DNA of 64,000 nucleotides from Inquilinus sp. KBS0705 (GTDB lineage Bacteria > Bacteroidota > Bacteroidia > Sphingobacteriales > Sphingobacteriaceae): positions 2,046,001 through 2,110,000 of the forward strand of contig VCCI02000001.1 in assembly GCA_005938025.2 (NCBI GenBank), in the 5' to 3' direction. The notes beneath the pieces are model-generated. The model made no database searches. It was not told the origin of the DNA and saw only the letters and a list, made by a program, of their open reading frames with translations. A program made the position numbers and the translations under genes. Shown piece after piece: positions 1 to 64,000 of this stretch (position 1 is the stretch's first letter; each line of letters opens with the position of its first letter).

Positions 1-725
1 ATCCATAGCTTTGAATTAGGTATGTTTGCCTGTATTAAATGGGTGTGTTTGTCGGCAATCACATCATGGTCGCCAGCGATGATAAAAGATGGGGTAGTGA
101 TTTTTTGCAGATCGCTTAACGGTATATTAGGCTGATCCCAATCAAGCAAAAATATCTTCCAGTCGTTTTTTGCTTTAGGGGTTTTCCATATCCTGTTTTT
201 GTTGGCGGTGTAATACTTAAACCACTCTTTCCAGGTGCCCTGTGCAAACGCGGTAGAATCGGGTGTAATGTTTGCCCCTGTTGATGCCAGCTTTATCACC
301 TTATCGCGGTGATGTATGGCCATCATCAGCGCGTTGATGCCGCCATCGCTCCAGCCAAGTACGTAGGCCTTGGGTATTTTCATTTGATCAAGCAGCGCGG
401 CAAAATCATCAGCCATTTGCTCAAAAGTAAGTGTAGATGCACTATCAACTGATTTGCCATGCGCGCGGCTATCCACCAAAATCACATGGTATTTTTTACT
501 AAAATAGGGTACATTTTGGGCAAAGGCACTCATATCGCCGCCATTGCCGTGGGTCATTAATAAAGGTTGCCCGGTGCCGTATTCCTCTACATATAGCCTT
601 ACCCCGTTCACATTATAATACTTGCCCACCTCTTTGTTATGGCCATAAGGCACTTTTTGAGCGCAGCCTATCAGCGCTAACAATTGTGGTATAACTGCCA
701 TTACCAGTATTCGTTTAAGTTGCAT
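1..725 (-). CDS. alpha/beta hydrolase lipoprotein, C-terminus cut by window edge
   Basis: The reading frame opens at ATG 723-725 and runs off the left edge, leaving about 241 residues. The N-terminus is a lipoprotein signal ending in LIGC (Cys21), so the enzyme is probably anchored in an envelope membrane. The alpha/beta-hydrolase fold is shown by HGNGGD (oxyanion-hole loop, about residue 59), the nucleophile elbow GWSDG and the acid-residue loop GDHD near residue 220. The catalytic His would lie outside the window. The substrate cannot be told from sequence; proline iminopeptidase-like and esterase-like relatives share these motifs. Confidence 0.85.
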   Translation of the reverse strand, partial: MQLKRILVMAVIPQLLALIGCAQKVPYGHNKEVGKYYNVNGVRLYVEEYGTGQPLLMTHGNGGDMSAFAQNVPYFSKKYHVILVDSRAHGKSVDSASTLTFEQMADDFAALLDQMKIPKAYVLGWSDGGINALMMAIHHRDKVIKLASTGANITPDSTAFAQGTWKEWFKYYTANKNRIWKTPKAKNDWKIFLLDWDQPNIPLSDLQKITTPSFIIAGDHDVIADKHTHLIQANIPNSKLW

Positions 726-753
726 ACGGTAAATATAGTTATTTAGCTGTTAT

Positions 754-764
754 AGGATGGTATA
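754..764. repeat. AGGATGGTATA direct repeat, copy 1
   Basis: This 11-mer lies in the gap upstream of the hydrolase and recurs exactly at 2010-2020, on the other side of the oxidoreductase gene. The bases next to both copies are also TATA-like. It may be a residue of a small insertion or duplication, or chance. Confidence 0.35.
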
Positions 765-824
765 GCTTTGATTAAAAGGAGATTGCGTAACACCGCCACA
801 ACGACGCTTTTACAAGGTGATATT

Positions 825-1931
825 CTAAACAATATCTTCCCACTTACCGCTATCCAGGCTGCGGTAAATAGCATCAACCACTTTCATATCCTTTAAACCT
901 TCTTCGCCGGGTACACGGCTTTGTTTGTTTAGGGTTACACAGGTGGCAAAGTCGTCCATTTGGGCGGCTTGCTGGTTAATATTTGGGATATCCATGGGTT
1001 TGCCGTTTATTTTACCATCTAAACCGCCGTACCCATAGGCAGGTTCCAATTCAAAATTACCCTTTTCGGCATCAACGCGCAGGTAGGCCCAATCGTTGTT
1101 ATAGCTGGATTTACCCGTAACTTTGGCACCTCCCGGAAACTTCAGTTCCCAAAAAACGGTTTCATCAACTTCTTTAAAAAAATCCGGGCGCTTTTTCTCC
1201 TGAGTGGCCTTCACTGCAACGGGCTCCTGGCCTAATGTATACCGCGAGCCCTGTATCGAGTAAATACCCATATCCATTAGCCCGCCACCACCGGCTATCG
1301 CTTTTTTCAATCGCCAGGCGTTAGGGTCGCCATTGTAGGTAAAGCCGTTACCGGTATCCAATTTGGTTACCTTACCCAGCACCTGCTTTTGGCCAAGGCG
1401 CATTACCTCCAGCGTATGCGGCTCAAAGTGCAGTCGGTAACCTATGGATAACAGCCTATTGGCTTGCTTGCAGGTAGCTATCATTTCGGCACATTCGGCG
1501 GCGTTCAATGCCATTGGCTTTTCGCAAAGCACATGCTTGCCGGCTTTTGCCGCGCGTATGGTATACTCTTTATGCATTGATACGGGCAGCACAATGTATA
1601 CAATATCAATATCAGGGTTATTGGCTATATCATCAAAGTTTTGGTAGTTGTATATGTTTTTTTGCGGAATGTTATATTTTTTAGACCATTCTGCCGCTTT
1701 TGCAGGTGTACCGGTTACCAGGCCTGCCAGGTAACAATTTTTAGTTTGCTGCAAGGCAGGGGCCAATTGCCCCCTGCTGTAACCACCTAAACCAACCAGG
1801 GCTATACCCAGTTTTTTATCGGATTTACACGAGGCCAACGATGACAATGCCGAGCCCAGCAATAACGCGCCGGCACATATTGAACCTTTACGGATAAAAT
1901 CACGACGGGAGGTTTTTAACTTTGGTTTCAT
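825..1931 (-). CDS. Gfo/Idh/MocA-family oxidoreductase, Tat-exported
   Basis: A 368-residue NAD(P)-dependent oxidoreductase. A twin-arginine motif, SRRDFIRKG (residues 8-16), precedes a hydrophobic stretch ending in LASC, so it is probably Tat-exported and possibly lipidated, as expected for glucose-fructose-oxidoreductase-type periplasmic members. The Rossmann motif GLGGYSRG is near residue 47 and the family EKP motif (CEKPMAL) near 137. The C-terminal half matches the GFO/IDH/MocA alpha-beta domain. The likely substrate is a sugar or cyclitol, but nothing here identifies it. It stands alone, about 100 bp from each neighbour. Confidence 0.88.
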   Translation of the reverse strand: MKPKLKTSRRDFIRKGSICAGALLLGSALSSLASCKSDKKLGIALVGLGGYSRGQLAPALQQTKNCYLAGLVTGTPAKAAEWSKKYNIPQKNIYNYQNFDDIANNPDIDIVYIVLPVSMHKEYTIRAAKAGKHVLCEKPMALNAAECAEMIATCKQANRLLSIGYRLHFEPHTLEVMRLGQKQVLGKVTKLDTGNGFTYNGDPNAWRLKKAIAGGGGLMDMGIYSIQGSRYTLGQEPVAVKATQEKKRPDFFKEVDETVFWELKFPGGAKVTGKSSYNNDWAYLRVDAEKGNFELEPAYGYGGLDGKINGKPMDIPNINQQAAQMDDFATCVTLNKQSRVPGEEGLKDMKVVDAIYRSLDSGKWEDIV

Positions 1932-2009
1932 AAGCTTTAGAAGGTTTTTTGGTTACACAATATCGGCAAAAGCTACAATATTTGTGCCTCTATTAGTATT
2001 ATTATATAC

Positions 2010-2020
2010 AGGATGGTATA
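2010..2020. repeat. AGGATGGTATA direct repeat, copy 2
   Basis: Second exact copy of the 11-mer at 754-764. The two copies bracket the Gfo/Idh/MocA gene. Confidence 0.35.
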
Positions 2021-2033
2021 CAATTAAAATGTG

Positions 2034-2855
2034 TTAGGAAGAAAAGCTATCCTTGTAGTTCTTTATAGCGTTTACAATAGATCGTACAATGGCATCCTGG
2101 CCTTCGTCGGAGTTGAGGTATTTTTCGTCGTCGGGGTTGTTGATAAAGCCTGTCTCTATTAACAAACCGGGCATACCGCTTTGCTGCAGTACCAGCACAC
2201 CTTGTTCTTTTACGCCTGCGCTTCGCCTGCCAATATCTTTAAATTCGTTGTTTAGCAGATCGCCAAACTGCACGCTTTGTTTACGGTACCGTTGCTGAAA
2301 AGCCGCCAGCACAATTGCATTTACAGCAGCATCTTCGCCGTAACCGTTATATTTTTGCTTGTAATCCTTTTCAATATAAATAGATGCATTTTCGCGCAGC
2401 GCCTCCAACTGCTCCTGCTTGCGGTGAAAACCATACACCAATAATAACACCCCGCGCCTGCTGCCCACCCGCTCGGGCGATGAGTTGCAATGGATAGATA
2501 TAAATAAGTTGGCTTTGTTTTCGTTGGCTATATCGGCCCTGCGGTGCAATTCAATAAACTTATCGGTGCTGCGGGTCATTATCACATTAACGCTGCCCAT
2601 CTGGTCGTTTATGGCTTGCTTTAATTTTTTGCCAATGCTTAGGGCAACGGTTTTTTCGTTTGAGTAGGCGCCATGCGCGCCGGGGTCTTTACCACCGTGC
2701 CCGGGGTCTATCACAATAGTTTTAAACCTAAAAGTTTTTATGGTTTCGGTAGGCTTAGGTTTGCCGGTTTGCGCAAAGGCCGGCAAACTGGTGGCAAACC
2801 CTATAAATAATACTATGCAATATATTTTAAATGCAGTAAAGTGCTTTGGTGGCAT
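2034..2855 (-). CDS. N-acetylmuramoyl-L-alanine amidase (Amidase_3)
   Basis: A 273-residue secreted zinc amidase that cuts the bond between N-acetylmuramic acid and L-Ala in peptidoglycan. It has a Sec signal peptide ending AFAQ near residue 29. Amidase_3 motifs follow in order: IDPGHGGKDPGAHG (first Zn ligand His), an E in the SNEKT region, SIHCNSS (second His) and IETGFINNPDDE (catalytic Glu) near the C-terminus. Length is normal for a single-domain AmiA/C-like enzyme without an AMIN or SPOR domain. A TACCTTTG promoter box ends only 4 nt before the ATG. Confidence 0.92.
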   Translation of the reverse strand: MPPKHFTAFKIYCIVLFIGFATSLPAFAQTGKPKPTETIKTFRFKTIVIDPGHGGKDPGAHGAYSNEKTVALSIGKKLKQAINDQMGSVNVIMTRSTDKFIELHRRADIANENKANLFISIHCNSSPERVGSRRGVLLLVYGFHRKQEQLEALRENASIYIEKDYKQKYNGYGEDAAVNAIVLAAFQQRYRKQSVQFGDLLNNEFKDIGRRSAGVKEQGVLVLQQSGMPGLLIETGFINNPDDEKYLNSDEGQDAIVRSIVNAIKNYKDSFSS

Positions 2856-2859
2856 GGCG

Positions 2860-2867
2860 CAAAGGTA
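2860..2867 (-). promoter_or_regulatory. -7 box TACCTTTG of the amidase gene
   Basis: Exact match to the Bacteroidota TAnnTTTG box on the minus strand. It is separated from the ATG at 2855 by only GCGCC-type spacer bases (4 nt), so the transcript would start at or next to the start codon. Confidence 0.65.
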
Positions 2868-2997
2868 AAGCGTTTGTTTAAAACATTAGGTATCAATATC
2901 ATTTAACATTTGCTGCTCTAAAAATAAAATTCGTTGAAACCTATGTGTTGCTTATATCGTAATAACGGTAATATTTTACAATGAGGAGGCTGCTATT

Positions 2998-3330
2998 ATG
3001 AGCGAATTATTTTCATCATCATTATTTACTTTTTGCTTTTTCCTGGTTATAGGGTCGGTTATTGTATATTTAATTTTAAAGTTCGACACAATACAAAGGC
3101 AAAAGCTTAACCGCATAATGGCATCAACACGCGATGTAAAACCATTGTTTGAGCAACAGGCTACAGGCGACAAATTACATACTATTAAAAAAAAATGCAG
3201 CGATAATGCAATAGCGCACAAGCAAATTGCACAACAGCTTGACGAACTGGTTGCCAATTACGATAAAGGCAAAATATCGTTACCCGATTACTGCTCACAG
3301 CTTAACCGTTTGCTGGCAATGGTGGCATAA
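2998..3330 (+). CDS. small membrane-anchored protein of unknown function
   Basis: A 110-residue protein I do not recognise. Residues 6-28 form one hydrophobic segment. The rest is charged and predicted helical, with an LDELVANYDKGKIS stretch that looks coiled-coil forming and cytoplasmic. The start is supported by GAGGAGG about 7 nt upstream, one of the few Shine-Dalgarno-like sequences in the window. It is followed 56 bp later by mnmD on the same strand. A long frame on the opposite strand (2976-3257) looks like a shadow. Confidence 0.7.
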   Translation: MSELFSSSLFTFCFFLVIGSVIVYLILKFDTIQRQKLNRIMASTRDVKPLFEQQATGDKLHTIKKKCSDNAIAHKQIAQQLDELVANYDKGKISLPDYCSQLNRLLAMVA

Positions 3331-3386
3331 TTAGTTGTTGCAAGGCTAATATTAACTGTAAATTATTTTTAGCTTTAACACCTACT

Positions 3387-4076
3387 ATGACCGGCCATTT
3401 ACAAATTGTTACTACTGCCGATGGTTCAAAAACCATTTACAACGCCAATGTTGGCGAAAACTACCACTCGCGCCATGGGGCACTGCAAGAGAGCAGGCAC
3501 GTTTTTATACAATCGGGGCTGGCATACTTTTTAAACAATTGCGGCACTATACCCGCGCAGGTATCGGTATTAGAGGTTGGTTTTGGTACAGGCCTCAACT
3601 TTTTACTCAGTGCCGATTTTTGCACCACCGAACAAGTTTATTTAAACTACACCGGTATTGAAGCATACCCGCTTGATACCGCCATGATAAGCGAAACAGG
3701 CTACGACCAATATGTGCCTACCCCTATTTGGCAGGGCTTTTTAAATAGTTACCGCCAGGCTTTATTGGGCCCGGTAAAGGTTAACGATACCTGCCAATTA
3801 CAACTTGTCGCGCGCAAACTAATGGATTTTAGGACCGACGAACGTTTTGATGTAATTTACTTTGACGCTTTTGCGGCGGTGCACCAGCCCGAAATGTGGG
3901 ACGAAGCCGCTATCACTCATACCCTTAAATTTTTAAAGCCCGGCGGTGTGTTTGTTACCTATGCCATTACCGGCAACCTAAAACGAACGATTAAAGCTTT
4001 AGGCCTAAAGGTTGAAAAAGCCCCCGGTGCACCCGGCAAACGCGAAATGCTGAGAGCAGTAAGCAGTTTGCAGTAA
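3387..4076 (+). CDS. mnmD: tRNA 5-methylaminomethyl-2-thiouridine methyltransferase MnmD
   Basis: A 229-residue SAM-dependent methyltransferase of the MnmC2/DUF752 type. It lacks the FAD oxidase half of E. coli MnmC, which is the stand-alone arrangement called MnmD. It is expected to do the last methylation of the wobble uridine (mnm5s2U34) in tRNA. The SAM motif EVGFGTGLNF lies near residues 62-71 and the catalytic-type DVIYFDAFAAVHQPEMW at about 154-170. The last residues (SSLQ) and the stop codon are encoded inside a short intergenic repeat, so the original C-terminus was probably at REMLRA. Confidence 0.9.
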   Translation: MTGHLQIVTTADGSKTIYNANVGENYHSRHGALQESRHVFIQSGLAYFLNNCGTIPAQVSVLEVGFGTGLNFLLSADFCTTEQVYLNYTGIEAYPLDTAMISETGYDQYVPTPIWQGFLNSYRQALLGPVKVNDTCQLQLVARKLMDFRTDERFDVIYFDAFAAVHQPEMWDEAAITHTLKFLKPGGVFVTYAITGNLKRTIKALGLKVEKAPGAPGKREMLRAVSSLQ

Positions 4077-4182
4077 ACGGTTTGCAGTTAGCATATTGTT
4101 GGGCAAGCTGATTAAAAAAGCAATGTGCAAACTGCATATTGCAAACTATTACGCGCCAACTGCACACTGCAAACTGCAAACT
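4056..4182. repeat. GCAAACTGC word-repeat cluster
   Basis: Copies of TTTGCAGT occur first in one orientation (about 4065-4090) and then as its complement GCAAACTGC / CTGCAAACTGCAAACT (4126-4182). The word is repeated about six times with small variations. The block fills the gap between mnmD and mazG, overlaps the last four mnmD codons and stops just before the mazG promoter box. No ORF or terminator is evident in it. Confidence 0.75.
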
Positions 4183-4185
4183 AAT

Positions 4186-4193
4186 TATATTTG
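4186..4193 (+). promoter_or_regulatory. -7 box TATATTTG of mazG
   Basis: Exact TAnnTTTG match ending 16 nt before the mazG ATG at 4210. It lies directly after the word-repeat cluster. No clear -33 TTG is visible within the repeat. Confidence 0.55.
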
Positions 4194-4209
4194 TATATAA
4201 CTATACACT

Positions 4210-5013
4210 ATGCCACTTATACCACCTGTTACCGCTCATGATCCATCAGCAGCGTTTCAACGCTTGCTTAGCATTATGGACGACCTGCGTATCAATTGCC
4301 CATGGGACAAAAAGCAAACTCTGGAAAGCCTGCGCCATTTAACCATAGAAGAAACCTACGAACTATCTGATGCTATACTAAGCGGCGATATGGATGAAAT
4401 AAAAAAGGAGTTGGGTGATATAATGCTGCACCTGGTTTTTTACTCGCGCATAGCATCCGAAACTAATGATTTTAATATAACCGGCGTACTAAACGGCATT
4501 TGCGACAAGCTAATAAACCGCCACCCGCATATTTACAGCGATACCGAAGTAGCCGACGAAAACGACGTAAAGCGCAATTGGGAGCAAATTAAGCTTAAAG
4601 AGGGTAACAAATCTGTTTTAGGCGGGGTACCTGCATCTTTACCGGCGCTGGTGAAAGCATCGCGTATACAGGAAAAGGCCCGTGGTGTAGGATTCGACTG
4701 GGATAACAAGGACCAGGTTTGGGCCAAGGTAGAAGAAGAACTGCAGGAGTTTAAAGACGAGTTTAACCATACGGATGAAAAGGATATAGACCACGAAAAG
4801 GCCGAGGGCGAATTTGGCGACCTGCTGTTTTCACTGATCAATTATGCCCGTTTTATCAATATTAACCCCGAGGACGCCTTAGAAAAAACAAATCGTAAGT
4901 TTATTAAGCGCTTCCAATACCTGGAGAGCAAGGCAAAGGAGCATGGCAAGCAATTACACGATATGAACCTTGCCGAAATGGATGTTTTTTGGGAGGAAGC
5001 AAAAAAAGTTTAA
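4210..5013 (+). CDS. mazG: nucleoside triphosphate pyrophosphohydrolase MazG
   Basis: A 267-residue tandem-domain MazG that hydrolyses (d)NTPs to monophosphates and pyrophosphate, a house-cleaning role also linked to (p)ppGpp turnover. The first MazG domain contains EETYELSDAI followed by KKELGDIMLHLVFY (about 40-80). The second contains EEELQEFKDE and EFGDLLFSLINYARF (about 175-220), with the Mg-binding Glu/Asp residues in both. Length is that of the E. coli-type enzyme. The start follows a perfect promoter box. Confidence 0.93.
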   Translation: MPLIPPVTAHDPSAAFQRLLSIMDDLRINCPWDKKQTLESLRHLTIEETYELSDAILSGDMDEIKKELGDIMLHLVFYSRIASETNDFNITGVLNGICDKLINRHPHIYSDTEVADENDVKRNWEQIKLKEGNKSVLGGVPASLPALVKASRIQEKARGVGFDWDNKDQVWAKVEEELQEFKDEFNHTDEKDIDHEKAEGEFGDLLFSLINYARFININPEDALEKTNRKFIKRFQYLESKAKEHGKQLHDMNLAEMDVFWEEAKKV

Positions 5014-5067
5014 ACCAATTGTAGCGTTTGCCTAATTTATACGTAACGCTATTGTAACACAATAGAT

Positions 5068-5508
5068 ATGAAAAAAAGTTTAATTTACTTAATACCCGTA
5101 CTGGTTGCCTTAGCATCAGGGTGTTTAAAGACTGCCGAGAATGTTCCGAGAGTTTATCCATCGGGCACTTATTCGGGCGAATTCAGGCGTTTACACAAAC
5201 GTACCAACAGCGCAATAATTGATACGACAAAGGCTAATATTAATATTGTATTTGAACCGGGCGTTGGCTACAAAGTTTTAGGCGATACACTTACTGTGCA
5301 TGCAGGCAGTAAAGGGCATTATGGGTTTGCCACCAATGCTAATTATGTTGCTTTTGATGACGACACCTATCCTAAAACAGGCACGCCTGCAAAAACGCAC
5401 CTTTCGGGTACTTACCAGTATTATTTTGATGGTAGTAGTGTTTTACAGATGGTAGCAAATTCGTTAGATACTTTAAGCCTGCAATACGACCTTAAAAAGG
5501 TTAACTAA
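5068..5508 (+). CDS. small lipoprotein of unknown function
   Basis: A 146-residue secreted protein with a lipoprotein signal, MKKSLIYLIPVLVALASGC (Cys19). The mature part is rich in Tyr, Gly and Thr with alternating hydrophobic residues (SGTYSGEF, SGTYQYYFDG), consistent with a small all-beta, perhaps lipocalin-like, fold. I do not recognise a named family. It is followed by a strong hairpin and then the ECF sigma gene. Confidence 0.75.
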   Translation: MKKSLIYLIPVLVALASGCLKTAENVPRVYPSGTYSGEFRRLHKRTNSAIIDTTKANINIVFEPGVGYKVLGDTLTVHAGSKGHYGFATNANYVAFDDDTYPKTGTPAKTHLSGTYQYYFDGSSVLQMVANSLDTLSLQYDLKKVN

Positions 5509-5525
5509 ATATTGCATAAATAATT

Positions 5526-5558
5526 AAAAGCTTGTGCATGGTTAACCGGCACAAGCTT
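5526..5558. terminator. hairpin after the lipoprotein gene
   Basis: Perfect 11-bp stem AAAGCTTGTGC / GCACAAGCTTT around an 11-nt loop that itself contains GGTTAACC. It starts 17 nt after the stop codon. The T-tract is short (TTT then ACC), so it may be a weak or bidirectional terminator. Confidence 0.6.
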
Positions 5559-5646
5559 TACCTATATAATATTTTGCTTACGTGTTACACTTTAGCACGT
5601 AACCGCGTATTGCAAATATCAACTTAAGCGGAATTAATAATTATTA

Positions 5647-6201
5647 ATGCATTTACTACACCGCGTTACTGAAGATGAAATTGTCAGTAATTGCAAAAAA
5701 GGCAGCCTTAAACACCAGGAATTGCTGTATAAGCAGTTTTATGGCTATGCTATGGGTATAAGTATGCGCTATAGTTTAAATAGCGATGATGCCATTGAAG
5801 TGGTTAACGATGCATTTATAAAAGTGTTTAATAATATCAATACGTACAACACCGATAAACCATTTAGGGCCTGGCTGCGCACTATTATTGTAAATACTGC
5901 TATTGACAGGCGCCGTAAAGAAATAAAGCACCAGGCCAATACCGATTTAGATACCGCCATTGGCGTGGGTAGCAGCGCAAGCGTTATTGGCAGTTTAAAC
6001 GCGCAGGATATTTTAAAGCTGATGAAAAAGTTACCCGAAATTCAGCTTACTATTTTTAACATGTACGAGATAGACGGGTACAACCATGATGAGATCGGTA
6101 AAATTTTAAACCTTCCTGCAAGCTCATCAAGGGTATATTTAAGCAGGGCGAAAGATAAATTGAGACAGTTAATTACTACAGAAGCACAAAGCCATGGATG
6201 A
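5647..6201 (+). CDS. ECF-type RNA polymerase sigma factor
   Basis: A 184-residue sigma-70 family protein with region 2 (ELLYKQFYGYAMGIS... DDAIEVVNDAFIKVFNN, about 24-70, then FRAWLRTIIVNTAIDRRRK) and region 4 (LPEIQLTIFNMYEIDGYNHDEIGKIL, about 128-155, the DNA-binding helix-turn-helix). No region 1 or 3 is present, as in extracytoplasmic-function sigmas. The stop overlaps the start of the next gene by 8 bp, so sigma factor and membrane-anchored partner are translationally coupled, the usual Bacteroidota arrangement. Confidence 0.9.
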   Translation: MHLLHRVTEDEIVSNCKKGSLKHQELLYKQFYGYAMGISMRYSLNSDDAIEVVNDAFIKVFNNINTYNTDKPFRAWLRTIIVNTAIDRRRKEIKHQANTDLDTAIGVGSSASVIGSLNAQDILKLMKKLPEIQLTIFNMYEIDGYNHDEIGKILNLPASSSRVYLSRAKDKLRQLITTEAQSHG

Positions 6202-7621
6202 GCAGTTTGATAATAAACTAACAGACCACATCAGGGACGTGTTTGAAAATTTTGAACATCCGGGCGCTGATGAGGGCTGGATGAAGCTAAGGGAGAAATT
6301 CCCGGCGCAACAAAGCCGCAATAAAGTTGTGTGGCTATGGTGGGGCAGCGCTGCCGCTGTTTTGCTTGTGTTTTTAGGTGTAGGCTTATGGTACGATAAC
6401 AAACCCACCAAAAACAATGATGTAGTAGCTGCAAAGCCGGCTGTTAAACCACAACCAAACAAAGCCGATACTGTTACCAACGCTACCAACAGCATTGCGC
6501 TAAATAGTGCCCCTGCAACAAATAATTCCGCTAAACAAAACGGTGCTTTATCTGCAAAACCATATGCCAGCCCTGCAGGTAAAAACACCCATACCAATTT
6601 TGGCCCTGCAAATACCTATATACCAGTAACCCCTACAAAAGCTTACACCGCTGCTGTATTACCTAAAAATAATACAGCAGCAGGTGTTACTAACCCGGTT
6701 GATACCCAAAAAACTACTACTACTTTACCTGTAACAACCCCGCAAATAGCCAAAGCCGAGCCGCATAAGGTTGATAATACATCTGCACAGGTAATAGCAG
6801 CACAACCGCCGCTTACCGATAATAAAACCAACAGCATGGCCGCTGCCAGGCAATCCACTAAAACCATTACCCAATTACTTGCCGAAGAACAAGCACAACA
6901 GCCTTACAAAAAGCAAGCGAGTAATAAACAAGACACCCGCAAGGTAGCCTTTAGCGTATACGCTGCTACCTACTTTAACTATGCCGAAGGCAGTAAAAAC
7001 CAAATGAACGCCGGTGCCGGTTTTACCTCGGATATTAAGCTGACCAAAAATTTAAAGTTATCTACAGGCCTTGCATTGGCACAAAATACCTTAAGCTACG
7101 ATAATACACCGCCTGTCACAAATGGTGTTGCCCTGGTAGCATCTGCACCGGCGCAAATACGGTCCGACGGGTTGTTTGCCGTATCTGCAGCTGTACCGCA
7201 ATTCCGTAACTATAATGCCAGCCTGGTTGGCTTAGATATACCTGTAAATATTAAATACGAGTTTAATCCGCAAAAATCAGATACCTATATATCAGCGGGC
7301 TTAAGTTCGGGTACGTTTATAGACGAGCGCTACACCTACACTTACAACTATACCTACACCAGCGCCGACGCTAATAAAAATATTATAACCACAGCATCAA
7401 CCACTACCGAAAATGAGACTACCCGTAAAAGCTTTAACAACTTTTATTTTGGTAAAACCTTAAACATTGCCTTTGGTGTGGGTGTACCGGTTGGCAAAAG
7501 TAACCGACTGATTTTTGAGCCTTTTTTAAAATACCCTTTAGGTGGTTTAGGCACGCAGCAGATAAACTTTGGTGCAGGTGGTTTAAACCTTAAGTTTAAT
7601 TTTAAAGGGGTCAAAAAATAG
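6194..7621 (+). CDS. membrane-anchored sigma partner with beta-barrel domain
   Basis: A 475-residue protein in three parts. The short acidic N-terminus (1-42) resembles the cytosolic segment of Bacteroidota anti-sigma-like proteins. One transmembrane helix follows (VVWLWWGSAAAVLLVFLGVGLWY, about 43-66). Then comes a Thr/Ala/Lys/Pro-rich linker (70-245) and a C-terminal half of amphipathic strands (about 250-475) like an outer-membrane beta-barrel (FNYAEGSKNQMNAGAGF, LIFEPFLKYPLGG). It overlaps the sigma gene by 8 bp. Anti-sigma function is inferred from context; no zinc-binding anti-sigma motif is visible. Confidence 0.75.
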   Translation: MDEQFDNKLTDHIRDVFENFEHPGADEGWMKLREKFPAQQSRNKVVWLWWGSAAAVLLVFLGVGLWYDNKPTKNNDVVAAKPAVKPQPNKADTVTNATNSIALNSAPATNNSAKQNGALSAKPYASPAGKNTHTNFGPANTYIPVTPTKAYTAAVLPKNNTAAGVTNPVDTQKTTTTLPVTTPQIAKAEPHKVDNTSAQVIAAQPPLTDNKTNSMAAARQSTKTITQLLAEEQAQQPYKKQASNKQDTRKVAFSVYAATYFNYAEGSKNQMNAGAGFTSDIKLTKNLKLSTGLALAQNTLSYDNTPPVTNGVALVASAPAQIRSDGLFAVSAAVPQFRNYNASLVGLDIPVNIKYEFNPQKSDTYISAGLSSGTFIDERYTYTYNYTYTSADANKNIITTASTTTENETTRKSFNNFYFGKTLNIAFGVGVPVGKSNRLIFEPFLKYPLGGLGTQQINFGAGGLNLKFNFKGVKK

Positions 7622-7673
7622 GCGCGCGCGCCCTCCTCCATTCTCCGGCAACAACAACTTTAGGCTTAGTATA

Positions 7674-7712
7674 GAAAGTAAACGGTTCACGGGGTATATA
7701 CTTATTAAATAA
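7674..7712 (+). pseudogene. remnant of a T9SS type B sorting-domain gene 3' end
   Basis: The bases encode ESKRFTGYILIK and a stop codon. They match the end of the adhesin gene (11365-11403, ESKRLTGYILIK and stop) at 36 of 39 positions. The resemblance continues weakly past the stop (AGCCCTGCAT versus AGCCCTTCAT). Nothing upstream continues the frame as a sorting domain. This is therefore the tail of a second gliding-motility C-terminal-domain gene, left by a deletion or recombination between paralogues. Confidence 0.8.
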
Positions 7713-7869
7713 CTATCAGAGCCCTGCATAACTCAATACAATTTTATAGTTTTATAAGCGAATATTTTGATTAAACCTATACTATCATTTACATATGAAG
7801 ACCCAAATGCCTTGATATGTAAAAGCATGGTATTGCCGTATCTTCAAATAGGTAACCTATGCTTTTTTT
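7713..7869. other. leader region of the adhesin gene
   Basis: This AT-rich spacer separates the sorting-domain remnant from the adhesin ATG. It contains AGCAT ... ATGCT half-sites (about 7824 and 7859) followed by a T-run (TTTTTTT) that ends at the start codon, a weak terminator-like or attenuator-like structure. No TAnnTTTG box is obvious. Confidence 0.35.
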
Positions 7870-10800
7870 ATGCTTAAACTTTTTTCTCAAACTACATTTC
7901 TATTCTTCTTTTTAACATTATCAGTTGGTGCAGCTAATTGTTTTGCTCAAGAGCCGCCTGTAAACCAGCCTTTACTTTCGGGCTTAACCATATCAGGCAA
8001 ACAGTTGGTGCCAGGCTTTGACCGCAATACATACAATTACTCGGTTGATAGCGTTGGGTTTGAGGTAAGCTCATTAATGTTAACGCCGTTAACGGACAGT
8101 ACTGGCCTTAACATTAAAATTGAGGGCATTACGATTGCCTCAGGTATCCCGTTAAATATACCGCTAACCGTTGGGCAAAATGCTATCAATATAATTATTA
8201 CCGGGCCCGATAGCGTAGTAGCAGCAACTTATACAATTAATGTATACCGTAAAAAAAATATCCTAACCGCTATTGTGCTAAGCACGGGTACGCTGTCGCC
8301 GGCATTTTCACCCGATTCGCTTAATTATAAGGTAACTGTACCATTGGCTACTTCATCCATAAAAGTAACGCCAACTGCCAACGCCATCGCGGCGGCTATT
8401 AAAGTTAACGGAGATATCGTGCTATCTGGCAACCCTTCAAATAACCTTACTTTACAGCTTAGCCCTACGCCCATTAGTGTAACTATACAAACTAGCGACG
8501 ATATTGTAAAAACGTACAATATCACGGTAAAAAGGCTTGGCGCAACGGCCCTGTTAAGCAATCTTACATCAAACGTAAGTTTCTCTACCCTATTTGATCC
8601 AACTACTTTTAACTACACCGCCACAGTAAGCGACGATATAAGCAGTATAGCGCTATTACCAATTGTAGCCAATTTAGGCGCAAGCATACAAGTTAACAAC
8701 TTACCTGTATCCGGCACCCTTATATTACCCCTTACGCTGGGCAATAATACGATAGCTATAAAAGTGACCGGAACAGATGCAGCAGTAAAAACCTATACGC
8801 TATTGATAAATAAATTGGCTGGTAAAACCAGGTTATCCGGCATCAGTTTAAGTGCCGGCACAGTAACGCCCGTATTTAACTCACAAACCTTTAGCTACAC
8901 AGCCAAGGTGGGCGCCGAGGTTAATGAGATAAACATACAGCCGCTGGTAGCTAACGATAGCGTAAACGTAACTATAAATGGTGTTGAGCATGACAGAAAC
9001 GCCGTAGTAAAAGTGCCGCTTAACGTGGGCACGTCAAATACTTTTACCATACAGGTAGCCGCGGCCAATTCACCAACTACAACCTACACCCTTGTGGTAA
9101 ACCGCGATGCGTATCCGCCCGCGCCAGCCATTAATACGGGTAGCGTGCTGGTGTACCAGGGCAAATCGGGTGTTAATTATTTGTATAGCGTTTCGGTGCC
9201 GTTTGAGCAAACCTATGTTTCGCTGGGCGCAGTCAAATCAATCCTTAACGGAATTACTACAAACCCGCCAAATACCAATACCGGCTATAACAGCTCTATA
9301 AAAGTGGGCGTAAACACCTTAGTGGTGCAGCCGCAGGGGGTAGACTACCAGTATACCATTACCATAACACGCGCTAAACAAAACCAAACCATAACGCTTG
9401 CAGCCCAAAGCAAAACCTATGGCGATGGGGATTTTTCACCTGCTACTGCCTCATCAAAACTGGCAATAACTTACAATAGCAGCAACAACAATGTGGCTAC
9501 CATTGTAAATGGTAAAATACATATAGTAGGGGCAGGTACAGCTAACATTACCGCCAGCCAGGCAGGTAATGATATATATAATGCAGCAACAAGCGTAATC
9601 AAAGCGCTTACCATAGCCAAAGCGCCACAAACTATTACGTTTGGCCTGCTTACTAGGTTTGTAACAGACGCTGATTTCAGCCCGTCAACAGCATCATCCG
9701 GTTTGTCAGTAACATATAGCAGTTCAAACTCCAAAGTAGCTATCATTACAAATAATAAAATACACATTATTGGTGCAGGGACATCAACAATAACAGTAAC
9801 GCAGGCGGGTAATGATAATTTCAGTGTAGTTAATGCAAGCAACGCCCTAACAGTAAACAAGTTGCCACAAACAATAAAAGTTGTAAAATGGGTGTCATCC
9901 ATTGGCGATTCGGCATTTGTTGTTGCAACGGCATCATCAAATCTTCCTGTTTCATTAACATTGATGGAGTCGCTTCCTAAAGATGTTTATACTATCATAG
10001 GCAACAAGATCAAACCTAATAATACTAAGGCAGGGAACGCAAGATTTTATTTAAAACAGCAAGGGAACGCCATATATGCCGCAGCTCGTTCTTTTTCTGT
10101 GGTAACCGTCGTTACACTAAAACAACAAACCATCACATTCAATACGGAAAGTAAAAATTATGGCGACCCTGATTTTATTCCAGCCGTAAATTCGTCCGGA
10201 CTACCTCTAACATTTTATACGTTAAACAGCGAAATAATCTCGGTGGTTAATAATAAGTTTCATATAATAAAGCCGGGTAAAGCAGAAATAATTGCAAGTC
10301 AATTTGGTACTAAAGAGTATGAACCAGCATCAAATAGAGTGGTTATGGTTGTAAATAAGGGTATTCAAACACTCCAATTTAACACTGCTAATAAATACAT
10401 AGGCGATGCGGACTTTTCTCCAGCTATCATAAGTTCGTCATTACCCATCAGCTATACCAGTTCAAACCCTAACGTAATTTCTGTCATCAATAATAAACTG
10501 CACATCAATGGCGCTGGCGAAACCAATATTACAGCTACGCAATCGGGTAACGCATACTACACTGCAATACAACATGTAACCCGTACTATAACGGTAAATA
10601 AGGCAAGCCAAATTATTACTTTTCCAACGGTCGCCAAAAAATACGGCGATGCCGATTTTTCACCTGCCGCAGCTTCATCCGGTTTACCTGTTGCCTATAC
10701 CAGTTCAAATGCAAAAGTAGCTACTATTGTTAGCGGCAAGCTACATATTACAGGTGTGGGTACGGCAACCATTTTTGCCAGCCAGGCCGGTAATACTACA

Positions 10801-11403
10801 TATACCGCGGCAAAAAGTATCACTCAAACACTTACAGTAATTAAAGCGCCGCTTACCATAACCGCCGATAACAAAACCAAAAAAGCAGGCCAGGCCAACC
10901 CGGCGCTAACGGCAACCTACAAAGGCTTTGTTAATGGAGATGATAAAAATGACCTCGGCACCCAACCCAAACTGGTAACCACGGCGGTTACATCGTCAAA
11001 AGCAGGCAGCTATGTTATTACTGCAAGCGGAGCTGCGAGTAGTAATTATCTAATTACTTATGTAGCCGGTAAACTAACGGTGGCTGCATCGTCGGTAAAG
11101 TTGAATGATATTGATGTGCCTGCACAACCCATAGTTAGCAGCGCCCTATCGCCCAATGGCGATGGTATAAACGATGTGCTAAACATTGCCAATATCCAAA
11201 ACTATCCGGATAATACTTTAAGCGTAATGGATGTTAACGGAAACAGCGTTTACGAGGTAAAAGGATATGATAACCAAAACAGAGTATTTGACGGGCACTC
11301 CAAAAAGGGGGCAATGCAAAAACCGGGGACGTATTACTACATCCTTACTTATAAAGACAGTACCGAAAGTAAACGGTTAACGGGGTATATCCTTATTAAA
11401 TAG
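7870..11403 (+). CDS. giant repeat adhesin with T9SS type B sorting domain
   Basis: A 1177-residue surface or secreted protein. A Sec signal peptide (1-27) is followed by four clear and one degenerate cadherin-like beta-sandwich repeats (starting near 36, 130, 226, 318 and 422; each has LS-x-L then F-x-YN and ends in TYT-I-V). Six Ig-like (Big_2-type) repeats start near 503, 586, 664, 750, 833 and 913, with signature QTITF...YGDADFSPA.ASSGL. An MBG-type domain (LTITADNKTKKAGQANP, about 993-1080) comes next. The C-terminus (1088-1177, SPNGDGINDVLNI ... GYILIK) is the gliding-motility-associated domain that directs export by T9SS. The third Ig-like repeat is the most diverged. The preceding sigma/anchor pair may control it. 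Confidence 0.9.
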   Translation: MLKLFSQTTFLFFFLTLSVGAANCFAQEPPVNQPLLSGLTISGKQLVPGFDRNTYNYSVDSVGFEVSSLMLTPLTDSTGLNIKIEGITIASGIPLNIPLTVGQNAINIIITGPDSVVAATYTINVYRKKNILTAIVLSTGTLSPAFSPDSLNYKVTVPLATSSIKVTPTANAIAAAIKVNGDIVLSGNPSNNLTLQLSPTPISVTIQTSDDIVKTYNITVKRLGATALLSNLTSNVSFSTLFDPTTFNYTATVSDDISSIALLPIVANLGASIQVNNLPVSGTLILPLTLGNNTIAIKVTGTDAAVKTYTLLINKLAGKTRLSGISLSAGTVTPVFNSQTFSYTAKVGAEVNEINIQPLVANDSVNVTINGVEHDRNAVVKVPLNVGTSNTFTIQVAAANSPTTTYTLVVNRDAYPPAPAINTGSVLVYQGKSGVNYLYSVSVPFEQTYVSLGAVKSILNGITTNPPNTNTGYNSSIKVGVNTLVVQPQGVDYQYTITITRAKQNQTITLAAQSKTYGDGDFSPATASSKLAITYNSSNNNVATIVNGKIHIVGAGTANITASQAGNDIYNAATSVIKALTIAKAPQTITFGLLTRFVTDADFSPSTASSGLSVTYSSSNSKVAIITNNKIHIIGAGTSTITVTQAGNDNFSVVNASNALTVNKLPQTIKVVKWVSSIGDSAFVVATASSNLPVSLTLMESLPKDVYTIIGNKIKPNNTKAGNARFYLKQQGNAIYAAARSFSVVTVVTLKQQTITFNTESKNYGDPDFIPAVNSSGLPLTFYTLNSEIISVVNNKFHIIKPGKAEIIASQFGTKEYEPASNRVVMVVNKGIQTLQFNTANKYIGDADFSPAIISSSLPISYTSSNPNVISVINNKLHINGAGETNITATQSGNAYYTAIQHVTRTITVNKASQIITFPTVAKKYGDADFSPAAASSGLPVAYTSSNAKVATIVSGKLHITGVGTATIFASQAGNTTYTAAKSITQTLTVIKAPLTITADNKTKKAGQANPALTATYKGFVNGDDKNDLGTQPKLVTTAVTSSKAGSYVITASGAASSNYLITYVAGKLTVAASSVKLNDIDVPAQPIVSSALSPNGDGINDVLNIANIQNYPDNTLSVMDVNGNSVYEVKGYDNQNRVFDGHSKKGAMQKPGTYYYILTYKDSTESKRLTGYILIK

Positions 11404-11410
11404 ACCATTT

Positions 11411-11435
11411 AAGCCCTTCATGTGCGGGGCTTTTT
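11411..11435. terminator. hairpin between convergent adhesin and permease genes
   Basis: AAGCCC / GGGCTT stem with a 10-nt loop and a TTTTT run on the plus strand, beginning 8 nt after the adhesin stop. It overlaps the last codons of the convergent permease gene. Confidence 0.6.
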
Positions 11436-12705
11436 ATTTAAACCTGATGGCTTTTACCGGCGATATACGGCTAACCAGCATAGATGGTATGACGAGTACC
11501 AGCAGGCAAATTGTTAGCGTGCCAATATTAAGTAATAGCACATCGCTCCAGTCTATTTTAATGGGTACAAAGGTCATGTAGTAGCTGGCCTGGTCAAGCT
11601 TAAAAAAGTGTGTAGCCCCCTGGAAATAGCCAAGCCCAAGGCCCAGTAAATTCCCCAAAAGCAATCCCACCCCTATTAAGTAAGCTGCGTTGTATAAAAA
11701 TATCTTTTGAATAAGCCAGTTACCGGCGCCCATGGCCTTAAACATGCCTATCATGGCGGTGCGTTCCAATATCATTATCAGCAAGGCCGATATCATGTTG
11801 ATAACCGCTACAGCCGTCATTAGCACCAGCATTACTACGGTGTTTACATCCAGCAGGCCCAGCCACTCAAATATGGTGGGGTAATTATCTGTTATGGTGT
11901 ACGATCGCAGATAAACCGGCAATTGATTATCAATATCATTGGCTGCTGTGTTTATCACATCAAAGTTTTTTACTCTTACTTCGTAGCCGCCAACTTCGTG
12001 GTCATTCCAGTCGTTAAGGCGTTTTATAAGGCTAAGGTTGCCTACAACAAAGGTTTTATCCACCTCGTCAACGCCTACGTTAAATATGCCTACAATTTTC
12101 AATTTTCGTTTGCGCGGCGGGTCCTGTATAAAGTACATCAGCAGGTCATCGCCTGCCTTTAGCTTTAAACGGTTGGCTGTTATCTGCGATATCATTATCT
12201 GCGTATTAGCCGCAACCGAATCTTTAAAATCGATAACCATGCCGGCCACCAGCGCTTTTTTAAGATACTCCCAGTTGTATGTTTTATCTACTCCCTTTAA
12301 AACTACGCCCTCAATTTCGCCGTTGGCTTTAATAATACCGGGTTTTGTAGCGTAAGGTGTAATGCTGTAAACGCGGCTAAGCTTGCCAACTTTATTTAAA
12401 ACATTGGCGCTATCGGTAAATGACGAGTTTTCGTACGAATTGTTCAAGTCGGCCTTTACAATTTGGATATCGCCAGAAAAACCTCGAACTTTTTCGCGTA
12501 TCTCCTGTTTAAATCCCTTTATAACGGCTAACGACAGTATCATTACCCCAAGGCCCAGCATTATCCCAATTATGGCTATGCGCACAATTAATTTGGAAAA
12601 CGTACGCTTTGATTTAAACGTAATACGACTTGATATAAACCCGGCGAAACTCAATGCAGAATGATTTTTGTACCTTCGCAAATATGCGTTTTTAGTACTA
12701 AACAT
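11434..12705 (-). CDS. LolC/E-FtsX family ABC transporter permease
   Basis: A 423-residue integral membrane protein with the MacB/LolC layout: one transmembrane helix near 40-62 (IVRIAIIGIMLGLGVMILSLAVI), a large periplasmic domain (about 65-270, with FSGDIQIVKADL), then three helices in the FtsX domain (about 275-300, 325-350, 385-410) and the conserved tail SRISPVKAIRFK. The family extracts lipoproteins from the inner membrane together with an ATPase (LolD) that is not encoded here. The first in-frame ATG is used; the residues before FAGFISSRI are not typical and a later non-ATG start is possible. Confidence 0.85.
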   Translation of the reverse strand: MFSTKNAYLRRYKNHSALSFAGFISSRITFKSKRTFSKLIVRIAIIGIMLGLGVMILSLAVIKGFKQEIREKVRGFSGDIQIVKADLNNSYENSSFTDSANVLNKVGKLSRVYSITPYATKPGIIKANGEIEGVVLKGVDKTYNWEYLKKALVAGMVIDFKDSVAANTQIMISQITANRLKLKAGDDLLMYFIQDPPRKRKLKIVGIFNVGVDEVDKTFVVGNLSLIKRLNDWNDHEVGGYEVRVKNFDVINTAANDIDNQLPVYLRSYTITDNYPTIFEWLGLLDVNTVVMLVLMTAVAVINMISALLIMILERTAMIGMFKAMGAGNWLIQKIFLYNAAYLIGVGLLLGNLLGLGLGYFQGATHFFKLDQASYYMTFVPIKIDWSDVLLLNIGTLTICLLVLVIPSMLVSRISPVKAIRFK

Positions 12706-12747
12706 ACTGCTTTTAAATTTGCTTTACATTATAAAATTATAATTAGG

Positions 12748-13977
12748 ATGAAGTTATTAATGCCAATTATTGCGCTGGGCAGTATTATTTTAAGCTGTAA
12801 CAACTATACCAAAACGCTTACCAACAACACTACCCGCCCTGCTGCCGATACTGTAAAAAGCGCCAAAGCCATTATACCCGCTGCCGAGCAGGTACCTGTT
12901 TACATTGCTTACCTTAAGGGTAAAAACGTGGGCATGCTGGTAAACCAAACATCGGTTATAGGCCCTAAAAAAACACCCGTGGTTGATAGCTTGTTAAAGG
13001 CAGGCATCAGCATCAAAAAAATATACGGCCCCGAGCATGGCTTTAGGGGCGATGCCAGCAATGGCGCTACCATTAATAACGACATTGATAAAGCTACCGG
13101 CCTGCCGGTGATATCGTTATATGGCAAGCACTACAAACCCACCCCCGACGACCTTAAAGGCATCAACCTGATGGTGTTTGATGTGCAGGATGTTGGCACC
13201 CGGTTTTATACGTATATATCTACCCTGCATTACCTGATGGAGGCTTGCGCCGAAAACAATATCGAGCTGATGATACTGGACAGGCCGAACCCTAACGGTT
13301 ACCTGGTTGACGGCCCAACATTGGATACTGCCTACCGCTCGTTTGTGGGTATGCACCCTATACCCGTATCGCACGGAATGACCATTGCCGAATATGCCCA
13401 AATGATAAATGGCGAAGGCTGGCTAAAAAACAAGATGCAATGCAAGCTTAAAATAATTAAGATAGCCAACTACGCGCACAACATGCGCTATGTTTTGCCG
13501 GTTAGCCCATCGCCTAATTTAAATTCGGCACAGTCGATATTGCTGTACCCGCACATCTGCTTTTTCGAGGGCACTAACATTAGCTTGGGCAGGGGCACCA
13601 TGTTCCCTTTCCAGATACTGGGCAGCCCTTTGCTAAAAGACAAGTATAGTTTTTCGTTTAAACCGGTAAGTATACCCGGAATGAGCGAAAACCCGCCCCT
13701 AAAAGACCAGGTTTGCTATGGCATCGACCTTAAAAATTACAATATGCAAACCATCCTGAGTAATGGAAGACTTAATTTAGCATGGTTGATAGATATGTAT
13801 AACCAGTACCCGGATAAGGAGCACTTTTTTATCCCCTATTTTACTAAACTGGCAGGCAGCAAAACATTGCAGCAGCAAATAGTAGGAGGTAAAACCGAGG
13901 CCGAGATACGTGCCAGCTGGGAACCATCGCTATCGGCATTTAAAGTAACACGCGCCAAATACCTGTTGTATAAATAG
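12748..13977 (+). CDS. namZ: DUF1343 exo-beta-N-acetylmuramidase (NamZ-like, GH171)
   Basis: A 409-residue lipoprotein; the signal MKLLMPIIALGSIILSC decides the start at 12748. A longer frame from 12661 would run into the divergent permease gene. Family motifs are YGPEHGFRGDASNG (about 99-112), FDVQDVGTRFYTY (about 150-162) and DRPNPNG...VDGP (about 186-198). NamZ of Tannerella forsythia, from this family, removes terminal MurNAc from peptidoglycan fragments, and recycling of muropeptides is the likely role here. It is divergent from the permease across a 42-bp gap. Confidence 0.85.
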   Translation: MKLLMPIIALGSIILSCNNYTKTLTNNTTRPAADTVKSAKAIIPAAEQVPVYIAYLKGKNVGMLVNQTSVIGPKKTPVVDSLLKAGISIKKIYGPEHGFRGDASNGATINNDIDKATGLPVISLYGKHYKPTPDDLKGINLMVFDVQDVGTRFYTYISTLHYLMEACAENNIELMILDRPNPNGYLVDGPTLDTAYRSFVGMHPIPVSHGMTIAEYAQMINGEGWLKNKMQCKLKIIKIANYAHNMRYVLPVSPSPNLNSAQSILLYPHICFFEGTNISLGRGTMFPFQILGSPLLKDKYSFSFKPVSIPGMSENPPLKDQVCYGIDLKNYNMQTILSNGRLNLAWLIDMYNQYPDKEHFFIPYFTKLAGSKTLQQQIVGGKTEAEIRASWEPSLSAFKVTRAKYLLYK

Positions 13978-14033
13978 GCACAGCGGCGGTTTTCGTTCTT
14001 AACCATGGCTTAGGGCCATTATGTAAAAGGTAT

Positions 14034-14951
14034 ATGAGAATTATATTTATGGGTACGCCCCAGTTTGCAGTAGCATCGCTTGATGCCTTAATTAAAGCAG
14101 GTTGCGATGTAGTTGCCGTAGTAACCGCACCCGATAAACCTGCCGGCCGGGGGCAAAAGGTAAACCAATCTGCCGTTAAGCAGTATGCTGATGCCAATGG
14201 CATTAAATGCCTGCAGCCCGAAAAGTTGAAAAATTCGGATTTTTTGACAGAACTGCAAGCCCTGCAAGCCGATCTGCAAGTGGTGGTAGCCTTTAGAATG
14301 CTGCCCGAAGTAGTTTGGAACATGCCGCCAAAGGGCACTATTAATTTGCATGCCTCTTTATTGCCCCAATACCGTGGTGCTGCCCCTATTAACTGGGCCA
14401 TCATCAACGGCGAAAAGGAAAGCGGCGTAACAACCTTCTTCTTAAAACACGACATTGATACCGGCGATATATTATTTACCGAAAAAGTTACCCTAACCGG
14501 CACGGAAACCGCCGGCGAGCTGCACGATCGCCTGATGAACAAAGGCGCAGGATTGCTGGTAAAAACGGTAAAGGGTATCGAGAGCGGCCGCTATAACGAA
14601 CACCCGCAGGAGCAACTGGCCGAAGGGATAGAACTAAAGCATGCCCCTAAAATATTTAAAGCCGATTGCCTGGTTGATTTTAACCAACCTGCCGAACATG
14701 TGTATAACCTTATACGCGGACTAAGCCCATCGCCTACTGCCTATACCCTGCTCAACGATAAGGTATTAAAAATATACGGTGCCGAATATGAGCTTACCGA
14801 ACCTGGTATAGCCGCCGGCGGCTTTATCACCAACAACAAAACCCACCTTAAATTTGCCACCAAAGATGGTTTTGTAAGCCTTACCGATGTGCAGCTGGAA
14901 GGCAAAAAACGCATGGGGATTGAAGAGTTTTTGAGGGGTAATAAATTGTGA
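14034..14951 (+). CDS. fmt: methionyl-tRNA formyltransferase
   Basis: A 305-residue enzyme that formylates Met-tRNAfMet using 10-formyl-THF. The N-terminal motif is IFMGTPQFAVASLDALI. The catalytic segment is HASLLPQYRGAAPINW (about 105-120, with the Asn-His pair just before it), and DIDTGDIL (about 140) contains the catalytic Asp. The C-terminal OB-like domain begins near residue 205 (FNQPAEHVYNLIRGLSPSPTAY). Length is standard. It lies 56 bp after the NamZ-like gene on the same strand. Confidence 0.96.
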   Translation: MRIIFMGTPQFAVASLDALIKAGCDVVAVVTAPDKPAGRGQKVNQSAVKQYADANGIKCLQPEKLKNSDFLTELQALQADLQVVVAFRMLPEVVWNMPPKGTINLHASLLPQYRGAAPINWAIINGEKESGVTTFFLKHDIDTGDILFTEKVTLTGTETAGELHDRLMNKGAGLLVKTVKGIESGRYNEHPQEQLAEGIELKHAPKIFKADCLVDFNQPAEHVYNLIRGLSPSPTAYTLLNDKVLKIYGAEYELTEPGIAAGGFITNNKTHLKFATKDGFVSLTDVQLEGKKRMGIEEFLRGNKL

Positions 14952-14979
14952 TAGTCGTTTTCTAATACATCCAAAAGTT

Positions 14980-14987
14980 TACTTTTG
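14980..14987 (+). promoter_or_regulatory. -7 box TACTTTTG of the DUF3050 gene
   Basis: Exact TAnnTTTG match ending 17 nt before the ATG at 15005. Confidence 0.55.
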
Positions 14988-15004
14988 CCGTTATATAATA
15001 TATC

Positions 15005-15799
15005 ATGACATTTACCGATAGCCGAATAGCCCGCTTACAAGCCGAGATTGCCCCCTTACGCCAACAGTTAATAAGCCACCAATTATACAATCACATAAAC
15101 AGCATAGACGATTTGCATGTTTTCATGCAGCATCACCTGTTTGCTGTTTGGGATTTTATGTCGTTACTTAAGGCTTTGCAACAAAACCTAACTTGCACCT
15201 CCCTGCCGTGGATGCCCGTAGGCAATGCCAACACCCGCTACCTTATTAACGAAATTGTAACCGGCGAAGAAAGCGATGTTGACCATACCGGCCGCCGTAC
15301 CAGCCATTTTGAATTATACATACAGGCAATGGAACAAGCCGGCGCCGATACATCGGGCATTGTATCGTTGTTTTACCAGCTTAGCAAATATACGGATGTT
15401 ACTACCGCCCTAAAAAACGCGGATATACCCATTGCAGCCTACAACTTTGTTAAACACACCTTTGAGGTGATAGCCACCAATAAAAGCTTTTTACAGGCCG
15501 CCGTATTTACGTTTGGCCGCGAGGACCTGATACCCGGCATGTTTATAGAAATGGTTAAAAAGCTAAACGGCCAGCTACCCGGTAAGGTGGAGATACTGCT
15601 ATACTACCTGGAGCGCCATATAGAGGTTGACGGCGACCACCACTCGCAACTGGCCTACCAAATGACCGCCGAACTGTGCGGCGATGATGAAAATAAATGG
15701 ATTGAAGCAACCACCGCAGTTAAACAAGCCTTACAAGCACGCATAGCGCTATGGGATGGCATCCTGACTAATATAAAAGCGGAAGTAGTGGAAGGGTAA
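15005..15799 (+). CDS. DUF3050 family protein (heme-oxygenase-like fold)
   Basis: A 264-residue soluble, mostly helical protein matching the DUF3050 pattern: [22 protein letters not shown] (about 38-59), [17 protein letters not shown] (about 80-91), [13 protein letters not shown], and a C-terminal [14 protein letters not shown] (about 200-212). The conserved His and Glu residues suggest a metal-binding helical bundle of the heme-oxygenase-like superfamily. No substrate is known to me. It has its own promoter box. Confidence 0.82.
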
Positions 15800-15823
15800 T
15801 AATAAAATTATGTAATTTTAATT

Positions 15824-16285
15824 GTGCCTAATACTTATACTCAACTTTATGTACATATAGTTTTCGCTGTTAAAAATCGTTCGGCATTGTTAAATGCTGA
15901 ATGGGATGAGCGGTTAAGGTTATATATTACAGCAACTGTACAAAACAACAATCATAAAATATTGGCAATAAACAATATGCCCGACCATGTACATGTTTTT
16001 ATCGGACTTAATCCCTCCCAATCCATTTCAGATTTGATGAGATTAGTTAAGGGAGATTCTTCTGAATGGATAAATAAAACAGGGTTAACCTCTTCCAAAT
16101 TTCAATGGCAGGAAGGATACGGCGCATTTAGTTATAGTAAATCGCAGATTAATAGTGTTGTGAAATACATAGCTAATCAGCAGGATCACCATAAAAAAAT
16201 TACATTTTTAGACGAGTACAGGAAGTTGCTTGTTAATTTTGATATTGAATTTGACGAACGCTACATATTTAAACAGCCAGAGTAA
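15824..16285 (+). CDS. REP-associated tyrosine transposase (IS200-like TnpA/RAYT)
   Basis: A 153-residue Y1 HUH single-strand transposase starting at GTG. The HUH metal motif is DHVHVFIG (about 50-57) and the catalytic Tyr lies in GAFSYSKSQINSVVKYI (about 100-116). It has no accessory TnpB. Downstream (16290-16540) a cluster of REP-like palindromes has an overall inverted-repeat layout, as seen for domesticated RAYTs that act on REP sequences. The frame is intact, so it may be active. It begins 24 bp after the DUF3050 stop. Confidence 0.85.
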   Translation: MPNTYTQLYVHIVFAVKNRSALLNAEWDERLRLYITATVQNNNHKILAINNMPDHVHVFIGLNPSQSISDLMRLVKGDSSEWINKTGLTSSKFQWQEGYGAFSYSKSQINSVVKYIANQQDHHKKITFLDEYRKLLVNFDIEFDERYIFKQPE

Positions 16286-16289
16286 ACTT

Positions 16290-16540
16290 GGTTTAAGGGT
16301 AGCACCTACGGCGCAAAATTACTTCTCCTGCTGTTTGCTACAAAGCGGTTATCCCTACGGGATATCTACTGTGATTAAACTGTCTATATAAAAAAATGCT
16401 ATGCTGTTTTATAGAGCTATCACTTGATAGTAACCAGTCTTTATAGATAATCGCTTTAAAGTTCCGTAGGAACTACCGCTTTGTAGAAATATGATTAACG
16501 AAACCAATTTTTGCCCCGTAGGGGTTACCCTTAACCAACC
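16290..16540. repeat. REP/BIME-like palindrome cluster beside the RAYT gene
   Basis: The block has nested inverted repeats. Outer arms are 16290-16320 (with GGTTTAAGGGTAGC) and 16506-16534 (with GGTTACCCTTAACC). Inner arms are a perfect 12-mer, CTACAAAGCGGT at 16338-16349 and its complement at 16475-16486. Three small palindromes share a GTA/TAC centre: ATCCCTACGGGAT (16351-16363), GTTCCGTAGGAAC (16461-16473) and CCCCGTAGGGG (16514-16524). A fourth, looser copy is in the left outer arm. Together they could fold into one cruciform-like structure. Confidence 0.85.
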
Positions 16541-17374
16541 TTACAACTTATTCAACTCATCCATTAGCCCTTTGCTAACGCGGTTAAAGTAGCGTTTTAC
16601 GCCGTAGCCCATTACCCATTGTATGCCTTTGCTGGCGTTGGTTAAAAAAACCTCGTCGGCTTCGTTTAATACTTCGGCATTTATTTGGGCCTCGGTTACA
16701 GGTATGCCATTGTCAAGGGCCAGCTTTATTACTACCTGGCGCATCACACCTTCAACACAGCCCTCGCTTAGCGCCGGGGTATACAGGTGGTTTTGGTACC
16801 ACACAAACAGGTTAGAGCTGTTGGCTTCGCACAAAAAGCCGTTTTGGTTTAGTAAAAAAACATCATCCAGCCGGTTTTGCTGCTTATACAGGGCGGCCAT
16901 CACATAAATAAGCGAGTTACATGTTTTTATGTTTGACAGGTAGTTGAACGGCTTGGGCAGCTCGCTAAAAACATCCATTATCAGGCCCTTGTCGTTTAAA
17001 AAATAGCGGGGCTCGTCAAGGGGTTGCAGCTCAAGGCAGTAGCCCATTTTGTTTTGGCTTGGGGTATATAAACCTTCGGCATCGCGGTAAACGGTAAGGC
17101 GCAGGCGGCCATGCTTTACCTTGTTGCGGCGGGCAAGCTCCTCTACCTTATCTTTTAAAAACCAGGTATCGGCCTGCGAATAGCCATCAATTTTAAGCGC
17201 TTTCATGCCTTTTTGCAGGCGCTGGGCATGCAATTCGGCAAATTTTAGCTTGCCTTTCATCAGCCGCATACTTTCAAACAAGCCATCGCCATATTTAAAT
17301 GCACGATTGGCCACAGTAAGCAACTGGCTCTCTGCAGGTAATATCTCTCCGTTAAAATTGATGTAAACAGGCAT
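16541..17374 (-). CDS. class IV aminotransferase / aminodeoxychorismate lyase-like
   Basis: A 277-residue PLP enzyme of fold type IV. ANRAFKYGDGLFESMRL (about 21-37) is the family N-terminal motif, the PLP Lys lies in SNIKTCNSLIYVMAA (about 150), and EANSSNLFVW (about 185-194) is the C-terminal PLP-phosphate motif. Both 4-amino-4-deoxychorismate lyase (PabC) and small branched-chain or D-amino-acid aminotransferases look like this. A PabC role would complement the PabB-like protein at 33755, but the two genes are 16 kb apart, so the choice is open. Confidence 0.8.
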   Translation of the reverse strand: MPVYINFNGEILPAESQLLTVANRAFKYGDGLFESMRLMKGKLKFAELHAQRLQKGMKALKIDGYSQADTWFLKDKVEELARRNKVKHGRLRLTVYRDAEGLYTPSQNKMGYCLELQPLDEPRYFLNDKGLIMDVFSELPKPFNYLSNIKTCNSLIYVMAALYKQQNRLDDVFLLNQNGFLCEANSSNLFVWYQNHLYTPALSEGCVEGVMRQVVIKLALDNGIPVTEAQINAEVLNEADEVFLTNASKGIQWVMGYGVKRYFNRVSKGLMDELNKL

Positions 17375-17485
17375 TATTAATGTGCAGTTTTTAGCTGTGC
17401 AAATTTGCAGATTTCTGTTGGTAAATATTACAGCTAATAACGCTGATGCTGTAAATTAGATTGCCTTAATTTAAATTTATTACCA

Positions 17486-18532
17486 CTACCCCTGGCTACC
17501 CGGTGCATTGGCACTGGTGTATTTGCGCCATTTTTCTAAAACGCCTTCAAAATCGGCGGGCAGGGCGGCCTCAAAATACATGTCCTGTTTTTTTGAAGGG
17601 TGCTTAAACCCAAGCGAAGCCGCATGCAGGGCCTGGCGCGGCATAATTTCAAAACAATTATCAACAAACTGGCGGTACTTGCTAAATACTGTTCCCTTTA
17701 AAATTTTATCGCCGCCGTACATGGCATCGCTAAATAGCGGGTGGCCTATATGGCGCATGTGCGCACGTATCTGATGAGTGCGGCCTGTTTCCAGCTTGCA
17801 TTCTATCAGGGTAACATAGCCCATGCGCTCAAGCACCTTATAATGCGTTACCGCCCACTTTCCCTTCTCGGGGTCATCGTATATCGACATCACCCTCCTA
17901 TCGTTCACACTGCGGCCTATATAGCCGCTAACCGTGCCATCCTGCTCAATATCGCCCCAGGCAAGCGCAATGTACTTGCGGTTAATGGTATGGTCGTAAA
18001 ACTGGCGGGCCAGGTAATTCATGCTGCGCTCGTTTTTACTAATAAGCAGCAGGCCCGATGTATCCTTATCAATACGGTGCACCAAACCCGGCCGGCCATC
18101 GTTGCCGGGCAAGGTTGGCAATTGCTGAAAATAAAACACCAGCGCGTTAACCAGCGTACCGGTATAGTTATTATAACCGGGGTGCACCACCATACCGGCC
18201 GCTTTATTCACTATCAGCACGTCATCATCTTCGTAAACAATATCAATGGCAATATTTTCGGGGTAAACCTCGGTATCGCGCGGTGGGTGCGGCAATACTA
18301 CCGATATTACATCCTGTGGCTTAACCTTATAGCTGGCTTTAATAGGTTTATCGTTAACCAGCACATTGTTTAGTTCAATAGCGTTTTGTATGCGGTTGCG
18401 CGATGCATTCTCAATACGGTGCATCAAAAACTTATCAATGCGCAATAAGGATTGCCCCTTATCTACCACCACCCTAAGGTGCTCGTAAAGGTCCTGTTCT
18501 TCCTGGTCAAATAGGTCTATATCTTCCGGCAT
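17486..18532 (-). CDS. rluD: RluD-family 23S rRNA pseudouridine synthase
   Basis: A 348-residue enzyme converting uridines of 23S rRNA to pseudouridine. An S4 RNA-binding domain (about 28-85, LRIDKFLMHRIENASRNRIQ) precedes the RluA/RluD catalytic domain with HRIDKDTSGLLLIS (about 154-167, catalytic Asp) and ETGRTHQIRAHMRHIGHPL. Length and layout match RluD of other Bacteroidota. A TACTTTTG promoter box ends 7 nt before the ATG. Confidence 0.92.
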   Translation of the reverse strand: MPEDIDLFDQEEQDLYEHLRVVVDKGQSLLRIDKFLMHRIENASRNRIQNAIELNNVLVNDKPIKASYKVKPQDVISVVLPHPPRDTEVYPENIAIDIVYEDDDVLIVNKAAGMVVHPGYNNYTGTLVNALVFYFQQLPTLPGNDGRPGLVHRIDKDTSGLLLISKNERSMNYLARQFYDHTINRKYIALAWGDIEQDGTVSGYIGRSVNDRRVMSIYDDPEKGKWAVTHYKVLERMGYVTLIECKLETGRTHQIRAHMRHIGHPLFSDAMYGGDKILKGTVFSKYRQFVDNCFEIMPRQALHAASLGFKHPSKKQDMYFEAALPADFEGVLEKWRKYTSANAPGSQG

Positions 18533-18539
18533 ACCGGCG

Positions 18540-18547
18540 CAAAAGTA
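18540..18547 (-). promoter_or_regulatory. -7 box TACTTTTG of rluD
   Basis: Exact TAnnTTTG match on the minus strand, 7 nt upstream of the ATG at 18532, implying little or no 5' leader. Confidence 0.65.
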
Positions 18548-18584
18548 CTTGTTTTTTATTTTGCGTTGATTTTAAAAAAACTAT

Positions 18585-18592
18585 TACTTTTA
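18585..18592 (+). promoter_or_regulatory. near-consensus -7 box TACTTTTA
   Basis: One mismatch to TAnnTTTG, ending 4 nt before the ATG at 18597. A TTG at 18561-18563 lies 21 nt upstream, a possible -33 element. It is divergent from the rluD box. Confidence 0.4.
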
Positions 18593-18596
18593 TGCC

Positions 18597-19658
18597 ATGA
18601 AAAAAACCTTTACCTTCCTCACAATCATTGTTTTATCTGCCTTTGCCTTTAGGGTAAACGCGCAAAGCGGTTTCTCCGACCTTATCAAGTCGAGCCCGGC
18701 AGATGCAACCAAACTGATAAATGCTTATGGCGAACCTTTATTTAAAGGTTTTGGTGTTGGCATGAACAGTGGCTGGAACAGCACAGCTAAAGCAAAAAAA
18801 AAGCTGAAATTTGAATTGCGCATCTCAGCAAGCGGCGCCTTTGTGCCTGCATCATCAAAATCATTTGATGTTACACAGCTGGGCCTGTCAGACCACGTAG
18901 GTGTACAGCCCGGATCGCCAAACAATACGGCCACTTTTGGCGGTAAAGACGAAGCGGTAACCACCTTAAACACTTACAACGACAGCCATCAAAAAGTTGG
19001 TGAGTTTAAAATGCCTAAAGGTGTTACGCCAATTATCCCTGCACCGCAAATACAACTAACCGTTGGTGTAATAAAAAACACTGATCTTACCTTACGCGTT
19101 ATCCCCAAGGTTAAGTTGGGTGATGATATTGGCTCGGTATCGCAATTTGGCTTTGGTGTTAAGCACAACATTATGCCCGATATTTTAGGTAAAAAGGCTA
19201 AAGTTGTTCCGTTTGACCTGGCCCTTGCATTTGGTTACTCGCGCTTAAATTTAGATATCCCGTTGGATGTTAAGCCTGAAGGCAATGCACAGCCCGAAAG
19301 CTCGAGCACTAAAACTGATTTTAGTAACCAACGTATAGATGGCCACTTTAACAACTTCCAATTACAGGCCATTATTTCTAAAAAACTTACGGTGTTTACA
19401 CCATTTTTAGCTGTTGGTTATAACACTTCAAAAACCAACGTAGCTGCATTAGGTAATTACCCTGTAACTACTGATGCCATTCTTGGTCAAAAATATTACA
19501 CCACCTATACCGACCCGGTAAGCATTAAAAAAACAAGCATAAACGGCTTGCGTGCCGATCTCGGTTTTCAGTTAGAGCTTGGCTTTTTCCGTATATACGC
19601 TGCAGCAGCTGTAGCAGAATATACATCAGTTAACGCGGGTATTGGTTTTGGATTCTAA
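18597..19658 (+). CDS. outer-membrane protein, DUF6588-like
   Basis: A 353-residue exported protein with a Sec signal ending VNAQ (about residue 23). The mature part begins SGFSDLIKSSPADATKLINAYGEPLFKGFG, then consists of Gly/aromatic amphipathic strands and ends with Gly-Phe (NAGIGFGF), the typical C-terminus of an outer-membrane barrel. It resembles the Bacteroidota family annotated DUF6588. Function is unknown. Its last 17 bases overlap the next gene, which must start with TTG. Confidence 0.72.
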   Translation: MKKTFTFLTIIVLSAFAFRVNAQSGFSDLIKSSPADATKLINAYGEPLFKGFGVGMNSGWNSTAKAKKKLKFELRISASGAFVPASSKSFDVTQLGLSDHVGVQPGSPNNTATFGGKDEAVTTLNTYNDSHQKVGEFKMPKGVTPIIPAPQIQLTVGVIKNTDLTLRVIPKVKLGDDIGSVSQFGFGVKHNIMPDILGKKAKVVPFDLALAFGYSRLNLDIPLDVKPEGNAQPESSSTKTDFSNQRIDGHFNNFQLQAIISKKLTVFTPFLAVGYNTSKTNVAALGNYPVTTDAILGQKYYTTYTDPVSIKKTSINGLRADLGFQLELGFFRIYAAAAVAEYTSVNAGIGFGF

Positions 19659-20553
19659 GAAACCCCATCTGCATATAGATATCTTCAGCCCCGTACAGCA
19701 AATAACCAACAAACTATTTGCTGATAAGGGGCTGAAGTTTTTTATAAAGCGCGACGACCTGATACACCCCATTATATCGGGCAATAAATGGCGCAAGCTT
19801 AAATACACTTTACTACAGGCACAAAGTCTGGGCAAAACCCACCTAATTACTTTTGGCGGGGCATACTCTAACCATTTACTGGCTACCGCAGCCGCTGCCG
19901 CGCAGTTTGGCTTTAAAACTACCGGTATTGTGCGTGGCGAAGAGGTGCAAAACGACACCTTATTTTTATGCCGCCTGCATGGCATGCAATTGCTATTTAC
20001 CGACAGGGACAGCTACCGCGATAAACCCGCATTGTTTAAGCAGTTTTCTGCCGATGACACAAAAGCTTTTTTTATTGACGAAGGCGGATCATCGCCCGAG
20101 GGTGCCAAAGGTTGCAGCGAATTGGTAGAGGAACTGCCCCAGGTGTATGACCATATTTTTTGCGCATCGGGCACTGGTACTACCGCGGCCGGCATTATTA
20201 ACGGAATAACTGCCCAACAGCTAAGCACACATTTTAACGCTGTACCTGTATTTAAAAACGGCGAATTTATAAGGGCCGAAATAGACCGCTATTTAACCGC
20301 CCCGGCCAATTACAGCCTGCACACCCAATACCACTTTGGCGGTTATGGCAAAACCACGCCCGAATTGATCCAATTCATCAAAACCTTTGTAGCCGACACG
20401 GGCATACTGATAGAACCTATATACACCGGCAAAATGCTTTATGCCATTTACCACCTGGCCGCCAAGGGCCACTTTGCCCCCGGCAGCACCATACTGGCCA
20501 TACACAGCGGCGGTATTTGGGGGTTGTTAGGGATGAAAGAGAAGTTTCTGTAG
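19642..20553 (+). CDS. ACC deaminase / D-cysteine desulfhydrase-like PLP enzyme
   Basis: A 303-residue fold-type II PLP enzyme. The PLP Lys is in ISGNKWRKLKY (about 46-56), followed by TFGGAYSNHLLATAAAA (about 72-88) and CASGTGTTAAGII (about 174-186, phosphate-binding loop), with AIHSGGIWGLLG near the end. The family includes 1-aminocyclopropane-1-carboxylate deaminase and D-cysteine desulfhydrase; the latter is usual for bacteria without ethylene metabolism. No early ATG exists, so the start is TTG 19642 or 19648, overlapping the preceding gene. Confidence 0.82.
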   Translation: MVLDSKKPHLHIDIFSPVQQITNKLFADKGLKFFIKRDDLIHPIISGNKWRKLKYTLLQAQSLGKTHLITFGGAYSNHLLATAAAAAQFGFKTTGIVRGEEVQNDTLFLCRLHGMQLLFTDRDSYRDKPALFKQFSADDTKAFFIDEGGSSPEGAKGCSELVEELPQVYDHIFCASGTGTTAAGIINGITAQQLSTHFNAVPVFKNGEFIRAEIDRYLTAPANYSLHTQYHFGGYGKTTPELIQFIKTFVADTGILIEPIYTGKMLYAIYHLAAKGHFAPGSTILAIHSGGIWGLLGMKEKFL

Positions 20554-20601
20554 ATGTGCAGATTCAGATATGCAAATGTGCAGATTTCAGATATGCAGAT
20601 T
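20551..20601. repeat. GTGCAGAT word-repeat cluster
   Basis: Starting at the stop codon of the PLP enzyme, the run reads as near-copies of TGTGCAGATTTCAGATATGCA. GATGTGCAGAT occurs here and, as its complement ATCTGCACATC, in the cluster at 25132-25171. Confidence 0.7.
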
Positions 20602-20610
20602 GGCAACTTG

Positions 20611-20725
20611 CATATCCCATACGTCATTGCGAGGCACGAAGCAATATTCGATAGAAAAGTATATATGAGTATTAGACGATTGACACTCCGTTAGCCAACG
20701 GACCGCAATGACGTGCGGGATGTAT
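20611..20725. repeat. inverted repeat with ACGTCATTGCG arms
   Basis: Arms 20611-20631 and 20704-20725 are imperfect complements that include a perfect 11-bp core, ACGTCATTGCG / CGCAATGACGT. The spacer is about 72 nt. A further partial copy (CGCAATGACG) lies right of the IS near 22819. This is a dispersed intergenic element; I see no coding in it. Confidence 0.7.
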
Positions 20726-20737
20726 AGTTGGCGAGTC

Positions 20738-20884
20738 GACTCACCCCGAATGCGCTTCGCTGTTCGACCCTCTCTCCGCAAGCGGAACGAGGGTGAAAAG
20801 CTCTTTTTTAATCCTCGTTATATTTAACCCTCTTTGTGCGCAGCAAAGAGAGGGTCGACGAACGCAGTGATGTCGGGGTGAGTC
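20738..20884. repeat. dispersed inverted repeat, GACTCACCCCGA arms
   Basis: Outer arms 20738-20775 and 20848-20884 share GACTCACCCCGA and the CGACCCTCTC core as inverted copies. Each arm holds a smaller palindrome: ACCCTCTCTCCGC...GAGGGT (20767-20794) and ACCCTCTTTGTGC...GAGGGT (20827-20855). The right half is repeated at 22851-22910. The whole of 20554-20932 contains only such repeats and no gene. Confidence 0.75.
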
Positions 20885-20924
20885 AACGGCGCAGAGGCAT
20901 AACTGACTAACACACCCCTGCCCC

Positions 20925-20932
20925 CTCTCAAG
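20925..20932. repeat. target-site duplication of element A, left
   Basis: CTCTCAAG directly left of element A. It is identical to 21827-21834 directly right of it. Confidence 0.85.
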
Positions 20933-20964
20933 GGTAACTATATATGAGTTGGGACAAGGAAAGT

Positions 20965-21099
20965 TTAGAATATTTTATAATAGAAATGGGAAAGTAAATA
21001 AACTATAGAAGCACCAATTATAAATAATAATCCATGCTTACGCATGTCTTTTAAAGCTTGTGCTTTTTCTGCTTTACGTTCTTCTGTTTCTTCAATCAT
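20965..21099 (-). CDS. 44-residue membrane microprotein (element A passenger)
   Basis: An ATG-initiated 44-codon frame. It has a charged N-terminal half (MIEETEERKAEKAQALKDMRK) and a single hydrophobic helix (GLLFIIGASIVYLLSHFYY, about 23-41). This amphipathic-then-transmembrane composition is unlike random translation and is typical of real membrane microproteins. It points outward toward the left end of element A. I do not know a family for it. Confidence 0.5.
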   Translation of the reverse strand: MIEETEERKAEKAQALKDMRKHGLLFIIGASIVYLLSHFYYKIF

Positions 21100-21138
21100 G
21101 TTGATAAGGTTTATCGAATATACAAAAACATATAATAA

Positions 21139-21285
21139 GCCACCACATCCACAAGGTGGGTCAACTATTGTCCTGAAAAGTACGAGAAAAGTGAGTTAAA
21201 AATACACGGTACTTTTGATGAAGTGATTAAGGCTTCGTTTTTAGGGAAACCGCCTGAAAAGGCAAAGGGCAAGAAAAGTAAATAA
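21139..21285 (+). pseudogene. orphan 3' coding fragment in element A
   Basis: The frame is open from just after a stop at 21136-21138 to TAA 21283-21285 and has no usable start near its beginning. It reads WVNYCPEKYEKSELKIHGTF followed by DEVIKASFLGKPPEKAKGKKSK, a composition typical of small Bacteroidota proteins with a basic tail. It looks like the C-terminal part of a small gene whose 5' end was lost. A GTG at codon 29 is the only in-frame start candidate. Confidence 0.4.
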
Positions 21286-21316
21286 TGATTATATTTAGGC
21301 CACAAGTGACTTAAAT

Positions 21317-21796
21317 ATGAAAAAACTCATCTTTATTGCATTATTGTTAATAGTATCCATAAAATCTATTGCACAAGGTGGAAACGATAATATAAGCCAA
21401 AGAGACTCTATCGAATTAATTAAAGCATGGAATGTATTCAAAAAAGAATTATTCAGTAAGGACATCAATGCTTTAAAATTGCTTTCATCCAAGATAGTTT
21501 CCGGGAAATGTATGTTGATGCCTATCGACCCTAATTGCAACTCATTAACCTCGCCAGATAAACTGTTAGGCCTTTTTTTTAAGGAAATGTTTCCGAGCTG
21601 TCGTAGAATTATTCTTACAGACAAATATCATCTCGCCGTATACAGTTCTATAAAAGATAAAGATATGAAGATAAAATATCCGACACAGTTTCAGATTTGG
21701 TTTACAAGTAAGTCGGAGCCTGGCTATCAATTTGCATTTATATTTGAGAAGATCGCAGGAAAATTTAAGTTTTCTGGTTTAGATAGGATGCCCTAA
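21317..21796 (+). CDS. secreted protein of unknown function (element A passenger)
   Basis: A 159-residue protein with a clean Sec signal, MKKLIFIALLLIVSIKSIAQ (cleavage after AQ). The mature part is alpha/beta, with an early WNVFKKELFSKDINALKLLSS helix pair, two Cys residues (VSGKC and DPNC), and a beta-rich end (QIWFTSKSEPGYQFAFIFEKI). It might be an NTF2-like or lipocalin-like scaffold, but I do not recognise a family. It lies wholly inside element A, ending 30 bp before the right terminal repeat. Confidence 0.72.
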   Translation: MKKLIFIALLLIVSIKSIAQGGNDNISQRDSIELIKAWNVFKKELFSKDINALKLLSSKIVSGKCMLMPIDPNCNSLTSPDKLLGLFFKEMFPSCRRIILTDKYHLAVYSSIKDKDMKIKYPTQFQIWFTSKSEPGYQFAFIFEKIAGKFKFSGLDRMP

Positions 21797-21827
21797 ATCT
21801 TTGTCCCAACTGATATATAGTTTACCC

Positions 21828-21835
21828 TCTCAAGA
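21828..21835. repeat. target-site duplication of element B, left
   Basis: TCTCAAGA, identical to 22794-22801. It overlaps element A's right duplication (21827-21834) by seven bases, which shows that B inserted into A's duplicated target. Confidence 0.88.
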
Positions 21836-22793
21836 GAGTAATAGCCCATGAGTAGACAGATTTTTTTTGTATATTTATGCAAATGAATGTAAGCGAAGTA
21901 TTTACAAAGTTTTCAAGTCAGGGAACTTGTATTCAGCATTTGGAGGAACTACGATGGCAGGGAGAGCCTCAATGTCCTTATTGTAATAGTAAACAGAGCA
22001 GTCATCGAAAAGACACCTACCGCCATCAATGCAATAATTGTAATAGCAGTTATAGTGTTTCAGTAGGGACAATTTTTGAAGATACGAAGCTGCCTTTGTT
22101 TAAATGGTTCTTAGCTATCAGCCTAATGTTGAATGCTAAGAAAGGATTATCGACATTACAATTAGGCAGAGATATCGGGGTTAACCGCAAAACTGCCTGG
22201 TATCTGCAAATGCGTATAAGGAAAGCTATGCAAGAGGGTGATGATAGTGATCTTTTTAAGGGAATCGTAGAGGTAGACGAAACTTATATAGGTGGTGCCC
22301 AGCGAAATCATTCTAAGCAAAGGCGGTAGGAAAGGCGCGAAAGCGGCTTAAATTTCACTGGGATGCAGCACAAAAAAGCAGTAATCGGTTTGTTAGAGCG
22401 ATCGGGAAGAATAAAGCTGGAGGTACTTGAAAAAAACACACGGCAAGACTATAAAACCCATCATTGAGCAAACGGTAAGTAAGGAGGCTCGTTTGGTAAC
22501 TGATGGATTTGGTGGATATTCGGGCCTTGATAAACAGTATAAAGAACACCAGGTGTTGAACAAAGAAAAAGAAGAGTACGTGCGTGGTGAATATCATACA
22601 AATACCCTTGAAGGTTTTTGGACACTACTTAAGCGAGGCATTTATGGCCAATATCATAAGGTTTCAATTAAGCACCTTCAAGCCTATCTAAACGAATTTA
22701 CATTTAAATATAACCACAGAGATAATAAGTCAAATTTCAACCTGCTTCTCAACAGAAGTTTAACACCATCTGTCATATGATGGGCTATTACTC
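21836..22793 (+). mobile_element. element B: IS1595-family (ISXO2-like) insertion sequence
   Basis: A 958-bp element with terminal inverted repeats that begin GAGTAATAGCCCAT at both ends and match again at GACAGAT (about 22 of 26). It is bounded by perfect 8-bp duplications TCTCAAGA, the size typical of the IS1595 family. It carries one transposase gene, now broken. Perfect duplications together with a decayed gene suggest an insertion no longer able to move itself. Confidence 0.9.
21877..22780 (+). pseudogene. ISXO2-like transposase, disrupted by a stop and a frameshift
   Basis: The N-terminal part (21877-22329) has a zinc ribbon (CPYC...CNNC), a helix-turn-helix region and the first catalytic Asp (VEVDETYIGG). 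TAG at 22327-22329 stops it. The same frame then continues recognisably (QHKKAVIGLLERSGRIKLEVLEKNT) to about 22440. There, near a seven-A run, the frame changes by +1 into KTHGKTIKPIIEQTV...LVTDGFGGYSGL (second Asp) and TNTLEGFWTLLKRGIYG (Glu region), ending at 22780. All DDE parts survive, so the damage is recent. Confidence 0.88.
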
Positions 22794-22801
22794 TCTCAAG
22801 A
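22794..22801. repeat. target-site duplication of element B, right
   Basis: TCTCAAGA directly after the right inverted repeat. Removing both elements and one duplication each restores a continuous site, CCCTCTCAAGAAGGAAG. Confidence 0.88.
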
Positions 22802-22850
22802 AGGAAGATATCTTTCTTCGCAATGACGCCCGGTAGTATAATGGGAGTTC

Positions 22851-22910
22851 ACCCTCTTTCCGCAAAGCGGAGAGAGGGTCGACGAACGTAGTGATGTCGG
22901 GGTGAGTCAA
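22851..22910. repeat. dispersed repeat, further copy of the 20827-20887 unit
   Basis: ACCCTCTTTCCGC...GAGAGGGT followed by CGACGAACG-AGTGATGTCGG and GGTGAGTCAACGG closely matches the right half of the inverted repeat at 20738-20884. The gap from element B to the arabinofuranosidase gene (22802-23020) contains this and a CGCAATGACG half-site, and no gene. Confidence 0.75.
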
Positions 22911-23020
22911 CGGAGCGGAAACATGACAGCACCCATTGAGAAATCAAAATAAAAACAATAATTGTTAAAATTACACTTATTAATATTTTTTGTAGTTTTA
23001 GTGTGCCAATACAACCATCA

Positions 23021-24994
23021 ATGATTAGGAAAACTTTTTTAACTATTTGCGGCGCAGGTATGCTTTTATCGGCACAGGCGCAAACGCCCAGGGTTTATAC
23101 CATACAGGCCGATAAAATTAAAACACCTATACAAAAAACCATGTACGGTATCTTTTTTGAAGATATTAACCAGGGTGCCGATGGCGGTGTGTATGCCGAA
23201 TTAATAAAAAACCGTTCGTTTGAGTTTAACATGCCGATGATGGCCTGGGAAGAACATAAAAAAGATGGCGGTGATGGCAGGGTAGAAGTAATTAACCGCG
23301 CTACAGAAAGGCCCGAAAACGCTCACTTTATAAAAGCCTACGTAACATCGGAAACAGGATCATTCGGCCTTGAAAATGAAGGTTTTCGTGGCGGAACCGG
23401 TATTAAAGAAGGCGAGACATACAGCTTTTCGGTAATGGCCCGGCAAGGTGGCGAAGGCAACGTAAAGCTTAATATAGAATTGCATGGCGATAACGATGCC
23501 ATTATAGGTAAAGCCGAACTGAATGCCCCCGATAAGGAATGGAACCGTTACAGCGTAAAATTTACGGCATCTGCCACCGCTAAAAAAGCGAAGGTTTACG
23601 TTTGGCTAAGTGGCAAAGGCGTTATCGACATGGATATGATCTCGCTGTTTCCCGAACATACCTGGAAAAACCGCCCTGGAGGTTTGCGAGCCGACCTGGT
23701 GCAAAAACTTGCTGATATTAAACCGGGTTTCCTGCGCTTTCCGGGCGGATGTATTGTTGAAGGGCGCGAATTGAATACCCGCTATCAATGGAAAAAAAGT
23801 ATCGGCGATATTGATAACCGTACCAACATCATTAACCGCTGGAACACAGAATTTGCGCACCGCCCCGCGCCTGATTATTACCAAACCTTTGGCCTTGGCT
23901 TTATGGAGTATTTTATGACTGCCGAAGATATTGGCGCATCGCCGCTACCTATATTGAATTGCGGGATGGCCTGCGAGTTTAACACATCCGAAATGGTGCC
24001 CTTAGATAAGCTTGACCCTTATTTGCAGGATGCGCTTGATTTGATTGAATTTGCCAATGGCGATACAACTACCACCTGGGGTAAACTGCGTACCGACCTT
24101 GGCCACCCGGCTCCATTTAACCTGAAACTGATTGGTGTAGGTAACGAGCAATGGGGACCGCAATATATAGACAGGTGGAAGATATTTACCAAAGCCATAA
24201 AAGCTAAATACCCGGATGTAAAAATAGTATCGGCATTGGGCCCCTTTCCAAAAGGCCCGGAATTTGATTTATTGAATAAAACCTTCCGTAGCCTGGGCGC
24301 CGATATATTAGACGAGCATTATTATGCATCGCCAAAATGGTTTAGGGATAATGCACGCCGTTACGATAATTACGACCGCAAAGGGCCAAAAATATTTGCC
24401 GGCGAATATGCCGCGCAAAGCGTACAAACCGGCAGCCCCTTAAATAAAAATAACTGGGAATGCGCCCTTGCCGAAGCAGCCTTTATGACCGGCCTTGAGC
24501 GTAATGCCGATGTGGTAAACATGGCCTCATACGCACCGCTTTTTGCCCATGTAGACGGCTGGCAATGGACACCCGACTTGATCTGGTTTGATAACCTAAA
24601 AAGCTACGGAACGCCAAACTACTATGTACAGCAATTGTTCTCGTTATATAAAGGTACCGATGTAGTTCCCCTGATGCTGGGCAACAACTCGGTTGCCGGG
24701 CAGGATGGTTGTTATGCCACCGCCAGCCTGGATAAAAACACCAACGAGCTAATTATCAAATTTGTAAACACCGCTGCTACAGCGCAAAACGTAAGCTTTA
24801 AAATAAACGGCGGCAATTACCAGAAAAAAGCTGCCGTGATAACCCTGCACAGCGAAAAAGGCAGCGACGAAAACTCCCTTGATAACCCAACAGCAATAAG
24901 CCCGGTACAAAGCACCATGACGGTAAGTGAAAAATTGGTAAACGTTAATGTGGAGGCTAATACGTTTAAAATAATCAGGTTGAAGAATAAGTAG
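23021..24994 (+). CDS. GH51 alpha-L-arabinofuranosidase
   Basis: A 657-residue secreted glycosidase releasing terminal alpha-L-arabinofuranose from arabinan or arabinoxylan fragments. The start is ATG 23021, where the signal MIRKTFLTICGAGMLLSAQAQ begins. A carbohydrate-binding-module-like beta-sandwich (about 95-205, ETYSFSVMARQGGEGNVKL) precedes the catalytic barrel. The acid/base Glu is in GVGNEQWGPQ (about 375) and the nucleophile Glu in FAGEYAAQS (about 461). The C-terminal arabinofuranosidase beta-domain closes it. There is no SusC/D pair nearby, so it is not in a visible polysaccharide-utilisation locus. Confidence 0.92.
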   Translation: MIRKTFLTICGAGMLLSAQAQTPRVYTIQADKIKTPIQKTMYGIFFEDINQGADGGVYAELIKNRSFEFNMPMMAWEEHKKDGGDGRVEVINRATERPENAHFIKAYVTSETGSFGLENEGFRGGTGIKEGETYSFSVMARQGGEGNVKLNIELHGDNDAIIGKAELNAPDKEWNRYSVKFTASATAKKAKVYVWLSGKGVIDMDMISLFPEHTWKNRPGGLRADLVQKLADIKPGFLRFPGGCIVEGRELNTRYQWKKSIGDIDNRTNIINRWNTEFAHRPAPDYYQTFGLGFMEYFMTAEDIGASPLPILNCGMACEFNTSEMVPLDKLDPYLQDALDLIEFANGDTTTTWGKLRTDLGHPAPFNLKLIGVGNEQWGPQYIDRWKIFTKAIKAKYPDVKIVSALGPFPKGPEFDLLNKTFRSLGADILDEHYYASPKWFRDNARRYDNYDRKGPKIFAGEYAAQSVQTGSPLNKNNWECALAEAAFMTGLERNADVVNMASYAPLFAHVDGWQWTPDLIWFDNLKSYGTPNYYVQQLFSLYKGTDVVPLMLGNNSVAGQDGCYATASLDKNTNELIIKFVNTAATAQNVSFKINGGNYQKKAAVITLHSEKGSDENSLDNPTAISPVQSTMTVSEKLVNVNVEANTFKIIRLKNK

Positions 24995-25036
24995 AATTTC
25001 GGGGATGATAATATCAATTGTGCGATTCCCCTCTTT

Positions 25037-25088
25037 AAAGTAATGGCGCTAACTTTGAACTGATTGAAAATATTAGCGCCATTACTTT
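25037..25088. repeat. 16-bp perfect inverted repeat after the arabinofuranosidase gene
   Basis: AAAGTAATGGCGCTAA (25037-25052) and its exact complement (25073-25088) enclose 20 nt. Flanking CTC and GAG bases weakly extend the stem. There is no T-run, so it is unlikely to be a simple terminator; a repeat element or RNA-stabilising hairpin is as likely. Confidence 0.7.
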
Positions 25089-25131
25089 CGGGAGAGGAGA
25101 TACCTTCAAATTGACGGCATATTAATTCGAA

Positions 25132-25171
25132 ATCTGCACATCTTCCGCACATCTCTGCACATCTGTACATC
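25132..25171. repeat. CTGCACATCT word-repeat cluster
   Basis: Four near-copies of CTGCACATCT with CT/TT joins. It shares ATCTGCACATC with the cluster at 20551-20601 in the opposite orientation. Confidence 0.7.
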
Positions 25172-25268
25172 AAAAATATGGCATACCAAATGTGCGTTCG
25201 GTACAAAAACCAACTTTAGTTAATTTAAAGTTACTTTTTGGGCAATCGGTTCAAAAACCTTTAAATTA

Positions 25269-25297
25269 TTGTTTTTGAGGCCTTTTTGTTAGATTTG
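25269..25297 (+). promoter_or_regulatory. promoter of lat: TTG, 18 nt, TAGATTTG
   Basis: A -33 TTG (25269-25271) and an exact -7 box TAGATTTG (25290-25297) with 18-nt spacing, the best full promoter in the window. The -7 box overlaps an upstream in-frame TTG codon, which argues that translation starts at the later ATG 25322. Confidence 0.65.
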
Positions 25298-25321
25298 GTG
25301 CATACTAAATTAGAACCATTT

Positions 25322-26653
25322 ATGAGCACTACGCCGGTAACCCCACAAAACGTTCAGGCCACTTTAAGCAAACATATCCTGGCAGACGGTTTCGATCTGA
25401 CCTTTGATATGGAGAAAAGCCAGGGCGTTCATATCTACGATTCGAAATACAACGCTACCCTGCTTGATTTTTTTACCTGCTTTGCATCGGTGCCATTAGG
25501 TTATAATCACCCCAAAATGCTAAATGATGAGGTTTTCAAAAAAAACCTGATGCTGGCGGCATTAACCAACCCATCCAACTCCGACATTTATACCGAGCAA
25601 TACGCCCAGTTTGTTGATACGTTTGCCCGTGTAGGCATACCCGATTACCTGCCCCACGCCTTTTTTATTGCAGGCGGCAGCCTGGCTATAGAAAACGCGC
25701 TAAAAGTAGCCATGGACTGGAAAGTGCAAAAAAACTTTGCCAAAGGCATTACAGCCGAAAAGGGCTTTAAAGTGATACACTTTGAGCACGCTTTTCATGG
25801 CCGCTCGGGCTATACCTTAAGCTTAACAAATACACAGCCGGTTAAAACCAAATGGTTTGCCAAGTTTGATTGGCCAAGGGTATCGGTACCAGAGATACAC
25901 TTCCCGCTTACTGAAGCCAATATGAACGACCTGCTAATGCGCGAGGCCCGTTCTATAGCCCAAATAAAACAAGCTTTTGCAGATAATAAGGATGATGTAT
26001 GCGCTATTATTATAGAGCCTATACAATCGGAAGGTGGTGATAAGCACGTGCGCCGCGAGTTTTTAGAGCAGCTGCGCCTGCTTGCCGACGAGAATGAAGC
26101 CATGTTGATATACGACGAGGTGCAAACCGGCGTTGGCCTTAGCGGTAAGTTTTGGTGCCACCAGCATTTTGGCGAAAAGGCAAGGCCGGATATTTTGGCC
26201 TTTGGTAAAAAAATGCAGGTTTGCGGCATACTGGTAGGCAACAAGGTAGACGAGGTAGAAAACAATGTGTTTAAAGTATCGTCGCGCATCAACTCTACCT
26301 GGGGTGGTAGCCTGGTAGATATGGTAAGGTCGGCCAAGATAATGGAGATCATAGAAGAGGACCATCTTTGCGAAAAAGCCGCTAAAACCGGCGAATATCT
26401 GCAAAACAGGCTAAAGGCTGTTGCTGCCAAAAACGACAAAGTGAGCAACGTGCGCGGTAAGGGTTTAATAACCGCCTTTGATTTCCCTACTACAGCAATG
26501 CGCAATAAGTTTATAAGTATGGGGCTGCAAAATAATATTATGTACCTGGGCTGCGGCGATCAAAGCATCCGTTTTAGGCCCGCACTTATTATGGAAGAGC
26601 ATCATATTGATGAAGGAATAAACATGCTCGAAAAAATATTGCCTAATCTTTAA
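25322..26653 (+). CDS. lat: L-lysine 6-transaminase
   Basis: A 443-residue class III PLP aminotransferase matching lysine epsilon-transaminases, which move the 6-amino group of L-lysine to 2-oxoglutarate. Motifs are FAGGSLAIENALKVAMDWK-like IAGGSLAIENALK (about 118), the Asp-containing LIYDEVQTGVGLSGKFW (about 265) and the PLP Lys in ILAFGKKMQVCG (about 295). The start at ATG 25322 is chosen because the promoter box covers the upstream TTG. The product (allysine/piperideine carboxylate) could feed lysine breakdown or pipecolate; no partner genes adjoin. Confidence 0.88.
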   Translation: MSTTPVTPQNVQATLSKHILADGFDLTFDMEKSQGVHIYDSKYNATLLDFFTCFASVPLGYNHPKMLNDEVFKKNLMLAALTNPSNSDIYTEQYAQFVDTFARVGIPDYLPHAFFIAGGSLAIENALKVAMDWKVQKNFAKGITAEKGFKVIHFEHAFHGRSGYTLSLTNTQPVKTKWFAKFDWPRVSVPEIHFPLTEANMNDLLMREARSIAQIKQAFADNKDDVCAIIIEPIQSEGGDKHVRREFLEQLRLLADENEAMLIYDEVQTGVGLSGKFWCHQHFGEKARPDILAFGKKMQVCGILVGNKVDEVENNVFKVSSRINSTWGGSLVDMVRSAKIMEIIEEDHLCEKAAKTGEYLQNRLKAVAAKNDKVSNVRGKGLITAFDFPTTAMRNKFISMGLQNNIMYLGCGDQSIRFRPALIMEEHHIDEGINMLEKILPNL

Positions 26654-26698
26654 AATTGACGTTCATTTAATAATTAAAATGTAATAATATTGCTACAG

Positions 26699-26733
26699 GC
26701 ACCTGTTTAAAATAAACAGGTGCTTTTTTTATT
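26699..26733 (+). terminator. rho-independent terminator of lat
   Basis: Perfect 11-bp stem GCACCTGTTTA / TAAACAGGTGC with an AAA loop, followed by a run of T residues. Confidence 0.88.
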
Positions 26734-26878
26734 TATAAAAATACTATAATCGCAACTTTACGTTATTATAATATATTAAGTTATAGATGTAGCAAATACC
26801 ACACGTAACATTGCATATACCCTAAGTATGTTTTGTTGCCAAACTATAATTATATAAAAACACGGATACCAAAAAAGA

Positions 26879-27328
26879 ATGAACAGACAAATTGAAAAAT
26901 TGAAAAAACAACTTTCAGAGATTGCTGAAGTTGTAAATTCTTTCCAGTCTGAAGCTGTGCAAGTTAGAGTTGTTGACAGGCTTTTAGACGAGATTATGGA
27001 AGTTGAGAAGGTGGATACGGAAGGATCTGATATTTTCAATAAACGAGGCCGCAAAAACGGTTCGGAAATGGGAAGCAGCGAAAGCAGGGAATCAATACCG
27101 GGGCGTAAAAAGCCCGGTGCTACCAAGGTTTTAAACCAACTGCTAAACAGCGATTATTTTAAGACACCGCACTCTATATCATCCATAGCCGAGTACTGCA
27201 AAGAAAAATTCGACTCTGATTTTAAAACTTCAGAGCTATCGGGCATTTTGCTAAAACTGGCAAAAGAAAACAGGCTAAAGCGCGAAAGAAGTAACGAGAA
27301 CAACCGCTTCGAATACGTTGGGGTTTAA
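26879..27328 (+). CDS. conserved-looking hypothetical protein with winged-helix-like C-terminus
   Basis: A 149-residue soluble protein. The N-terminal 45 residues are a charged coiled-coil helix (KLKKQLSEIAEVVNSFQSE). A basic, disordered linker with SIPGRKKPGATK follows (about 75-85). The C-terminal 65 residues (VLNQLLNSDYFKTPHSISSI...SELSGILLKLAKENRLKRE) look like a small winged helix. A DNA- or nucleoid-associated role is inferred from these features; I do not recognise a named family. An excellent terminator follows at once. Confidence 0.7.
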   Translation: MNRQIEKLKKQLSEIAEVVNSFQSEAVQVRVVDRLLDEIMEVEKVDTEGSDIFNKRGRKNGSEMGSSESRESIPGRKKPGATKVLNQLLNSDYFKTPHSISSIAEYCKEKFDSDFKTSELSGILLKLAKENRLKRERSNENNRFEYVGV

Positions 27329-27365
27329 AACAAAAAGGCCGCTTGAATTGAGCGGCCTTTTTGTT
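27329..27365 (+). terminator. 15-bp-stem terminator after the winged-helix-like gene
   Basis: AACAAAAAGGCCGCT pairs perfectly with AGCGGCCTTTTTGTT around a 7-nt loop. It starts on the stop codon's last base and has flanking A and T tracts, so it can act in both directions. The following 200 bp (27366-27566) is AT-rich with AACGAAT-like words and no gene. Confidence 0.9.
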
Positions 27366-27566
27366 ATTAAGTGTTTTATCCGGCGTCAAACAAAAGTGTC
27401 AAAACGGCAGGTGGATTTGGCGATAGTTAAAATTTATGTAGGAATTGTCAAATATTATTCTATATTAGTTAACAGGCGCGGAACAATTAAAACGAATTAA
27501 AACGAAAAATAACGAATAATTCGCAAAAATATGGAATAGTTTATAGCGGAACCTGTAATAGCACTT

Positions 27567-28289
27567 CTACAACAGGTGGAACAAATTATCTACTCCTAAA
27601 ATCTTCCGCGAGGTAAAACCTTCACCATATTTTACGTTGATGCTTTTGCCGAATTCGCGCGCACGGCCCTCTACCACCTGTATAAATTCCGGCGATGAGA
27701 TGTAGGTTTGCGGCTCGTCCGGGTTCCAATCGGGGTTATGAAACTGCGATCCGAAAGCATAAACACTCTCTACTTTTTTGTCCCAATAATCGGTTATATC
27801 TACAATAATATCAGGCTCTATATACCTATCTTGTATAAAATGCAGCACCTGTTTTGGGCGCCATTCAGTTTGTAACTCATTGTTATCCAATGTCTCTATC
27901 CGACGCAAGCCAGATAGGAAAGCCGAGGTTTCAACCAATTCGCTTGCCCGGCCATGGTCGGGGTGGCGGTCGTGATAGGCGTTGGTTATCACAATTTCGG
28001 GTTGATATTTACGTATGGCAGCAATCACTTTTAGCTGGTATTCTTTGGTGTTTTCAAAGAAACCATCGGGCAGTTCCAGGTTCTCGCGCACATGTACACC
28101 CAGTATCTCGGCAGATCGGGCAGCTTCTTTATCGCGTATTTCGGCGGTACCACGGGTGCCTAACTCGCCCCGGGTAAGGTCGGCAATACCCACCTTATGG
28201 CCCATGGCTATATGCTTTAACAAAACACCCGCGCAGCCCAGTTCGGCATCATCGGGGTGCACTGGCAAAACTAAAATATCTAATTTCAT
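27567..28289 (-). CDS. bshB1: bacillithiol biosynthesis deacetylase BshB1
   Basis: A 240-residue zinc-dependent LmbE-like deacetylase that removes the acetyl group from GlcNAc-malate in bacillithiol synthesis. The Zn motif HPDDAELG is at residues 10-17, and HDRHPDHG (about 105-112) gives the third ligand. TRGELGTRGT and SGLRRIETLD match BshB1 rather than general LmbE proteins. The organism therefore probably uses bacillithiol as its low-molecular-weight thiol. It sits 9 bp after the glutathione-peroxidase-like gene, fitting a thiol-redox operon. Confidence 0.92.
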   Translation of the reverse strand: MKLDILVLPVHPDDAELGCAGVLLKHIAMGHKVGIADLTRGELGTRGTAEIRDKEAARSAEILGVHVRENLELPDGFFENTKEYQLKVIAAIRKYQPEIVITNAYHDRHPDHGRASELVETSAFLSGLRRIETLDNNELQTEWRPKQVLHFIQDRYIEPDIIVDITDYWDKKVESVYAFGSQFHNPDWNPDEPQTYISSPEFIQVVEGRAREFGKSINVKYGEGFTSRKILGVDNLFHLL

Positions 28290-28298
28290 AAATATAAA

Positions 28299-28802
28299 CT
28301 ATTGATTATCAGAAGCAAGCAAGCGCTGTATCTTCTTTCGTATTTTGGATGATGTAGGCTTGGTAAAGGGGTAAAAAAAGTCGGCTACCTTGCCATTTTT
28401 GTCTATTAGGTACTTATGAAAGTTCCATCGGGGGGTCGAGTTAAGCACCCCGTTCTCTTTTTTATCTATCAAAAATTTGTAAAGCGGGTGGGCATAAGGG
28501 CCGCGTACACGTATCTTATCAAATACAGGGTAATTGCTGCCATTATCTGTACAAAAAATTCCAATTGCTTGTCCGTCAAGCGGTTCCTGCCCACCAAAAT
28601 CATTTGATGGGAAGGCCAGTATCTCAAAATCCTGGTCAGCAAACTCTGTTTTAAGGTCGGCAAGGTCTTTTAGCTGGGGGGTAAACCCACATTGCGATGC
28701 GGTGTTTACTATTAATAAAACCTTGTTTTTATAGTCAGCCAGGCTGATGGTGTCGCCGTCGAGTTTGTCAACATTAAAGCGATAAATACTTCTATCGTCC
28801 AT
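28299..28802 (-). CDS. glutathione-peroxidase-family thiol peroxidase
   Basis: A 167-residue thioredoxin-fold peroxidase. The peroxidatic Cys is in NTASQCGFTPQLKDL (about 36-50) and the conserved Gln and Trp are in FPSNDFGGQEP and PRWNFHKYL. It has Cys rather than selenocysteine, and such bacterial members usually take electrons from thioredoxin. The ATG at 28802 is preferred; a TTG two codons upstream would overlap the DUF4294 stop. It lies between DUF4294 and bshB1 in one minus-strand run. Confidence 0.9.
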   Translation of the reverse strand: MDDRSIYRFNVDKLDGDTISLADYKNKVLLIVNTASQCGFTPQLKDLADLKTEFADQDFEILAFPSNDFGGQEPLDGQAIGIFCTDNGSNYPVFDKIRVRGPYAHPLYKFLIDKKENGVLNSTPRWNFHKYLIDKNGKVADFFYPFTKPTSSKIRKKIQRLLASDNQ

Positions 28803-28804
28803 TA

Positions 28805-29422
28805 TCAATTATAATTGGAACTATAACCTGCATCCTGCAGGATAGTTTCAATATCGCGCTGTTCATTGCGGTCGTATGTTTCTTTAAGATTGTGCCCAAA
28901 TAAACCGGCAACTGATTGAAATACAAAGGCTTTAAAACCACCCTTTAACTCTTTCACCATCGAATAGGTAGTAACATCCGTTTCGCGGCTGATGAGTTTG
29001 ATCAAAATCTCGCCCTGAGTAATGGTAAGGTTTTTAACCTCTTTATTAAAAATGGTCTTTATCTCGGTTTCGCAACCTTTTATCAGTTCCTTTTGTTTCT
29101 TCTTATCGCCGGTAAGGGCAAGGTCGCGCTGTAATTTGGTATAGCGCTGAGCAGCGAATTTTGCATAAGGCAATACCTTTAATACATTGTAACGCAATCG
29201 GTTAAAGTTGGCCCTATCCTGCGCCGATGCAAATATGCGGCTATCGCGAATAGTGATCTCATGTAAAACTATCCAGGGTACCAACTCGCCGTCTAACTTT
29301 GTCATGTAAGTTTTTACGGTATCATTTTTGCCTAATATAACTGGTTTTGCAGGCTGTTCGTCCTGGGCTTTGGCCACAGTTAATACACAACAAAACAAAA
29401 CTATAGAAACAATAAATTTCAT
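28805..29422 (-). CDS. DUF4294 family exported protein
   Basis: A 205-residue protein with a Sec signal (MKFIVSIVLFCCVLTVAKA) and the DUF4294 core: DGELVPWIVLHEITI (about 45-59), then FNRLRYNVLKVLPYAKFAAQRY (about 73-94), and ILIKLISRETDVTTYSMVKELKGGFKAFVFQSVAGLFG (split motif, about 145-183). The family is restricted to Bacteroidota and its function is unknown. It is the first gene of a DUF4294-peroxidase-bshB1 run with its own promoter box. Confidence 0.85.
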   Translation of the reverse strand: MKFIVSIVLFCCVLTVAKAQDEQPAKPVILGKNDTVKTYMTKLDGELVPWIVLHEITIRDSRIFASAQDRANFNRLRYNVLKVLPYAKFAAQRYTKLQRDLALTGDKKKQKELIKGCETEIKTIFNKEVKNLTITQGEILIKLISRETDVTTYSMVKELKGGFKAFVFQSVAGLFGHNLKETYDRNEQRDIETILQDAGYSSNYN

Positions 29423-29436
29423 ATTTTTACTTGATA

Positions 29437-29444
29437 CAAAATTA
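29437..29444 (-). promoter_or_regulatory. -7 box TAATTTTG of the DUF4294 run
   Basis: Exact TAnnTTTG match on the minus strand ending 14 nt before the ATG at 29422. Confidence 0.6.
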
Positions 29445-29531
29445 ACGCATTTTATTTTGTTATTTTATAATAACCTGCAATAATAAATTTTCTTGCAGGT
29501 TTATGATAGTACGTACAACACACGCTGATAC

Positions 29532-31754
29532 ATGAAAGATTTAGTGATTGACCTGGAAGCCGAGAAGAACGAGATACTAAAAAGATATCGGGCGTTATTG
29601 CGTGCCAGCAAATCTACCTTGCAAAAAGGCGATAAACGCATGATACGCAAGGCTTTTGATATGGCGCTGGAAAGCCACAAAGATATGCGCCGCAAAAGCG
29701 GCGAGCCTTATATATACCACCCTATTGCCGTTGCCCAAATAGCTGCCGAAGAAATTGGCCTGGGTACTACTTCAATTGTATGTGCCCTACTGCACGATGT
29801 TGTTGAGGATACTGATGTTACGCTGGAAGATATTGAGATGGAATTTGGCAAAAAAGTTGCCAAAATAATTGACGGTTTAACCAAAATATCCGGCGTATTT
29901 GATACCAATAGCTCGTTACAGGCCGAAAACTTTCGTAAAATGCTGCTTACCCTTGCCGATGATGTAAGGGTGATACTGATAAAACTGGCCGACAGGCTGC
30001 ACAACATGCGTACAATGGAGTTTATGCCGCGCGATAAGCAGCTTAAACTATCGTCAGAAACGGTGTATCTGTATGCGCCGCTGGCGCACCGCCTGGGTTT
30101 ATACGCCATAAAATCTGAGCTGGAAGACCTGTCTATGAAGTACATGGAGCGCGAAACCTACTCGTTCATCAAAAAAAAGCTGAACGAAAAAAAGGCCGAA
30201 CGCGAGAAGTTTATTCATGATTTTATAGAGCCGGTAAAAAAAATGATGGAGGGTCAGGATCTGCATGCCGATATATTCGGCAGGCCAAAATCTATCCACT
30301 CTATATGGAACAAGATGAAGAAAAAGTCGATACCCTTTGAGGAGGTGTACGATCTTTTTGCTATCCGGATTATATTAGACAGCACGCCGGAGAACGAAAA
30401 AGCCGACTGCTGGAAAGCCTATTCGATAGTAACCGACCAGTACAGGCCAAACCCCGACAGGCTACGCGATTGGATATCATCGCCCAAGGCCAATGGTTAC
30501 GAATCGTTACATACCACGGTAATGGGCCCGCGCGGCCAATGGGTTGAGGTGCAGATACGCACCAAACGCATGAATGAGATCGCCGAAAAAGGCTTTGCCG
30601 CACACTGGAAATACAAAGAATCGTCTACCGATAGCGGGCTCGACCTTTGGGTGCAAAAAGTACGGGATATGCTTAAAAACCCCGATTCTAACGCGCTCGA
30701 CTTCCTGGATGATTTTAAAATGAACCTGTTTAGCGATGAGATATTCATTTTTACGCCAAAAGGCGCGCTGATACAGTTACCATTAAATGCCACTGCGCTT
30801 GATTTTGCTTTTGAGATACATACCGATGTAGGCGCAAGCTGTATTGGTGCCAAAGTAAACCACAAACTGGTACCGCTAAGCTATAAGCTGCAAAACGGCG
30901 ACCAGGTAGAAATAATTACCTCGAGCAAGCAAAGCCCTAAAGAAGATTGGCTAAACTTTGTGGTAACCGCTAAGGCAAAAGCCAAAATTAAATCGGCCTT
31001 AAAAGAAGAAAAACGCAAGGTTGCCGAGGATGGTAAAGAAATACTTGAACGGAAACTGAAATCGTTAAAGATCACTTATAACTCCGAAAACATACATAAG
31101 CTTAGCTATTTCTTTAAGCTACCATCAACCCAGGACTTGTTTTACAACGTGGCTAAGGGCCTGCTTGATATGAAGGACCTGAAGGAATACCAGGCTTCGG
31201 AGAAAGTAATTGAGAACAAACCGCAGGACAAAATAGAGAACGAGCAGCTGCAAAGCCTTGTACGCAATATAAAAACCAAAGACAGTGATGTTTTGCTTTT
31301 TGGCGAGGACCTGCAAAAAATTGATTACAAGCTGGCTAACTGCTGCAACCCTATCCCCGGTGATGATGTATTTGGTTTTGTAACCGTTAGCGATGGCATA
31401 AAAATACACCGCACCAACTGCCCTAACGCTGCAAAGCTTATGGCTAATTATGGCTACCGTATTGTAAAGGCCCGTTGGACCAACCAACAGGAACTAGCCT
31501 TTTTAACCGGCCTGCGCATTACCGGTATTGACGATGTTGGTTTAATAAATAAGCTTACCACCGTTATTTCGCAGGATTTTAAGGTGAATATCCGCTCAAT
31601 TACAGTTGATAGCGATAACGGCATTTTTGAAGGATCGCTTATGGTGTATGTTAATGATACTGAGCACCTTGAAAACCTGATAAAAAATCTAAAACTGGTA
31701 AAAGGCATCACCGGCGTTACCCGTTTTGATTCGGCTATCGAGAAGGCGTCGTAA
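29532..31754 (+). CDS. rsh: bifunctional (p)ppGpp synthetase/hydrolase (Rel/SpoT)
   Basis: A 740-residue RelA/SpoT homologue making and degrading (p)ppGpp. The HD hydrolase domain contains CALLHDVVEDTDVT (about 84-97), so hydrolysis is expected to work. The synthetase domain contains GYESLHTTVMGPRG (about 322-335). TGS (IFIFTPKGALIQLP, about 405) and C-terminal ACT domains (about 665-735) follow, with the Cys pair NCCNPIPGDD in between. It is divergent from the DUF4294 run. Confidence 0.95.
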   Translation: MKDLVIDLEAEKNEILKRYRALLRASKSTLQKGDKRMIRKAFDMALESHKDMRRKSGEPYIYHPIAVAQIAAEEIGLGTTSIVCALLHDVVEDTDVTLEDIEMEFGKKVAKIIDGLTKISGVFDTNSSLQAENFRKMLLTLADDVRVILIKLADRLHNMRTMEFMPRDKQLKLSSETVYLYAPLAHRLGLYAIKSELEDLSMKYMERETYSFIKKKLNEKKAEREKFIHDFIEPVKKMMEGQDLHADIFGRPKSIHSIWNKMKKKSIPFEEVYDLFAIRIILDSTPENEKADCWKAYSIVTDQYRPNPDRLRDWISSPKANGYESLHTTVMGPRGQWVEVQIRTKRMNEIAEKGFAAHWKYKESSTDSGLDLWVQKVRDMLKNPDSNALDFLDDFKMNLFSDEIFIFTPKGALIQLPLNATALDFAFEIHTDVGASCIGAKVNHKLVPLSYKLQNGDQVEIITSSKQSPKEDWLNFVVTAKAKAKIKSALKEEKRKVAEDGKEILERKLKSLKITYNSENIHKLSYFFKLPSTQDLFYNVAKGLLDMKDLKEYQASEKVIENKPQDKIENEQLQSLVRNIKTKDSDVLLFGEDLQKIDYKLANCCNPIPGDDVFGFVTVSDGIKIHRTNCPNAAKLMANYGYRIVKARWTNQQELAFLTGLRITGIDDVGLINKLTTVISQDFKVNIRSITVDSDNGIFEGSLMVYVNDTEHLENLIKNLKLVKGITGVTRFDSAIEKAS

Positions 31755-31853
31755 GCGAAATGAATGCTTAATTAAGCTGATATGGTGAGGGGTTATTGTG
31801 AAAAATGAACATAATCAAACAATAAACCTGAACAACTAACTAAAAAAAATTAA

Positions 31854-31861
31854 TACCTTTG
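31854..31861 (+). promoter_or_regulatory. -7 box TACCTTTG of fur-purA
   Basis: Exact TAnnTTTG match ending 16 nt before the fur ATG at 31878. Confidence 0.6.
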
Positions 31862-31877
31862 GTGGTAATTCAATTTT

Positions 31878-32348
31878 ATGCCTGTACAGGAAACCATTGC
31901 ATTGGTAAAAAAGATTTTTGAGGCCTACCTCGAAAACAAAAGCCTGAGGAAGACCCCTGAGCGTTTTGCCATACTTGAAGAAATATATTCAAGAAGCGAT
32001 CATTTTGATGTGGAATCGTTATACATCCACATGAAGAATAAGAAATACCGCGTAAGCCGCGCTACGGTTTACAACACCCTCGAACTTTTAGTATCGTGCG
32101 ATTTGGTAACCAAACACCAGTTTGGCAAAAACATGGCCCAGTTCGAAAAATCATACGGCTATAAACAGCACGACCACATTATTTGCATTGATTGCGGTAA
32201 AGTAGTTGAGTTTTGTGACCCGCGAATACAGCAGATACAAAGTATGATGGGCGATATTTTAAAATTCGAAATAAAGCACCACTCGTTAAACCTGTATGGT
32301 AACTGCACCAAACTACGAGAGGGTTTCTGCGATAGAAAGGTATCGTAA
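31878..32348 (+). CDS. fur: Fur-family metal-responsive repressor
   Basis: A 156-residue Fur/Zur/PerR-type regulator. The N-terminal winged helix contains [20 protein letters not shown] (about 55-74). The dimerisation domain has [18 protein letters not shown], with CxxC structural Zn ligands, and a second Cys pair in [11 protein letters not shown] near the C-terminus. Whether it senses Fe, Zn or peroxide cannot be decided from sequence alone. It is 53 bp upstream of purA on the same strand, so the two are probably cotranscribed. Confidence 0.88.
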
Positions 32349-32374
32349 TTAATAACCACCAAAAATCATTTTAA

Positions 32375-33679
<1,305 letters not shown>

Positions 33680-33702
33680 TGTAATACTGATATCAAACTA
33701 TA

Positions 33703-33731
33703 AAAAGGCTCCGATAATACAGGGCCTTTTG
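33703..33731 (+). terminator. terminator of purA
   Basis: AAAAGGC / GCCTTTT stem around a 14-nt loop, with a short T-tract. The pabB promoter box follows within 12 nt. Confidence 0.6.
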
Positions 33732-33742
33732 TATTTAAAAGC

Positions 33743-33750
33743 TATTTTTG
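33743..33750 (+). promoter_or_regulatory. -7 box TATTTTTG of pabB
   Basis: Exact TAnnTTTG match ending 4 nt before GTG 33755, implying a leaderless mRNA with a GTG start. Confidence 0.6.
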
Positions 33751-33754
33751 CCAG

Positions 33755-35038
33755 GTGATCATTAAGCTAACAGATGTAGATTTATTTAAGCAAAAAGCGC
33801 TCAATTGGGCCGCCGGTTTTGATACTGCCTGCTACCTGGATAGCAACAACTTTACCGACCCATATGGTAAGTTTGATACGTTGATAGCCGTTAACTCCAC
33901 CGCCGAGCTTATTGTTAACGCGGGTAATGCCTTTGAACAACTGGACGCTTTTCGCGCTAAAAACCCGGGCTGGATAGCCGGCTTTTTTGGTTATGATCTT
34001 AAGAACGAAACGGAACACCTGCAATCAAACAATGCGGACCATCTTAACTTTCCGGATCTGTACTTTTTTGCACCGGAGATTGTAATCAGCATAAAAGATG
34101 GAATAGCCCACATAACAGGCAACCTTGCGGATGATGTATACGAAACTATCAATGCAACAGAACTTGTAATTGACAACCAACCATCAAACATCAAACTACA
34201 CCCCCGATTTAAAAAGGCAGATTATATAGACGCGGTAGAAAAAATAAAAGACCATATAGTTAGGGGCGATATTTATGTAACCAATTTTTGCCACGAGTTT
34301 TTTGCAGCTGATGCAGAGGTAGACGCCCTATCTATTTACCAAAAATTAAATAGCTTGTCGCCCAACCCCTTCTCTACCTTTTTTAAATGGCAGGGCAACT
34401 ATATTATGTGCGCATCGCCCGAACGCTTTTTGGCTAAGCGCGGCATTAAACTAATATCGCAGCCTATAAAGGGTACAGCCCGCCGGGATAGCGACCACCA
34501 AACTGATGAACAATTAAAAAACGAGTTACGCAACCATCCAAAAGAATTACAAGAAAATGTGATGATAGTAGACCTGGTGCGTAACGACCTTACCCACTCG
34601 GCAAAATCGGGCACAGTAAAAACCGAAGACCTGTTTAACATACATAGCTTTACGCAGGTACATCAAATGGTTTCAACAGTAGTGTGCGAGCTAAGGGAGG
34701 ATGTTAGTGCCGTAGAAGCGATAAAAAACACCTTCCCGATGGGCAGCATGACAGGAGCCCCAAAAATAAGCGCTATGAAACTGATGGAACAATATGAAAA
34801 CAGCAAACGCGGTGTATATGCCGGCGCTGTGGGTTATTTCAGTCCAGATGATGATTTTGATTTCAATGTGGTGATACGGACTTTGCTTTATAATTCAACA
34901 AAAAAATACCTGTCGTTTCATGTGGGCAGTGCCATTACCTACCACGCTGATGCCGAAAAAGAATACGACGAATGCCTGTTAAAAGCAAAGGCTATCCTGG
35001 AAGTACTGGGTCAAGCAGCAGCTTATCCGCAATCCTAA
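33755..35038 (+). CDS. pabB: aminodeoxychorismate synthase component I (PabB-like)
   Basis: A 427-residue chorismate-utilising enzyme that aminates chorismate on the way to p-aminobenzoate and folate. The conserved C-terminal domain contains FSTFFKWQGNYIMCASPERFL (split motif, about 207-227), QPIKGTARR (about 236-244), VDLVRNDL and PMGSMTGAPKISAMKLME (about 328-345). Anthranilate synthase component I is similar, but no trp genes are near and the short N-terminus favours PabB. The start is GTG. Its last 47 bp overlap the convergent DUF2071 gene. Confidence 0.85.
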   Translation: MIIKLTDVDLFKQKALNWAAGFDTACYLDSNNFTDPYGKFDTLIAVNSTAELIVNAGNAFEQLDAFRAKNPGWIAGFFGYDLKNETEHLQSNNADHLNFPDLYFFAPEIVISIKDGIAHITGNLADDVYETINATELVIDNQPSNIKLHPRFKKADYIDAVEKIKDHIVRGDIYVTNFCHEFFAADAEVDALSIYQKLNSLSPNPFSTFFKWQGNYIMCASPERFLAKRGIKLISQPIKGTARRDSDHQTDEQLKNELRNHPKELQENVMIVDLVRNDLTHSAKSGTVKTEDLFNIHSFTQVHQMVSTVVCELREDVSAVEAIKNTFPMGSMTGAPKISAMKLMEQYENSKRGVYAGAVGYFSPDDDFDFNVVIRTLLYNSTKKYLSFHVGSAITYHADAEKEYDECLLKAKAILEVLGQAAAYPQS

Positions 35039-35738
35039 CCGCAATATCCGATCCGTTTGCCCAAAAGGCTGATACCGGTTTCTTAGTAAGATAGGGCACA
35101 AAAGCGTCGCCATATAATTCGGCAATATCGGCCTCAAATACATAATCTGTAACCTCGGCTATTTGCCAGCTAATATGTTCTACCTGGTATTGCATGGTTT
35201 TATAGTCGGTAAGGCGGTTATAGCCCCAGTAATGCTCAAAAATAAATTCCTCGGGGCTGCCGGGTTGTATGTTGGCCAGGCTGTTGCGCACTGTTGCGCC
35301 AAGTTTGCTCCATTTACCGTTTACTTTCCATTCGTATAAAAACCGGGTATGGTTTGTGCCATCCTTTGTGATGCTGTGCCGCATGGGCAGGGCACGGTAA
35401 TGCTCTTTATACAGGTTATTGGCTATAAATACAATTATGCTTTTAGGCACTATCTCGCTTACAAATACAGCTCCGCGTTTCCATTCCTTACCATCAAAAT
35501 GGCGTACATAAAAGCGCAGGTTCACCTCTTCAAAATTCACATGGAAAGGCCATTTAACGCCCAGTACGCTTGTCTCTTTAAATAAAAAGCCTACCATACT
35601 AACCAATGCCTTGCCCTCCCACAGGTCAATTTCGGTGGCGGCGGGTAAGTAAGGTTTTAATATTTCGGGGTCAACCTCATAATTAAGCATTATCAGGTTT
35701 TTCCATTGGGCAGTTAAAAAGCGCGATTTTGCAGCCAT
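34992..35738 (-). CDS. YqjF/DUF2071 family protein
   Basis: A 248-residue protein matching DUF2071: FLTAQWKNLIMLNYEVDPEILKPYLP (split, about 6-32) and EIDLWEGKALVSMVGFLF, then FHVNFEEVNLRFYVRH (about 66-81). The fold is acetoacetate-decarboxylase-like; no activity is established to my knowledge. The start is taken at ATG 35738 (MAAKSRFLTA) because the six residues upstream are not typical. It overlaps the 3' end of pabB by 47 bp tail to tail. Confidence 0.83.
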   Translation of the reverse strand: MAAKSRFLTAQWKNLIMLNYEVDPEILKPYLPAATEIDLWEGKALVSMVGFLFKETSVLGVKWPFHVNFEEVNLRFYVRHFDGKEWKRGAVFVSEIVPKSIIVFIANNLYKEHYRALPMRHSITKDGTNHTRFLYEWKVNGKWSKLGATVRNSLANIQPGSPEEFIFEHYWGYNRLTDYKTMQYQVEHISWQIAEVTDYVFEADIAELYGDAFVPYLTKKPVSAFWANGSDIAVRIADKLLLDPVLPG

Positions 35739-35794
35739 ATATATTTGAAAAAGCAAATTTCAGCAAATAGTTCGAATTCACCGAATAAATTAAA

Positions 35795-35823
35795 AAGGCT
35801 GCCTTGAATGATCAGGCAGCCTT
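35795..35823 (-). terminator. terminator of the nadC-plsY-M48 operon
   Basis: AAGGCTGCCT / AGGCAGCCTT perfect 10-bp stem with a 9-nt loop. On the minus strand it is followed by a T-run, placing it at the end of the M48 gene's transcript. Confidence 0.85.
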
Positions 35824-35851
35824 CGTGTAAATGTTTTAAAACGACAATGTA

Positions 35852-36655
35852 TTATTTACCCTTGTAATATTTCATTGCTTCGGGTATCAGCTTTTGTATG
35901 TTGGCTATACGGGTAGCATCGGCAGGGTGTGTACTTAAAAACTCGGGGGTAGAATTTTTCCCTTGTGCCGCCATACGCTGCCAGAAAGTTACGGCTAAGT
36001 GCGGGTCGTAACCTGCCATTGCCATAAAGGTTAAGCCTAAACGGTCGGCTTCATTTTCTTTATCTCTCGAATATTTTAAAGTGGCCAATTGCCCGCCAAC
36101 ACCATATAATGTGCTTATAGCGGCTTGTGTAGCGGCAGATTTACTACCTGTAGCTGCACCAATAGCGGTACCGCCAGCTTGTATAGCCAGTTGTTGCGAC
36201 ATGGCTTCGGCAGAGTGGTGTGCTATAGCGTGGCCAATTTCGTGGCCCATAACAGTGGCTAAACCGGCATCTGTTTGGGTTATAGGCAATATACCGCTGT
36301 ATACAGCCACTTTACCACCCGGCATACACCAAGCGTTTACTTCTTTACTTTGTATCAGGTTAAATTCCCATGCAAAATTGTATTGATCGGAATAACCGTT
36401 AGCTTTTAAATAACTTTCTATAGCTACAGCAAGCCTGTTACCAATAGTTTTTACACGTTGCGCATCGGAAGTATTGGTAATAACAGTTGTTTTAGGATCT
36501 GATAAAAGTTCGCGGTAGGCCTGTGCGGCTGCAGGGTTAATTTGATCGTCGCTTACTAAGCTTAATTGCGAGCGGCCGGTAAGCGGCACAGTTGAACAGG
36601 CATACAAGGCAATTGCAATTATTGCAGTTGCCAAAATTGGTCTAAGTTTTTTCAT
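35852..36655 (-). CDS. M48-family zinc metallopeptidase lipoprotein
   Basis: A 267-residue envelope protease. A lipoprotein signal ends IALYAC (Cys19) and is followed by STVPLTGRSQLSLVSDDQI, a common start for this group (LoiP/YfgC-like). The zinc motif is VMGHEIGHAIAHHSAE (about 136-151) and the downstream Glu ligand lies in KENEADRLGLTFMAMAGYDP. It probably degrades misfolded envelope proteins. It starts 2 bp after plsY and is the last gene of the operon. Confidence 0.9.
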   Translation of the reverse strand: MKKLRPILATAIIAIALYACSTVPLTGRSQLSLVSDDQINPAAAQAYRELLSDPKTTVITNTSDAQRVKTIGNRLAVAIESYLKANGYSDQYNFAWEFNLIQSKEVNAWCMPGGKVAVYSGILPITQTDAGLATVMGHEIGHAIAHHSAEAMSQQLAIQAGGTAIGAATGSKSAATQAAISTLYGVGGQLATLKYSRDKENEADRLGLTFMAMAGYDPHLAVTFWQRMAAQGKNSTPEFLSTHPADATRIANIQKLIPEAMKYYKGK

Positions 36656-36657
36656 GG

Positions 36658-37311
36658 TTAAGTCAGGCTGTTTTTCTTTTTAAATAAGTTAACTTTTGAC
36701 TCTTTACCTTTTAATAAGCGTTCGATATTTTTTTGATGAGTAACTAATATTAATACACATATGCACATACCGTATATTATGACTGATTTAATATACACCG
36801 GGAATATAAATGTTACACCGATAGGATAAGTAAAACCAGCCAATATTGAACTTAATGATACATAGCGCGTAATTAACAAGGTTACAATAAATACCAGCAC
36901 GCAAAGTAAAGCAGCCGGCAGGTTAATAGCCAATATCATTCCAAAAAGTGTTGCAATGCCTTTACCGCCCCTAAAGCCGGCAAACACCGGGAACAAATGG
37001 CCCATTACAGCGGCTATACCCAGTGCAAGTTCGTAGTTAGTAAAAGCAACTGAATGGTACGCACCGGTGGTAGATACACCTATAACATAGGCAAGGTTGG
37101 TGGCGGTCCACCCTTTTAAAATATCCAGCAGCATAACGGGTATGCCTGCCTTTTTACCTAAAACCCTGAATGTATTGGTAGCACCGGCATTGCCGCTGCC
37201 ATATTCGCGTACATCAATGTTATAAAACGCCTGCCCTATCCATACAGCCGTGGGTATAGATCCAAAAAGATAAGCCAGAATAAGCGCTGAAATCGAGTAG
37301 ATTGATAGCAT
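36658..37311 (-). CDS. plsY: glycerol-3-phosphate acyltransferase PlsY
   Basis: A 217-residue inner-membrane acyltransferase that uses acyl-phosphate to make lysophosphatidate. LAYLFGSIPTAVWIGQ (about 13-28), YGSGNAGATNTFRVLGKK (about 37-54) and FAGFRGGKGIATLFG (about 111-125) are the three PlsY signatures. About six or seven transmembrane helices are evident. It lies between nadC and the M48 gene. Confidence 0.94.
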   Translation of the reverse strand: MLSIYSISALILAYLFGSIPTAVWIGQAFYNIDVREYGSGNAGATNTFRVLGKKAGIPVMLLDILKGWTATNLAYVIGVSTTGAYHSVAFTNYELALGIAAVMGHLFPVFAGFRGGKGIATLFGMILAINLPAALLCVLVFIVTLLITRYVSLSSILAGFTYPIGVTFIFPVYIKSVIIYGMCICVLILVTHQKNIERLLKGKESKVNLFKKKNSLT

Positions 37312-37358
37312 CTGCCTGCAATATTATTAAATTGATGTTATACTACCGCAATATATCA

Positions 37359-38207
37359 TTATAATTTAACAGCTTTTAAACTGAGATCCAAACTTTTTAC
37401 GGAGTGGGTAAGCGCCCCTACTGATATATAATCTACACCACAATCGGCGTAGTCTCTTATATTATCAATAGTTATACCTCCCGATGCTTCGGTAATATAT
37501 CTGCCTTCAATTATGTTTACGGCCTGCTTTAGGTCGCTAAAATTAAAGTTATCCAGTAAAATGCGGTTTACATGGCCGGTTTGTAAAACTTGTTCCAATT
37601 CGTCAAGGTTTCTTACTTCAATCTCAATTGCCAGCTTTTTGTTTGTTTCTTTCAGATAATTATTAGCATTTTCTATAGCGCGCCTTATACCGCCCGAGTA
37701 ATCTACGTGGTTATCTTTGATCAGTATCATATCATACAAACCAAAACGGTGGTTGGTACCGCCGCCTATGCGCACCGCCCATTTCTCTAAATAGCGCACG
37801 CCCGGGGTGGTTTTGCGGGTATCTAAAACCTTAGCGTTAGTGCCTTGTAAAAGATCGGCTATCTGGTTGGTTTTGGTGGCAATGCCACTCATGCGCTGCA
37901 TACAATTTAGTACCAGGCGTTCGGCCGTTAAAATGTTACGGGCATCGCCTTCCACTTCAAATGCAACATCTTTGGGCTTTACTTCGGCGCCGTCCTGTAA
38001 AAAAACGGTTAGTTTTAAGCTGGGGTCAACAATATAAAAAATCTCGGCAGCAAGCTCAACGCCTGCTAATATGCCGGTATCTTTTACTAAAAGTTTTGCT
38101 TTGCCTTGTGTGCCTGCTTCAATAGTGGCTAATGATGTGTGGTCTCCATCGCCAACATCTTCATTTAAAGCATCAATTATAAAACGGTGTATTAATTCTT
38201 TGTCCAA
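37359..38207 (-). CDS. nadC: nicotinate-nucleotide pyrophosphorylase (carboxylating)
   Basis: A 282-residue quinolinate phosphoribosyltransferase in NAD synthesis. EDVGDGDHTSLA (about 16-27), NCMQRMSGIATKTNQ, LDTRKTTPGVRYLEKWAVRIGG (split, about 127-148) and EASGGITIDNIRDYA (near 240) are standard. No ATG is available; TTG 38207 (MDKELIHRF) gives the usual N-terminus. An upstream TTG at 38240 is ruled out by a TACTTTTG box lying between the two. Confidence 0.92.
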   Translation of the reverse strand: MDKELIHRFIIDALNEDVGDGDHTSLATIEAGTQGKAKLLVKDTGILAGVELAAEIFYIVDPSLKLTVFLQDGAEVKPKDVAFEVEGDARNILTAERLVLNCMQRMSGIATKTNQIADLLQGTNAKVLDTRKTTPGVRYLEKWAVRIGGGTNHRFGLYDMILIKDNHVDYSGGIRRAIENANNYLKETNKKLAIEIEVRNLDELEQVLQTGHVNRILLDNFNFSDLKQAVNIIEGRYITEASGGITIDNIRDYADCGVDYISVGALTHSVKSLDLSLKAVKL

Positions 38208-38225
38208 ACCTTTATTTTTGAGTTT

Positions 38226-38233
38226 CAAAAGTA
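38226..38233 (-). promoter_or_regulatory. -7 box TACTTTTG of nadC-plsY-M48
   Basis: Exact TAnnTTTG match on the minus strand ending 18 nt before TTG 38207. It sits in the gap between the DUF4783 gene and nadC, so nadC can be transcribed separately. Confidence 0.6.
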
Positions 38234-38251
38234 AGAACAATTGACGATTAA

Positions 38252-38647
38252 TTAGGTTTTTTCGCTCTCAATACGCAGCTCTATTAGCTGCATGGTCTTA
38301 TCCACTTCTTTCAGCGTGTAGGATATGCGGTATTTTCCTTTATCGGTAGTTAGTATCAATACACCAAAATTATAGGTGGTGCTTGAGTTGATACGGTGCA
38401 ACAGTTTAACCGCATTGGGCTTGTTTTCTTTAAAAAACTTTTCCAGTATTATTTCGGCCTGGGTTTTTGAGTAACTATTAGAGTTGTCTAATATGCTTAC
38501 ATCTATACTGTTGGCAAAATATTTAGCCAGTTCATGGCTATTCCCCTGCTTTATTAGCTCGGCTATTTTTTCAATTGGACCGGCTAAACCAACACAAGGC
38601 ACTATAAATAACAGCACCAGCAGCGGCAAACATCTTAGCTTCATCAT
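38252..38647 (-). CDS. DUF4783 family exported protein
   Basis: A 131-residue protein with a Sec signal (LPLLVLLFIVPCVGLAG). The NTF2-like DUF4783 core reads IEKIAELIKQGNSHELAKYF (about 25-44), SYSKTQAEIILEKFF (about 58-72) and GKYRISYTLKEVDKTMQLIELRIE (split). The family is Bacteroidota-specific with no known function and is often next to nadC, as here. Confidence 0.85.
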   Translation of the reverse strand: MMKLRCLPLLVLLFIVPCVGLAGPIEKIAELIKQGNSHELAKYFANSIDVSILDNSNSYSKTQAEIILEKFFKENKPNAVKLLHRINSSTTYNFGVLILTTDKGKYRISYTLKEVDKTMQLIELRIESEKT

Positions 38648-38726
38648 AAGTATATGACCAATAAACTAAAAAAAAGTTGCAATAAAAAATAAATGTGTAT
38701 TAAATACAATGTTTAAACGTTGCTTT

Positions 38727-38734
38727 TATATTTG
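38727..38734 (+). promoter_or_regulatory. -7 box TATATTTG of gpmI
   Basis: Exact TAnnTTTG match ending 4 nt before GTG 38739. An upstream in-frame ATG (38709) would lie ahead of this box, so the GTG is the likely start and the mRNA probably leaderless. Confidence 0.65.
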
Positions 38735-38738
38735 CATT

Positions 38739-40262
38739 GTGGAAAACAGAAAAAAAGTAGCATTAATTATATTAGATGGCTGGGGATATGGCCGTAATGA
38801 TAGTTCAAACGCCATTGTAGCAGCAAATACACCGTTTTTTGACGCGATGCTTAAACAGTACCCAAATTCAAAATTGGAAGCATCGGGCCTGGCAGTTGGT
38901 TTGCCCGAAGGGCAAATGGGCAACTCGGAAGTAGGGCACATGAACCTGGGTGCAGGCCGTGTGGTTTACCAGGAACTTGGCCGTATAAACAAAGCCGTTA
39001 TTGATAACGAATTTTTACAGAACGAAACCCTGCTGGAAGCATTTAATTACGCGAAAGCAAATAATAAAGATGTTCACCTTATAGGCCTTGTAAGCGATGG
39101 TGGCGTGCATGCGCACATTAAACACGTAAAGGGCTTGGTAGATACTACCAATGCCCTTGGCCTGCAAAAAGTATTTATACATGCCTTTTTAGATGGCCGC
39201 GATACCGACCCTAACTCGGGGATCAATTTTATTACCGAGCTGGAGCAGCACATTGCCGATACACCCGCTATACTGGCATCGGCTATTGGCCGGTATTATG
39301 CTATGGACCGCGACAACCGCTGGGAGCGTGTTAAAAAGGCTTATGATCTGATGGTAAACGGCGATGGCGAGGCATCGCAGGATATCATTGCCTCTATTCA
39401 AAAATCGTATGATGAAGGTGTTACAGACGAATTTGTATTGCCAATAGTTAAGGTTGATACCGAAGGCAAGCCAGTAGCGGTTATTAAAAACGGCGATGTG
39501 GTAATATGCTTTAACTTCCGTACCGACAGGGGCCGCGAGATATCGCTTGCACTTACCCAAAAGGAATTCCCGGAATATAATATGCACCCGCTAGATGTAC
39601 ATTATGTAACCATGACATCATACGATGAAACTTTTAAGAACGTAAAAGTAGTATTTCGTAAGGATGACCTGAGCAAAACACTTGGCGAAGTGTTAGAAGG
39701 AGCCGATAAAAAACAGATACGTATTGCCGAAACCGAGAAATATCCGCACGTTACATTCTTCTTCTCGGGCGGACGCGAAAAAGAGTTTATAAACGAGAAA
39801 CGCCTTTTAGTACCCTCGCCAAAAGTAGCCACCTACGACCTGCAGCCCGAAATGAGCGCCGAAGGTATACGCGATGCGATTATACCCGAACTGCAAGCCG
39901 AATGGCCCGACTTTGTTTGCTTAAACTTTGCCAATACCGATATGGTGGGCCATACAGGTGTTTTTAGCGCGGTAGTTAAAGCCGCCGAAACTGCCGATGC
40001 CTGCACCAAAGCAGTTGTTGAAACCGGTTTACAACATGGTTATTCGTTTATCATCATAGCCGACCATGGTAACGCAGATTATATGATAAACGAGGATGGA
40101 TCGCCAAATACTGCGCATACCACTAACCTGGTGCCATGTATTGTTATTGATAGTGATGTAAAGCAGGTAAAAGATGGCAAATTGGGCGATATTGCACCAA
40201 CCATTTTACAAATTTTGGGCGTACCCATCCCTGCAGAAATGACCGGCAATGTATTGGTATAA
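38739..40262 (+). CDS. gpmI: 2,3-bisphosphoglycerate-independent phosphoglycerate mutase
   Basis: A 507-residue di-manganese enzyme that interconverts 3- and 2-phosphoglycerate. It starts VENRKKVALIILDGWGYG (GTG as Met); the nucleophile Ser is in GNSEVGHMNLGAGR (about 64-77), with HIGL-type and DGRDTDPNSG (about 153) loops, and IADHGNADYM near residue 440 supplies metal ligands. Length is normal (about 510). Its last 14 bp overlap the next gene. Confidence 0.95.
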   Translation: MENRKKVALIILDGWGYGRNDSSNAIVAANTPFFDAMLKQYPNSKLEASGLAVGLPEGQMGNSEVGHMNLGAGRVVYQELGRINKAVIDNEFLQNETLLEAFNYAKANNKDVHLIGLVSDGGVHAHIKHVKGLVDTTNALGLQKVFIHAFLDGRDTDPNSGINFITELEQHIADTPAILASAIGRYYAMDRDNRWERVKKAYDLMVNGDGEASQDIIASIQKSYDEGVTDEFVLPIVKVDTEGKPVAVIKNGDVVICFNFRTDRGREISLALTQKEFPEYNMHPLDVHYVTMTSYDETFKNVKVVFRKDDLSKTLGEVLEGADKKQIRIAETEKYPHVTFFFSGGREKEFINEKRLLVPSPKVATYDLQPEMSAEGIRDAIIPELQAEWPDFVCLNFANTDMVGHTGVFSAVVKAAETADACTKAVVETGLQHGYSFIIIADHGNADYMINEDGSPNTAHTTNLVPCIVIDSDVKQVKDGKLGDIAPTILQILGVPIPAEMTGNVLV

Positions 40263-40818
40263 ACCGTTTACAAAGTATTTAACAATTACAAGCGTATTGC
40301 TGCTTTTATGTGGCATATACGCCTGCAATAAACCCGAAATAAAGGAAACAGGCGCAGAATTGAAATATTTTGACCTGAAAGAATACTTTAAAAAAGAAGC
40401 TGCCCGCTTAACTAAGCTTAACCCACCGGTAAACAAACACGTGGAGCATAATGGCGCTACCGAAAGTAAAACGGTACATATTACTAATTGGGCACGAGAG
40501 CTAAACCTGTTTACCGAATCGGACATTAACAAACCTGCCTGGAAATTAAGCTACACAGTAGATTCATCGGCAACCGGCATTAGCTACAAAGCCAAATACC
40601 CCGAGCTTAAAACCCGCCAAATAACTATCAGCAAACTAAACGGACAGGTAACATCTATTTATATAGTGAACGATGCAAAAAATATCCTGTATAAAACCAC
40701 TGAGAAACTGACCTATAAACCAGATTTAAATTACCTGATAGAAAAAACGCAGCAAGTAAAGGTAATGGGTGCCAATAACTATGTAGTTAAAGGCGACTTG
40801 ATTAGTGGTGGCCGTTAG
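40249..40818 (+). CDS. lipoprotein of unknown function
   Basis: A 189-residue protein with a lipoprotein signal ending LLLCGIYAC (Cys26). The mature part is alpha/beta, with an N-terminal helix (YFDLKEYFKKEAARLTK) and later strands (ISYKAKYPELKTRQITISKL, TSIYIVNDAK). I do not recognise a family. It starts inside the last codons of gpmI, so it is translationally coupled, and its end overlaps the convergent TPR gene by 17 bp. Confidence 0.75.
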   Translation: MYWYKPFTKYLTITSVLLLLCGIYACNKPEIKETGAELKYFDLKEYFKKEAARLTKLNPPVNKHVEHNGATESKTVHITNWARELNLFTESDINKPAWKLSYTVDSSATGISYKAKYPELKTRQITISKLNGQVTSIYIVNDAKNILYKTTEKLTYKPDLNYLIEKTQQVKVMGANNYVVKGDLISGGR

Positions 40819-41428
40819 CCGAAGCTAATTTTTCTTTTGAAAGGTCTATTAAAGCGGCTATGTCTGACCGGCCAGGGTTATCATTCAACACTTTTTGCAA
40901 ATCGGCAATTGATGCTTTTAACGAGTTGATACCGCGTACCCTATCGTAAGTAGGTGTGTTGGGTTGTAGCTTAAATATGCCGTATTCGCGGTAAGCAATG
41001 CCGCGTGTTTGGTAGCTTTTGTTTTGTTCGGTAGGGTCTATAGCTATGGCCTTTGTAAGGTCAAATATGGCCCCTAACAAATATTTTTCGCGCTCCTGCG
41101 GCGATAAAAAGCTGTCTTTACCTAAAAAACCTTTGGCCCGTGCCCGGTAATAATAAGCAGTGGCATCAACGGGGTTTATAAAAATAACTTTGGTGTAAGC
41201 TACAATTGATTTGCGGTAGTTTTCGCTGTGATAGTATGAGTAACCCAGCATCCAGTAAGCATTGGCGTTGGTCGAATCAACCAGGCACCCTTTTTCTAAC
41301 TGTTGCACAGCGGCTTTAAAATTACCATCAATAAAGGCTTGCTGGCCCATACGCACATAAGCGTTTTGTGCCGACGAAGATTCTACGGATGTGAAGATAA
41401 TAAGTGAGATTATAGCCGACAGCCTCAT
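40802..41428 (-). CDS. exported TPR-repeat protein
   Basis: A 208-residue protein with a Sec signal ending SSAQ (about residue 21) and three to four tetratricopeptide repeats: AYVRMGQQAFIDGNFKAAVQ (about 23-42), NAYWMLGYSYYHSENYRKSI, TAYYYRARAKGFLG and QTRGIAYREYGIF. TPRs mediate protein contacts; the partner is unknown. Tail-to-tail overlap of 17 bp with the upstream lipoprotein gene. The 192-bp gap on its other side (41429-41620) is AT-rich with nothing recognisable. Confidence 0.8.
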   Translation of the reverse strand: MRLSAIISLIIFTSVESSSAQNAYVRMGQQAFIDGNFKAAVQQLEKGCLVDSTNANAYWMLGYSYYHSENYRKSIVAYTKVIFINPVDATAYYYRARAKGFLGKDSFLSPQEREKYLLGAIFDLTKAIAIDPTEQNKSYQTRGIAYREYGIFKLQPNTPTYDRVRGINSLKASIADLQKVLNDNPGRSDIAALIDLSKEKLASANGHH

Positions 41429-41620
41429 TAAGTACTTATACTAAGTAACAATTAACAATGTATTAACTAACAATACAACGAATTATTATGCCAAATAATA
41501 ATTTTTATTTGTTAAAGTTATACACATATGGGGCAACGGCATTGTATAATATGCTTTTGTTGAGTTAATTGCGTTTAATAATAAAGCGGCATTATATTGT
41601 GTACCAAAGTATAATTTGAA

Positions 41621-42643
41621 ATGGACTTTTTAAAAGCGATAAGTGATGATTTTACAGGCTTTTGGGGCCTGGGGAATTTTATAGATATCATCAAATCCGG
41701 CGATTATAGTAAATTCCTCACTTATGAAGGGATTGTATCTATACTGATACCTGTTACACCATTTGTACTGCTTTTCGAGATCATACGGGCGGCATTTTAT
41801 AAACGGTTTAAGGTTATCAGTTATAAAATATCCTTTTTCACATACGTGTTAAATGCCTTTGTGGGGCGGGTAATATCCATTGCCATGGTAGGCTTATGTA
41901 TTAAATGGTTTTTACCCCTCGCGCTTTTTAAAACCACATTTACGTGGTACTGGTTTATTTATGGCTACGTTATATGGGAATTTGCACATTTTATATACCA
42001 TTACCTGGCCCATAAAGTGCGCATACTTTGGTGCCTGCACTCTACCCACCACGCGCCCGAAAGCATGAACCTATCGGTAACCTATGCCCATTTCTTTTTA
42101 GAAGCGCCTTATGCCGATTTTATACGCACCACCATATGCCTTTTATTGGGTGTAAACCCACCCATGTTGTTTGTAATTATGTTTGTTGATGGCTTTTGGG
42201 GATCGCTGATACACGTTGGGGAAAATATAATAGAGGATGGCCGGCTGGGCTTTTTAAATAATATTGTGCTTACGCCATCGCACCACCGTGTGCACCACGC
42301 GCGTAACATTATATACATGGACACCAACTTTTGCAACCTGTTGAATATATGGGACAAGGTTTTTGGCACTTATCACCCCGAAGACCGCAGCATACCTATT
42401 GAATATGGTATTAGCCGCCCTATGATAAAAAACAGCTTTTTGGATGCTTATTTTGGCGAGATTGTAGCATTGGCTAAAGATGTATACAAAGCCCCGGGTA
42501 TTAAAAATAAAGTACTTTACATTATTATGCCACCCGGCTGGAGCCATACCGGCGACCATAAAATGACTACTGTAGTACGCAAGAAATACTTTGAAGAATT
42601 AGAAAATCAAAAAAATGCTGATACTGGCATGGCCCACTCTTAG
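41621..42643 (+). CDS. sterol desaturase / fatty-acid hydroxylase family protein
   Basis: A 340-residue membrane di-iron enzyme. The eight-His pattern is seen as HFIYHYLAHK (about 122-131), HSTHHAPE (about 139-146) and HHRVHHARN (about 223-231), among four or five hydrophobic helices. Bacterial members hydroxylate or desaturate lipids, carotenoids or sphingolipid-type chains; Sphingobacteriaceae do make sphingolipids, but the substrate here is not determined. Confidence 0.87.
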   Translation: MDFLKAISDDFTGFWGLGNFIDIIKSGDYSKFLTYEGIVSILIPVTPFVLLFEIIRAAFYKRFKVISYKISFFTYVLNAFVGRVISIAMVGLCIKWFLPLALFKTTFTWYWFIYGYVIWEFAHFIYHYLAHKVRILWCLHSTHHAPESMNLSVTYAHFFLEAPYADFIRTTICLLLGVNPPMLFVIMFVDGFWGSLIHVGENIIEDGRLGFLNNIVLTPSHHRVHHARNIIYMDTNFCNLLNIWDKVFGTYHPEDRSIPIEYGISRPMIKNSFLDAYFGEIVALAKDVYKAPGIKNKVLYIIMPPGWSHTGDHKMTTVVRKKYFEELENQKNADTGMAHS

Positions 42644-42951
42644 GTTACCAATAAGCTGTTTAAAATTTAATTGGGTACAGATTTCAACAGACATTACCAC
42701 ATCTGACTTTATTTCCACTTTTCGATAATTGAGTTAAAATAAAGTTAATTTATTTTAACTCATACAAGTATCTTGTAATCAAATAGTTACAGACCATTCG
42801 TAATTACCATATAGTTATTAAGAATATTGGCACAGCTCTTGAAACGGTATATTTATATAAATAATTAATAATAGTTAACCTGTATTTGAAGACCGGAAGT
42901 TATTGTCTGCTGACAATATGACGTTTGATTATTATACATAATAGGTAATTA
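42644..42951. other. 308-bp AT-rich gap upstream of lon
   Basis: There is no ORF worth reporting. It contains a perfect 13-bp palindrome (42731-42761) and AT-rich promoter-like stretches (for example TTG near 42840 followed by TATATTTA) that may drive lon. No exact TAnnTTTG box was found at a suitable distance. Confidence 0.6.
42731..42761. promoter_or_regulatory. 13-bp perfect palindrome upstream of lon
   Basis: GAGTTAAAATAAA (42731-42743) and its exact complement (42749-42761) around GTTAA. It is too AT-rich and lacks the T-run of a good terminator. It could be a protein-binding operator or a weak hairpin after the sterol desaturase gene. Confidence 0.5.
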
Positions 42952-45432
42952 ATGAGTTTTGATCCATTCGATTTTAAAAATACGATGCCTTCTATAAACG
43001 AAGATTCCGAGTTTTTCCCCCTAATGTCATCAGAGGATGAGGAGGAAATGAATAACGAGCAGGTACCAGATATAATTTCTATACTTCCGCTACGCAATAC
43101 GGTATTGTTTCCGGGCGTAGTGATACCAATTACTGTAGGGCGCGATAAATCTATCAAATTAATACGCGACGCTAACAAAGGCAAGCGCCTTATCGGGGTT
43201 GTTGCACAACAGGATGTAAGTATAGAGGACCCTACCTTTAACCAGTTACACAATGTTGGCACAATAGCACTTATTATAAAAATGCTGCAAATGCCCGATG
43301 GTAACACCACCGTTATTTTGCAGGGTAAAAAACGTTTTGTATTAAAGGAGGAGGTGCAAACCGAGCCTTACATTAAGGCCAGTATTGAACCTTTTAAAGA
43401 GATAAAAGCCAAAGAGGATAAAGAGTTTAAAGCCATGGTATCGTCTGTTAAAGACATGGCCATGAATATTATACAGCTATCGCCAAATATACCAAGCGAA
43501 GCAGGTATTGCCATTCGTAATATCGAAAGCACCTCTTTCCTGATCAACTTCATATCGTCAAACATGAATGCCGATATGGCGGCCAAGCAGGCATTATTAC
43601 AAACCGCCAGCCTGCGCGACAGGATAAACATGGTGCTGGAGCATCTAACGCTCGACCTGCAAATGCTGGAGCTTAAAAACCAGATACAAACCAAAGTACG
43701 TGTAGATCTGGATAAGCAGCAACGCGATTACTTTTTAAATCAGCAGCTTAAAACCATACAGGAAGAATTGGGCGGCACATCGCCCGACCTTGAGATAGAC
43801 AATCTGCGCCAGCGAGCCATTAAAAAGAATTGGAGCAAGGAAGTTAAAGGCCATTTTGCCAAAGAGCTTGAAAAACTTTCCCGCACCAACCCCGCCGCTG
43901 CAGATTACTCGGTTCAGATAAATTATTTAGAGCTATTGCTTGACTTGCCATGGAACGAGTTTACCAAAGACAACTTCGACCTTAAGCGCGCCAGCAAAGT
44001 TTTAGATAAAGACCACTTTGGCTTGGATAAGGTAAAACAACGCATTATAGAATATTTGGCAGTGCTTAAACTAAAGCACAATATGAAAGCCCCTATACTT
44101 TGCCTGGTTGGCCCTCCGGGTGTTGGTAAAACATCGTTAGGTAAATCCATTGCCAAAGCTTTGGGCCGTAAGTATGTACGTATGGCACTGGGTGGCGTAC
44201 GTGACGAGGCCGAAATTCGTGGCCACCGTAAAACTTATATAGGTGCTATGCCGGGCCGTATCATACAATCTATTAAAAAAGCAGGCGCTGCAAACCCGGT
44301 ATTTATTTTAGATGAGATAGATAAAGTAAGCACTGATTTTAGAGGCGACCCATCGTCGGCGCTTTTAGAGGTGTTGGACCCTGAACAGAATAGCACTTTT
44401 TACGATAACTACGTAGAGATGGATTTCGACCTGTCTAACGTAATGTTCATCGCTACCGCAAACTCGTTAAGCAGTATACAACCAGCCCTGTTAGACAGGA
44501 TGGAGATCATAGAAGTAAACGGTTACACTATCGAAGAAAAGATAGAGATAGCCAAACGCCACCTGGTGCCAAAACAACGCGAAGCACATGGCTTAACTGC
44601 CAAAGATGTGGTGATAAAGAATGAGGTGGTTGAAAAGCTTATAGAGGATTACACCCGCGAATCGGGTGTGCGTGCTTTAGAGAAAAGAATAGGTTCGGTA
44701 ATACGTGGTGTTGCTAAAAACATCGCTATGGAAGAGCCATACAACCCGCAGGTAAATAAAAAAGAAGTAGAGAAGATATTAGGCGCCCCTGTTTACGACA
44801 AAGACCTATACGAAAATAACGACATTGCAGGCGTTGTAACCGGCCTTGCCTGGACATCAGTTGGTGGCGATATATTATTTATAGAAGCCAGCCTAAGCCC
44901 CGGTAATGGCAAACTAACCTTAACAGGTAGCCTGGGTGATGTTATGAAGGAATCGGTAACTATCGCGTTAGCTTATTTGCGCGCGCATGCCGGCGATTTT
45001 AATATTGATCCAAAACTGTTTGAACAATGGGATGTGCATGTGCACGTACCGGCAGGCGCCACTCCTAAGGATGGACCATCGGCAGGTGTTACTATGCTTA
45101 CCGCGTTGGTATCGGCATTTACACAACGTAAGATAAAACCAAATTTAGCCATGACGGGCGAGATAACCCTGCGCGGCCGTGTATTGCCTGTAGGTGGTAT
45201 CAAAGAAAAAATATTAGCTGCAAAACGCGCTAATATTAAAGAGATCATCCTGTGCAAATCAAACCAAAAAGATATACAGGAGATTAAAGAAGATTATATA
45301 AAAGACCTTAAATTCCATTACGTAACCGATATGGGCGAGGTAATTGGATTGGCCTTATTAAATGAAAAGGTAAGCAACCCGCTCGACCTTACCGTTAAAG
45401 AAAAAGAAACAACCAAGCCGGTTTTGAATTAA
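42952..45432 (+). CDS. lon: ATP-dependent protease Lon
   Basis: An 826-residue LonA protease. An N-terminal LON substrate domain (about 38-240, ISILPLRNTVLFPGVVIPI) precedes coiled coils, the AAA+ domain with Walker A GPPGVGKTSLGKS (about 384-396) and FILDEIDKV (Walker B), and the C-terminal protease with catalytic Ser in PKDGPSAGVTM (about 706) and Lys in GGIKEKILAAKRA (about 748). A 36-residue acidic N-terminal extension precedes the LON domain. A terminator follows. Confidence 0.97.
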   Translation: MSFDPFDFKNTMPSINEDSEFFPLMSSEDEEEMNNEQVPDIISILPLRNTVLFPGVVIPITVGRDKSIKLIRDANKGKRLIGVVAQQDVSIEDPTFNQLHNVGTIALIIKMLQMPDGNTTVILQGKKRFVLKEEVQTEPYIKASIEPFKEIKAKEDKEFKAMVSSVKDMAMNIIQLSPNIPSEAGIAIRNIESTSFLINFISSNMNADMAAKQALLQTASLRDRINMVLEHLTLDLQMLELKNQIQTKVRVDLDKQQRDYFLNQQLKTIQEELGGTSPDLEIDNLRQRAIKKNWSKEVKGHFAKELEKLSRTNPAAADYSVQINYLELLLDLPWNEFTKDNFDLKRASKVLDKDHFGLDKVKQRIIEYLAVLKLKHNMKAPILCLVGPPGVGKTSLGKSIAKALGRKYVRMALGGVRDEAEIRGHRKTYIGAMPGRIIQSIKKAGAANPVFILDEIDKVSTDFRGDPSSALLEVLDPEQNSTFYDNYVEMDFDLSNVMFIATANSLSSIQPALLDRMEIIEVNGYTIEEKIEIAKRHLVPKQREAHGLTAKDVVIKNEVVEKLIEDYTRESGVRALEKRIGSVIRGVAKNIAMEEPYNPQVNKKEVEKILGAPVYDKDLYENNDIAGVVTGLAWTSVGGDILFIEASLSPGNGKLTLTGSLGDVMKESVTIALAYLRAHAGDFNIDPKLFEQWDVHVHVPAGATPKDGPSAGVTMLTALVSAFTQRKIKPNLAMTGEITLRGRVLPVGGIKEKILAAKRANIKEIILCKSNQKDIQEIKEDYIKDLKFHYVTDMGEVIGLALLNEKVSNPLDLTVKEKETTKPVLN

Positions 45433-45446
45433 GAAATATAATTATT

Positions 45447-45476
45447 AAAAAGCCCCGCATTAACGGGGCTTTTTTT
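45447..45476 (+). terminator. terminator of lon
   Basis: AAAAAGCCCCG / CGGGGCTTTTT, 11-bp perfect stem, 6-nt loop, followed by more T residues. Confidence 0.92.
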
Positions 45477-45503
45477 ATTTTAGCCCTACCTTTAATAACC
45501 CTG

Positions 45504-46460
45504 ATGAAGAATAAATTTTTTGTATTAGCCGTTTGCCTTTTTACAAGCATAAGCACCTTTGCACAAACCCACAGCAGCGAAATTGGTATACAATCAGACA
45601 ATGACTCGTTCCTGGCGCAGGGGTCTGACAGGTATTACACTAACGGTATATATATCTACTATCGCCATGCTTTGGATGCCGGCAAAAACGAGAGTTTGGC
45701 TAATAAGGTGTTAGGTTTTGAAGCCGGGCAAAAAATATACAACGCGCAATCGGGCGGCATACCTGATGTTACCTACTTAGACAGGCCATTTGCTGGCTAC
45801 CTTTATGCAGGGGCATCGTTAAACTTGCTGTACAAAAACGAAAGCAACCTCAAGTTAAGTGCTAAGTTAGGTGTGGTTGGCCCGGCGGCAGGCGGCGAAC
45901 CTATCCAAAATTTCATACACAATACATTCGGTTTTTATAAACTTACCGCTTGGCAGTATCAGATACGTAATGATGCCGAGCTAAACCTGTCTGCCGAGTA
46001 CAATAAACTACTAACCCGGGGCGATTGGGCCGATGTTACATTTACAAGCTATGCCAACCTGGGTAACGGCTTTACCGGTGCAGGCTTGGGCCCTATGTTG
46101 CGCTTAGGCAACTTTAACCAGTTGTTTCACTCCGCAAGTACACAAAGTACAGCCTCAAAAAACACTGTGGCCTCGCCTTTACATAACCACGAATTCTTTT
46201 TTTACTATAAGCCGCAGGCGAATTTAGTAGCCTATGATGCCACCATACAAGGCAGTATGTTTAAAGACCACCCCGAACCTGGCACGCAGGAGATAGTTTT
46301 GGATAAAAAACCCTTTGTACTAAGTAACGATTTAGGCGTAAACTACACCGGCGGCCGCTTTATTTTTGATTTTTCGGTAATATTCAGAAGTAAGGAAGTA
46401 AAGCAGATGGTACGTTCGCAGCAATGGGGATCGGCTACTTTAATTTACCGCTTTAATTAA
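45504..46460 (+). CDS. LpxR-like lipid A deacylase family (DUF2219) outer-membrane protein
   Basis: A 318-residue barrel protein with a Sec signal ending TFAQ (about 21). The LpxR/DUF2219 motif is QSDNDSFLAQGSDRYYTNGI (about 30-49), where Asp and the following residues bind catalytic Ca2+ in Salmonella LpxR. Further signatures are DRPFAGYLYAG (about 93-103) and the C-terminal WGSATLIYRFN ending in aromatic-Asn. It would remove the 3'-acyloxyacyl group of lipid A; activity is inferred by family. Confidence 0.82.
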   Translation: MKNKFFVLAVCLFTSISTFAQTHSSEIGIQSDNDSFLAQGSDRYYTNGIYIYYRHALDAGKNESLANKVLGFEAGQKIYNAQSGGIPDVTYLDRPFAGYLYAGASLNLLYKNESNLKLSAKLGVVGPAAGGEPIQNFIHNTFGFYKLTAWQYQIRNDAELNLSAEYNKLLTRGDWADVTFTSYANLGNGFTGAGLGPMLRLGNFNQLFHSASTQSTASKNTVASPLHNHEFFFYYKPQANLVAYDATIQGSMFKDHPEPGTQEIVLDKKPFVLSNDLGVNYTGGRFIFDFSVIFRSKEVKQMVRSQQWGSATLIYRFN

Positions 46461-46469
46461 TATCACTTC

Positions 46470-47102
46470 ATGAAATGCCTTGTTGCAATAGCGGTTTTAT
46501 TTTATTTTGCATCCTGTAAGCCCAAAACCCAAAGTGACAAAGGCTTAACTGTTATAACTTCTCAAAGGACTACACTTAATGATACATCATCGTTAAGAAA
46601 GATGTTAGAAAAGACACTCAGGCAACCTAACGATTTTTATGAGATTCTTTTCAATCACGATACGCTCAAGTTAATATCAGGTGTGGATTACTTATACTAT
46701 CCTTTTGGCAAACATGCTGATGTTAATGCTATCATAAAACAGGTCACAAACTCGACTTTAAAAAATATACGGTTAAGTTCTGCTGGCGGCGATACTACAG
46801 GTTTAACTGAAATAGAAACATCAAAGAGTAGGATGAAGCTTTTTTATGACATAGAGCAAAATCGGCAACAGATAGTATCAGCCGATATAAATGACAACAA
46901 CTTTCATTTGAAGAATAAGATTGAAATTGGGATATCAAAAGAATATTTCTTTAATGTTTTTTTTAATAAGCCGCCTTTAATTCCAACTAATATTATAAAG
47001 TTGATATCAGTTGTAGATGGTATTAAGCACTATTATTACTTCAAGAACAATAGATTAGTAAAGATTACTATGATTACTGATTACACCTTTGAAAATAAAT
47101 AG
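46470..47102 (+). CDS. lipoprotein of unknown function
   Basis: A 210-residue protein with a short lipoprotein signal, MKCLVAIAVLFYFASC (Cys16). The mature part has DTLKLISGVDYLYYPFGKH and a later NIIKLISVVDGIKHYYYFKN that resemble each other, suggesting a duplicated beta unit. I do not recognise a family. It lies 9 bp after the LpxR-like gene on the same strand, so the two are probably cotranscribed. Its end is 4 bp from the convergent arfB. Confidence 0.75.
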   Translation: MKCLVAIAVLFYFASCKPKTQSDKGLTVITSQRTTLNDTSSLRKMLEKTLRQPNDFYEILFNHDTLKLISGVDYLYYPFGKHADVNAIIKQVTNSTLKNIRLSSAGGDTTGLTEIETSKSRMKLFYDIEQNRQQIVSADINDNNFHLKNKIEIGISKEYFFNVFFNKPPLIPTNIIKLISVVDGIKHYYYFKNNRLVKITMITDYTFENK

Positions 47103-47106
47103 CCAC

Positions 47107-47520
47107 TTAATTAATATCAAAGTTTCGTTTACGGCTTTCTTTCTTGTCTGCTTGTAATTTTTTATTGCCTAAGCGCGCAAGTTTAGCAGCCTTACTTACT
47201 TTTAACTTTTTACGCGTTTTGGGTATTATTAGGGCATTTGTTAGTAGTACGATCAATCGCTCCAATGCTATTTCTTTATTTAAAAACTGGCTGCGTTCTT
47301 CGTCGCATATTACTTGTACCAGGCCATCTTTATTAAAACGGCTTTGCAGCTTTTGGCTTAATAGCAGTTTCTCCTCATCGGTAAATAAAGCTGAGATATT
47401 TATATCAAAAAGCAGTTCAACCTTGGTAGCTACCTTATTCACGTTTTGCCCGCCCTTGCCCCCGCTACGCGATGTTTTGTACGATATTTCTTTTTGCAGG
47501 TCGGCCTTATTTAAGTTCAT
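47107..47520 (-). CDS. arfB: peptidyl-tRNA hydrolase ArfB (ribosome rescue)
   Basis: A 137-residue class-I release-factor homologue with the GGQ motif in SGGKGGQNVNKV (GGQ at residues 23-25) and no codon-recognition domain. The C-terminus is the Lys/Arg-rich tail that enters the empty mRNA channel (TRKKLKVSKAAKLARLGNKK, split, and KKESRKRNF). It frees ribosomes stalled on non-stop mRNAs by hydrolysing peptidyl-tRNA. Its TAAATTTG promoter box ends 5 nt before the ATG. Confidence 0.93.
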   Translation of the reverse strand: MNLNKADLQKEISYKTSRSGGKGGQNVNKVATKVELLFDINISALFTDEEKLLLSQKLQSRFNKDGLVQVICDEERSQFLNKEIALERLIVLLTNALIIPKTRKKLKVSKAAKLARLGNKKLQADKKESRKRNFDIN

Positions 47521-47525
47521 GGCTG

Positions 47526-47533
47526 CAAATTTA
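47526..47533 (-). promoter_or_regulatory. -7 box TAAATTTG of arfB
   Basis: Exact TAnnTTTG match on the minus strand, 5 nt from the ATG at 47520. It predicts a leaderless or nearly leaderless mRNA. Confidence 0.65.
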
Positions 47534-47600
47534 GTTATTAGTTGCTTATATGGGGTTAAACAAAAATTTGTAAGGCAGCTTAGGTAAACGCCAAAAGTCG

Positions 47601-47608
47601 TAACTTCG
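47601..47608 (+). promoter_or_regulatory. variant -7 box TAACTTCG of cmk
   Basis: One mismatch to TAnnTTTG, ending 7 nt before the cmk ATG at 47616. Confidence 0.45.
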
Positions 47609-47615
47609 CTAACCG

Positions 47616-48290
47616 ATGACCAATAATATTATAGTAGCTATTGACGGCTATTCATCATGTGGCAAAAGCACGCTGGCCAAAGCATTGGCTAAAAAGCTGC
47701 ATTATATATATGTTGATAGTGGCGCCATGTATCGCGCTGTTGCCCTATATTTTTTAAGAAACAATATTGATGTGCATGACCATGCCCGCATAGAGCAGGC
47801 TTTGCAAGACATCCATCTTAATTTCCACTCGCGCGATTACGAAACCCATATTACCCTAAACGGCGAAGAAGTATCTGAAGAGATACGCCAGATGCCTGTA
47901 TCTGAAAAGGTGAGTGAGGTATCGGCCCTTAAAGAGGTGCGCCGCGAAATGGTGAAACAACAACAGCGTATGGGCCAGTCAAAAAATATTGTAATGGATG
48001 GCAGGGATATTGGCACGGCAGTGTTCCCGCATGCACCGGTTAAAATATTTATGACTGCCGACCCCAAAGTGCGCGCCGAACGCCGCTTTAAAGAGATAAG
48101 CCCTAAAAACCCTAACATAACCTTAGAAGAGGTATTTGAGAACCTTGCCCACCGCGACTATGCAGATACCACCCGAGAGGAAAGTCCGCTGGTAAGGGCT
48201 AAGGATGCCATTGTACTGGATAATACCAACCTAACCCCCGATGAGCAGCTGCAGTTTGCTTTGGATAAGGTAGAGAAGCTGAAAAAGTAG
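47616..48290 (+). CDS. cmk: cytidylate kinase
   Basis: A 224-residue (d)CMP kinase. The P-loop is IDGYSSCGKST (about 9-19), then VDSGAMYRAVALYFL (about 36-50), MDGRDIGTAVFPHA (about 127-140) and RRFKE...HRDYADTTREESPL, the CMP-binding region. Length is normal. A dCMP deaminase gene follows convergently about 70 bp away. Confidence 0.95.
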   Translation: MTNNIIVAIDGYSSCGKSTLAKALAKKLHYIYVDSGAMYRAVALYFLRNNIDVHDHARIEQALQDIHLNFHSRDYETHITLNGEEVSEEIRQMPVSEKVSEVSALKEVRREMVKQQQRMGQSKNIVMDGRDIGTAVFPHAPVKIFMTADPKVRAERRFKEISPKNPNITLEEVFENLAHRDYADTTREESPLVRAKDAIVLDNTNLTPDEQLQFALDKVEKLKK

Positions 48291-48329
48291 ATAAGTGGCG
48301 GTAGCAGCTGCAGAGGCAGTTTCGTATTC

Positions 48330-48360
48330 TTGACTCTTGACTCTTACTTCTTGACTCTTA
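48330..48360. repeat. TTGACTCTT word-repeat cluster
   Basis: Three copies of TTGACTCTT (48330-48338, 48337-48345, 48351-48359), the first two overlapping by two bases. It fills the gap between the convergent cmk and dCMP deaminase genes. Confidence 0.75.
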
Positions 48361-48363
48361 TTT

Positions 48364-48825
48364 CTACTCCCCTTCCGGCATTTGTTCGGCCTTTACACCA
48401 AACCGGTTTAAAAAATCAACACCTTCATCGCTGGGTATGCCTTTATATTTAGCGTACGATTTATCGTAATAAACATGCTTTATCCCCGCCGAAAATATCA
48501 GCCTGGCACATGGCAGGCATGGCGACAGCGTGGTATATAAGGTAGCGCCCTCTAAGTTAGCGCCATTCTTCACCGCATACAGTATAGCATTCTCTTCGGC
48601 ATGCAGTGCAAGCGAGCAGCTGCCTTTCGAGTCGCGGGCACAACCTGTGTCGGGCCACTCCTCGTCGCAGTTATGCGTACCTGCGGGGGGGCCGTTATAT
48701 CCTATAGATATAATGCGGGTGTCTTTAGCTAAAACGGCACCGACCTGGGCCTTAACGCAGTGCGAGCGTTGGGCCAGGTCGGTTGCCAGGTTCATAAAAA
48801 TATGTTCGAACGATGGTTTATCCAT
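48364..48825 (-). CDS. dCMP deaminase (ComEB-like)
   Basis: A 153-residue zinc deaminase. LHAEENAILYAVKNG (about 76-90) gives the Zn His and catalytic Glu, and LSPCLPCARLIFSAGI (about 105-120) the two Zn Cys. CVKAQVGAVLAKDTRIISIGYNGPP (split, about 23-47) is the dCMP-deaminase substrate loop, and an extra His/Cys set (HNCDEE, GCARD) fits a second Zn site. It turns dCMP into dUMP for thymidylate synthesis. Confidence 0.92.
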   Translation of the reverse strand: MDKPSFEHIFMNLATDLAQRSHCVKAQVGAVLAKDTRIISIGYNGPPAGTHNCDEEWPDTGCARDSKGSCSLALHAEENAILYAVKNGANLEGATLYTTLSPCLPCARLIFSAGIKHVYYDKSYAKYKGIPSDEGVDFLNRFGVKAEQMPEGE

Positions 48826-48838
48826 ATATGAGTGGAGA

Positions 48839-50455
48839 TTAGTGCCCTCCTGATACCTCTACGTGGTCGATATCAATACCCTGTTTACGTAATATAGCAC
48901 CCGCTTTCCATGCAAAAAATGCAAGGTAAGCAAAGCCAATTACCGGTACGATGTATGACAAGTGAATACCACTGGTATCGGCAAGGATGCCTTGTACCGG
49001 TGGAATAATAGACCCGCCTAATATCATCATAATCAAGAATGCCGAGCCTTGGCTGGTATATTTACCTAAACCCGTAACAGACAGCGAAAATATAGAAGGC
49101 CACATAATTGAACAGCATAAGCCACCGCTAATAAACGCGAATACAGCAATTATGCCGGTTGTCATTAAACCAATTATCATAAATATCACACCTAAAATGC
49201 CAAACACTGCTAATGTGCGGATAGGTTTTTGCTGGCCGTATAAGAAACCAACTATCAATATTACTACGCAAATTGCATAAGGGTAAAGGTTGGTAACATT
49301 AGTACCGCTTAAATGATTTACACCTAACACTACACCAAATGCTACAAAAGGCACAACTACTGTTAAAAGTATTTTAGTTGTTTTTGAAAGGTTAAACGCG
49401 CCAATGGCTCCTGTCCAGCGGCCTATCATTAAACTGCCCCAATAAAGCGATATAAATGGTGCTATCTCCGATGCTTTGTATCCACCAAAAGCAGCGGTTT
49501 CTAACAAAGCACCCATGTTACTTTGTATGGTAACTTCGGTACCCACATAGGTAAAAATGGCTATCATACCATAAACCAATTGCGGATACTGCATAGCGCC
49601 CCAGCCAGATTTATTAGTGCTACCCCCGGCTGCCGAAACAGAACCGATAAGCGTAACCAGTATTATAAACAACGATGCATACACAAATAACGATTTGGCT
49701 ACGTGTGTGTACTCGCTAAGCGGGCCGGCTGCCAAAATCAATAAAAAGGCGATGAATATAATACCTAATGGCAGGTTTGCTTTGCTGCTTGGTTCTATTT
49801 TCTCGTCGCTGGTTACGCTTGGTAGTTTAGATACCCAAAAGAATATAGCTACTGCTATAAATAACCCGGCTAATATATAATACAGGTTATTGACTGATGA
49901 TATCTGTACATCTTCTGGCTTAATTAGCTTACTGGCCGATCCGAATAGTACAATACTTACTACTACCGGGCCCATAATGCTACCGAAGTTGTTTACACCA
50001 CCTGTAAAGTTTAAGCGGTTAGAGCCCGTTTCGGGCGTGCCCAATGCAACCACAAAGGGGTTGGCAGCGGTTTGTTGTAGCGAAAAGCCTAACGCTATAA
50101 TAAAAAACGTAGCCAAAATAAGCGCGAAAGAACCCGAGTTAATTGCAGGTACCATTATTAAAGCGCCCACCGCCGAAATAACTAAACCTATGATAATACC
50201 ATTCTTATACCCCAATTTGTTAAGGATATCTACACGGCTGATAGCCGAAGCAAAATAAAGAATAAGTGAGCCTATAAAATATCCGCCGTAAAAAGTAAAA
50301 TCGATCAATTGCGACTCAAATTGCGTTAAGCTGAAATGCGCTTTACAAAATGGTATGAAAATACCGTTAGAAGCGGCTAAAAAGCCCCAAAAGAAAAACA
50401 CTGTAGCCAGCGTATATAATGCTGAGCCATAGCTTTTAGTATTGTTTTGTTCCAT
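48839..50455 (-). CDS. FucP-type sugar:H+ symporter (MFS)
   Basis: A 538-residue transporter with about 12-14 transmembrane helices. It belongs to the FucP/GluP group: [24 protein letters not shown] (split, about 18-41), [12 protein letters not shown] and [19 protein letters not shown] (about 125-143) are its hallmarks. It is longer than E. coli FucP (about 440) because of extra loop and helix segments in the centre (about 210-300). The sugar is unknown; fucose, glucose/galactose and N-acetylglucosamine importers share this signature. Confidence 0.88.
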
Positions 50456-50639
50456 TATTAATCAGGTTTATTTACGATTGGTGTGTTTGAAACACTAAAC
50501 TTAAATTAAATTTTATAATTATGCCCATAATTTTTTCAAAATATAAATCACATCTTAACTTTTGGTGTTTAACAGATAAAAATTGCATATTCGTCCTGCC
50601 TTTTACCTTAGTGTATAACCAGGACATAAGCTTTACTTA

Positions 50640-51296
50640 ATGATAGAAGCCATTATATCGGGATTTGGATTTGGATTAGTGCTAACATTTATAACAGGCC
50701 CCGTCTTTTTCGCATTAATAAAAACCAGTATTGAGAAAGGTTTTCATGCAGGTGTATCACTGGCCCTTGGAGTAGTAACCAGCGACATGGTTTTTGTAGG
50801 CGCTATCCTTTTCGGCTCGCAATACTTTGATGTTTCGGCACATGATAAAACAGTTGCCGGTATAGTTGGCAGCCTTGTATTATTTACCATTGGCATATAT
50901 TACATATTTAAAAAAGCCGATGTTAATTACAAAAATGTTATCCCCAATAAAATTAACCATGCCGGTTACTTTTTTAAGGGATTTGTGATGTGCATTTTTA
51001 ACCCTACCATCCTGTTTCACTGGACGGTAGTTATCGGCGCCGCCAGTACCGTTTACCATGCAGGTGTGCATAACCGCTCTATAAAAATAGCCGTTATGTT
51101 TGCTACCATCCTTATTGTACAATTTGGGCTTGATGCTACCAAAGCTTTTTACGCCAATAAACTTCGCGATAAAATATCTGTAAAGCTTGTTCACCGCCTT
51201 AACGAAGTTGCGGGTATCGCGCTTATTATAGCCTCACTGGTGCTTATGGACAGGTTGGTTACCCATTTTATATTCGACGCGCCGGCGGTTACCTAA
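50640..51296 (+). CDS. LysE/RhtB-family amino-acid exporter
   Basis: A 218-residue protein with six hydrophobic helices. The LysE motif GLVLTFITGPVFFALIKTSIEKG (split, about 11-33) and GFVMCIFNPTILFHWTVV (about 117-134) are seen. These proteins export amino acids such as lysine or threonine, or other small polar molecules; the substrate cannot be set from sequence. Its stop is 3 bp from the convergent membrane-protein gene. Confidence 0.85.
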   Translation: MIEAIISGFGFGLVLTFITGPVFFALIKTSIEKGFHAGVSLALGVVTSDMVFVGAILFGSQYFDVSAHDKTVAGIVGSLVLFTIGIYYIFKKADVNYKNVIPNKINHAGYFFKGFVMCIFNPTILFHWTVVIGAASTVYHAGVHNRSIKIAVMFATILIVQFGLDATKAFYANKLRDKISVKLVHRLNEVAGIALIIASLVLMDRLVTHFIFDAPAVT

Positions 51297-51299
51297 GCC

Positions 51300-52463
51300 T
51301 CAAAATTCGCCGGTAGAGCCCCCGCCCCCAAAACTGCCACCCCCAAACTTTGATCCATCAGCAGGCGCAGCGGGTGCATGCGAAAACGTTTCGGCTACAA
51401 TTAACGATTCTACCCGCAAGTTGTCCATCAAATTCACATCGTCGGGTTCGTCAGTAGTAAAACCGTGTTTGGGCGTTTTAAGATATTTATTTACCCCATA
51501 CACCATACCTAATACTACTGCGCCAATTATACACAAGCTGATATCAACCGGCAGTATGTGGTAATAATTGCGGAAGGTAATAGCAGCAAAAGCAATAAGT
51601 ACAAGCCCGCTGCGCAGCAGCACAACATCTTTTTTACGTATACCCAAGCCAATGTATACAAAAGGCATGGCTATCGTCCACACCCAAAATACAGTACCAA
51701 ACGGTACCGGGCCGGTCCGCCCTGCCATATCGGTACTTAGGGTTTGTATTACATAGTAATTACCCGATGCATACAGGGCCAACAAGCTAAGCACTTGCAA
51801 TATTATCAGGCAATTGGCATAATTAACGACATTGATATGTTGATTATATTTATGTGCCAGCCAGTAAACCAAGGCCGATACCCCCATCATGACAAATGGC
51901 GCGGTAGATAAACCGGCGGGTATATATTTTGTCCAAACAAAAAACACGAAGGCAAAAAATGCGAGGCATGCAATGGTAGCTGCAAACATATCTGCACAGC
52001 GCAGGGTTAAATAAGCCGCTATCATAAAAACAAACCACGATAATAATATAAAACTATCTATACCGCCTGCAAAAGCCAGCACAGCAACGCCGCCCGCAAA
52101 CTGCCCCCCTGCTATGATCAGTAAGGCATCATCAACACCCGAGCGGTAATGGAAATTATTCTTAACAACAACTTCTAACCCCACATAGGTTAACACACCC
52201 AGGCAAATAAACCATACAGCACCTGTAGCTACATGTGTTTGATAAAGAAATAAGGTGATAAAACTATCGGCAAAGGATACGATAACACAGGTTAATATAA
52301 ACAGGCCTACGCGTATCATTAAGTGCGGGGTATAAAACCCTACGGGATATTGTTGGGCGATAGCTTTGAACTCATCCGCTGCTACGTTGCCTTTTTCAAC
52401 ATCCTTTTTTACCTGGTTTTGCAAGCGCAGATTAGCCAGCCACGTTTTGTTATATATGATCAT
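51300..52463 (-). CDS. polytopic membrane protein with YgcG-like glycine-rich tail
   Basis: A 387-residue protein with a cytosolic N-terminus (WLANLRLQNQVKKDVEKGNV), about eleven hydrophobic helices (55-340) and a C-terminal tail ending KFGGGSFGGGGSTGEF, like the glycine-rich tails of TPM/YgcG proteins. I do not know its function. It overlaps the start-proximal partner gene by 4 bp (ATGA), so the two are translated together and probably form one membrane complex. Confidence 0.78.
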   Translation of the reverse strand: MIIYNKTWLANLRLQNQVKKDVEKGNVAADEFKAIAQQYPVGFYTPHLMIRVGLFILTCVIVSFADSFITLFLYQTHVATGAVWFICLGVLTYVGLEVVVKNNFHYRSGVDDALLIIAGGQFAGGVAVLAFAGGIDSFILLSWFVFMIAAYLTLRCADMFAATIACLAFFAFVFFVWTKYIPAGLSTAPFVMMGVSALVYWLAHKYNQHINVVNYANCLIILQVLSLLALYASGNYYVIQTLSTDMAGRTGPVPFGTVFWVWTIAMPFVYIGLGIRKKDVVLLRSGLVLIAFAAITFRNYYHILPVDISLCIIGAVVLGMVYGVNKYLKTPKHGFTTDEPDDVNLMDNLRVESLIVAETFSHAPAAPADGSKFGGGSFGGGGSTGEF

Positions 52464-53443
52464 GCCGACTTTAATTTTTTGTTGATATTAATAAGGAAAC
52501 ATATAAAGCCAATGCCCGATGCTATGAAATAAAGGAAGATAAAAGATATTAAACCCTCATTTTCCCCAAGCGACAACAACCGTATAATTACACAACTTAA
52601 AGCAATATAACTGTATAACACCACCAGTAATAAAAAGTAAAACGATCTATTTTTAAAAGCATCGCTATACATCACCAGCGATAATGCTACAATGCCCAGC
52701 ATCCATATAGCAGCAAGCCATGACTCATAATAGTTAAAATAACCTGCCAACAGCGATATATAGGTTACATGCAAACCATAATGCTGATAACTGAATTTGA
52801 AGTGCTTTTTAAATGCGTAACGCTGTGTTAACAAGGCCGCCCCAAGCAGCATCAACCCTAAAACCAGGTAGGTATACACAATGGTTTGGCTATCAAAATT
52901 ACTGTTAAGCAACAGCGCCTTAGGCGTTACCGATACACCCATCCAAACCGCAAGATTAGCAATGGCCATATTTAATATGCCGATATGATCAAAGTAATAA
53001 GCTATAAAAAACAGCACCAGCATGGGTATTAGCGTTGCCAAACCGTAGTTGGTACCAAACACCTTATATTCAAACTGCAGGTAGCCCACAAAAATAAGCA
53101 TGCTGATACTGCCTAATAAAATAATGTAATCAAAAAAAGCATTAGTTACTTTAACCTTATCAGGCGTAAATGGAGTTGCATTTTTAAAGCCATAAGCAAA
53201 ACAACCCGCGCAAATAAGCGCGATAAGGCCTAAAACAAACTGGTGCCCTATTGTTTCTATATTTTCGTAAACCAATATACCTAAACCTGTAGTTAAGGTT
53301 AATACACCTACATAAAGCAAGGTTTTAATTTCCCAATGTACCGAAAACAGGATCGGCTTTTGTTGCTGCTTGATAACCTTATCTAACGACTCATCGCTAA
53401 TGAGTCCTTCGGCATGCAGCGTATCGTAGAGGGTATCGGTCAT
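52460..53443 (-). CDS. polytopic membrane protein, DUF2157-like
   Basis: A 327-residue protein. The N-terminal soluble segment (TLYDTLHAEGLISDESLDKVIKQQ) and first helix region (LLYVGVLTLTTGLGILVYENIETIG) resemble DUF2157 proteins, and about ten helices follow. The ATG at 53443 is preferred over a TTG nine codons upstream. It is the first gene of the pair, overlapping the next by 4 bp. The 233-bp gap upstream (53444-53676) is AT-rich with nothing recognisable. Confidence 0.75.
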   Translation of the reverse strand: MTDTLYDTLHAEGLISDESLDKVIKQQQKPILFSVHWEIKTLLYVGVLTLTTGLGILVYENIETIGHQFVLGLIALICAGCFAYGFKNATPFTPDKVKVTNAFFDYIILLGSISMLIFVGYLQFEYKVFGTNYGLATLIPMLVLFFIAYYFDHIGILNMAIANLAVWMGVSVTPKALLLNSNFDSQTIVYTYLVLGLMLLGAALLTQRYAFKKHFKFSYQHYGLHVTYISLLAGYFNYYESWLAAIWMLGIVALSLVMYSDAFKNRSFYFLLLVVLYSYIALSCVIIRLLSLGENEGLISFIFLYFIASGIGFICFLININKKLKSA

Positions 53444-53676
53444 GTAAGCGGTTATTTGAAGGCTTATCAAGTATACTAAACATTATTGAATAATAGTAAG
53501 TGATTTGCAAGCTGAAGGTTATGGGCTTACTGCTAGCCCATTCTGTTGTGCCTGTATGCAGTTTTCGCGCTGGTTTTCTTTGGATTTTTTCATTTAATTT
53601 AAGACGAAAAATATCGAAATACATTTAATTATCTATTAATATATTTCCATATATTTAGATACCTAAATTAATCATA

Positions 53677-54126
53677 ATGAAAAGCTTATATAACGACCAG
53701 GACAACCTGGAACTTATTAGCCGTATAGACAAATTAAATGCGTCGACACCGGGCCTTTGGGGTAAAATGAGCGTTTCGCAAATGCTGGCACATTGCCAGG
53801 TACCCATACAAATCGCCTTTGAAGAACTTACCCTAAAACGTAACCTGCTGGGCTATTTATTTGGCGGGATGGCCAAAAAGAAACTAATGGGCGATGCCCC
53901 ATTTGGCAAAAACCTACCCACCTTTAAACAAGCACGTATGAAACACGAAAGAGACTTTAACTTTGAGAAAGGTAAGCTAACCAATTATATACGCCGCATT
54001 GCAATAGACGGGCCTGAAGGTATTACCAAAAAAACGCATCCTTTTTTTGGGCACTTAACCACACACGAGTGGGATAAACTCCTTTACAAACACCTGGACC
54101 ATCATTTGCAGCAGTTTGGCGTGTAG
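53677..54126 (+). CDS. DUF1569 (DinB-like) family protein
   Basis: A 149-residue helical protein matching DUF1569: ELISRIDKLNASTPGLWGKMSVSQMLAHCQVPIQIAFE (split, about 11-48) and HPFFGHLTTHEWDKLLYKHLDHHLQQFGV (split, about 120-148). Conserved His residues at HC, HPFFGHL and HLDHHLQQF correspond to the metal-binding triad of the DinB superfamily. Such proteins are often thiol transferases or hydrolases; the substrate is unknown, though bacillithiol (bshB1 is in this window) is a reasonable cofactor to consider. Confidence 0.82.
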   Translation: MKSLYNDQDNLELISRIDKLNASTPGLWGKMSVSQMLAHCQVPIQIAFEELTLKRNLLGYLFGGMAKKKLMGDAPFGKNLPTFKQARMKHERDFNFEKGKLTNYIRRIAIDGPEGITKKTHPFFGHLTTHEWDKLLYKHLDHHLQQFGV

Positions 54127-54147
54127 ATGATGGCAAAAGATATAAAT

Positions 54148-54183
54148 GAAAAAAGCGAAAGGTTGATACCTTTCGCTTTTTTC
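54148..54183. terminator. bidirectional terminator
   Basis: GAAAAAAGCGAAAGG pairs perfectly with CCTTTCGCTTTTTTC (15 bp, 6-nt loop). With A- and T-tracts on both sides it serves the DUF1569 gene and the convergent amidotransferase gene. Confidence 0.9.
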
Positions 54184-54203
54184 GTTTTAGCTATAACTCC
54201 AAA

Positions 54204-56111
54204 TTACATGTATGCCCTTTGGTTTTTACCTTCCATCCAGTTAACAAAGGCGCGGTTTACTACTTTGTTACCACCAGGGGTTGGGTAATCGCCGCTAAAG
54301 TACCAGTCGCCGGTATGGTCGGGGCATGCTTTGTGCAGGTTATCTAAAGTTTGATAAAGCACATGCACCTTGGCTGTAATATTTTTTGGTGTAATAATTT
54401 TTGCAATACGGTCAGATATCTCCTGATCGGTAAATGGCTCGTAAATAGCTTTTACGTAGTTCACCACTTCTTCCTTAGGCAATTTCGAACTTTCTTTACA
54501 CTTAAGGTAAACATCATTAATAATGCTTTCTTTACCTTGTTCTTTTAATAAGCTTATGGCTGCCTCAAAAGCAACAAACTCACCCATGCGCGACATGTCA
54601 ATGCCGTAGCAATCCGGATAGCGTATTTGCGGTGCTGATGATACCACCACTACCTTTTTAGGGCCTAAACGGTCTAATATCTTCAGGATGCTTTGCTTTA
54701 AGGTAGTACCACGCACTATCGAATCGTCTAATACAACTAAAGTGTCGGTATCATTCTTGATTAAACCATAAGTAGTATCGTAAACATGGGCTACCATTTC
54801 GCTGCGGTCAGCGTCCTGGGTTATAAATGTGCGCAGTTTAACATCTTTAATGGCAATTTTTTCTACCCGTGGGGCAAGTGCCAGCACTTCGGTCAGTTCT
54901 TCTTCGCTTATCTTATCTTCGCGGTTAAGCAGCCTGTCGCGCTGGTATTGTTTAATGTATTTATGTACCCCTTCTACCATGCCATAAAAGGCTACCTCGG
55001 CAGTATTTGGTATGTATGAGAACACGGTGTTTTTAATATCATTATCAACCGCGCCTAATATTTGCGGGCAAAGCAGGCGGCCCAGTTGCTTACGTTCGCG
55101 ATAGATAGATGCATCGCTGCCGCGAGAGAAGTAAATACGCTCAAACGAGCATGCTTTTTTCTCTTTCGGTTCGCTAAACATATCCTCGGTTATCTTACCG
55201 TTCTTTTTAACAATAAGCGCATGGCCGGGTTTAATTTCGCGTATCTGGTCAATAGGGATGTTAAAGGCGGTTTGTATGGCCGGGCGTTCGCTGGCGGCAA
55301 CTACAATCTCGTCGTTATAATAATAATAAGCCGGGCGTATGCCTACAGGGTCGCGCATTACAAAGGCGTCGCCGTGGCCGAGTATACCGGCTATGGTGTA
55401 ACCACCATCCCAGTTTTTAGCACTTTTACGCAAAATTTTGGCAACATCCATATCATTGGCTATCATTTTACTGATCTCCATGTTATCGTCAAGCCCTTCG
55501 CGTTTGTACTGGTCAAATAAGCCCTGGTTTTCGGTATCAATAAAGTGCCCTATTTTTTCCAGCACTGTAATGGTATCGGCTTGCTCTTTGGGGTGCTGGC
55601 CAAGGTCGTACAATTGTTGCAGCAGTTCGTCAACATTGGTCATGTTAAAGTTACCGGCAATAACCAGGTTTCGGGTCATCCAGTTGTTTTGGCGCAGAAA
55701 AGGGTGGCAGCTTTCGATGCTGTTTTTACCATGAGTACCATAACGCAAATGGCCCAATAACACTTCGCCGGTAAAGCTTACGTGCTCTTTGAGCCATTCG
55801 GTATCGGCCATTTTCTCTGGCGTTTCCTTTTGTATCTCCGCAAATTTTTTCTGGATATACTCGAATATATCAGCCACGGCATTTGATGCCATCGATCGGT
55901 GCCTGCTAATGTATCGTTTACCCGGCTTTATATCCAGTTTAATGGTAGCAACGCCCGCGCCATCTTGCCCGCGATTGTGCTGTTTTTCCATTAAAAGGTA
56001 AAGCTTGTTTAAACCATACAGCGCAGTGCCGTACTTTTGCTGATAAAAAGAGAGTGGCTTTAAAAGGCGGATAAATGCCACACCGCATTCATGTTTAATC
56101 TGATCGCTCAT
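54204..56111 (-). CDS. long-form amidophosphoribosyltransferase (PurF-type)
   Basis: A 635-residue class II amidotransferase. Cys9 in IKHECGVAF is the expected nucleophile after removal of an 8-residue propeptide, as in Bacillus PurF. NRGQDGAGVA (about 45-54), LLGHLRYGTHG (about 117-127) and NFNMTNVDELL form the glutaminase pocket. The PRPP motif VVLDDSIVRGTTLKQS (about 458-473) is intact. It is about 130-160 residues longer than canonical PurF, with inserts around 75-105 and 390-420 and a C-terminal extension (570-635). It is either the purine enzyme or a Bacteroidota paralogue; a second purF elsewhere would decide. Confidence 0.82.
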   Translation of the reverse strand: MSDQIKHECGVAFIRLLKPLSFYQQKYGTALYGLNKLYLLMEKQHNRGQDGAGVATIKLDIKPGKRYISRHRSMASNAVADIFEYIQKKFAEIQKETPEKMADTEWLKEHVSFTGEVLLGHLRYGTHGKNSIESCHPFLRQNNWMTRNLVIAGNFNMTNVDELLQQLYDLGQHPKEQADTITVLEKIGHFIDTENQGLFDQYKREGLDDNMEISKMIANDMDVAKILRKSAKNWDGGYTIAGILGHGDAFVMRDPVGIRPAYYYYNDEIVVAASERPAIQTAFNIPIDQIREIKPGHALIVKKNGKITEDMFSEPKEKKACSFERIYFSRGSDASIYRERKQLGRLLCPQILGAVDNDIKNTVFSYIPNTAEVAFYGMVEGVHKYIKQYQRDRLLNREDKISEEELTEVLALAPRVEKIAIKDVKLRTFITQDADRSEMVAHVYDTTYGLIKNDTDTLVVLDDSIVRGTTLKQSILKILDRLGPKKVVVVSSAPQIRYPDCYGIDMSRMGEFVAFEAAISLLKEQGKESIINDVYLKCKESSKLPKEEVVNYVKAIYEPFTDQEISDRIAKIITPKNITAKVHVLYQTLDNLHKACPDHTGDWYFSGDYPTPGGNKVVNRAFVNWMEGKNQRAYM

Positions 56112-56128
56112 GATTGGTAATGAGCCCG

Positions 56129-56136
56129 CAAAGTTA
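56129..56136 (-). promoter_or_regulatory. -7 box TAACTTTG of the PurF-type gene
   Basis: Exact TAnnTTTG match on the minus strand ending 17 nt before the ATG at 56111. Confidence 0.6.
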
Positions 56137-56307
56137 TAAATTATAATGAATAGTGTTTAAACCGATTGTCATTAATTGGTACTTTTTATTAACGTTAATT
56201 TTTTATTTTAATAACGCTTTATCACATAAAGCAATAACCCCAATTGCGAGTTAAAAGAGTTAATTACGCGATACATATCCAACACTATCACATTTAAACA
56301 TTTGTGC

Positions 56308-56315
56308 TAACTTTG
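56308..56315 (+). promoter_or_regulatory. -7 box TAACTTTG of the nitrilase gene
   Basis: Exact TAnnTTTG match ending 25 nt before the ATG at 56341. Confidence 0.6.
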
Positions 56316-56340
56316 GTGATACCGCTTAAAAACTACAAAA

Positions 56341-57129
56341 ATGAAAATAGCGCTGGCTTCCCCTGTTTACCCAACATCTATTAACAATGGTTTAGCGCAA
56401 ATAAAAAGCATGGCCAAAGATGCCGCGGACCAGGGTGCCGAAATTGTTTGTTTCCCTGAGAGTTTTTTACCCGGCTACCCCATGAAGCCTTACACCCCCG
56501 AAGCGGGCTCGGCAGAAAAAATGGAAACGGCCCTGGCTGAAGTTTGTGAAATTGCTGCCGCGTATGCCATTGCCGTTATTATACCAATGGACTGGTACGA
56601 TGGCAATAAATTACTGAACATTGCGCATGTTGTATCAAAAACCGGCGAGGTATTAGGCTATCAAACCAAAAATCAGTTGGACCCAAGTGAAGACATTATA
56701 TGGATACCCGGCACCCAGCGCCATATTTTTGAAGTGAACGGTTTAAAATTTGGCATTACCATTTGCCATGAAGGTTTCCGCTATCCCGAATCGGTACGCT
56801 GGGCAGCGCGCGAAGGTGCACAAGTGGTGTTTCATCCGCATTTTACCGGCAACGATTTTGAAGGTGTACAAATAACTGAGTGGGGCGACAAAAACAGCCC
56901 ATACTACGAAAAAGCCATGATGATGCGCGCGATGGAAAACACCATTTACTTTGCCAGTGCAGGTTATGCCACCAAATACCAGGAATCAACATCATCCATT
57001 ATATCGCCTGATGGTAAATGTATTGCCCACCAGCCCTACGGACAGGCGGGAGTTGTAGTAGCAGATATTGACCTAAATAAGGCAACCGGCTTTTTGGCAA
57101 AACGATTTAAGGCAGGGTTGTATCAGTAA
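56341..57129 (+). CDS. carbon-nitrogen hydrolase (nitrilase superfamily)
   Basis: A 262-residue amidase or nitrilase-like enzyme. The Glu-Lys-Cys triad is visible: Glu40 in FPESFLPGYP, Lys110 in GYQTKNQLDPSED and Cys142 in ITICHEGFRYPE. MMRAMENTIYFASAG (about 198-212) is the usual C-terminal signature. Length fits single-domain amidases rather than true nitrilases (about 330). The exact substrate, an omega-amide or N-carbamoyl compound, is undetermined. Confidence 0.9.
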   Translation: MKIALASPVYPTSINNGLAQIKSMAKDAADQGAEIVCFPESFLPGYPMKPYTPEAGSAEKMETALAEVCEIAAAYAIAVIIPMDWYDGNKLLNIAHVVSKTGEVLGYQTKNQLDPSEDIIWIPGTQRHIFEVNGLKFGITICHEGFRYPESVRWAAREGAQVVFHPHFTGNDFEGVQITEWGDKNSPYYEKAMMMRAMENTIYFASAGYATKYQESTSSIISPDGKCIAHQPYGQAGVVVADIDLNKATGFLAKRFKAGLYQ

Positions 57130-57179
57130 ACGAAGTAATAGTATTTGTCGAACCACTCGCCTACAGGCCTGCCACATCG

Positions 57180-59150
57180 CTACTTACTAAACCCAACCAT
57201 TTTATGCAATGTACCCGGGCCGTAAACTTTGCCGCCTTTTATTACTACTTTAACATTGCGCACATTGCGTATATTGGTTAGCGGGTTGCCATCTACAATA
57301 ATTATATCCGCATTTTTACCGGTAGCGATAGAGCCTGTTTTTTTATCTAAACCCATTACCTGCGCCGGGATAAGTGTGCCTGTTTTTAGGGCTTGTGCAG
57401 GACTAAGGCCTGCATCAACATACAGTTCCAACTCGCGTGCAACGCTAAAGCCCGGGAAACCCATATCAGTACCGGCTACTACGGGTACACCTGCATCGTA
57501 TAATAGCTTAACAATATGCTTCATACTTGTTAATAAAGGCTTAAATCTGGCTGCTGTGGCCGAGTCCTCTCCCGTAGTTTTAAACTGTGTTTGCAGCGGT
57601 AAAGGCAGCGTGTAAAACGCGGGCTCCATTTTAGTTACATCTTCGCTCAGGCTTCGGTACGATAGGTCATAGACCCCAATAGTCGGGTCGATAACGGTAT
57701 GATGATCCTTAATAAATTTAATTGCTGCAATAGTGGTAGAGTCCTCAAAATTCACCGACCGGTCTTTATTCCGTTTCATCATCGAGTACACATATTGTAT
57801 ATGGTTCACCATATTCATACCCGAGTCTACCCCCGCCTGTAAGGTCATTTTATTGGGTATATGGCCGGTTACTGTAAAGCCTACTTTGTGGGCCTCGTCG
57901 CAAATAGCCTTTAAAATATCCGGTTTAACCGAGCTGTACACCTTTATTTGGTCAAAACCACGGGCTTTATAAGTATCAACCGCTTTAATGGCCTCCTCTT
58001 TGGTATCGGCCTGTATAATACCCAGGGCAGTTGGGCCTTTACCATCAATAATACCAGCCATTAATATTTTAGGCCCAATGCCTTTTCCGCTATCTATCGC
58101 TTTTTGTATACCATCAATAAAACCCAATTCGTTACCGCAATCGCGCACGGTGGTTACGCCTGCTGCTAAATAGGCAGGGCCCCACTCGGTTTGCTCAAAA
58201 TGCGCGTGCATATCCCACAGGCCGGGCAATATGTATTTGCCGTCGGCCTCTATCACCTGTGGTTTGTATTTAAGGTTGACTTCCCCCGGTTGGGTCATGC
58301 GTTTTATTACACCATCCTCTATTAATAGGTAACCATTGTGCGTTTTGGTGCCATCCTCAACATTAATAATAGTACCGCCAATAATTACAATCCCTTTAGC
58401 GGCTTTAGCAATAGGTGCTTTTTTAGTAAAGGCCGCCATACCGTAGCCCGCCGCGCGATGGATCAGCTCGGGCAGCAACGACTCATATTCTTCACGCATC
58501 ATTTCGGTTTTGTCGCCCTCGGCATCAATGGTTAAAACACATATCAACCTGTTGTTATTATCCGTCCATACAAACTCGTTACCCCATATCAATCCGCTGA
58601 TGAGATAGCGGTTAAAGGTGATCGGTTTATTTTTAAAAGTCAGTTGGTCTATCCCGTCCTTTTTAATTTGCAAAGCACCATAAGGCAAGGTGTTAATTCT
58701 GGCTGGTTGCTTTTTATTGTTCCAATATTGCAACAGCAACTGCTGCACCGTAGCAGGCGAATAACCCGCTATTGGAAAAGTAAACGCACTGATAGCCTTT
58801 TGATAGGTAGAATCGCCCACCCTTATTTCTGCAGTGTTCCCTTTTAGGGTGATATGTTCATCTATTGTAGAGAACCTGGAAGTGTTCCCCTTAATGGTCA
58901 GCTCCAGCGGGTCACCGGCGGGGTTTACCTTTATTTCGGCCTTTAGCGGCACCGGGCTGCCCCTATCCACAAACTTAAAATCGACTGTATACTTTTTGGC
59001 GTCTTTATTATTCTCTACGGTGTAGGTTTCTTTACCTATATGCTGCTCAAACTTATGCAACAAAAACACACCACCCTCGTCGGGTTTATTTTGCGCGGTT
59101 GCGGCTATGACTATTAAAAGCAAGGGAACAGATGATAAAAGCTTTTTCAT
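57180..59150 (-). CDS. secreted amidohydrolase with N-terminal extension
   Basis: A 656-residue exported metal-dependent hydrolase with a Sec signal ending ATAQ (about 19). Residues 20-240 form an extra beta-rich domain with no family I recognise (FKFVDRGSPVPLKAEIKVNP). The amidohydrolase barrel begins near 255: GLWDMHAHFEQTEWG (about 311-325, HxH ligands), VTGHIPNKM, NHIQYVYS and VVAGTDMGFPGF (about 552-563, Asp ligand). Relatives include Xaa-Pro dipeptidase-like and imidazolonepropionase-like enzymes. Transcription probably starts at a TATATTTG box 23 nt upstream. Confidence 0.86.
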   Translation of the reverse strand: MKKLLSSVPLLLIVIAATAQNKPDEGGVFLLHKFEQHIGKETYTVENNKDAKKYTVDFKFVDRGSPVPLKAEIKVNPAGDPLELTIKGNTSRFSTIDEHITLKGNTAEIRVGDSTYQKAISAFTFPIAGYSPATVQQLLLQYWNNKKQPARINTLPYGALQIKKDGIDQLTFKNKPITFNRYLISGLIWGNEFVWTDNNNRLICVLTIDAEGDKTEMMREEYESLLPELIHRAAGYGMAAFTKKAPIAKAAKGIVIIGGTIINVEDGTKTHNGYLLIEDGVIKRMTQPGEVNLKYKPQVIEADGKYILPGLWDMHAHFEQTEWGPAYLAAGVTTVRDCGNELGFIDGIQKAIDSGKGIGPKILMAGIIDGKGPTALGIIQADTKEEAIKAVDTYKARGFDQIKVYSSVKPDILKAICDEAHKVGFTVTGHIPNKMTLQAGVDSGMNMVNHIQYVYSMMKRNKDRSVNFEDSTTIAAIKFIKDHHTVIDPTIGVYDLSYRSLSEDVTKMEPAFYTLPLPLQTQFKTTGEDSATAARFKPLLTSMKHIVKLLYDAGVPVVAGTDMGFPGFSVARELELYVDAGLSPAQALKTGTLIPAQVMGLDKKTGSIATGKNADIIIVDGNPLTNIRNVRNVKVVIKGGKVYGPGTLHKMVGFSK

Positions 59151-59173
59151 AGATGATAAGGGTTGTTGATACC

Positions 59174-59181
59174 CAAATATA
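59174..59181 (-). promoter_or_regulatory. -7 box TATATTTG of the amidohydrolase gene
   Basis: Exact TAnnTTTG match on the minus strand ending 23 nt before the ATG at 59150, just downstream of the amt terminator. Confidence 0.6.
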
Positions 59182-59198
59182 ATCTATTGCAAATAAAA

Positions 59199-59221
59199 AA
59201 AGCCCGGCATTACCGGGCTTT
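59199..59221 (-). terminator. terminator of the ammonium transporter gene
   Basis: AAAGCCCGG / CCGGGCTTT stem with a 5-nt loop. On the minus strand it is followed by TTTTATTT, and it lies 13 nt after the amt stop codon. Confidence 0.9.
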
Positions 59222-59233
59222 CCTTTAAAAGGT

Positions 59234-60541
59234 TTACAACTTCTCCCCGTGCTGGCTAATATCCAGCCCCAATATTTCATCTTCTGCCGATACACGCAGC
59301 GGCGATATCATATCGGTTACTTTTAATAACAGCAACGAACCAAAGAACGAGAATATAGAAGTTGCCACCAAAGCCAGCAATTGAATCAAAAACAAATGGG
59401 TATGGCCAAAAAATAAGCCGTCGCCGGTAACATTGGCCGGGTTTACTGCCTGGTTGGCAAATACGCCGGTTAGCAGCATACCCACCATACCACCTACCCC
59501 ATGGCAGGGGAACACATCCAGCGTATCGTCAATTGATGTACGGGTGCGCCATTCAACCACCAAATTACTCACCACCGCCGATATGATACCAATAGCCAGC
59601 GAGTGCGGAACAGTTACAAAGCCTGCGGCCGGGGTTATAGCCACCAAACCTACCACGGCACCAATACAGGTACCCATTGCCGATGGCTTACGACCGCGTA
59701 GCATATCAAAAAATATCCAGGTAACGCCTGCTGCTGCCGACGCCGTTGTGCTGGTAGCCAGCGCGGTTACCGCCAAATGGTTGGCACCAAATGCCGAACC
59801 CGCGTTAAAACCAAACCATCCAAACCAAAGCAAGCCCGTACCTATCATTACATAAGTAATGCGTGCCGGCGAGTGGTTAGCCTCGTTACGGCGTTTTAAA
59901 TACAGCGCAGAGGCAAGAGCCGCCCATCCTGCCGACATATGTACAACCGTTCCCCCGGCAAAATCCAATACACCCAATTTGGCCAAAACGCCATCGGGAT
60001 GCCAGGTGGCATGTGCCAGCGGCGAAAATATGAATACCGAAAAAAGCACCAAAAAGATGATATATGAATTAAAACGGATGCGCTCGGCAAAGGCGCCGGT
60101 AATGAGCGCCGGGGTAATAATGGCAAACTTTAACTGGTACATGGCAAACAACAGCAAGGGAATGGTTGGTGCCAGTTTCCATGATGCGTTACCTAACATA
60201 CCCTTCATCATAAAATAGGTAGATGGGTTGCCTATGATACCACCAATGCTATCGCCAAAGGCCAGGCTAAATCCAAATATACCCCATAATACCGTAATGA
60301 TAACCATACATACAATGCTTTGCAGCATGGTAGATATCACGTTCTTTTTGTTTACCATACCGCCATAGAAGAAGGCAAGGCCAGGTGTCATTATCAGCAC
60401 CAGCGCGGTAGACATCAGCATCCATGCAATATCGCCTGTATTAAATTCGGGCTTTACCGATTTATCATACTCAACCGATGGAAAAATAAACGTGAGGGCT
60501 AAAATAACCAGGATAACGAAGAAAGGGAAGTAACGTTTCAT
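59234..60541 (-). CDS. amtB: ammonium transporter AmtB
   Basis: A 435-residue channel with 11 expected helices after an N-terminal helix or signal (FFVILVILALTFIFPSVE). Key family residues are seen: TPGLAFFYGGMVNKKNVIS (about 53-71), DFAGGTVVHMSAGWAAL (about 195-211, first pore His) and FPCHGVGGMVGMLLTG (about 343-358, second pore His). No GlnK/PII gene is next to it, though such pairs are common. The C-terminus is a short cytosolic tail. Confidence 0.94.
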   Translation of the reverse strand: MKRYFPFFVILVILALTFIFPSVEYDKSVKPEFNTGDIAWMLMSTALVLIMTPGLAFFYGGMVNKKNVISTMLQSIVCMVIITVLWGIFGFSLAFGDSIGGIIGNPSTYFMMKGMLGNASWKLAPTIPLLLFAMYQLKFAIITPALITGAFAERIRFNSYIIFLVLFSVFIFSPLAHATWHPDGVLAKLGVLDFAGGTVVHMSAGWAALASALYLKRRNEANHSPARITYVMIGTGLLWFGWFGFNAGSAFGANHLAVTALATSTTASAAAGVTWIFFDMLRGRKPSAMGTCIGAVVGLVAITPAAGFVTVPHSLAIGIISAVVSNLVVEWRTRTSIDDTLDVFPCHGVGGMVGMLLTGVFANQAVNPANVTGDGLFFGHTHLFLIQLLALVATSIFSFFGSLLLLKVTDMISPLRVSAEDEILGLDISQHGEKL

Positions 60542-60626
60542 ATCAAATTAAAACCATTTATTTAAAACGGCCTGAATTTAGAAAATTTATGCTACTAAAA
60601 ATGAAAATTGTAAAAAAAACTACAAA

Positions 60627-62138
60627 TTACATGTACTTTATCAACAAATTAGGGAATATGCCGAAAATAATTAATAGCAACGCAATAATTGATGATAGAA
60701 TAACTAATGTAAAGGAACGTTTATGCTCGCTTACTACCAGTTCGGTACGTTTAAGGAACAGGTTAAGCGGAATTTTGATATAATAGAATAAGCCTACCAC
60801 CGTAGTTAGCGCACCGGTGGCCATTAGCGCCATTAACCAAACGTTATGTGTTTGCTGATATATGCTGTATACTGCCGAAAACACAAACAATTTACCTGTA
60901 AAACCCGCGCTAACCGGTATACCTGTAAGGGATATCAATACGATAACAAACGCTACCGAAGCTACCGGGTATTTAAAGCCCAGGCCTTTGTAGTCGCGTA
61001 CATCGGTAATGCCTTCGGTGTTTTCAAAATAGTTGGCCAGTGCCAGTGCCGCTATGTTAGCCAGCCCATACATCAACAAATAATAGCTTAATGCCAAAAG
61101 GCCCTGCGGCGTAAAGGTAACCAATGCCATTAGCGCGAAACCCGTATGCCCTATACCCGAGTAGGCCAGCATACGCTTTACATTGTTTTGCCATACCGCC
61201 GCAAAATTACCCACCACCATGGTAACGATACCAATAGCCGACAATACCAACTCAAAATCAAAGCCTTTCCAGTTGGCGTAGAAGCCGTTGGGCGATATGA
61301 AGATGGACATAAAGTTAACCGTTAAAGCAAAGGCAGCTATTTTGGGCAGTGTTGACAGGTAGGCCGTAACCGGGGTGGCCGCACCTTCATAAACATCGGG
61401 TACATAAAAATGTACCGGCACAAACGATAGCTTAAAGCCTATACCCACAAACACCAGCGTAAGCGCGAACGATACGCTCAGCGTATTAGCCTGTACCAAT
61501 CCACTTGCCATATCCTGCGACAGCACATCTAAAGAGCCGCTGTAAGCATAAATAAGCGATATACCATACAACATTACCGCCGAAGCAGCAGCGCCAAACA
61601 GCACGTACTTTAAACCTGCCTCGGCGCTTAAAGCATTCTCGGTGCGGTATGATGCCAGCAGGTACGATGCGATGGATACCATTTCGATAGCCAGGTAAAT
61701 AGATAGCAGGTTAACGGCCATGGTCATTAAATGCAAACCCAAAACCGAACCCACCACAATGGTATATAAATCCGACAAACCTTTTTTATGGGCCTTAAGG
61801 CGGTTGTCCCAGGCAAAATACATGAGTAGCACTACTGCCAGCAAATCAATTATAAACTTAAATACAATAGCTGTTTTATGCAGCAGCAGCATGCCATTGA
61901 ATAAAAAGTTGGCATTGCCGCCCACCAGGGGCAATTGCTCAATATCCTTAAACATTACTATAGCCATACCTGCATAGGCAACGGTACGGCATAGTTTGGC
62001 CGAGTTTTTTCCAAATAAAAGATCTGTTACCAATACCACAATAAACAACGCGGTCAAATAAAGCTCGGGCACAAAGTAGGGCAAGCTGCCTAAAACATCA
62101 TTTAACTGGCTGGGTATGTTTGGGAACAGATCCTTCAT
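60627..62138 (-). CDS. nuoN: NADH-quinone oxidoreductase subunit N
   Basis: A 503-residue membrane subunit of complex I with about 14 helices and the antiporter-like proton-channel fold. LLSIYLAIEMVSIASYLLASY (split, about 146-166) carries the conserved Glu, KLSFVPVHFYVPDVYEGAATPVTAYLSTLPK (split, about 236-266) the channel Lys and His, and GLGFKYPVASVAFV lies near 395. nuoN normally ends the nuo operon after nuoM. Here the gene directly upstream on the same strand (3 bp away) encodes a DUF4139 protein instead. Confidence 0.94.
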   Translation of the reverse strand: MKDLFPNIPSQLNDVLGSLPYFVPELYLTALFIVVLVTDLLFGKNSAKLCRTVAYAGMAIVMFKDIEQLPLVGGNANFLFNGMLLLHKTAIVFKFIIDLLAVVLLMYFAWDNRLKAHKKGLSDLYTIVVGSVLGLHLMTMAVNLLSIYLAIEMVSIASYLLASYRTENALSAEAGLKYVLFGAAASAVMLYGISLIYAYSGSLDVLSQDMASGLVQANTLSVSFALTLVFVGIGFKLSFVPVHFYVPDVYEGAATPVTAYLSTLPKIAAFALTVNFMSIFISPNGFYANWKGFDFELVLSAIGIVTMVVGNFAAVWQNNVKRMLAYSGIGHTGFALMALVTFTPQGLLALSYYLLMYGLANIAALALANYFENTEGITDVRDYKGLGFKYPVASVAFVIVLISLTGIPVSAGFTGKLFVFSAVYSIYQQTHNVWLMALMATGALTTVVGLFYYIKIPLNLFLKRTELVVSEHKRSFTLVILSSIIALLLIIFGIFPNLLIKYM

Positions 62139-62141
62139 TTA

Positions 62142-64000
62142 TTATTGAACTATGACTGATTGATTTTTAGGATATTTAACCTGGTACTTCAAATGCAGTT
62201 GTTTTTCTGCCTGCGAATTTAATGTTAAATTCCATGAAATTTTGCCAGTAATTTTATCTGTTTGCGCGCCGCTTACCTCCTGAGCCTCTACCTCAATATC
62301 CGAGTTAAGGGTTACGGGTATCTGGTCTTCTACTAACAGGTTTATAGCCTGGCTTTTCCGGTTCTTAACGGTTATCAACCAATCGCGGGTATCCTTTTTA
62401 TTTGAGCCGAAGGTTTGTTTCTCGGTAAGATCCTTTTGCAGGGTGCGGGTAACCACAATGTTTTTATCAGTACCTAAGGATAGGCTAAGCGTATCGTTAG
62501 TGGCGTGCGTATCAATCAGCGATTTGCCGATGAACGTACCCTCAAAAAACAAATTAGCCTCGCCCGAAAGAAAATTGTATTTATTCCAATCGGTAATGCG
62601 GGCGGTTAGGAACACATCGGTACTTACCTTTGGTGCTACGTAGTACTGGTAAATCGCGTTGGTATTTACTTCGTTTATCTCTACCAGGTACTGCTTGCCA
62701 TCGCTGGGTACTGTGTAGGGGTTGGCAATAGCAAACTCCACGTTGGTTTGGTTTTCGGTTTGTGCAACTTCAATAGGGGTTGAACTAAATTCAGATTTCC
62801 CACGTAACCTTACTTGAGTTGCTTTATCAACCTGAACTCCTGCGGCACGTCCTTCTAAATATCCCGAAGAATAACCGGTTACCACCACCTCATTTAAAGC
62901 ATTGTTAGCGACCTTTAAAGCCACATTCATTACTGGCATGTTAACTGCACGATCCACGCTTTCATAACCTATATAGCTGTATTCCAGCATAGGGTTACCG
63001 GCTGGTACCTGTAAAGAGTAATTGCCCGCCGCATCTGTCTGTGTACCTATTGATGTGCCTTTTACACGTATACTTACGCCCACAATTGCAGAATTATCAG
63101 CCGGGTCAAACACACGGCCGGTAACTTTGGTAATGGAGCCTTGCTGCCCTGCGTAATACATCCCGTAGTTTAAAAAGTATGGGGTCAATTCCGGCTTGCC
63201 GCCACTAACTGAGGGGTTGCCGGTAGATAGCGTAAGTTTTATATTTTTCCAGTCCTCGCCGCTTTGCTGGGTTACATTGGCTTTGTACGATATCGTTATA
63301 GGGCTGTTTACGTTCTTCGCTCTAATATCATAAGTGGGGTACCAGCTGGCATTATTTACCAAATAGGTTAACACAAATTGCGATTGCGTTGTAATTTTTG
63401 AGGATACCGTTACCAGTATATTGCTGGTGGCCGTGCTGCTGCCTTTTAATATATCGGCTATTTGTTTGTCGTATTTTTGTAGTTCAATATTCAAATCAGC
63501 AATTTGATTATTAATGGTCTGCTCCCGCTTTTTAATATCAGTAAGTCGCTGTGTTTGAAAATCGAGTGCTTGTTTTAGTTTAAGGATATCCAGCCCGGAG
63601 TTTTGGCCGGCTACTACCTGGTTTTTTACCAGCATATTATATTCTTCCTGGTTTATAGCAAGTGAGGCATTCAACAACGACTGCTTATCACGCAATATCT
63701 TTTGCTGCGCCTGCAGCTCGTTAATGCGGACCTGTTTAGCTTGCTCGTTCAGGTAATTAAGTTCGTGTTTTACCGATAGTATAGTAAAATCGCCATTGGC
63801 TTTTACCTGTATGCTTTGCACATCAAGCCCCGGCGATATATTTTCGAATACCAGCGTACTGGTACCCGGTGCAATGCTTACCGTTGAGGTGCGCGTTACC
63901 TGCGCGCCGTTTAAAAACAAAGTTACTTTTTCAACTTTTGATGATACTTTTTGGCTGTCGTCAGCTTTTAGGGTACCGTTTATGCACATGATAAGGCATA
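62142..64000 (-). CDS. DUF4139/MuiA-like protein with inserted CarboxypepD_reg/TonB-plug-like segment, N-terminus cut
   Basis: The frame continues past the right edge; residues before MCING (CLI...) look like the end of a signal peptide, so little is missing. From MCING, residues 14-110 match DUF4140 (KVEKVTLFLNGAQVTRTS), then a long coiled coil (about 95-185) and DUF4139 (QFVLTYLVNNASWYPTYDIRA, split, about 205-225). DUF4139 is interrupted at about 288-405 by a carboxypeptidase-regulatory-like domain (VTGRVFDPADNSAIVGVSI) and a SusC-like LNEVVVTGYSSG with LEGRAAGVQ, then resumes to the end (residue 615). The family is called mucoidy inhibitor MuiA-like; function is unknown. Confidence 0.85.
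   Translation of the reverse strand, partial: CLIMCINGTLKADDSQKVSSKVEKVTLFLNGAQVTRTSTVSIAPGTSTLVFENISPGLDVQSIQVKANGDFTILSVKHELNYLNEQAKQVRINELQAQQKILRDKQSLLNASLAINQEEYNMLVKNQVVAGQNSGLDILKLKQALDFQTQRLTDIKKREQTINNQIADLNIELQKYDKQIADILKGSSTATSNILVTVSSKITTQSQFVLTYLVNNASWYPTYDIRAKNVNSPITISYKANVTQQSGEDWKNIKLTLSTGNPSVSGGKPELTPYFLNYGMYYAGQQGSITKVTGRVFDPADNSAIVGVSIRVKGTSIGTQTDAAGNYSLQVPAGNPMLEYSYIGYESVDRAVNMPVMNVALKVANNALNEVVVTGYSSGYLEGRAAGVQVDKATQVRLRGKSEFSSTPIEVAQTENQTNVEFAIANPYTVPSDGKQYLVEINEVNTNAIYQYYVAPKVSTDVFLTARITDWNKYNFLSGEANLFFEGTFIGKSLIDTHATNDTLSLSLGTDKNIVVTRTLQKDLTEKQTFGSNKKDTRDWLITVKNRKSQAINLLVEDQIPVTLNSDIEVEAQEVSGAQTDKITGKISWNLTLNSQAEKQLHLKYQVKYPKNQSVIVQ

Follow-up and report, generated by a model that had tools for sequence, protein, structure and literature searches.

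Element A, a probable cargo-bearing internal-deletion derivative within an IS1595-family transposon group of Bacteroidota

Element A occupies positions 20933-21826 (894 bp) of the window, that is, of the whole 64,000-nucleotide stretch of DNA analysed here, and has imperfect inverted repeats at its ends. On its left side, the first copy of an 8-bp target-site duplication, CTCTCAAG (20925-20932, plus strand), is followed by a 27-bp terminal inverted repeat (TIR), GGTAACTATATATGAGTTGGGACAAGG (20933-20959, plus strand). On its right side, the second TIR, which reads GGTAAACTATATATCAGTTGGGACAAAG as its reverse complement (21799-21826, minus strand), is followed by the second copy of CTCTCAAG (21827-21834, plus strand). 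Both copies of the duplication are identical at 8/8 positions, and the TIR arms, compared over 25 nt, are 92% complementary, the right end having one extra A with respect to the left. Three reading frames lie between the TIRs: an outward-directed 44-aa ORF on the minus strand (20965-21099), possibly a cargo gene or a remnant, in which a single membrane segment is apparent; a 5'-truncated accessory gene on the plus strand (21172-21286), whose translation PEKYEKSELKIHGTFDEVIKASFLGKPPEKAKGKKSK runs to a stop and whose junction at 21172 falls at about codon 12; and a 159-aa cargo gene in an intact frame, with the signal peptide MKKLIFIALLLIVSIKSIAQ, also reading outward (21317-21796, plus strand). 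The stops of the 159-aa and 44-aa ORFs are found 30 nt and 32 nt, respectively, from the corresponding element end, which places both stops about 5 bp or less from the TIRs, a spacing shared by many other ends in the group described below. No transposase was found inside A, either in the ORF list or by tblastn. The preliminary description had proposed a transposase-less element with good TIRs and a perfect 8-bp duplication, containing a 44-residue ORF, an orphan fragment and a secreted-protein gene, and all of these features are indeed present.

Element A is followed by element B (21836-22793), an IS1595-type element with the ends GAGTAATAGCCCAT, which differ from the 27-bp consensus of A, and with an 8-bp duplication, TCTCAAGA, that is one base offset from that of A, indicating that the same short dyad (CTCTCAAGA) was struck twice. 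The transposase of B is broken by in-frame stops or a frameshift. The pair formed by A and B is flanked, at about 20728-20905 and 22848-22920, by an intergenic repeat (GACTCACCCCGA...GACCCTCTCT.../...GAGAGGGTCGACGAACGCAGTGATGTCGGGGTGAGTC) with many copies across the genus. The gene upstream of A is conserved in most of 41 genomes searched; no clean empty site could be read in these genomes, in which the intergenic part aligned to the genus-wide repeat alone.

When A was used as a query against 60 related genomes, the matches were mainly to its two ends, which in many cases faced each other at a distance of 1-5 kb; apart from the ends and the accessory-gene remnant, these genomes yielded no further A-like DNA. 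A is single-copy, with no second copy in its own genome, and no match was obtained in the plasmid records searched. The ends were then scanned in 150 congeneric (Mucilaginibacter) genomes with the pattern GTAACTATATANNNNTTGGGACAA, allowing at most 2 mismatches and using the reversed pattern as a control. The pattern was found at 119 places, versus 8 for the control, and 56 of the 150 genomes were positive. The TIR consensus derived from this family is GGTAACTATATATCAGTTGGGACAAAG. A scan of public genomes also detected exact A-type ends in Pedobacter, Chitinophagaceae, Cytophaga, Tenacibaculum and unclassified Bacteroidota. Exact ends are likewise present on three contigs labelled Methylococcaceae, Nostoc linckia and Phycisphaerales (L136, L142 and L145), and these records from outside Bacteroidota may reflect horizontal transfer, or contamination or binning error.

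Altogether, 40 two-ended elements were recovered, A included. Among the 38 in which the duplication could be assessed, it was 8/8 in 29, 7/8 in 3 and lower in 6, and the exact 8-bp duplications abut the GG of the TIR. Many of the elements are full-length relatives that encode an intact IS1595-family transposase of about 309 aa. This enzyme matched NF033547, the NCBIfam model of IS1595 family transposases (E=5e-59), and PF12762 (E=3.8e-42), its Pfam matches being Zn_ribbon_IS1595 and DDE_Tnp_IS1595. The IS1595 type that had been assigned to A is thus upheld by full-length relatives with the same ends, and the search with these ends, which had been suggested as a check, returned many copies with 8-bp duplications, varying cargo and full-length IS1595 relatives. 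A transposase gene was undetectable by tblastn in 13 of the 40 elements, including A, and a few others retain fragments of it; the elements lacking it measure between 184 bp and 3.2 kb. One metagenome-assembled genome of Bacteroidota holds a two-copy MITE with A-type ends (L146:994-1186, 193 bp, and L148:1859-2042, 184 bp), whose interior is a REP-like hairpin. Since these two copies, 79% identical throughout, are found at different sites with different duplications, transposase-less units of the group have moved.

The choice of target was analysed at 28 non-redundant sites, where the 8-bp core is A/T-rich, by comparing the complementarity around the centre of the duplication with that of shuffled pairings. 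Over 16 bp the complementarity was 100, versus 70.3 ± 7.6 for the shuffled pairings (p = 0.0004), and over 24 bp it was also above the shuffled value (p = 0.0002); given that the shuffle corrects incompletely for shared site types, this preference for dyad targets represents a lead. The target CTCTCAAG was reused in A, L026 and L100, with the variants CTCTCGAG in L098 and CTCTGAAG in L171. The insertions in L023, L025 and L028 lie in a dyad, TGTCAA-N6-TTGACA or GTAAAA..TTTTAC, and a similar target sequence is found in L094 and L096. The gene downstream of such dyad targets encodes a protein that begins like MKTRYLFPHWSR and is followed, in L028, by a gene for an XRE-type regulator. The dyad in front of this gene type may be an operator that serves as a hot spot for insertion.

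In 16 of 16 transposase-bearing elements examined, the end of the transposase gene adjoins or overlaps the start of a small basic-protein accessory gene. This accessory gene comprises about 43-55 codons, and its product mostly follows the pattern M-A-K-K-K-x-E-P-K-x-R-x-E-x-Y...GT[FL]-[ED]-x-[VM]-I-K... From position 21172 on, A shares 82% DNA identity over 90 nt with the copy of this gene in L034; A therefore keeps the gene from about codon 12 onward, while the upstream part of the parent, transposase gene included, is absent. Judging from this alignment, the orphan fragment of the preliminary description represents the accessory gene's 3' part and is a deletion scar. With its junction within the accessory gene, A points to an internal deletion of a full-length element and not to an assembly from passengers. 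Thus, of the earlier notion of a unit reduced to passengers, the lack of a transposase stands, but the restriction to passengers does not, since a truncated piece of the accessory gene was kept. The full-length ancestor would have carried cargo, transposase gene, small accessory gene and further cargo, in this order, between 27-bp TIRs, with cargo optional on either side; the deletion would have taken the transposase gene together with roughly 11 codons from the start of the accessory gene, and would have spared both TIRs, the 44-aa ORF and the intact secreted-protein gene. We consider it probable (about 0.85) that A is a non-autonomous, cargo-bearing internal-deletion derivative within an IS1595-family transposon group of Bacteroidota.

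Other explanations of the locus differ widely in probability. That the repeats and the duplication arose by chance in ordinary intergenic DNA would agree with A being a single copy, and with nothing else; it was rejected on the excess of the end pattern over its control in the congeners and on the 29/38 exact duplications, and is extremely improbable. A derivation from element B, or mobilisation by it, is suggested by the immediate proximity of an IS1595-family element, the duplication of which is offset by one base from that of A, and by a few left-end bases that agree in register, a resemblance to which the preliminary description had drawn attention. However, this link proved weak: in the family of A (consensus NNAGTTGGG) the ATGAGT part varies, the ends of B are different, and its broken transposase shares only 40-51% identity with the enzymes encoded between A-type ends. 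Its ends and its transposase place B in another IS1595 subgroup. B as the parent is refuted by the full-length relatives with A-type ends, and a role for B is very improbable.

A more serious question is whether A moved after losing its transposase gene or became transposase-less where it stands. In the latter case, a complete transposon was inserted by its own transposase, the gene of which was then deleted, and A is a relic with an open cargo gene. The single copy, with nothing A-like elsewhere, counts in favour of this course and against A having moved after the loss; the deletion evident from the truncated accessory gene and the existence of relatives with a partial transposase gene (L035, L036 and L108) also agree with it. 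On the other hand, the perfect duplication, the near-consensus ends and the intact cargo frame suggest a recent insertion, all of the transposase gene is cleanly gone instead of gradually eroded, and the group has many transposase-less members with perfect duplications. Decay in place has a little under an even chance. Mobilisation of A in trans by an IS1595 transposase is plausible. The genome itself contains one intact IS1595 transposase (domain at G000:C2:223624-224082, in L023), the only other IS1595 copy being the broken element B. The element holding this transposase has TIRs that match those of A at 93% over 28 nt, and it is on this ground, the sole intact resident transposase lying inside an element with matching ends, that trans-mobilisation appears credible. 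The ends of A would still be recognised, and a transposase of the resident type would move A in trans. The accessory fragment of A resembles the type of L034 more than the one in the resident autonomous element; the resident transposase therefore need not belong to A's parent. The one-base insertion in the right TIR was counted against the preferred reading, and between movement after deletion and deletion after insertion the balance is nearly even.

Elements of this kind have precedents. Passenger-carrying IS1595 elements, the transporter IS, were described by Siguier, Gagnevin and Chandler in 2009, as cited in passages of PMC3129680, and the same passages describe transposase-less MIC and MITE derivatives that are activated by a related intact IS. 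Transporter IS share with the full-length relatives of A an IS1595 DDE transposase with a zinc ribbon, 8-bp duplications and passengers unrelated to transposition. A itself carries a passenger but lacks a transposase, with neither the zinc ribbon nor the ISXO2-like DDE domain of an autonomous IS1595 element, whereas its full-length relatives have the anatomy of a transporter IS. The group of A adds the conserved accessory gene of about 45-55 aa behind the transposase gene and, frequently, a gene with a HEPN motif. In MIC231 (IS231, Bacillus cereus), transposase-less IS ends enclose cargo, and a related intact IS is believed to activate them in trans (PMC3129680). A has the same anatomy, IS ends and cargo with no transposase, but derives from another IS family and retains an accessory-gene remnant, its trans-activation being putative. 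As in an IS1595 MITE, A has TIRs and a target duplication and no transposase; in contrast to the short, non-coding and multi-copy MITEs, it is larger (894 bp), occurs once and includes an intact cargo gene that codes for a protein, the 159-aa ORF. With an 8-bp duplication and TIRs common to elements that encode the IS1595 transposase, A is, by its anatomy, a non-autonomous passenger-carrying IS1595 element, MIC-like, of a widespread kind already recognised. Its novelty had thus been overstated, the transporter IS, MIC and MITE categories being described in the passages of PMC3129680 cited above. The literature searched gave no account of IS1595 in Mucilaginibacter.

The packing of cargo against the ends was assessed by counting outward ORFs of at least 60 aa whose stop lies 24-34 nt from the element end, at 80 ends and at interior control positions. 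Such stops were found at 23 of the 80 ends, versus about 1.1% of the control positions, and the 159-aa ORF of A is among the 23, the 44-aa ORF being below the 60-aa cut-off. Homologues of the 44-aa ORF were sought in 150 congeners and none was convincing (E>0.05 throughout), so that this ORF, which is also below the length cut-off, may be a remnant; an LSM domain was rejected for it, the Pfam match (E=0.084) falling below the cut-off. No family was found for the 159-aa protein in Pfam and NCBIfam, and nothing significant was found for its homologues in Pfam. It shares 25-32% identity (E 1e-7 to 1e-3) with a family of exported proteins of about 170 aa in six congeners, and is, by these alignments, a divergent member of this family of the genus. 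The 3-kb loci around the six homologues lack A-type TIRs, so that these homologues look chromosomal. An AlphaFold2 model of the single 159-aa sequence was unusable (mean pLDDT 41), and its order of three helices followed by four strands is a hint at most.

Among the cargo of other elements are three SocA/Panacea antitoxin-like proteins, RnlA/RnlB-like domains and one DUF3825 protein, besides many small proteins, membrane or secreted, without assignment. A further protein family, encoded in 12 elements (L026, L028, L034, L094-L098, L100, L103, L109 and L110), has an invariant RxxxAH motif, which in most members reads R-N-x3-A-H, and its gene usually adjoins the transposase gene. When its members were scanned singly against Pfam, nothing significant was found. 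The motif is what we take to be the HEPN signature, and the family is accordingly a putative HEPN family. Two elements in two species, L023:1999-5244 and L025:1521-4049, share insertion site and orientation, and have the transposase gene, the accessory gene and the upstream cargo in common; the cargo between accessory gene and TIR differs, an apparent replacement of cargo in place.

By itself, A adds one non-autonomous cassette, and the wider group is of more interest than A. This group shows IS1595 elements carrying small accessory genes (toxin-antitoxin-like, HEPN-motif and small membrane proteins) throughout Bacteroidota, and its transposase-less derivatives cover the whole size range between MITEs and 3-kb cassettes. 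It could tentatively be proposed, as a possibility that we regard as rather unlikely in its full form, that A-type ends define a modular cargo platform of Bacteroidota, in which outward passengers have their stops against the TIRs, cargo is swapped at a fixed insertion (L023/L025), a transposase gene is accompanied by an accessory protein and often a HEPN-motif gene, A/T-rich dyads such as operators or hairpins serve as targets, and A is a trans-mobilised cassette. The group represents a tractable system for how simple insertion sequences gain and exchange passenger genes.
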